Part shown: piece by piece, positions 1 to 22,715 of the stretch
How positions within the stretch are numbered: position 1 is the stretch's first letter
Layout: every line of letters begins with the position of its first letter
DNA from: a virus
IMG/VR virus record: IMGVR_UViG_3300027805_000941
Coordinates: 1 to 22,715 of that record
DNA: 22,715 nt
Strand: one strand, 5' to 3'
Program-made: the position numbers and the translations under genes
The notes under the pieces: generated by a model
Seen by the model: only the letters and a program-made list of their open reading frames with translations
What the model was told of the DNA's origin: nothing
The model's database searches: none

Positions 1-206
1 TAGGGGGATATGGGGGAAAATGATTACGAAGCCTGTTATTAATGTGCTCTATTACCCATACACATCTCCAAACACTATCTACACACGATCAAAAACTATT
101 TTTAGTAAGATTTATCTGTGGATAACTAGGCTATTTCTGTGGATAAGTCATCGTAAAGATGACCTAGGCGTAGCCATAACTTTGTGTAAAAATGGGGGTC
201 TATCCC
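1..206. other. Non-coding region with three DnaA-box-like repeats
   Basis: I see no convincing gene here; the open plus-strand frame beginning at 20 shows no promoter and no protein-like composition. The stretch is AT-rich. It carries perfect TGTGGATAA (reverse complement TTATCCACA, the strong bacterial DnaA box) at 117-125 and 138-146, with a third copy at 240-248 just inside the neighbouring gene. All three are extended to the 11-mer TCTGTGGATAA. Such a cluster is typical of replication origins that use host DnaA, but it could also be a regulatory region. No clear terminator follows the gene ending at 207. Confidence 0.5.
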
Positions 207-248
207 TTATAATTCGCCTATGTCAAGATAGTCATCATCTGTGGATAA
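117..248. repeat. TCTGTGGATAA repeat x3 (DnaA boxes), possible origin
   Basis: Three identical 11-base copies lie at 115-125, 136-146 and 238-248 in the same orientation. The first two are 21 bases apart, about two helical turns, which places them on the same DNA face. The core is an exact match to the high-affinity DnaA box. The third copy is inside the C-terminal codons of the 60-aa minus-strand gene, where it encodes Leu-Ser-Thr. The origin role is inference. Confidence 0.5.
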
Positions 249-389
249 GTTATCAAGAATAGTGTCTAGCAATGCACCTCTACGGAACATAGCATGGATA
301 TCTTCACCACTAACTTCTATTGATCCAAACTCAAATGTCAGGACATAGGTTCTATCTGGATATATCATATATCTGTATTTGTCTTTCAT
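207..389 (-). CDS. Hypothetical 60-aa protein, leaderless
   Basis: I do not recognise the family. The product is 60 aa and acidic toward its C-terminus (DDDYLDIGEL end), with a beta-rich N-terminal half. The start at 389 is supported by a TATAAT box at 401-396 that ends six bases before the ATG, so the transcript should begin on the A of the start codon. The gene follows a string of small genes on the same strand. Its last codons contain the third DnaA-box-like repeat. Function unknown. Confidence 0.6.
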   Translation of the reverse strand: MKDKYRYMIYPDRTYVLTFEFGSIEVSGEDIHAMFRRGALLDTILDNLSTDDDYLDIGEL

Positions 390-392
390 GTA

Positions 393-554
393 TTAATTAT
401 ATCTTATACTAGGGATTACGATGCTTGTTTTAAATTCCCCCAAAATTTTATAGCGAACCTTATTTACCTTAAAGACCTGCTTGTAGTGGTTATGCCATTC
501 GTAAGGGGTGTATATCTTCTCACCAATAGATGAGTCTATGATGAGCATCACCAT
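393..554 (-). CDS. Hypothetical 53-aa protein
   Basis: A small open frame reads MVMLIIDSS and ends SIRYN-TAA. The ATG sits directly after the TAG of the upstream 32-aa gene (TAGATG), as expected for translational coupling. The product is basic and rich in Tyr, Lys and Ile, with no recognisable domain. Its stop codon lies inside the TATAAT box of the next gene. I call it real because of the tight gene packing and the absence of any alternative in this stretch; conservation is unknown. Confidence 0.45.
   Translation of the reverse strand: MVMLIIDSSIGEKIYTPYEWHNHYKQVFKVNKVRYKILGEFKTSIVIPSIRYN
396..401 (-). promoter_or_regulatory. -10 box of a leaderless promoter
   Basis: TATAATTAATAC immediately precedes the ATG at 389, and the same 12 bases precede the pstS ATG at 3645. 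The last T of TATAAT is seven positions before the A of ATG. The box also contains the TAA stop of the upstream 53-aa gene. Confidence 0.6.
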
Positions 555-653
555 CTACTTACGGTCATCCCTGTTCCAGATGAACATAATGTACACAATC
601 GTAGCAATATAGGTAATCGCTAGTGCGTAGGATATGATATATGCTGGATTCAT
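555..653 (-). CDS. 32-aa single-pass membrane peptide
   Basis: The frame reads MNPAYIISYALAITYIATIV then a hydrophobic run, and ends with a basic/acidic tail (NRDDRK). Residues 4-25 would form one transmembrane helix. A strong Shine-Dalgarno (GAGGAGAG) precedes the ATG, and the start overlaps the stop of the 63-aa gene as ATGA. Tiny membrane peptides of this type are common in phage early regions. No function can be assigned. Confidence 0.5.
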   Translation of the reverse strand: MNPAYIISYALAITYIATIVYIMFIWNRDDRK

Positions 654-841
654 TTCTCTCCTCTAATAATGTCTATAAGTTCTTCAAGTTCTTGGTCAGT
701 TTCCCACCAAACCCCTAGCAGTTTGATAATCCGTTCACGTTCTTGTTCCTTGGCTATCTGTACAAATTCATCAATAGCCAGGACATCTTCCTTGCTAAAA
801 CTATTGTCTAGTACTAGCATGTTGTTCTCTACTTTGATCAT
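650..841 (-). CDS. Hypothetical 63-aa helical protein
   Basis: The protein is 63 aa and acidic, and its second half is mostly charged helix (KEQERERIIKLLG and ELEELIDII). No domain is recognised. The start codon overlaps the upstream stop (ATGA) and the stop overlaps the next start (ATGA), so the gene sits inside a translationally coupled string running from 1143 down to 393. It could be an interaction or coiled-coil protein. Confidence 0.6.
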   Translation of the reverse strand: MIKVENNMLVLDNSFSKEDVLAIDEFVQIAKEQERERIIKLLGVWWETDQELEELIDIIRGEK

Positions 842-1143
842 GGCTTCTTCCTGTATACCGCTTTTTTCTCTAGATACTTCTCAGTCCAACCATACAGCAG
901 ACCAAGAATAAAGACAACCGCACCCATACCCATAAGGGTTACGAAGAACTGGAATGCCTGTGGATTAGATAGTAGCCAGTATAGGAACAGGATAAGCATA
1001 CCTGCTAGGCCAATACCGATAGCCACTAGGCTAACATAAAAAACTACCTTGGCAATGATTATCTTGGTTTCATTCACCATTTGAGCTATCTTTGAACCCA
1101 TCTGGTAGATTGTCTGTGTTATATTGCTCTTTGTCCATCTCAT
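838..1143 (-). CDS. Membrane protein, two transmembrane helices
   Basis: This is a 101-aa protein with an amphipathic N-terminal third, two long hydrophobic segments at about residues 32-59 and 65-86, and a basic C-terminal tail (EKKAVYRKKP). The topology would leave both ends on the same side of the membrane. A GGAGAA Shine-Dalgarno lies upstream of the ATG at 1143. No family is recognised. It lies in the early-type operon driven from the consensus promoter near 1943-1971. A holin-like or superinfection-exclusion role is possible but unproven. Confidence 0.6.
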   Translation of the reverse strand: MRWTKSNITQTIYQMGSKIAQMVNETKIIIAKVVFYVSLVAIGIGLAGMLILFLYWLLSNPQAFQFFVTLMGMGAVVFILGLLYGWTEKYLEKKAVYRKKP

Positions 1144-1176
1144 ATTTCTCCTTAAATTGAACCTTTTATTGAACCA

Positions 1177-1425
1177 TTACTGGTTATTGTTTGAACCCTT
1201 GATCTGGGCTATAAGTTTAGGCGTTACCATTACCTTCTGGTAGTCGCCATTGGCATTCTCTAGAAGTATCTTTACGATGCGGTCACGATCTGCCTGTAGA
1301 ATAGCATCAACATACTCATTGAGCCAGATAGTAGTTGAACCATCTGGTAGGGTGTAGACAATGCCTGGCTCTGGCCTGGCATGCTTGTTCATGATACTAA
1401 ACTTCTTGTCGATTGGCTCTCTCAT
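1177..1425 (-). CDS. Hypothetical 82-aa protein
   Basis: The protein is 82 aa, soluble and of unknown family. It has a short aromatic/acidic centre (YTLPDGSTTIWLNEYVDAI) followed by a helix with a DRDR-type charged patch. The ATG at 1425 overlaps the TAA of the upstream glycosylase-like gene as TAATG. A short gap separates it from the membrane-protein gene that follows. Nothing in the sequence points to a particular role. Confidence 0.6.
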   Translation of the reverse strand: MREPIDKKFSIMNKHARPEPGIVYTLPDGSTTIWLNEYVDAILQADRDRIVKILLENANGDYQKVMVTPKLIAQIKGSNNNQ

Positions 1426-1907
1426 TATGCAGCCTGCTTGTGAGTAACCCAGTAGTACTGGCAGCGGTCGCAGCAGGGTTCATTGTTCTTGGAAACAACG
1501 GCGGTAGAGAAGTCAAAGTAGTAGTCTGGGTCTTTACGATACAGGTTTGCTTTGTGTGTAGTTGTCACACGTGCCATAACCTTTTTGTCGTCCATCCAGA
1601 AAGGCATACCATAACCCCAGTCCTGATATGCTCTCTCGTTTAGTTCCTGTAGATTACGAAGGTTGTTCTCTGTCTTGATGCCACGCTTGTTGGCTTCTTC
1701 AATCATGACCATAGCATACTGGTATAGTCCCATCTCAAAGCCTTTCCACATCTTGACTGCTGGATGGTTACGCCATCCTGCTTTAGGGTCGTTCGATGAT
1801 AGTACCTTGAGGATCTGGTAGCACTCTAGAATTTGCTTGTTAAGACGCTTATTGTCTAAAGCTTGGGCGGTGTTATAAAATGATTTGAATGGAAGAAAAG
1901 TTTGCAT
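1425..1907 (-). CDS. Pyrimidine dimer DNA glycosylase-like protein (MSMEG_6728 family)
   Basis: The N-terminus (MQTFLPFKSFYNTAQALDNKRL, then KQ, a helix and GWRNHPAVKMWKG) matches the pattern of the Pyr_excise/MSMEG_6728 family, relatives of T4 endonuclease V that excise UV photoproducts. In this family the conserved block is 'QTFLP...A..LD.KRL.KQ...' followed by 'W.NHP...MW.G', and all of it is visible in residues 1-55. The C-terminal part has a CDRC-type cysteine pair that may bind metal. Length 160 aa fits. The first gene of its operon, it has a consensus promoter and an AAAGGAC Shine-Dalgarno. DNA repair is the family role; activity here is inferred. Confidence 0.65.
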   Translation of the reverse strand: MQTFLPFKSFYNTAQALDNKRLNKQILECYQILKVLSSNDPKAGWRNHPAVKMWKGFEMGLYQYAMVMIEEANKRGIKTENNLRNLQELNERAYQDWGYGMPFWMDDKKVMARVTTTHKANLYRKDPDYYFDFSTAVVSKNNEPCCDRCQYYWVTHKQAA

Positions 1908-1942
1908 GTTTGTCCTTTGTTTAACGGAAACTTTATATATTA

Positions 1943-1971
1943 ATTATACCCTTATACGAGGGAATTGTCAA
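1943..1971 (-). promoter_or_regulatory. Consensus sigma70-type promoter
   Basis: On the minus strand TTGACA (1971-1966) is followed by a 17-base spacer and TATAAT (1948-1943), a perfect match to the vegetative consensus. The predicted start near 1936 leaves a leader of about 29 bases with a Shine-Dalgarno before the glycosylase-like gene at 1907. Confidence 0.75.
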
Positions 1972-2188
1972 GCCATTGGCTCAGAAGATCTTGCATCTGG
2001 ATAGAGTTTAGTTGCTCAAAGTCTTCTACGATATCGGGTGCAATGTTATCCCTCAATAGCTCCATAGTTCGCTTCATCTGGACAGCAGGGTTATTGGTAG
2101 CGGATACAGACATTACGAGCATGGCTGGAAGAGTCTGGAGATATGGGACGATGGCAGAAAAGCCTTCAGTTTTTAGTTCTACTAACAT
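1952..2188 (-). CDS. Hypothetical 78-aa protein
   Basis: This is a 78-aa acidic, mainly helical protein with no domain I recognise. Its C-terminal half (PDIVEDFEQLNSIQMQDLLSQW) resembles short helical phage proteins, but this is not enough to name a family. It has its own consensus promoter (2226-2254) and an AAAGGAA Shine-Dalgarno. Its 3' end overlaps the -35 element of the next gene's promoter. Confidence 0.6.
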   Translation of the reverse strand: MLVELKTEGFSAIVPYLQTLPAMLVMSVSATNNPAVQMKRTMELLRDNIAPDIVEDFEQLNSIQMQDLLSQWLDNSLV

Positions 2189-2225
2189 GGGTATTCCTTT
2201 ATATAGTGGGGATGTTGGTTATACC

Positions 2226-2254
2226 AGTATACAGGAGAATAGGCCTTGTGTCAA
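2226..2254 (-). promoter_or_regulatory. Consensus sigma70-type promoter
   Basis: TTGACA (2254-2249), a 17-base spacer and TATACT (2231-2226) on the minus strand. The same two hexamers and spacing occur at 18405-18433. The predicted start near 2219 gives a leader of about 31 bases to the ATG at 2188. Confidence 0.75.
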
Positions 2255-2271
2255 GGCTTTGGTTCTCTTAT

Positions 2272-2300
2272 TTACCGCCGAACTTTTACCGCCCGAACTT
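2272..2300. repeat. Imperfect 14/15-bp tandem duplication across a stop codon
   Basis: Plus-strand TTACCGCCGAACTT is followed directly by TTACCGCCCGAACTT. Read on the minus strand, the copy at 2286-2300 encodes Lys-Phe-Gly-Arg-stop of the HNH gene, and the copy at 2272-2285 lies just after the stop with one base fewer. Confidence 0.6.
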
Positions 2301-2765
2301 ATGTAGGTATTCTATCGAAGCGTTCTTTATGTTGTTGCAGTAGCCATGCGACGGTCTTACGTTATCTAGCGTATCCGAACCGCCTTTAGACAGTGGGTGT
2401 ATGTGATCGATTTGTAATCCAGACTCCCATCCTGGCTTGCCACATTGACGAGGTGCATCAAAGTTAATAGGCTTATTACAAATATGGCAATCTGTTCCAT
2501 ATAAATCAATTACTTCTTGGTCAGTGTAATATCCATATTCTAGACCCATGCTCCTCGCCCTTGATCTACCGTGAGAGCGGTCATGCCTTAGTCCCTGAGC
2601 CTTACGCCAAGCTCTACGAAGCACGTTAATTTCTTTATTACGAAGGGCACGTTGCGTTTTCCAGTGATGCTTCATAGCATCTCGACAAGGTTCACAGGGC
2701 AACTCGTTTTGTTTACGAGTGTGCCATCTATACCCCGAAAGCGTACCGTGAATGTTATTATCCAT
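2286..2765 (-). CDS. HNH endonuclease
   Basis: The protein is 159 aa. The N-terminal part is basic with a CEPC pair and many Arg/Lys/His residues, suited to DNA contact. The HNH core follows: a CHIC zinc knuckle near residue 93, then IDHIHPLSKGGSDTLDN with the D-H pair, then a second Cys (GYCN) and closing basic residues. Phage HNH proteins are either free-standing homing endonucleases or packaging nucleases; no terminase is adjacent, so a homing-type nuclease is more likely. The start at 2765 has only a weak Shine-Dalgarno. The 3' end is duplicated in tandem (see the repeat at 2272-2300). Confidence 0.85.
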   Translation of the reverse strand: MDNNIHGTLSGYRWHTRKQNELPCEPCRDAMKHHWKTQRALRNKEINVLRRAWRKAQGLRHDRSHGRSRARSMGLEYGYYTDQEVIDLYGTDCHICNKPINFDAPRQCGKPGWESGLQIDHIHPLSKGGSDTLDNVRPSHGYCNNIKNASIEYLHKFGR

Positions 2766-2780
2766 TAGGTTTATCTATCA

Positions 2781-3005
2781 CTATGATATATTGGCGATTG
2801 CCTTATCAAGACCGTTAGCGATCTCAAAGTTTTGTGCACAGAGTTGGTGGTCACACACACCGTCAGCATTGAAGTCTTCGCATATCTTTGCCGATAGAAG
2901 TTTGCTCATTGTCTCTAGGGCAGCCTTGTACCCCTTGTTATACTCTGCCTGTCCCCAATTTTCGAAGTCAGAGAGTTTCATGTTTGCTATGTTGTTAAAA
3001 TCCAT
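2781..3005 (-). CDS. Hypothetical 74-aa Cys-containing protein
   Basis: This is a 74-aa soluble protein. The N-terminal half carries an alternating Gly/Tyr helix segment (WGQAEYNKGYKAALETM), and a stretch at about residues 42-57 has three cysteines (ICEDF, VCDHQ, LCAQ) that could bind a metal. No family is recognised. The start at 3005 is supported by an AAAGGAA Shine-Dalgarno. It lies between the transglycosylase-like gene and the HNH gene on the same strand. Confidence 0.55.
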   Translation of the reverse strand: MDFNNIANMKLSDFENWGQAEYNKGYKAALETMSKLLSAKICEDFNADGVCDHQLCAQNFEIANGLDKAIANIS

Positions 3006-3019
3006 AATGTTCCTTTAGT

Positions 3020-3535
3020 TTATTTTGGAAACTTTTTCATCCAGGACTTTGTCCTGTCTGTTAGTCCATGCCAAGCAGACCAGTTCTTTCCACCATTAGA
3101 CATCTCGTAAGCAATCTTGGCATTGACATACGGATCAAAGAGGTCTTTGTTATCATTAAGACCGAATTGCTTTAGCCTTGCTGGACCTAGTGAGCCAATC
3201 ATGTTGATTTGGAATAGACCGTATGAGTTGTCCCCTGTATTGCTATTACGATTGTGTGCCATTGGTCTTCCTGTAGATTCCTTCATGGCTGTACCCCAAG
3301 CTTCCCTGAGATCCTGTCCACGGAAACCAACCGAATAGAGAATGCTCTTTAGCTTTGTTCCAGAAAGATAAGTCTTCTTTGTGTAGACTGGCTTTATGCT
3401 TTCCATAAACTTGACGCTGCCATCTGTCTTTACGACTGCCTGCTCAACGTCCTGAGTTTCTGCATATGCCACATTAGTTGCTGCCAGAGGCAAAATAAAC
3501 AGGGCAATGGCTAATTGTACTTTACGCTTATTCAT
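3020..3535 (-). CDS. Secreted lytic transglycosylase-like protein
   Basis: With the start at 3535 the product is 171 aa. Residues 1-25 are a classic signal peptide (KRK, hydrophobic core, AYA cleavage site). The C-terminal half looks like an SLT/goose-lysozyme fold: the catalytic Glu candidate is E86 in AMKESTG, followed by the SYGLFQI signature at 104-110 and the helix DPYVNAKIAYEM. An alternative upstream start at 3622 would spoil the signal peptide. A TATAAT box ends seven bases before this ATG, so the mRNA is probably leaderless. A phage muralytic enzyme exported through Sec is compatible with late lysis or cell-wall remodelling. The gene is divergent from pstS. Confidence 0.75.
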   Translation of the reverse strand: MNKRKVQLAIALFILPLAATNVAYAETQDVEQAVVKTDGSVKFMESIKPVYTKKTYLSGTKLKSILYSVGFRGQDLREAWGTAMKESTGRPMAHNRNSNTGDNSYGLFQINMIGSLGPARLKQFGLNDNKDLFDPYVNAKIAYEMSNGGKNWSAWHGLTDRTKSWMKKFPK

Positions 3536-3542
3536 AGATACA

Positions 3543-3548
3543 ATTATA
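3543..3548 (-). promoter_or_regulatory. -10 box of a leaderless promoter
   Basis: TGGTATAAT (extended -10) on the minus strand, seven bases from the ATG at 3535. A weak TAGACA lies 18 bases further upstream. Confidence 0.6.
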
Positions 3549-3604
3549 CCATTGGAAAGACACCCATGTCTACCCCCAGAAAAATTCTTTGTTTGTTTAG
3601 ATTC

Positions 3605-3621
3605 TGTTAACCAAGTTAACA
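3605..3621. promoter_or_regulatory. Operator-like dyad TGTTAAC-CAA-GTTAACA upstream of pstS
   Basis: A perfect 7-base inverted repeat with a 3-base spacer. It covers the position where the -35 element of the pstS promoter should be (about 3610-3615), and no -35 hexamer is present there. The same bases can be read as a direct repeat of GTTAAC with a 9-base period, so a response-regulator (Pho-type) site is possible. Which protein binds is unknown. Confidence 0.5.
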
Positions 3622-3632
3622 AAAAGTATTCC

Positions 3633-3638
3633 TATAAT
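3633..3638 (+). promoter_or_regulatory. -10 box of the leaderless pstS promoter
   Basis: TATAATTAATAC is followed directly by the ATG at 3645; the last T of the box is at -7 relative to the A of ATG. Confidence 0.65.
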
Positions 3639-3644
3639 TAATAC

Positions 3645-4685
3645 ATGACTAATTCATTTATCCCAAAGGTACGCACTAGCGTAGCCATCATTGCCACCAT
3701 CCTATCACTAGGAATGGTCTCAACTTCGGTTGTTCCTGCTCAAGCAAAGACATCTATCGTTAGCGGTGGATCTTCTTTTGCCAACAGCATCATCAGCACC
3801 TGTGCTCAGGCATACAAGACTGACACTATCACCTATGCTTCAACTGGTTCTGGGACTGGACGAAACAACTTTCTGACTGGGACATATGACTTCGGGGCAT
3901 CTGATTCTCCATACGCTGCAACAGCAAAGAAGCCAGAAAACTTTACCTATGTTCCTCTAGTTGGTGGTCCGATTGCTATCGTGTTCAACGTTGATGGCGT
4001 TAGCTCACTCAACCTAACCGCCAAAGTTCTAGGTGGTATTATGAATGGCCGTTACACAACTTGGAACGACGAGGCTATTCAGTCACTAAATCCAAAGGCA
4101 AAACTTCCTAACACAAAGATCAATGTCTACTACCGTTCGGATACTTCTGGCACAACTCAGAACTTTGCTAACTACCTTCGTGGTAATGGTGCTTCTGGTT
4201 GGAAAGACAACGGAGCTTGGTCAAACGCTTCAAGCCAGTCTGCACCAGTAGGTAGCGGTGCAGCAAACTCTCAACTTTTGGTTGCTGGTGTTGCTACAAC
4301 CAAGAACTCAATTGGCTATGCTGACCTGTCTGATGTCGCTGCAAAGGGTTTGCCTTTTGCTGCACTTCGCAACCCATTGGGTCAGTATGTTAAGCCATCT
4401 GTAAAGGCATCGTCAGTGTTCCTATCTGTTCAAAAGGTAGGCTCAAATGGGATTCTTGAGATTGACTACAAGAAGGCTGTTCGTGGTGGTTACAACGCTT
4501 CACTAGTAACCTACGCCCTAGCACCAACTGCTTCAGCAAACAACGCTAAGGGAACTGCAATAAGAAAGTTTCTAACCTATCTAATCAACACTTGCTCACC
4601 TTCAAAGGCTTCTGGACTCAATTACACACCACTATCTGGTGCACTAAAGGCAAAGGCTTTGAGGTTAGTCGCCACCGTTAAGTAG
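3645..4685 (+). CDS. pstS: Phosphate ABC transporter substrate-binding protein (PstS-like)
   Basis: This 346-aa protein starts with a Sec signal peptide (R10, hydrophobic core, AQA-K cleavage at about 34). The mature part shows the PstS phosphate-binding blocks: SGGSSF at 40-45, STGSGTGR at 66-73, FGASDSP at 83-89 and YRSDTSGTT at 163-171. Cys53 near the first block and a second Cys near the C-terminus may form a disulfide. PstS delivers phosphate to the host PstCAB transporter; no pstC, pstA or pstB is present, so the phage would rely on host partners. Phage pstS is known as an auxiliary metabolic gene in marine viruses. The promoter is leaderless with a dyad over the -35 site. No lipobox is visible, so membrane anchoring is unclear. 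Confidence 0.88.
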   Translation: MTNSFIPKVRTSVAIIATILSLGMVSTSVVPAQAKTSIVSGGSSFANSIISTCAQAYKTDTITYASTGSGTGRNNFLTGTYDFGASDSPYAATAKKPENFTYVPLVGGPIAIVFNVDGVSSLNLTAKVLGGIMNGRYTTWNDEAIQSLNPKAKLPNTKINVYYRSDTSGTTQNFANYLRGNGASGWKDNGAWSNASSQSAPVGSGAANSQLLVAGVATTKNSIGYADLSDVAAKGLPFAALRNPLGQYVKPSVKASSVFLSVQKVGSNGILEIDYKKAVRGGYNASLVTYALAPTASANNAKGTAIRKFLTYLINTCSPSKASGLNYTPLSGALKAKALRLVATVK

Positions 4686-4698
4686 ATGCAAATAGTGC

Positions 4699-4704
4699 TA
4701 TAAT
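4699..4704 (+). promoter_or_regulatory. -10 box of a leaderless promoter
   Basis: TGCTATAAT (extended -10) followed by six bases and the ATG at 4711. Confidence 0.6.
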
Positions 4705-4710
4705 TATAGA

Positions 4711-4917
4711 ATGGATTCTGAAGAAATTCTATATGAGCTAACCAGGCTAATTAATGTTATTGGCCCTGCTAGCGAACAGGTATTTGACCTTGCTGTTGCA
4801 TATCAAAGGATTGTGTTCTTTGAAAAGTTGAGAATGCTTCTTGCTCAAAAAGACTTGGCTGGCGATCAGACCGCCGTTGATGTTCTTAACTGGGCATATC
4901 AAGCATTAGCAGAATAA
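4711..4917 (+). CDS. Hypothetical 68-aa helical protein
   Basis: The protein is 68 aa, acidic and predicted to be almost entirely helical, with no Cys and no membrane segment. No family is recognised. It is preceded by its own TATAAT box spaced for a leaderless transcript and followed within 20 bases by another leaderless gene, so it may be expressed as a separate unit. It lies between pstS and the fibre-like genes. Confidence 0.65.
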   Translation: MDSEEILYELTRLINVIGPASEQVFDLAVAYQRIVFFEKLRMLLAQKDLAGDQTAVDVLNWAYQALAE

Positions 4918-4925
4918 AAATGCTG

Positions 4926-4931
4926 TATAAT
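4926..4931 (+). promoter_or_regulatory. -10 box of a leaderless promoter
   Basis: TATAATTAATTT directly precedes the ATG at 4938. The last T of TATAAT is at -7 relative to the A of ATG. Confidence 0.65.
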
Positions 4932-4937
4932 TAATTT

Positions 4938-5219
4938 ATGACTGTACACGCACTTACCACCCTTAGCGACTCTATTGCTGTTCGCCTTAGCCCTGTTGGA
5001 ATTCACTCTGGTGTTGACATTACCCTTCAAAATGTAAATGCAACTGCATACGTTTACGTAGGTAATGAAAGTGTAACCACATCTAACTATGGTTTTAGGA
5101 TTATGCCTAACCACTCAATCTCTTGGGAACTATCTGGATCGGACTCTCTATACGCTGTGTCTAACATCAATGGATCATCCGTTGCTGTGATTCAAACAAG
5201 CCTTGAGGCTGGCTTCTAA
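4938..5219 (+). CDS. Small virion-associated beta-rich protein
   Basis: The 93-aa protein is nearly all beta strand. It has a pattern I associate with small actinophage virion proteins: VDITLQNVNATAYVYVGNE, then TSNYGFRIMPNHSISWEL, then DSLYAV and a C-terminal AVIQTSLE. Such proteins decorate heads or tails, but the exact position is not deducible. The TAA overlaps the ATG of the next fibre-like gene (TAATG), so the two are translated together. The promoter is leaderless. Confidence 0.6.
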   Translation: MTVHALTTLSDSIAVRLSPVGIHSGVDITLQNVNATAYVYVGNESVTTSNYGFRIMPNHSISWELSGSDSLYAVSNINGSSVAVIQTSLEAGF

Positions 5220-5665
5220 TGGCCAGATTTACCCACCCAGCCTTTGGCAACACTGATGGACTAACCACTGAGATTAAGTCTTACAATTCAGTTTGGTCTG
5301 GAACTGGACTAGCGTTTACAAATACTCCTGTAACAGCAAGTTATATTAAGATTGGCAATCTAGTTATTGTTCAGATTGATGTTGTGTTTACAAATGTCTC
5401 TAACTTTGGTACTGGACAATATTCTCTTACCTTGCCGTTTCCATCCAAGTATCACACAGATGTTTATGGTGGTTCTGTTCACGACATTACGAACCAAGGC
5501 GTTGACCACTACAGCATTAAGGGCCACTTGTCTGACGGAAGTTCTACTTTTACAATTTGGAACATAAAGAGTTCTGCTGCCGATGAACCATTCGATCACA
5601 ATAGTCCAGTTGGCCTTACAACCTCAGACAAGTTCCACATGTCTTTCTCGTACATCTGCGAGTAG
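5219..5665 (+). CDS. Fibre-like structural protein
   Basis: The protein is 148 aa with the composition of a phage fibre tip or baseplate beta-sandwich: a W-S-G-T-G-L-A-F segment, YIKIGNLVIVQIDVVFTNVS, and GTGQYSLTLPFPSKY. This 'YiKiG.lV ... nfGtGqYsltLPF' layout recurs in tail-fibre and collar proteins of many tailed phages. No chaperone or catalytic domain is seen. It is coupled to the preceding beta-rich gene and followed by a glycosyltransferase, so the three may form one virion or surface module. Confidence 0.6.
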   Translation: MARFTHPAFGNTDGLTTEIKSYNSVWSGTGLAFTNTPVTASYIKIGNLVIVQIDVVFTNVSNFGTGQYSLTLPFPSKYHTDVYGGSVHDITNQGVDHYSIKGHLSDGSSTFTIWNIKSSAADEPFDHNSPVGLTTSDKFHMSFSYICE

Positions 5666-5666
5666 C

Positions 5667-6362
5667 ATGGACATTGTTTATCTATGCCGCAAAGGCGATA
5701 ACGAAGAGCTAAGGTATTCGCTCCGATCTGTATCTAAAAACCTGCCAGAGAGCCGTGTGTGGCTTGTGGGATACAAACCTAGATGGTATTCTGGGGACTT
5801 TATCTCTGTGCCTGACGTATCTTCCAAGTTCAATAACATACACAATCTTATTAATCATATAGCATTTGAGGATCAAATTAGTGATGACTTTATTATGATG
5901 AATGATGACTTCTTTATTACGAGGCCTTTGGATACCGTGCCTGTTTACCATGGTGGGTTGTTGATAGATAAGATAACTAAGTATTACGAACTGGCTCCCA
6001 ATTCCCCCTACAACAGAATGCTATCTAGAACGTATAGCAGCCTCGTCAAGGCTGGGGTATGGGAACCATTGGATTACGATATCCACATTCCTTTGCCGTT
6101 CAACAGAACAAAGCTTCGTGAGACTATTGTGCAGAAAGGCTTGCCAAGATCAATGTATGGCAACCTGGCTGGTATTGGTGGAGATTACATGCCAGATGTA
6201 AAGACATATTCTAGGGGTAGCAAGATGTCGCAGAGGTCTCACGACTTTTTAAATTCAAAACTACCTTACATATCATCCGAGGATGGATCATTTTTAAATA
6301 TTCTTAATGGCGTTCTAAAGGATATGTTTCCTGAGCCATGCAAGTATGAGTACCCCCAGTAG
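5667..6362 (+). CDS. Stealth-like sugar-phosphate/glycosyl transferase
   Basis: With the ATG at 5667, two bases after the upstream stop, the product is 231 aa. The opening (YLCRKGDNEELRYSLRSVSK) and the block FIMMNDDFFI at 75-84 resemble the CR1/CR2 regions of Stealth proteins, which transfer hexose-1-phosphate in capsule synthesis; the NDD acidic triplet would bind the metal-nucleotide sugar. The usual later Stealth regions are only partly recognisable, so a GT-A-like enzyme is the safe call. A longer upstream frame overlaps the fibre gene and is unlikely. The last 12 bases overlap the 3' end of tRNA-Arg on the other strand. Confidence 0.65.
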   Translation: MDIVYLCRKGDNEELRYSLRSVSKNLPESRVWLVGYKPRWYSGDFISVPDVSSKFNNIHNLINHIAFEDQISDDFIMMNDDFFITRPLDTVPVYHGGLLIDKITKYYELAPNSPYNRMLSRTYSSLVKAGVWEPLDYDIHIPLPFNRTKLRETIVQKGLPRSMYGNLAGIGGDYMPDVKTYSRGSKMSQRSHDFLNSKLPYISSEDGSFLNILNGVLKDMFPEPCKYEYPQ

Positions 6363-6423
6363 GACTTGAACCTACGGCCTTAGCATTAGAAGTGCTCTGC
6401 TCTATCCACTGAGCTATGGAGGC
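6351..6423 (-). tRNA. tRNA-Arg (TCT)
   Basis: A 73-base cloverleaf: acceptor GCCTCCA pairs with TGGGGGT, the anticodon loop is CTTCTAA, and the T-loop TTCAAGT is present. CCA is not encoded. It reads AGA codons. There is no obvious promoter of its own, so it is probably co-transcribed with the HTH/zinc gene that ends ten bases upstream. Its 3' end overlaps the convergent glycosyltransferase gene. Confidence 0.93.
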
Positions 6424-6432
6424 TGAAACTAT

Positions 6433-6843
6433 TTAATCGACTTTACGCTTTGAAGAGTTTGCTTCTTTGTATAGCCTGAGCTTATTGCAATTTGAGCATA
6501 GTACATAACTATTGCTAATTTGCTTCTTAAAGTCTACAAAGTCTTCTGGTGTTTCGATCTTTGCAATTGTTCCATCAAGATCTGGAATGCTAACGTATTC
6601 CAATGCTGAGAAGTGTAGATACTGGCTACACTGCTGGCAGGCCTTCTTTAGCCTAATGTTTTCTGAATAGGTCTTAGCCTTTTCCTGAATAGCCGTTACT
6701 GGCTTTGCTGTTTCCATTTTTACTTCTTCCTTATTGCCTAGATAATACGAGATGGTTCCTCTGGAGCAACCCAAGATCTTTTCTATCTCTCGGTAACTCT
6801 TGCCTTCATCCCTAAGTCTTAGGATATCTTCTTTATAACTCAT
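6433..6843 (-). CDS. HTH protein with degenerate HNH-like zinc domain
   Basis: Residues 1-36 form a resolvase-type helix-turn-helix (RLRDEGKSYREIEKILGCSR then GTISYYLG). After a linker, two cysteine pairs (CQQC about 70 and CSNC about 115) flank a beta segment, the spacing of phage HTH-HNH proteins. The D-H catalytic pair usual in the first strand is replaced (LEYVSIPD), so nuclease activity is doubtful and a DNA-binding regulator is more likely. The gene is 136 aa and leaderless, with a TATAAT box ending five bases before the ATG. That box overlaps the stop codon of the dNMP kinase gene. Confidence 0.65.
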   Translation of the reverse strand: MSYKEDILRLRDEGKSYREIEKILGCSRGTISYYLGNKEEVKMETAKPVTAIQEKAKTYSENIRLKKACQQCSQYLHFSALEYVSIPDLDGTIAKIETPEDFVDFKKQISNSYVLCSNCNKLRLYKEANSSKRKVD

Positions 6844-6848
6844 ACTTA

Positions 6849-6854
6849 ATTATA
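6849..6854 (-). promoter_or_regulatory. -10 box of a leaderless promoter
   Basis: GGTATAATTAAGT precedes the ATG at 6843 with five bases between box and ATG. The box contains the TAA stop of the upstream kinase gene. Confidence 0.6.
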
Positions 6855-7395
6855 CCCCAAAATCCCCTGCGTTGTTGACAGCACGATACAAGTCTTCTAC
6901 ATCTAAGTCATTAGATATTTGATAGTTAAACTCATAGTTGTCTAAGTCTGTTTCTGAGCCATGTCCATTGACTGGACCATGACCCTGCTTTGATATACGC
7001 CATACCTGTCCACCATGCTTCTTAATGGCCTCTGCTTCATTACGATAGCGAACGTCAGCGAAGACTACGTTTCCATGCTCCTTGGCTCTTAGCAGTCCCT
7101 GGTTTACCCAGAAGTCTGCACCAAACATTTCACGGCCTACCTCTGTCCCGAGACGCTGAAGCAACTCTCTAGCATCACTAGAGAGACGCTTTACTTCTTC
7201 CCAACCCATGTGGTCTACAGCACTAGCAAGAGATGCTCCATTAAATTCATCTATACGAATTCTAGGATCAAGTCTGTATAGTGCTTCACGGATAGGGTCA
7301 GCAAAGGATACCTTTACAAAGCCATAGTTTTCAACAAGGTGGTTTGCAACTGTGTCTTTGCCTACCTGTGCATAACCACTTAGACCAATAATCAT
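6850..7395 (-). CDS. Deoxynucleoside monophosphate kinase
   Basis: The 181-aa protein begins with a P-loop (GYAQVGKDT, residues 7-15) after a short strand, followed by the VSFADPIREAL segment typical of phage dNMP kinases of the T4 gp1 type. WRISKQG near 135 and a C-terminal helical lid are present. The enzyme phosphorylates dNMPs to dNDPs for viral DNA synthesis. It is coupled to thyX by an ATGA overlap, so dTMP made by ThyX can be phosphorylated directly. The TAA stop lies inside the next gene's -10 box. Confidence 0.82.
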   Translation of the reverse strand: MIIGLSGYAQVGKDTVANHLVENYGFVKVSFADPIREALYRLDPRIRIDEFNGASLASAVDHMGWEEVKRLSSDARELLQRLGTEVGREMFGADFWVNQGLLRAKEHGNVVFADVRYRNEAEAIKKHGGQVWRISKQGHGPVNGHGSETDLDNYEFNYQISNDLDVEDLYRAVNNAGDFGV

Positions 7396-8090
7396 TTATG
7401 AATCGCCTTAAATGTCTCTGGGAATGCACCATGGGCTAGGTCTTTGACTGCCAAAGCATAGTCCTGAATTTCTTTTTGTGCATCGTGCTCTAGTCGCTGG
7501 TCAAGGAATGTCATTACACCCTGTAGAGATACAGTCCAACGCCAACGCACATACATTCCATATGCAGGTAGGAATAGACGTGCAATCTCTGGTGCTACAT
7601 TATCCTTCATTGCTTCATGATAAAGAGCAACATTCTGGTCAATGACTTCATTTAGCTTATTAGTGTAGTGGTAACCAAGGCTAAAGTGAATTGGTTCTCC
7701 GCTACCCTGCTTGCTATTCTCTGGCTTGCTTCTCCAAGACGATGCAGATGGCACATAAAACTCTTCTTCTTCTGTAATGTATCTACGAGAAGACTCATTC
7801 CAACCATTTTGATCATCTATATGGGTAGAGCCTACTGCGTATTTCCACCATTGTCTTGCGACGAAGAGTGGTGCGTAGACTTCAAATGTGAGTGCTGCGT
7901 GGCGGAATGGCGACGTGTGCCCTTCACGAATAAGAAAGCCAATGAGCTTTGAGTCTTTCTCGGTAAAGACTTCAGACTCTTTATCGTACGATACACGAGC
8001 AGCGTTGACAACAGATAGATCACTACCAAGAGTGTCAACAAGACGTACGTATCCTTTATCCAAGACATTAATTTGGTTTCCTATTTCCAT
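7392..8090 (-). CDS. thyX: Flavin-dependent thymidylate synthase ThyX (divergent signature)
   Basis: The 232-aa protein matches ThyX over its whole length: AARVSYDKES (30-39), FLIREGHTSPFRHAALTFE (52-70), ARQW (78-81), WNESSRRY (97-104) and the C-terminal LEHDAQKEIQ helix. ThyX makes dTMP from dUMP using FAD, NADPH and methylene-tetrahydrofolate. The RHR of the usual RHR-x7-S signature is replaced (ARQWWKYAVGS) and about eight residues are inserted before the NES-SRRY block. The same region in some actinophage ThyX proteins appears similar, so it is probably functional. The gene is coupled to its neighbours on both sides. Confidence 0.88.
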   Translation of the reverse strand: MEIGNQINVLDKGYVRLVDTLGSDLSVVNAARVSYDKESEVFTEKDSKLIGFLIREGHTSPFRHAALTFEVYAPLFVARQWWKYAVGSTHIDDQNGWNESSRRYITEEEEFYVPSASSWRSKPENSKQGSGEPIHFSLGYHYTNKLNEVIDQNVALYHEAMKDNVAPEIARLFLPAYGMYVRWRWTVSLQGVMTFLDQRLEHDAQKEIQDYALAVKDLAHGAFPETFKAIHK

Positions 8091-8305
8091 TAGATTGATT
8101 TAGCTTCTTCAATAAGTTCTTGAATAGTTTGAATTACGTGCTTAGAGTAGTATGCAAAGTGAGGATCTTCTGTTGCTGTTTCGTTAAACTCTTTAACAAA
8201 AATAGAGATTAGTTTATCGTATGCTGTAAGCATTCCCTCACGAACTAGGGATGCAACTACAATCTCCTGTTCTGGAGTTAGGTTATCAAGGTCAAGGTTA
8301 ATCAT
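8090..8305 (-). CDS. Hypothetical 71-aa helical protein
   Basis: The protein is 71 aa, acidic and helical, with no cysteines and no membrane segment. No family is recognised. Its ATG overlaps the end of the GroES gene by eight bases and its TAA overlaps the thyX ATG (TAATG), so it is translated as part of the GroES-ThyX-kinase string. The tight coupling suggests co-regulation but not a function. Confidence 0.65.
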   Translation of the reverse strand: MINLDLDNLTPEQEIVVASLVREGMLTAYDKLISIFVKEFNETATEDPHFAYYSKHVIQTIQELIEEAKSI

Positions 8306-8609
8306 TTGACTTCACCGCATCATCTACAATTACTGCAAAGATGTCACGGTAAGGAAGGATCACTAGGTTCTGACCCTGGTGCTCAATCTCTGTACCGCTG
8401 TACTTAGAATAGATAACCTTGTCACCTTTCTTAAGGTCAATGGTCATCTTGGTTCCGTCTGCAAATGTTGCACCAGACCCAACAGCGATTACGACACCCT
8501 CTGTTGGCTTTTCTTTATCTAGTGTCTGAATGATAAGTCCCGATGCTGAAGTTTTTTCTGCTTCAACGATTGGCTTTACAACAATCTTATCTTCTAAAGG
8601 TTTAATCAT
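8298..8609 (-). CDS. groES: GroES-type co-chaperonin
   Basis: This 103-aa protein has the GroES beta barrel: IKPLEDKIVVKPI at the N-terminus, the mobile loop (EKTSASGLIIQTLD), GVVIAVGSGA, the roof region, GDKVIYSKYSG and the C-terminal ILPYRDIFAVI. Length is normal (about 95-105). GroES caps the GroEL chamber. No groEL is present here, so it would work with the host chaperonin, as T4 gp31 does for capsid folding. It starts at the TAA of the upstream gene (TAATG). Confidence 0.92.
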   Translation of the reverse strand: MIKPLEDKIVVKPIVEAEKTSASGLIIQTLDKEKPTEGVVIAVGSGATFADGTKMTIDLKKGDKVIYSKYSGTEIEHQGQNLVILPYRDIFAVIVDDAVKSND

Positions 8610-8860
8610 TATTTTCTCCTGTTGATTAGTTCGATAGCCATTTGAAGGCCTTTTCTATATTCAATCTTACCATTTTCTGGCAAGGAAGTCAATTCCTTTT
8701 GTATTCTTTTTACGAATACTTTGCGTGACTCATTGATGGCTTTTCTTGATCCATCCGCAAATCCTTCTGCATACCCCTTGGAATAACCTTCGTCAAATCC
8801 TTGCTGGTATTTCTTCTTGAACGTTTTTTGTAGGCGTTCTGCCCAATCTGGTTTGCTCAT
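8609..8860 (-). CDS. GX3-repeat small protein
   Basis: The 83-aa basic protein carries five glycines spaced exactly four apart (G21, G25, G29, G33, G37), each of the first four followed by Phe or Tyr. This GX3 pattern resembles the deca-GX3 motif of eukaryotic Yae1/Lto1 and other bacterial helical proteins, but here it is short and no homology is claimed. The rest is charged helix. It starts just downstream of tRNA-Gln with a GAGGAA Shine-Dalgarno, and is coupled to groES by TAATG. Confidence 0.6.
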   Translation of the reverse strand: MSKPDWAERLQKTFKKKYQQGFDEGYSKGYAEGFADGSRKAINESRKVFVKRIQKELTSLPENGKIEYRKGLQMAIELINRRK

Positions 8861-8873
8861 CTATTCCTCTCTG

Positions 8874-8945
8874 CTCCCCCACCAGGATTCGAACCTAGAA
8901 CGACAGCACCAAAAACTGTAGTGTTGCCAATTACACCAAAGGGGA
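8874..8945 (-). tRNA. tRNA-Gln (TTG)
   Basis: A 72-base cloverleaf with D-stem GTGT/ACAC, anticodon stem ACAGT/GCTGT, loop TTTTGGT and T-loop TTCGAAT. One mismatch (position 7 with 66) and a G-T pair weaken the acceptor stem. CCA is not encoded. One base separates it from the upstream tRNA-Glu. Confidence 0.9.
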
Positions 8946-8946
8946 T

Positions 8947-9021
8947 TGGCAGTCCCAAGGGGAATCGAACCCCTCCCACCGCCGTGAAAGGGCAGCGTTC
9001 TAACCGATAAACTATGGGACC
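8947..9021 (-). tRNA. tRNA-Glu (TTC), CCA encoded
   Basis: Acceptor GGTCCCA pairs with TGGGACT, the anticodon loop is CTTTCAC, and the T-loop is TTCGATT. G73 is followed by a genomic CCA, the only one of the seven tRNAs here to have it. Confidence 0.93.
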
Positions 9022-9031
9022 TTAGATATCA

Positions 9032-9037
9032 ATTGTA
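9032..9037 (-). promoter_or_regulatory. tRNA promoter -10 (TACAAT)
   Basis: TGATACAAT on the minus strand is an extended -10 box. The predicted start is near 9025, four bases from the 5' end of tRNA-Glu, the same distance seen at the tRNA-Asn promoter. Confidence 0.5.
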
Positions 9038-9061
9038 TCAAAGATAGCTTCTGAAAGCAAG

Positions 9062-10096
9062 TTATTCTGCTGAATAATTTGGGAAGATCTTTGGTGCATT
9101 CTCGCACATGTCTTCTACAAGGTCAGCGAATGAACGCTTGCGGAACCAGCCAAGATTATTAACAGCCTTGCTAGGGTCTCCTAGAAGGGTCTCCACTTCT
9201 GCTGGTCTAAAGAACTTAGGGTTTACCTTTACGATGGTTCTACCTGTGTTCCTGTCAATACCGATCTCGTCTACTCCAGTACCCTGCCACTCAATGTCAA
9301 AGCCGTAGTACTTAGCAGCAATCTCCACAAACTCACGAACCGAGTGCTGCTCTCCTGTAGCAATGACATAATCATCTGGCTGGTCTGCCTGTAGCATTAG
9401 CCACATGGCGTATACGAAGTCTTTGGCGTGTCCCCAGTCACGAAGTGCATCTAGGTTTCCAAGTTCAAGGGTGTCCATCTTGTAATTCTTAATAGCATTG
9501 AGAGACAAAACAATCTTGCTTGTCACAAAGTTAGCACCACGCTTAGGTGACTCGTGGTTAAACAGAATTCCGCTGGTAGCAAACATACCATAAGATTCAC
9601 GATAGTTCTTTGTAATCCAGTGTGCGTATAGTTTGGCTACTCCATATGGTGATCTTGGATAGAATGGTGTAGTTTCCTTCTGTGGAACTTCCTGTACCTT
9701 GCCAAACATCTCAGATGTAGATGCCTGATAGAACTTGGTCTTGTCCTTAAGACCTAGAATTCTAATGGCCTCAAGGATGCGTAGTGCACCAAGAGCGTCT
9801 GTGTCTGCTGTGAACTCTGCTGTGTCAAACGATACCTGTACGTGGCTTTGTGCACCAAGATTATAAATCTCATCTGGTTCGATCAACTTAATTAGGTTTG
9901 TTATTGATGCAGAATCTGTTAGGTCACCTTGGTGAAGAAATAGGTTATCATTTGTAAGTACGTCCTTAAGTCTAACAAGGTTGTCAGTAGATGACCTTCT
10001 TACGATACCGTGGACCTGGTAGCCAATGTTAAGAAGCAGCTCGGCAAGGTATGATCCGTCCTGGCCTGTGATGCCAGTGATTAGTGCAACCTTCAT
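9062..10096 (-). CDS. gmd: GDP-mannose 4,6-dehydratase
   Basis: The 344-aa protein is a full-length short-chain dehydrogenase of the GMD type. The Rossmann NAD(P) motif [15 protein letters not shown] is at 7-21, and GDLTD near 58 and [12 protein letters not shown] at 79-90 match GMD. The catalytic set is T127-E129 in STSEMFG and Y151-K155 in YGVAK. It converts GDP-D-mannose to GDP-4-keto-6-deoxymannose, the precursor of GDP-fucose and GDP-rhamnose. It is coupled by TAATG to the virion-type gene upstream. With three glycosyltransferases in the window, it probably supplies a 6-deoxyhexose donor. Confidence 0.93.
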
Positions 10097-11172
10097 TATT
10101 TTGCTCTTAGGGTTTTTAGTTTGTGTGCAACAATAACATCTGTTGGTTCGCCATCACGGTATAGTCTGATGACTGCTGCTGGGTCTTCTGGTGTTCCGTT
10201 TACAGTAACTTCTGTTCCAGGAACGTCATAGCTTCCATTGCGAATGATTCTGGTAATCTTGCCCTCTGCTCTACCGCCAGAAGAATTCCAAGAAACCATA
10301 GAGCCAACTCCAATAGCCTTGAAGATGTCTGTCATGCTGACTGATCTTGTGAAGTCTTTTCCAAAATCTGCAAAAAGGGCTTTGTCTTTCATCCTATTTA
10401 CAATGCCACGTGACCAAGAGAATCCTGCGTCTCCGCCCCATGCATCCCACATAATGCGACCATTAGATGGATTGCTTGTGTTGTTAAAATCTTTACCTTT
10501 TTTGTCAACTTCGTGACGTGAGAAGAATGAGAACATTCTACGAACAACACTGATTGACATTGAGCGACCTGCCACAATGTCAGAGGCACGTCCCCAGCCT
10601 ACAGGAGTTCCTGCACCAGTCGCCTTGCCTTCTTCTTTCCATTTCAATGCACGTCTTGCTGCTGCTTTCATTCCAGAAGTAGGTGTGTATGTGTCAGCCT
10701 TGAGCATTGACTCCATTTCGTCTTCTTCATACTCGCCTTCTGGCATTTTGTGTCCTTCCAAAGATTCTAATCTTGTAGCGTCTTGATACATCATTCCAAT
10801 GCTGTATGCTGTTGCTTCCCAAGACTCGTCTTCTTCTTCATATTCATAAAGTCTTACAGACATTGCTGGGTTTTCTGGTGGCATAGACTCTATGGCATAC
10901 TCTGTGCCAGGAGTTCCAAGTGTGCCACCTTCCCACATGATGTGCTCAACAAGTCCGTGAGCCATTCCCTCTGAGGTCATTCCCATTACATAGTCGCCCT
11001 CTTTAATATCAGCAGCCTGCTTGCCGATGTTTCCCTCGGACTGATTGATAGCATAAATTTGATTTGCTGCTTCTTCTCTTGTGGTGTGGCAACCCATTAC
11101 GGTTCCATCATCTTTAAGGGCAGGGTAGCCTGAGCAACCGTACGATCCCTTTTCTCCTACTTTATATGGCAT
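10096..11172 (-). CDS. Phage protein with two TUDOR-like repeats, possibly virion-associated
   Basis: The 358-aa protein has four parts. Residues 1-48 carry a Cys-containing motif ([24 protein letters not shown]) common at the ends of phage head-related proteins. Residues about 54-140 and 293-357 are related beta units (GDYV/GSMVSW, HGLV/EGKI, PGTEY/PGTEV, VRLY/IRLY) resembling the Hva1/TUDOR (DUF2945) fold. Between them is a basic domain ([40 protein letters not shown]) found in phage proteins of unknown role. A capsid-assembly function is possible. The promoter is leaderless (TATAAT 11184-11179, six bases from the ATG). Confidence 0.6.
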
Positions 11173-11178
11173 ACATAT

Positions 11179-11184
11179 ATTATA
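11179..11184 (-). promoter_or_regulatory. -10 box of a leaderless promoter
   Basis: TATAATATATGT precedes the ATG at 11172; a TTGTAA -35-like hexamer lies 17 bases upstream. It is divergent from the plus-strand box at 11193-11198. Confidence 0.6.
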
Positions 11185-11192
11185 GCAGATGA

Positions 11193-11198
11193 TATAAT
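11193..11198 (+). promoter_or_regulatory. -10 box of glycosyltransferase gene
   Basis: TGATATAAT is an extended -10 box. The predicted start near 11205 leaves a 17-base leader with an AAAAGGA Shine-Dalgarno before the ATG at 11222. Confidence 0.6.
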
Positions 11199-11221
11199 GG
11201 TTTACAACAGAAAAGGATTTT

Positions 11222-11956
11222 ATGCAAAAACCAGTAATCTTTGTCTATTCTATTATTAGGAATGAGGCAAGGTACATAGATAGGTATTACGATCAGCTTA
11301 AGGAAATGGTCAATACCTTCCCAAAATATGAGTTCGTTATGTCGCTTTACGAGAACGACTCTACAGATGGCACACCAGATTTGATCAGGGCGAAGGACTG
11401 GTCATTCTTTTCAGACTTTGAGTTCAAGTCTGAGAGATTACGAACTCGTGACTTTGGCTCTGTAAAGCTAGCCCAAAGAGTTAAGAATCTTTCTGAGGCT
11501 AGAAACAGAGCCTTGGATGCCAAGGACTTTTTACAGAGAGCAGACTACGTTATGATGATCGAAAGTGATATGAGATTCGACATGAGTGTAATAAAACAAA
11601 TTCTAGAGTTTAAGAGCCTAGAACCAGATTTTGATATCGTATCTGGATTGACAGTAAACAATCATCCTGTCTATGATAGTTGGGCTACTCGCAAGACTCC
11701 ATATTTTAATAACCATGAAGAGGTCAGGAAGTATGACTTTACATCTAAGCCTTATGACAAGTACTACGCAACATCGAATGGTGTCTGTTTATATAAGGCA
11801 CAAGCGTTTAGAGATGGTGCTAGGTATGGATGGAGAAATACTGTGACTAATGATTTTGATTGTGATACCGTGGTTGTCTGCCAGAACTTTCAGAAGCTTG
11901 GCTATGATAAAATTTATATTATCCATACAGCCAAGATCTATCACGAAGACTTTTAG
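11222..11956 (+). CDS. Glycosyltransferase, GT-A type (CAP59-like)
   Basis: The 244-aa protein has the layout of GT-A mannosyltransferases of the CAP59 family: FVYSIIRNEARYID at 8-20, YENDSTDGTPDL at 43-54, NLSEARNRAL at 89-98, and the metal-binding ESD at 114-116 in MMIESDMRFD. A later aromatic segment (YYATSNGVCLY, RDGARYG) would bind the acceptor. It transfers a sugar, possibly mannose, onto a glycan; the acceptor is unknown. It stands alone on the plus strand with its own promoter, and ends at a bidirectional terminator. Confidence 0.78.
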   Translation: MQKPVIFVYSIIRNEARYIDRYYDQLKEMVNTFPKYEFVMSLYENDSTDGTPDLIRAKDWSFFSDFEFKSERLRTRDFGSVKLAQRVKNLSEARNRALDAKDFLQRADYVMMIESDMRFDMSVIKQILEFKSLEPDFDIVSGLTVNNHPVYDSWATRKTPYFNNHEEVRKYDFTSKPYDKYYATSNGVCLYKAQAFRDGARYGWRNTVTNDFDCDTVVVCQNFQKLGYDKIYIIHTAKIYHEDF

Positions 11957-11966
11957 ATAAAAGAAA

Positions 11967-11986
11967 AGCCAGGGTTTCCCCTGGCT
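11967..11986. terminator. Bidirectional intrinsic terminator
   Basis: An 8-bp stem AGCCAGGG/CCCTGGCT with a TTTC loop, followed by ATCTTTTT on the plus strand and by TTTTCTTTT on the minus strand. It lies between the convergent glycosyltransferase and holin-like genes and would stop transcription from both. Confidence 0.85.
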
Positions 11987-12000
11987 ATCTTTTTGATTTT

Positions 12001-12303
12001 CTACTTCTTTGTTTTTGGTGCTGGCTTCTTAGCTGCTGGCTTTGTAGCCTTAGCTGCAAGCTTCTTGCCATCTGCAACGTTAGCGGTGCTAAGAGCAACT
12101 GTTACTTCTTCAACGCTTGGTGCTCTTCCAAAAGCCTTATCCTTTGGATTAATGGCTCTCAGTGCTACTGGCAAAACAGCAGCAGCCAATGCCCATAGAA
12201 GATCTAGTGGGTCTGTAACTCCAGCAAGATATAGTGCTGCAGCAGCAGACAGAACTGATCGTCCGTATGAGGCAAGCATTGCTTTGATTTGTTCGTTGTT
12301 CAT
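12001..12303 (-). CDS. Holin-like membrane protein
   Basis: The 100-aa protein has an amphipathic N-terminus (NNEQIKAMLASYGRSV), hydrophobic segments at about 17-30 and 33-48, and a Lys/Ala/Pro-rich basic tail (KPAAKKPAPKTKK). The core 'SYGRSV...ALYLAGVTDPLDLLWAL...PVALRAINP' recurs in small phage membrane proteins annotated as holins. The tail would contact the membrane or DNA in the cytoplasm. It is the last gene of the minus-strand operon and has an AAGGAGA Shine-Dalgarno. The holin function is inferred from shape and position only. Confidence 0.55.
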   Translation of the reverse strand: MNNEQIKAMLASYGRSVLSAAAALYLAGVTDPLDLLWALAAAVLPVALRAINPKDKAFGRAPSVEEVTVALSTANVADGKKLAAKATKPAAKKPAPKTKK

Positions 12304-12321
12304 TTTGTTTTCTCCTTGTTT

Positions 12322-12342
12322 AATGCCTACTCGTTAGGCATT
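12322..12342. other. Hairpin at a stop codon before the holin-like gene
   Basis: An 8-bp stem AATGCCTA/TAGGCATT with a 5-base loop contains the stop codon of the 132-aa gene. It has no T-run after it in the minus direction, so it is not a standard terminator. It lies just upstream of the Shine-Dalgarno of the holin-like gene and may affect its translation. Confidence 0.4.
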
Positions 12343-12725
12343 TTATCATTCTCTGGCATAACGCTCTGCTTTAGAGTTAGGTATGCCGTAGAAAGCTCTT
12401 TGATTTCATCTTCGCTTAATGTACTCTTTTCTAAACTAACAGACATTAGTACATCAAACTCTGTGAACTTCTCTTGGACAACATCAATGTAGTTGTATGC
12501 CCATTCTCTTGACTGAGACAGGAACTTTACAAAACCATCGTTTGTGTCTATTGGTGCTAAGTTTGCCATCTCTTCAAGTTCCGCCTTTTGCTTCTGCATC
12601 TTGAAGTGTTCTTCAACCAACAGGACCGCAAGGCTGTCGCCCTCTTTCTTTAACTTTCTATTGTTAATGAAGAGTGCCGTCATTATTACAACCAGGGTTG
12701 TTCCTGAAATTATTTCAAATATCAT
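12327..12725 (-). CDS. Membrane-anchored coiled-coil protein
   Basis: The 132-aa protein starts with one transmembrane segment at about 3-20 (IISGTTLVVIMTALF), followed by a Lys/Asn-rich stop-transfer and long charged helices (EEHFKMQKQKAELEEM). The shape, one N-terminal membrane anchor plus a coiled coil, resembles an inner-membrane spanin or lysis accessory, but no lipoprotein partner is seen and the host may lack an outer membrane. It is coupled to the upstream gene by ATGA, and its stop is inside the hairpin before the holin-like gene. Family unknown. Confidence 0.6.
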   Translation of the reverse strand: MIFEIISGTTLVVIMTALFINNRKLKKEGDSLAVLLVEEHFKMQKQKAELEEMANLAPIDTNDGFVKFLSQSREWAYNYIDVVQEKFTEFDVLMSVSLEKSTLSEDEIKELSTAYLTLKQSVMPENDKMPNE

Positions 12726-12964
12726 ACGTCTTCTCCGCCTTCTCGTACTAGCAAAACGATTGCCCCATTCATTTCTAGGGCATTCTTTACTTTTACCATG
12801 TATTCAATGGCATGTCTCTTGTCTTCATCTAGCAACTGCATAAACTGTTTCTCGCTGGCCTTTACCGTTAGGAAGTGATCGTTGTCAATAATTTGTAGGT
12901 AAAAGCCTTTTGGCCCTGTACCGTCCAGAGAATGCACAGCAGTTTTCATAGCATCTGTATACAT
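12722..12964 (-). CDS. Hypothetical 80-aa protein
   Basis: I place the start at 12964 (MYTDAMKTAV) because an AAGGAAT Shine-Dalgarno lies about ten bases upstream and the ATG follows two bases after the whiB stop; a longer frame from 13012 would overlap whiB. The protein is 80 aa with beta strands (FYLQIIDNDHFLTVKA) and helices and no recognised family. Position suggests a member of the WhiB operon. Confidence 0.55.
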   Translation of the reverse strand: MYTDAMKTAVHSLDGTGPKGFYLQIIDNDHFLTVKASEKQFMQLLDEDKRHAIEYMVKVKNALEMNGAIVLLVREGGEDV

Positions 12965-12966
12965 AT

Positions 12967-13269
12967 CTATTCCTTGTCCTGCCCACTTGTGTCCATTGTA
13001 AGGTTTTTCCAAACGATACCCCAGTCAGCCTTCGATCTGTGCTTGTTAAACTCTCTAGAGATTTTTCCATTCTCCATGTAGACTCCTCCGTGAACACCAA
13101 TTGCTTTTTGAGAAATGCCAACTGCAAAACATTGCTTTACAACAGGGCAGTGAAAACATAGCTCGTCAATTGCTGGTCTAAGTTCTAGATCTTCTTCATA
13201 CTTGTCAAAGAAAAGTTCTGTGTCGAAGCCCTTGCAGCTTGCTTCTTCTTTCCAATCATCGTTGTTCAT
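12967..13269 (-). CDS. WhiB-like Fe-S transcription factor
   Basis: The 100-aa protein has the four-Cys pattern of Wbl proteins: C12 (EASCKG), C38 and C41 (ELCFHCPV) and C47 (VKQC), preceded by Trp6 and the FF pair at 20-21. The G(V/I)WGG turn is present as GVHGGVY with His in place of Trp. Wbl proteins bind a 4Fe-4S cluster and the sigma subunit of RNA polymerase, and occur only in Actinobacteria and their phages. A phage WhiB can reprogram or inhibit host transcription. The basic C-terminus is shorter than in host paralogues. The neighbours are small unknown proteins in the same operon. Confidence 0.85.
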   Translation of the reverse strand: MNNDDWKEEASCKGFDTELFFDKYEEDLELRPAIDELCFHCPVVKQCFAVGISQKAIGVHGGVYMENGKISREFNKHRSKADWGIVWKNLTMDTSGQDKE

Positions 13270-13271
13270 GG

Positions 13272-13493
13272 TTACCTCATGAACTTATGTGGAATCTCCC
13301 AACCACTGGTAGTTGCATCGTAACGCTTCTGTACGATCCACTTTCCACCAACAAACGCACCGTCTTTCGACATTGCTCCGTTTTCTCTGGTCCTATTTTC
13401 GATGACTGTCCAGCCATCCCATGCAAGGCTGTCATTATTCTTGACAATCTCTTCCATTTGTTCTAGTGAATTGATTAACACAATCTCTCCCAT
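13272..13493 (-). CDS. Conserved actinophage 73-aa protein
   Basis: The start is placed at 13493 (MGEIVLINSLEQ), just after the TAG of the upstream gene (TAGTATG); a longer frame from 13586 would overlap that gene. The 73-aa protein reads DGWTVIENRTRENG, SKDGAFVGGKWIVQKRYDA and GWEIPHKF, a pattern I recall from small actinophage proteins of unknown role. It is probably a small beta-rich DNA- or protein-binding module. Translational coupling is likely because no good Shine-Dalgarno is seen. Confidence 0.6.
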   Translation of the reverse strand: MGEIVLINSLEQMEEIVKNNDSLAWDGWTVIENRTRENGAMSKDGAFVGGKWIVQKRYDATTSGWEIPHKFMR

Positions 13494-13494
13494 A

Positions 13495-13845
13495 CTAGTA
13501 TCTGTATACTCCGACTTCGATATTTTTAGCATCTGCAAGATCAACCAGCTTTGATACTGGCTCTTTTGGCTTGCTGAAGAATGCAAAATACCCGATGTCG
13601 TGAATATTTTTTTCTATCCAACTTGGTGGAATCTTATTAAATTTAATTTTGATTCCACGTGCTTTAAGACTACGTTCTGAAATATTTGTAAACTCTTGGG
13701 CCATAGCATTAATTTGATATGGACCTGCAGAGTATATCAAAACTTCTCTGTCTTGTTCCTGTAGGGTGGACATTGCTGTCCCCATTGCTCTCAAGAAAAC
13801 AGCATAGTCACCGAACTCTTTAGTTCCCTGAATAGCTATGATCAT
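13495..13845 (-). CDS. SLOG-superfamily-like Rossmann protein
   Basis: With the start at 13845 (MIIAIQGTKEF), two bases after the stop of the upstream gene, the product is 116 aa. The layout resembles YspA/DUF2493-type SLOG proteins: strand + IQGTKEFGDY (5-14), helix, strand EVLIYSAGP (34-42), NAMAQEF helix, then KIPPSWIEKN and a C-terminal strand. SLOG domains bind nucleotides or nucleotide-derived signals and occur in phage and anti-phage systems. No effector domain is fused. A longer in-frame start at 13875 would overlap the upstream gene and is less likely. Confidence 0.5.
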   Translation of the reverse strand: MIIAIQGTKEFGDYAVFLRAMGTAMSTLQEQDREVLIYSAGPYQINAMAQEFTNISERSLKARGIKIKFNKIPPSWIEKNIHDIGYFAFFSKPKEPVSKLVDLADAKNIEVGVYRY

Positions 13846-13846
13846 G

Positions 13847-14251
13847 TTAGTCACCTTCCCTAAGTTTTTCAACAATAAACATTATCTTATCTAATTGTAC
13901 CTTATCCATAGTCATTGTGTCAACTAATCTTGTAGTATTTTCTTCAACATTTCCATCTACTATGTCTGCAACATAGAATGCATTGTTAATTATCCAGTAC
14001 ATGTTGTCATCAACCACGATGGCACGAAGGGTGTGCTTGTCCACATGCTGCATGGCCTGTGTCTTTGGCATCTTTGGCTCTTCTAGAATCTTGTCGATAC
14101 GGTCATTAAACATGATAACGTTATCACTTTGCCTTTTAATGAATGAGGGTTTCTTTTTACCCTTGCTATCCAGCCTTTTGATCAGTGCGTGAATATAAAT
14201 GGTTGCCAAGATAGGCATAGCCACAATTAAAAATGTATCCATAACAATCAC
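13847..14251 (-). CDS. Hypothetical membrane-anchored protein
   Basis: The protein has an N-terminal transmembrane helix (MDTFLIVAMPILATIYIHAL) and a soluble part rich in Lys and Asp with a short beta region (TLRAIVVDDNMYWIINNAFYV). The start is uncertain: GTG at 14251 would be nearly leaderless, and ATG at 14242 has a GGGTGA Shine-Dalgarno-like sequence. The product is 131-134 aa, with no recognised domain. Promoter box TGGTATAAT lies at 14265-14260. Confidence 0.55.
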   Translation of the reverse strand: MIVMDTFLIVAMPILATIYIHALIKRLDSKGKKKPSFIKRQSDNVIMFNDRIDKILEEPKMPKTQAMQHVDKHTLRAIVVDDNMYWIINNAFYVADIVDGNVEENTTRLVDTMTMDKVQLDKIMFIVEKLREGD

Positions 14252-14259
14252 CCAGACTA

Positions 14260-14265
14260 ATTATA
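14260..14265 (-). promoter_or_regulatory. -10 box of the WhiB operon
   Basis: TGGTATAAT (extended -10) on the minus strand, predicted start near 14253. It would drive the 134-aa gene, the SLOG-like gene, WhiB and the following small genes. Confidence 0.55.
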
Positions 14266-14322
14266 CCATTTAGATTGACTAATTTTCACTGCTACTTGGA
14301 CTGTTTTTCACTTATATATAAA

Positions 14323-14730
14323 CTATTTTGCAGATTTTGCTCTGGCTTTAGCAAGTGCGTCAAAGTCTTTTACCTTAGTGTCACCAAGGTATCCCCAAGC
14401 ATAACCCTTTTCAATCATCTCATGGTTGATTGAGTTACCCTCGCCATCCAGGTATAGCCATCCGAGAATGCGACCGTACTTTTCCGATGAGTCCATCTTC
14501 TCAGTCTTGATTACAACATTCTTAGCGGCCTTGATACGGTCTGCCAAATACTTCTTAGACTCAAGGCCTAGTGCCTTTTCTGCTTTGTCCTTGGTGCGTG
14601 ACTCTGGGGTATCAATACCAGCCAAGCGAACACGTGAGGTAAAGCTAATGTCAAATCCTAGATCAATTACAACGTCAATGGTATCCCCATCTACTACGCT
14701 GGTTACTTCTTTTACAAAATATTCGTACAT
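14323..14730 (-). CDS. Thermonuclease (staphylococcal nuclease family)
   Basis: The 135-aa protein is a complete SNase fold. VVDGDTIDV is at 12-20, the VRLAGIDTPES block at 34-44 has R35, D40 and E43, and the KYGRILG block at 84-90 has R87; these match the catalytic residue numbers of staphylococcal nuclease. The Ca2+-dependent nuclease cuts DNA and RNA. No signal peptide is seen, so it acts in the cytoplasm, probably on host DNA. It follows the 71-aa zinc gene on the same strand and is in its operon. Confidence 0.88.
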   Translation of the reverse strand: MYEYFVKEVTSVVDGDTIDVVIDLGFDISFTSRVRLAGIDTPESRTKDKAEKALGLESKKYLADRIKAAKNVVIKTEKMDSSEKYGRILGWLYLDGEGNSINHEMIEKGYAWGYLGDTKVKDFDALAKARAKSAK

Positions 14731-14946
14731 TTAATTATCTCCTTTTAGCCTGTTTTCAATAAGGCGTTCACGTTCATCAACTACCTCAAATGCGAATGCC
14801 TTGAGTTTGTCATTGTTTGAAATGTCGTAATGATGCCCACAAAATAAAATATCGCCCGACACGCCCTTGACTTGAACATATGCCTGTGAGCCGCATACGT
14901 CACATCGATCAGAGACGGCAAGTACCCACTCTTTTGTCTCTACCAT
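14731..14946 (-). CDS. DUF7455-type zinc-binding protein
   Basis: The 71-aa protein carries CDVC at about 15-18 followed by GSQAYVQV and FCGHHY at about 35-40, the layout of the DUF7455 family of actinobacteria and actinophages. These proteins bind one zinc through Cys and His; the role is unknown. The start overlaps the upstream FmdB-type gene (TAATG) and the stop abuts the thermonuclease gene. Confidence 0.72.
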   Translation of the reverse strand: MVETKEWVLAVSDRCDVCGSQAYVQVKGVSGDILFCGHHYDISNNDKLKAFAFEVVDERERLIENRLKGDN

Positions 14947-15122
14947 TACTTATCCGTTCTGTAGAATCCGCTACCCTTGAATTGAATGCCAAGGTTACCC
15001 ACAACCTGTGTCATTCTATACCCACACTTTTCGCAAACGTGGTCTGGTGATGGATCGTGAATGCTTCTTTTCTCAATAAGAGTAATCTCGCATTCTCTGC
15101 ATACATATTCGTAGGTTGGCAT
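14946..15122 (-). CDS. FmdB-family zinc-ribbon protein, 58 aa
   Basis: The gene is short but clear. The protein begins MPTYEYVCREC, the signature of FmdB-type zinc ribbons, and continues with a second pair (CEKCG) and a GNLGIQFKGSGFYRTDK C-terminus, including the 'F.GSGFY.TD' motif seen in this family. Four cysteines would hold one zinc. The start codon overlaps the TAA of the DUF2061 gene (TAATG) and the stop overlaps the DUF7455-type gene (TAATG). FmdB proteins are thought to regulate or cap other proteins, but the role in phages is unknown. Confidence 0.8.
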   Translation of the reverse strand: MPTYEYVCRECEITLIEKRSIHDPSPDHVCEKCGYRMTQVVGNLGIQFKGSGFYRTDK

Positions 15123-15325
15123 TAGCTAACCTTCTTGCCAAACTTAGCCCATAGACGCTCGTGGATAAAATATCCAATTGCTTCCCAGCCAATGTAAAGT
15201 AGTGCACCCCAAGTGGCATACTCCCACTCTCCAGTAAACAAGTAGATTACTCCTGCTACTCCAACAAGGTGAAATGTTTCCCAACTTGCTGTCTTTATGA
15301 AACTACGCTTTTTTGAATCTGACAT
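15122..15325 (-). CDS. DUF2061-type membrane protein
   Basis: The 67-aa protein has RSFIKTASWETFH at the N-terminus, two hydrophobic segments (about 19-30 and 38-53) with TGEWEYA between, and ends HERLWAKFGKK, the pattern of DUF2061. In such proteins the 'HERlW' end is highly conserved. It is a small inner-membrane protein of unknown role. It sits between the endolysin and the FmdB-type gene with TAATG overlaps on both sides, so it may belong to the lysis module, but that is inference. Confidence 0.72.
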   Translation of the reverse strand: MSDSKKRSFIKTASWETFHLVGVAGVIYLFTGEWEYATWGALLYIGWEAIGYFIHERLWAKFGKKVS

Positions 15326-16122
15326 TACTTAACCTTTCCCCATGTCAGTGGACCAACTATACCGTCTGCAGTTAGTTTATGTTTCTTTTGTAGTGCTACC
15401 ACCGCAGCGTGAGTCTTGTCTCCGAATACCCCTGGAGTGTCGCCAACGACTTTTAGAGAGTTCTGTAGATAAGTAACAAGACCATTCTTAGAACCCTTCT
15501 TAATGTTAGCCTTTAATTCTGGCTTTACTGGAGTAGCAGGTGCAACTACAGGCTTTGGTAATGGTGCTGGCTTTGCTCCGTGTGTTGGTGCTGGTGCTAC
15601 TGGATCTTCATCAGTTGCTACAACACCTGCGGTAGCGATCGCTGCTTCCTGTGCAATGAGTGCCTTAAAGAATGCGATTGGTTCGATGTAGTTCTTGCCC
15701 ATCTTGTCCCAGATATGCTGCTTACCAAGACGAAGTTCCCAGTGCAAGTGCTTACCAGTAGACATACCAGTTGTGCCCATCTTGCCTAGTGGAGTTCCTG
15801 CCTCAACCTTCTGGCCCTTCTTAACCTTAACTGTTCCATCTTGCATGTGTGCGTATAGGGTTGTGTACTGCTTGCCGCCGATCTTGTGTAGCAAGATTAC
15901 GTAGTTTCCAAAACCTCCGCCTGGACTTGTTGACTTCTTTGATTCCAGAACGACACCGTCATACGGTGCCTCAATCCAGCAAGGTTCGTGAGACGACCAG
16001 ATGTCAGTCCCATTGTGATGCTTCTTTTCTTTTGTTACAGGGTGAATTCTCATACCCATTAGTGATGTGACTTTAAAATCTTTTCCGAGTTTACCGTCAA
16101 TTGGTAGTTGTGCTTTAGCCAT
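15325..16122 (-). CDS. Endolysin: M23 metallopeptidase with PG-binding domain
   Basis: The 265-aa protein has an M23 (LytM-type) domain at about 10-145: H36 and D40 in HHNGTD, Y90-x-H92 and the HLH pair at 125-127. A Pro/Ala/Val linker follows (about 165-198), and the C-terminal 65 residues form a PG_binding_1 repeat (SKNGLVTYLQNSLKV, DKTHAAVVALQKKH, GIVGPLTWGKVK). The enzyme cuts peptide bonds of peptidoglycan at lysis. No signal peptide, so a holin is needed. The start at 16122 has GAGGAGG eight bases upstream; a TTG at 16143 in the same frame is less likely. The promoter box is at 16148-16143. Confidence 0.9.
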   Translation of the reverse strand: MAKAQLPIDGKLGKDFKVTSLMGMRIHPVTKEKKHHNGTDIWSSHEPCWIEAPYDGVVLESKKSTSPGGGFGNYVILLHKIGGKQYTTLYAHMQDGTVKVKKGQKVEAGTPLGKMGTTGMSTGKHLHWELRLGKQHIWDKMGKNYIEPIAFFKALIAQEAAIATAGVVATDEDPVAPAPTHGAKPAPLPKPVVAPATPVKPELKANIKKGSKNGLVTYLQNSLKVVGDTPGVFGDKTHAAVVALQKKHKLTADGIVGPLTWGKVK

Positions 16123-16142
16123 GTATATGACCTCCTCAATCA

Positions 16143-16148
16143 ATTATA
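16143..16148 (-). promoter_or_regulatory. -10 box of the endolysin operon
   Basis: TGGTATAAT (extended -10) on the minus strand. The predicted start near 16136 gives a 14-base leader with the Shine-Dalgarno. It lies between tRNA-Thr and the endolysin. Confidence 0.6.
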
Positions 16149-16156
16149 CCACTTAG

Positions 16157-16228
16157 AGCCACCTGTCAGGATTGAACTGACGACCTACGCATTACAAGTG
16201 CGTTGCTCTACCACTGAGCTAAGGAGGC
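16157..16228 (-). tRNA. tRNA-Thr (TGT)
   Basis: A 72-base cloverleaf with acceptor GCCTCCT/AGGTGGC (one T-T mismatch), anticodon loop CTTGTAA and T-loop TTCAATC. It reads ACA codons. CCA is not encoded. Confidence 0.93.
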
Positions 16229-16245
16229 ATTGATATTGCTACCAG

Positions 16246-16319
16246 CGATCTGTATGGGACTTGAACCCACGACCCCCACCGTGACAGGGTGGTGCTCTAA
16301 CCAACTGAGCTAACAGACC
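16246..16319 (-). tRNA. tRNA-Asp (GTC)
   Basis: A 74-base cloverleaf with acceptor GGTCTGT/ACAGATC, anticodon loop CTGTCAC and T-loop TTCAAGT. CCA is not encoded. Confidence 0.94.
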
Positions 16320-16323
16320 AGGA

Positions 16324-16366
16324 GAGGCACCCAGTGAAATATCGTTGAGTGATGCTAGGGTGCCTC
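16324..16366 (-). other. Hairpin spacer between tRNA-Gly and tRNA-Asp
   Basis: A perfect 9-bp inverted repeat, GAGGCACCC (16324-16332) and GGGTGCCTC (16358-16366), with a 25-base loop in the spacer between two tRNAs. The loop has no cloverleaf features. It may be a processing signal, a small RNA or a degraded tRNA. Confidence 0.5.
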
Positions 16367-16368
16367 AG

Positions 16369-16439
16369 AGCGTATGACAGGAATCGAACCTGCACCTCTA
16401 ACTTGGAAGGATAGGGCACTACCACTATGCAACATACGC
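16369..16439 (-). tRNA. tRNA-Gly (TCC)
   Basis: A 71-base cloverleaf with perfect acceptor GCGTATG/CATACGC, anticodon loop CTTCCAA and T-loop TTCGATT. It reads GGA codons. CCA is not encoded. Confidence 0.94.
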
Positions 16440-16442
16440 ATT

Positions 16443-16480
16443 GCCCATTTTTATCTCTTACCCACGAGAGTGGTATGGGC
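16443..16480 (-). other. Nested inverted repeat between tRNA-Asn and tRNA-Gly
   Basis: GCCCAT (16443-16448) pairs with ATGGGC (16475-16480) and encloses a second stem, CCAC/GTGG with a four-base loop. It is a structured spacer like the one on the other side of tRNA-Gly. Confidence 0.35.
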
Positions 16481-16491
16481 CACACCATTAG

Positions 16492-16563
16492 CTCCTCCTC
16501 CTGGGATCGAACCAGGGACCTTAGAGTTAACAGCTCTCTGCTCTGCCTCTGAGCTAAGAAGGA
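16492..16563 (-). tRNA. tRNA-Asn (GTT)
   Basis: A 72-base cloverleaf with acceptor TCCTTCT/AGGAGGA, anticodon loop CTGTTAA and T-loop TTCGATC. The outermost pair of the anticodon stem is mismatched. It is the first tRNA of the minus-strand cluster. CCA is not encoded. Confidence 0.92.
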
Positions 16564-16573
16564 AGGTTATTCA

Positions 16574-16602
16574 ATTATACCTTAGTCTAGTTTTAATTGC
16601 AA
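16574..16602 (-). promoter_or_regulatory. Promoter of the tRNA cluster
   Basis: TTGCAA (16602-16597), 17 bases, TATAAT (16579-16574) on the minus strand. The predicted start near 16567 is four bases from the tRNA-Asn 5' end. The promoter begins right after the stop of the upstream glycosyltransferase. Confidence 0.65.
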
Positions 16603-17784
16603 CTTTATTTGTTGCCACTTTTCTAGAACTGCTTCTGGTGAACAGAAGTTTGATACGTTACTTTTTGCTTTTACAATCATAGCATCCTTCTCTTCTTTTG
16701 TCAATGACATGGCTTTGTGGAGTGCGTCAAGAATGGTTTGCTCTCCTACGTTATACCACGAAAATCCCCAGAAGTCTCTATACTTGTGAGTTGTTTCATC
16801 AATCGTCCAGATGTTGGAGTCCAGGATGATTGCAGAATCGTTAGTAACATAATCACTCATTGATGTGTGATCTGGCGTGATGCATATCATATCAGACAGC
16901 ATTGCTTCGCATAGTGGCAGGTTCTGTCCTTCTGCTCTACTTGGTGAAACATAGTGCTGGCAGGAGTTCATTAGCATCTGTAGTTTGCTATCGCTAAGTT
17001 TGGCTGGTATAAAGTATACGTTCTTGAATACCGTTTCTGGAAACGAGGGGAACTCTCTGCGGAATGCGGTTTCTTGTAGCTTAGTTAGATTTCCCTGTGC
17101 AGTCATCTTAAGGATCAGAACGGCATCTGGGTAGTCTTCACGAAACTTTACAAATGCAGTAACAAGGTTGCCAAAGTTTTTTCTAATGTCATGTGGATTC
17201 AAAACATATAAGAACCTATTGTCGTAAGAACTTTTATCAAGAACTTCTTTTAGTGTCGTATGCTTGTCTGTCTTGTATGAGTCTGTTAATGTATTTAGAC
17301 TATAGCACTTTAGATCACCAATGTCTTCTCCTTCATCTACGGCTTTCTGTGATACCGCTGACGGAAGAACGTGAGACTTAATGCCATAGTCACTCAAAGT
17401 TTTCTGAGAATATGAAGACAGCGTGATTACTGAGTCGTACTTGTGCAAGGCAGACACATAGTTTTTCTTAAAGATTCCATTGGCCTCAGCACTCTTTTCT
17501 GGCAATTTGTCAAACTCCCATGCAAAAACGCATATGTTTTTAAATCCTGGAACCCTTAAAGATACGTCTGGTGGCAAGAAAGATATTCCAACAGGATTCT
17601 TTTTATTTTTTATTTGAGCTTTTATTGCACCAATTCTAAATGGATAGGCAAAAGTGTTGAAAACATTCTCTGTTTCTTTGATGGTATTGTAAAAAGAATC
17701 CATGGCAAATCCATAGGAGTAGTGAGCATAACCCCATCCTTCACCTTTGTAATCGAATGGACCACTTAAAAATATGTTTGACAT
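16582..17784 (-). CDS. Glycosyltransferase, GT-B (family 4/1-like)
   Basis: The 400-aa protein has a GT-B shape: an N-terminal half starting FLSGPFDYKGEGWGYAHYSYGF with a CVFAWEFDKLP segment, and a C-terminal half with FLYVLNPHDIRKNFGNLV, then ILKMTAQG and the donor-site block SPSRAEGQNLPLCEAML, equivalent to the GT4 'S..EGfglp.lEAM' motif. These enzymes are retaining transferases using nucleotide sugars. The acceptor is unknown. It lies in an operon with two small genes, coupled by TAATG at 17784. With GMD, it could place deoxysugars on the host surface or virion. Confidence 0.82.
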   Translation of the reverse strand: MSNIFLSGPFDYKGEGWGYAHYSYGFAMDSFYNTIKETENVFNTFAYPFRIGAIKAQIKNKKNPVGISFLPPDVSLRVPGFKNICVFAWEFDKLPEKSAEANGIFKKNYVSALHKYDSVITLSSYSQKTLSDYGIKSHVLPSAVSQKAVDEGEDIGDLKCYSLNTLTDSYKTDKHTTLKEVLDKSSYDNRFLYVLNPHDIRKNFGNLVTAFVKFREDYPDAVLILKMTAQGNLTKLQETAFRREFPSFPETVFKNVYFIPAKLSDSKLQMLMNSCQHYVSPSRAEGQNLPLCEAMLSDMICITPDHTSMSDYVTNDSAIILDSNIWTIDETTHKYRDFWGFSWYNVGEQTILDALHKAMSLTKEEKDAMIVKAKSNVSNFCSPEAVLEKWQQIKLQLKLD

Positions 17785-17990
17785 TACACTAAAATTTTAA
17801 GAACAGGCGAACACGGATCTCCGCCCTCTTCCCATTCCTGTTGCTCTTCTTCTGTCATGTATGGGTCACCATCATGCGTATAGCAAAATGATTCTGACAC
17901 CCAGCCATTCTTAATCCCAATCTCAAGCCACTCATACATGGCAGTCATGTTTTCGTGCATAGCAGTTACGTCCTCAGCTTTTTCTGACAT
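17784..17990 (-). CDS. Conserved actinophage 68-aa protein
   Basis: The acidic 68-aa protein reads TAMYEWLEIGIKNGW, SFCYTHDGDPYMTEEEQQEWEEGGDPC and ends SPVLKILV. This pattern resembles small actinophage proteins of unknown function. Two cysteines and an acidic loop are the only visible features. The gene follows the zincin by one base and overlaps the glycosyltransferase ATG. Confidence 0.6.
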   Translation of the reverse strand: MSEKAEDVTAMHENMTAMYEWLEIGIKNGWVSESFCYTHDGDPYMTEEEQQEWEEGGDPCSPVLKILV

Positions 17991-17991
17991 C

Positions 17992-18372
17992 TTATTCCTC
18001 GCTCAATAGATATGCTGTTACTAGTGGATTGTCTCGCAGGATTGCAAGTACACCTTCTTCGTAAATTCCAATAAAGTAATGTTCCCATGCATCTGTAGTC
18101 TTTGATTCGTCGTCACTGGATGATGGAATGGTCTGGTTGCCCATAGAATATCGAATAGCATGTAGCAATTCGTGTAGCAGTGTCTGTCGCTTACGACTTG
18201 GTGGTGCATCAGCATCAATGATGATTGTTGAGCTGCGAGTAAGCGTATAGCCGTATGCCGAACTAGATAGGGCATCGTCCATGTTTGATGAACGCTCAAT
18301 GACGGTCCAGTTTTGTGTACCGATCTTTACCTTGGTAGGCATTTTTGGATATTTTACTGCTTTAGTAGACAT
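17992..18372 (-). CDS. HExxH zincin-like metallopeptidase
   Basis: The 126-aa protein has HELLH at 67-71 in LLHELLHAIRYSMG, the zincin zinc-binding motif with the catalytic Glu, and a downstream acidic helix (AWEHYFIGIYEEGV, E97 or E105/106) that could give the third ligand. The N-terminal strand part (MPTKVKIGTQNWTV) is typical of small phage zincins of the SprT/ImmA type. Phage versions may cleave host regulators or virion proteins; the target is unknown. The start at 18372 follows a consensus promoter and an AGAGGGG Shine-Dalgarno-like sequence. Confidence 0.7.
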   Translation of the reverse strand: MSTKAVKYPKMPTKVKIGTQNWTVIERSSNMDDALSSSAYGYTLTRSSTIIIDADAPPSRKRQTLLHELLHAIRYSMGNQTIPSSSDDESKTTDAWEHYFIGIYEEGVLAILRDNPLVTAYLLSEE

Positions 18373-18378
18373 AGGAAA

Positions 18379-18426
18379 ACCCCTCTAAATTTGTTTACCT
18401 GTACAGTATATCAAAAATAGAGGGGT
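18379..18426. promoter_or_regulatory. Long-range inverted repeat ACCCCTCTA / TAGAGGGGT
   Basis: Two perfect 9-base arms at 18379-18387 and 18418-18426 enclose 30 bases. One arm lies in the spacer between -35 and -10 and the other overlaps the leader near the Shine-Dalgarno, so the repeat brackets the -10 box and start site. It could be an operator, or read through from upstream it could form a terminator-like hairpin followed by TTTTCC. Confidence 0.45.
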
Positions 18427-18433
18427 CTGTCAA
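18405..18433 (-). promoter_or_regulatory. Consensus sigma70-type promoter of the zincin operon
   Basis: TTGACA (18433-18428), a 17-base spacer and TATACT (18410-18405) on the minus strand; identical hexamers and spacing to 2226-2254. The predicted start is near 18398. A CTGTACAG palindrome overlaps it. Confidence 0.75.
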
Positions 18434-18434
18434 C

Positions 18435-18701
18435 CTAATTATTGCCTTCTTCTTCTGCCCTGCTGTGTTCCTTACGGAATGCGGCATTGATCTCAGAATC
18501 AGTAAGCTTGCCATCTTGCAAGAATGACTTGGCTAGGTCTTCTAGGACTCTTGCCACACCTAGCAATCCTGCCATCAAAACTGCCTGAAGAACCTCTACC
18601 CCTGCAATAGCTCCAGCTCCAAGAACTCCAAGAGCTGAGATTACAAAAACAGCAATCATTCTGGCAAAGATGTCTGCGACTCTTTTTACCATATTACTCA
18701 T
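18435..18701 (-). CDS. Holin-like membrane protein (actinophage type)
   Basis: The 88-aa protein has a short basic N-terminus, two hydrophobic segments at about 14-33 and 37-55 rich in Ala, Gly, Val, Leu, and a charged C-terminal tail (KSFLQDGKLTDSEINAAFRKE). The shape and the 'GVEVLQAVLMAGLLGVARVLEDLAKSFLQDGKLT' region are typical of actinophage proteins annotated as holin. Holins form membrane lesions at lysis. The partner gene upstream overlaps by eight bases. It is far from the endolysin, so this is inference. Confidence 0.6.
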   Translation of the reverse strand: MSNMVKRVADIFARMIAVFVISALGVLGAGAIAGVEVLQAVLMAGLLGVARVLEDLAKSFLQDGKLTDSEINAAFRKEHSRAEEEGNN

Positions 18702-18870
18702 CTCCTTCCTTTGAATTTCTTAGCGGATATGTTAATGTCCATAGGCCCAAAGTTCCAATGATACAATATCCAACAATTGTCTTGGCAGATCCTTCTAGAA
18801 CTACCCAAGCAACAAACATACCTAGTAGTGTCCAAACTTGACCAAGAATATCGTTTATAAATTTCTTCAT
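18694..18870 (-). CDS. 58-aa membrane protein (possible holin partner)
   Basis: The frame reads MKKFINDILGQVWTLLGMFV then AWVVLEGSAKTIVGYCIIGTL and ends with a charged tail (NSKEGDE). It has two transmembrane segments (about 9-25 and 31-48). The ATG directly follows the stop of the PA14 gene (TAAATG) with a GGAAGGTG Shine-Dalgarno. Its end overlaps the next gene by eight bases, so the two are translated together. Pairs of small membrane proteins like this are often holin/antiholin; here it is inference. Confidence 0.6.
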   Translation of the reverse strand: MKKFINDILGQVWTLLGMFVAWVVLEGSAKTIVGYCIIGTLGLWTLTYPLRNSKEGDE

Positions 18871-20640
18871 TTAATTCACCTTCCTAATTGTTCCGCCACC
18901 TGCGGCTGGTGCTGATGCTGCTGCCAGTGTTGCAGTTGAAGCTGCACTAACTGCCGCTCCTACTGCGATAACAGATGCAACAACAGTCTGCTCTGCTTCT
19001 TTACGAACTTGTGGAGACATGTCTGCACCCACGTTACCAAGAGCGTTGAATGTTTCAAGAACTGCTGCAGCACCAGGAATGGCTGCGAGTTCTTCTGGAA
19101 GTTTTGGATCGTCTGCGACCGCTACAATTGCTAGTGCTTCAAGTGCTTGATTGTATGCTTCAGAGCCTCGCTCTGCAGTTTCAAAAACAACCATGGCTGC
19201 TGCTGTTAGTTGTTCTGCCTGTGCTTCTGTAAGTTCTTCTGGCTCAATCTCTGTAAGAGTTTCAATCTCAGCAACAGCTTCTTGTTCTAGTAACTCAGAT
19301 TCTGATTCTGGTTCTGGGGTTTCTGTTTGCTCTGGTTCTGGTAGCGGTTCTGGCTCAGGTTCTGTTGGCTCTTCAGGAGTGCTCTCGGTCTCCGAAGGCG
19401 TAGGTGTTGGCTCTCTGAATGGTGGAATGGCTTCCAATTCTTGTTGAGAGACACGTAACTCCTCTTGTGCAATTGTTACATCATTAGATGTTGATTCAAT
19501 TATACCTGAGTTTTGAATCTTGCTTGCATTAAGACTATCTAAATTATTTTGTGCATCAGTTATATCTGGTAACAAAGATGCATCCTTAATCATTGGTTGC
19601 ACAGCATTGGCATCAGGAACTATTCTAGTTCTTTCTTCTTGCCTATATGCAGTTTCATCTCTGTAATAAGTTACATCATTGTAAACAACCTGATCGTTAT
19701 AAGTGATGACTTCTGTAGAAGTAGTTACAGTTTCGTATGTGGTTACCGCTTGTGGCTGACTACCGAGCCAAGATGCTGGAACTATTTGCCATGTAGAATT
19801 AGCAGTCATAACATTAAACTGAACCCATGCACCTCCACCGTTTTCATAATAGTAAAAAGTAAATGGATAAAGTATTCCTGCTCTAATCCATACTGGTTGA
19901 GAAATAGATCCACCGCCACCCTTGTCGTACCAATCAGAAATTACTCCCATACCAGCGATGTTTAAAATTACTCCATCGTCTGCTGGTGCATAAAAGTAGT
20001 AATAGTCATCTGCAGGAACCATCAAGTTTCCAGTAAACCTAACAATGACATCTTCGTGAAGATTGGTATTCATTACAAAACCACCTCCCCATTGAAAGTC
20101 AATTTGAGAAACACTTGATGTTGCATATGGCGTTTCTGATGAGGAAGGTAGTGGTGGAGCATTGTTGTAGCCTAGCCTATTAAAGACATCTGCTGTAATA
20201 CCGCCAACCATTGTATAGGTTGTTGTTGGAACTACCGTTGTGGTCTCAACAATGCTTGTGGTTGGCACCTGAATGGTCTGTGCCTCTTGTACCACATAGG
20301 GAACCTGAATTGTGTATGGCACGTCTACCGTGTAAGTTTCTTCTACTGTTGGCCTTTGCCAAGATGCATCTGGTATCAGGGATTGGTCGTAGGCATACTG
20401 AGCAGCCTGTAGGTTCTGCTCTGCCTGAGCAATTTGAGAATTAAGGGATACCTCTGTATCCAAAGCCTCGTCATAGGCCGTCTGTGCCCTTTGTAGGGCT
20501 TCCTGAGCAGCATCAACTCTGTCCTCGGCGGCTTCTACTTGGGCTGTGTATTCTTCTTTAGATTGGGCTAGTGCCACACCAGAAACAAGCAGGGATCCGA
20601 AAGCTAATAGTATTGCTAAAAACAATCTTTGGGTTTTAAT
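18871..20640 (-). CDS. Secreted PA14-domain protein, probable ATT start
   Basis: The product is about 589 aa. A signal peptide (K-T-Q-R, LFLAILLAFG core, ALAQ cleavage) precedes a coiled coil (about 28-90), then a Thr/Val-rich beta stretch, then a PA14-like domain (about 150-290; VNTNLHED-type strand, PADDYYYFYAPADDGVIL, and YYYENGGGAWVQF). Next come a second Tyr/Thr-rich beta stretch, another coiled coil, a Pro/Glu-rich linker (about 405-455) and an Ala-rich helical end finishing GGGTIRKVN. The only other in-frame starter is TTG at 20625, but GAGGAG lies eight bases upstream of ATT at 20640 and an in-frame stop lies just upstream. PA14 domains bind glycans. An adhesin or virion-surface role is inferred. 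Confidence 0.7.
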   Translation of the reverse strand: MKTQRLFLAILLAFGSLLVSGVALAQSKEEYTAQVEAAEDRVDAAQEALQRAQTAYDEALDTEVSLNSQIAQAEQNLQAAQYAYDQSLIPDASWQRPTVEETYTVDVPYTIQVPYVVQEAQTIQVPTTSIVETTTVVPTTTYTMVGGITADVFNRLGYNNAPPLPSSSETPYATSSVSQIDFQWGGGFVMNTNLHEDVIVRFTGNLMVPADDYYYFYAPADDGVILNIAGMGVISDWYDKGGGGSISQPVWIRAGILYPFTFYYYENGGGAWVQFNVMTANSTWQIVPASWLGSQPQAVTTYETVTTSTEVITYNDQVVYNDVTYYRDETAYRQEERTRIVPDANAVQPMIKDASLLPDITDAQNNLDSLNASKIQNSGIIESTSNDVTIAQEELRVSQQELEAIPPFREPTPTPSETESTPEEPTEPEPEPLPEPEQTETPEPESESELLEQEAVAEIETLTEIEPEELTEAQAEQLTAAAMVVFETAERGSEAYNQALEALAIVAVADDPKLPEELAAIPGAAAVLETFNALGNVGADMSPQVRKEAEQTVVASVIAVGAAVSAASTATLAAASAPAAGGGTIRKVN

Positions 20641-20679
20641 TTTTGGGTCTCCTCGTTAGCCATTAAGACTAACAAAACA

Positions 20680-20685
20680 ATTATA
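20680..20685 (-). promoter_or_regulatory. -10 box of the PA14 operon
   Basis: TGTTATAAT (extended -10) on the minus strand with a predicted start near 20673. The leader would hold a short frame starting at 20663 that overlaps the PA14 start in another frame. Confidence 0.55.
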
Positions 20686-20706
20686 ACATTGTTTACCATA
20701 AGAAAA

Positions 20707-20726
20707 GGGGTGTCCGAAGACACCCC
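20707..20726 (-). terminator. UUCG-loop intrinsic terminator
   Basis: On the minus strand GGGGTGTC-TTCG-GACACCCC is followed by TTTTC. The C(UUCG)G tetraloop is exceptionally stable. It ends the reductase-thioredoxin operon, about 18 bases after the thioredoxin stop. Confidence 0.85.
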
Positions 20727-20743
20727 CATCCTATATTGCCAAT

Positions 20744-20995
20744 TTATTCGAATAGAGAGGCAAACTTTTGGGCATTTGCAACGCCCTTGTGTTGATTCTT
20801 TACTTCTCCATCTTGTCTCACAATAAATGCAGGGACACCAGTAATTCCATATTCAACAAAGAAATCTGTGTCTGTGTCTGCATCATATTTTGTATAAACA
20901 ATTTCAGGATTTTCATCTAGAAATTTTGTAATGGTTGGTTCCATAGTTTTGCAAGGCTGGCACCAAGTAGCAGAGAAATGAATTAGTTCTTTCAT
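20744..20995 (-). CDS. Thioredoxin
   Basis: The 83-aa protein has the active site WCQPCK (C12, C15) after a short strand (ELIHFSATW), the YDADTDTDFFVEYGITGVPAFI block with the cis-Pro (VP), and a C-terminal helix. It is shorter than bacterial Trx (about 105), lacking the first strand-helix. Class II reductases take electrons from thioredoxin, and the ATG overlaps the reductase TAA (TAATG), so it is probably the reductase's own reductant. It needs host thioredoxin reductase. Confidence 0.92.
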   Translation of the reverse strand: MKELIHFSATWCQPCKTMEPTITKFLDENPEIVYTKYDADTDTDFFVEYGITGVPAFIVRQDGEVKNQHKGVANAQKFASLFE

Positions 20996-22715
20996 TACTT
21001 CACGTCCTTGTCAGCGATCTTAATCTCACAGTAATCGGTGGTGCAGTATGCCTCACCCATTGCTTCAAGATTGTCTACACCGTCATAGATTGCAGAGAAG
21101 TCAATCTTTGCAATGCGTCCAATGTGGTAGTCATATTCATCTTCTGTAATCTCTGTATAAGGCTGCTGTGGATACACTGTGTTACCCATTGGCAAGAATG
21201 ATACCGCCTTCAACTGACCCTCATACATGTTGAGAACTGATGCTACGTGCTGCTTCTCTGTTTCCTTATCGAATGATAGGGTTACAGATACACCATTGTC
21301 TGACCAGTACTTCTGTGCAGTTGCTGCTAGAGCCATCTTCTCAAATAGAGTTACGCCCTTTTCTGCCCTCTTCTGTCCAGATGCGATTGGGAAGTAGACT
21401 ACAGATGTTCCTGCTGATACTAGGTCATCTTCAATCTTGTACCCTGCTGCCTTGAACAAGTGTAGCATTGGGTCTGACTTACCAAAGCGGATAGCACGTA
21501 GGTAGAACTTTCCACCTGGTCCCCAGTGAACACCAGGAGTAGCACCAGATAGGATAGATACTGATCCAGATGGCTTGACTGTGGTTACACGAATTGACTC
21601 ACGAACACATAGCCACTCTGAATACTTCTTGTCATAGAAACGGATCTTGTTGTATCCCTCGTCCATCCACTCACGAGTAGTAGGTAGACCATGCTCGTCA
21701 GAGAATGATGCGATACCTGTTAGCGAGGTTCCGATACGACGGTTGCGTTGCATAATACCGTTGGTCTGTTGCCAGTGTGTAGGAAGAAGTGTAACAGTCT
21801 TACCATACAAGTAGGCAAACTTTAGAGTGCGTAGGAAGTCTTCCTTGCTCTCGTGACGGTTTAGGTGAACCTCAACTAGAGTACATAGTTCATATGACTC
21901 TAGTGGCTGCTCTGCACATGGGTTAAAGCCTACTACACGGTAGTCTGCACCATCTGCTGGATCTGCCAAGCGACCATAGTTACGTGCAACGTCTAGCCAG
22001 ATAAAACCTGGCTCTCCGTTGTCTGCAATGCGGTCTACATACTTTGAGTAGTCCATTCCAACGCTTGCTGAAATAGAATTGTTAGACATCCATGCCCATC
22101 CTGGCTTCTCAGGGTCGTATGAATTACGCTCTGGGAATACCTCAGCGTTCTTTAGGTTGAGGAAGTCCTCGTCCCCATCTACGCCTAGTGCTAGGGTAGC
22201 AGAACGGCGAACGTTACCTGCAACAACACAAGTACCAATAAGGTTAATAATGTCTACGATTGCACGTGAGTCAAATTTTTCTCCTGCACGTGAACCAATA
22301 GCCTGGCGGATAGTGTCGTGCATCTTGATTAGTGGGTCTGGACCAGAAGCGGTTCCACCAAATCCCTTGATTGGTGCACCGTAAGGTCTGATCAAAGAGT
22401 AGTCAAATTCCTGCACTGGCTGGTTAGGTCGTAGGAATGAGTTGATCAGTAGGCGAGTAGATTCTACCCAACCCTCACGGTCGTCTGGGATTTGAAAAGA
22501 CACTGCTGGTTCTGTAGGGGCATAGATTTGGAAATTCTTATCCTGTCCTAGTGTATCAAAGCCAACACCAATGCCTAGCATCAAAGCGTCCATGACCCAA
22601 GCAAACAATGCTCCTGGATCGTTCTTGTCTAGGTCCTTTGTAGATACAACAGCACAGTTCTGTAGAGCTGCTGAGTTACGCTTCTCCATTGTTAGTGGTG
22701 TACCGAATGACCACA
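20995..22715 (-). CDS. Adenosylcobalamin-dependent ribonucleotide reductase (class II), partial
   Basis: At least 573 aa are present; the N-terminal part lies beyond the right edge, and the frame is open to 22715, so the ATG at 22689 is internal. It resembles the monomeric triphosphate reductase of Lactobacillus: WSFGTPLTMEKRNSAALQNC, GIGVGFDT, CVVAGNVRRSATLALG, the active-site NPCAEQPLE with its Cys and Glu, and the C-terminal CTTDYC redox pair (CxxxxC). The enzyme reduces ribonucleotides using a cobalamin radical and is independent of oxygen, and cobalamin must come from the host. It makes deoxynucleotides for phage DNA. The thioredoxin gene follows with TAATG coupling. Confidence 0.93.
   Translation of the reverse strand, partial: WSFGTPLTMEKRNSAALQNCAVVSTKDLDKNDPGALFAWVMDALMLGIGVGFDTLGQDKNFQIYAPTEPAVSFQIPDDREGWVESTRLLINSFLRPNQPVQEFDYSLIRPYGAPIKGFGGTASGPDPLIKMHDTIRQAIGSRAGEKFDSRAIVDIINLIGTCVVAGNVRRSATLALGVDGDEDFLNLKNAEVFPERNSYDPEKPGWAWMSNNSISASVGMDYSKYVDRIADNGEPGFIWLDVARNYGRLADPADGADYRVVGFNPCAEQPLESYELCTLVEVHLNRHESKEDFLRTLKFAYLYGKTVTLLPTHWQQTNGIMQRNRRIGTSLTGIASFSDEHGLPTTREWMDEGYNKIRFYDKKYSEWLCVRESIRVTTVKPSGSVSILSGATPGVHWGPGGKFYLRAIRFGKSDPMLHLFKAAGYKIEDDLVSAGTSVVYFPIASGQKRAEKGVTLFEKMALAATAQKYWSDNGVSVTLSFDKETEKQHVASVLNMYEGQLKAVSFLPMGNTVYPQQPYTEITEDEYDYHIGRIAKIDFSAIYDGVDNLEAMGEAYCTTDYCEIKIADKDVK

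Follow-up and report, generated by a model that had tools for sequence, protein, structure and literature searches.

A candidate host-type PHO box at the promoter of a phage pstS gene probably acquired from freshwater Microbacteriaceae

The pstS gene of this phage is probably activated by the SenX3-RegX3/PhoR-PhoP system of its host through a PHO box of the host type, a reading which, judged from the sequence, we put at about three chances in four. The virus would in that case probably turn pstS on when its host is short of phosphate. Phage pstS genes under host Pho control are known from cyanophages, and on the best reading the new element here is a phage of freshwater actinobacteria. The window, i.e., the whole stretch of viral DNA that was analysed (22,715 nucleotides), had been given a first-pass annotation in which a host PhoP-type site was proposed at the pstS promoter. 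The site does match the boxes of host pst and pho genes, while the register assigned to it (a pair of GTTAAC at 9 bp) and the dyad proved to be wrong or unneeded.

pstS (3645-4685, plus strand) encodes a phosphate-binding protein of 346 amino acids. The product matches Pfam PBP_like_2 (2e-33), the phage family phrog_5385, and solved PstS structures, and its match to the NCBIfam model TIGR00975 PstS (2.6e-56) lies slightly below the model cut-off; these profile matches agree with the identification made earlier, and a signal peptide is recognizable by eye. In phage and host PstS, the signal peptide ends AQA or AIA/MAA (window 3645-3750; L007, L010) and is without a lipobox cysteine. A second host PstS-like protein, encoded downstream (LTACDPP), looks like a lipoprotein. 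As annotated, transporter genes are missing, with no pstC, pstA, or pstB within the window, a record that may be a fragment. In the host, pstS is located after pstCAB in a complete operon.

In a PstS tree of 36 rows, the four phage PstS form one clade within the PstS of Luna-type freshwater Microbacteriaceae (support 100/100), and the nearest host proteins (L017-L020) are 68-77% identical to them. Since the phage clade is nested in host PstS, the gene was probably taken from that host group. It is from this tree that we infer the host. The DNA is a virus record, with WhiB-like and head-protease matches in the window, and the WhiB-like protein (12967-13269, minus strand) fits an actinobacterial host. 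Genes for a GroES-like protein (Cpn10; 8298-8609) and ThyX (7392-8090) also lie on the minus strand, as do seven tRNA genes (Arg, Gln, Glu, Thr, Asp, Gly, and Asn; 6350-6423, 8873-9021, and 16156-16563). Among annotated phage records, the closest PstS matches had less than 60% protein identity and were mostly from cyanophages, and when viral contigs were searched more widely with two alignments, no additional, more remote phage PstS turned up.

The dyad TGTTAAC-CAA-GTTAACA (TGTTAACCAAGTTAACA) is present at 3605-3621 (plus strand) as previously described, and it recurs nowhere else in the window in exact form. Because GTTAAC equals its reverse complement, any two copies form a dyad as well as a direct repeat. 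The hexamer is scarce: the 22.7 kb contain three, and the dyad site accounts for two of them. Perfect 7-bp inverted repeats separated by a loop no longer than 10 were found 19 times in the window, compared with 20.4 expected. As such dyads are about as frequent as chance predicts, the symmetry is no argument, and the meaning attached to the dyad in itself was not borne out; the two GTTAAC copies look like a dyad because GTTAAC is self-complementary. No terminator is predicted at the dyad.

The direct repeat that had been offered as another way to read the site is real, in a different register. A repeat with an 11-bp period, GTTTAGATTCT followed by GTTAACC, occupies 3595-3612 and starts 11 bp before the first GTTAAC. 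Unit 1 of this box is GTTTAGA (3595-3601, plus strand), which is degenerate in the window and reads GTTTACC in two related contigs, L004 and L005. Unit 2 is GTTAACC (3606-3612, plus strand), which coincides with the dyad's left arm. Among the half-sites ahead of host pstC and pstS it is the most frequent, and all phage alleles keep its GTTAAC. The half-sites thus stand at the 11 bp of an actinobacterial PHO box, the register of host pst boxes, as GTTTAGA-N4-GTTAACC in the window and GTTTACC-N4-GTTAACT in L004/L005. A third half-site, GTTAACA (3615-3621, plus strand; ATTAACA in L004/L005), is 9 bp from unit 2, with 11 bp between its end and the -10 element. Its TTAACAAAAA is invariant in all alleles, and it may be a polymerase-proximal contact or a remnant. 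The host boxes lend no support to a 9-bp spacing; with the sole exception of L072, host pairs at this distance fall within coding sequence, and the host-like pair is GTTTA...GTTAAC at 11 bp rather than the two GTTAAC copies.

Upstream of pstC in the host genus (freshwater Microbacteriaceae), two half-sites of the GTT(A/C)AC(C/T) type stand at exactly 11 bp in all 13 regions examined, e.g., ATTAACCTTGCGTTAACT or GTTAACCTTCCGTTAACC; this set was partly found by repeat search and is not fully independent, and eight of the 13 were fetched and then scanned with a degenerate 11-bp pattern. The pstC half-sites are polar, 26 lying on the coding strand and 2 on the opposite strand (shuffles, 1.4); the upstream regions of 31 host pstS genes hold 69 half-sites vs 4.5 in shuffles. 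Similar boxes precede the host polyphosphate kinase gene ppk (L112) and adjoin the gene of the Pit phosphate transporter (L061). The comparison with host pst/pho upstream regions that the first-pass annotation called for therefore gives a match at pstC, pstS, ppk, and pit. These host boxes agree with published actinobacterial motifs (PMC6754071, PMC7866108): the PolR motif is GTTCACnnnnnGTTCaC and that of Streptomyces PhoP is GtTCAccnnnn (PMC6754071), and in Streptomyces both pstS and ppk have PHO boxes (PMC7866108). A PHO-like box, GTTAACCTTCCGTTCACC, is also found 8 bases upstream of the start of a cytosine/purine permease gene in two host genomes (L075, L078), and Pho control of nucleobase uptake in the host is possible. 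The host, as placed by the PstS tree, also encodes a regulator of the expected kind. phoU was found in seven of seven host genomes tried, and one host genome (G004) carries a gpm-phoU-kinase-regulator locus with a PhoR/SenX3-type kinase and, adjoining phoU, a fully read RegX3-type regulator (2oqr, 7.5e-93).

Across 67 host-genus genomes, sites within one base of the phage 18-mer GTTTAGATTCTGTTAACC occur only upstream of pstS, in two related genomes; given that relationship, the two closest matches amount to a single event, and the PstS of these hosts is no more than a distant relative. Nine sites have two mismatches, and one of these is at a phosphate gene, upstream of ppk (about 2-3 bases off). 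GTTTAGATTCTATTAACCAA, which equals the phage promoter in 19 of 20 bases, lies ahead of a host pstS outside any pst operon in L038 (G166) and L118 (G213), where the PstS proteins are only distantly related to phage PstS. Scored with a matrix trained solely on host pstC boxes, the 11-bp box of L004/L005 (GTTTACCTATT followed by GTTAACT) reaches 17.4 bits, a score expected 0.03 times in 22.7 kb, and no site on the scanned contigs scores higher. The 11-bp box of the window reaches 7.9 bits and is third-best there; a score of this size is expected by chance about 5 times in 22.7 kb and 0.0095 times in the 109-bp gap. In the window, the 9-bp pair (18.4 bits) outscores the 11-bp pair, whereas in L004/L005 the order is reversed (7.5 bits for the 9-bp pair). 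The window box by itself would not convince, and because chance would give about five such scores per window, the case rests on position, alleles, and host match.

Only four distinct phage alleles, 86-88% alike, are available, a small set that counts against the preferred reading. GTTTA, GTTAAC, TTAACAAAAA, and TATAATTAATACATG are constant across them, as are the -10 element and the ATG, while the upstream flank varies. The dyad arms are perfect over 7 bp in the window and in L002/L003, and near-perfect in L004/L005. Of 2.9 million IMG/VR viral contigs scanned with the pattern GTTTA-N5-TGTTAAC-N4-TTAACA, nine contain it; six belong to this phage group and have it upstream of pstS, and the other three have a lower GC and no pstS-like reading frame. 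The concern that the dyad might also occur at unrelated genes was thereby addressed, as the composite motif is in promoter position only at this pstS. A general phage operator was rejected, since the window has a single copy and the viral contigs showed the motif in no other promoter. Control of the divergent lysozyme-like gene (SLT_3; 3020-3535, minus strand) by the box is also unlikely, as this gene has its own -35 (TAGACA, 3572-3567) and -10 (TATAAT, 3548-3543), and in L005 the box is retained although the divergent gene is a different one.

The -10 element of pstS, TATAAT at 3633-3638 (plus strand), is invariant, and no allele has a TGn or a -35. The absence of a -35 hexamer noted earlier is confirmed, the best candidate at 15-19 nt spacing having 3 of 6 matches, and a pattern scanner found no sigma-70-type promoter on the plus strand at pstS. 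TATAAT ends 6 nt before the ATG (3645), and because the start is so close to the -10, the pstS transcript is probably leaderless. TATAAT also stands 5-7 bases ahead of the start codon in at least six further genes of the window, as in leaderless genes, which suggests that leaderless transcription is widespread in this phage. Such starts lie at 389(-), 3535(-), 4711(+), 4938(+), 6843(-), and 11172(-), and the same promoters recur in related contigs. Among the TATAAT-N6-ATG promoters of this phage, a good -35 is commonly missing, and about half have a TGn extended -10. Host pstS genes, unlike phage pstS, have a leader with a ribosome site, and the phage seems to have placed a host-type operator ahead of a core promoter of its own. 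It is conceivable, if doubtful, that this combination of host starvation operator and leaderless phage core promoter with three half-sites (11 then 9 bp), unused by host promoters, gives pstS its own strength or timing of response to SenX3-RegX3.

Under the proposed Pho control, phosphate starvation would cause the host sensor kinase (SenX3/PhoR type) to phosphorylate the response regulator (RegX3/PhoP type), which would bind the GTTTAGA-N4-GTTAACC repeat head to tail and possibly also the third half-site, beside polymerase. Bound regulator would substitute for the absent -35 and recruit polymerase to the phage TATAAT, with transcription starting at or adjoining the ATG. The extra PstS would supply the host's own PstCAB pump during infection, to the presumed benefit of the phage. 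In a cyanophage study, predicted Pho boxes in phage genomes were no reliable predictor of binding (PMC10976474).

The dyad could instead be the operator of a two-fold symmetric dimeric regulator, a phage repressor or another host factor, which represses or activates pstS from over the -35. Its placement there and its arms, perfect in three contigs and near-perfect in the other two, are as such an operator would have them. An inverted repeat that is both conserved and beyond chance was not found, however, as one arm is changed to ATTAACA in L004/L005 and dyads of this size occur at chance frequency; the symmetry follows from two self-complementary half-sites, and the window holds no second copy, nor do other genes in viral contigs. 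We regard this explanation as improbable. The site might also belong to a different host regulator that recognises similar sequences, e.g., GlnR or another member of the OmpR family, and respond to a signal other than phosphate. The boxes ahead of the permease gene in the host genus are of the same kind, and GlnR and PhoP compete at the same Streptomyces promoters according to a reference listed in PMC4415409; against this, same-kind boxes occur at every pstC examined, at pstS, at ppk, and near pit, all of which are phosphate genes, leaving little room for such a regulator.

There is a still smaller chance that the half-sites are relics from the host gene or accidental, with pstS expressed constitutively from the -10 like the other leaderless genes of this phage. 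Those genes do use TATAAT-N6-ATG without a good -35, and the window box is degenerate, but the block is constant while its flanks vary, the box of L004/L005 is near-consensus, and the half-sites remain although the host leader with its ribosome site has been replaced. Activation by the host Pho regulator is the reading we prefer.

In E. coli promoters of the PhoB class, the Pho box stands in for the -35 hexamer, and about 10 bp separate its end from the -10. Similarly, 11 bp lie between the third phage half-site and its -10, but the half-site sequence is another one and the last spacing is 9 bp, not 11. The boxes of Streptomyces PhoP, Microlunatus PolR (PMC6754071, PMC7866108), and mycobacterial RegX3 likewise are GTTCAC-like direct repeats at 11 bp ahead of pst, ppk, and pit; unlike in those systems, GTTAACC is favoured over GTTCACC, the host genus is experimentally uncharacterised, and the box is also on a phage. 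The nearest parallel in phages is cyanophage pstS under host PhoBR (P-SSM2 in Prochlorococcus, and Synechococcus phages; PMC10976474), which shares a pstS of host derivation, here indicated by the clade within host PstS in a virus record, the absence of transporter genes, and a Pho box of the host type. The present case differs from the cyanophages in its actinobacterial host, GTTAACC at 11 bp, a RegX3/PhoP-type regulator, and a core promoter that is probably leaderless; the cyanophage case also has binding and expression data (PMC10976474). In the literature covered by our search, no pho box had been described at the pstS of an actinophage.

If this reading is true, marine cyanophages are not the only phages to exploit the phosphate-starvation switch of their hosts; the same strategy would have evolved once more in phages that infect small freshwater actinobacteria, built on another motif and via capture of a host pstS. 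The general prediction is that phages of phosphate-limited plankton put phosphate genes under the host's own Pho box.
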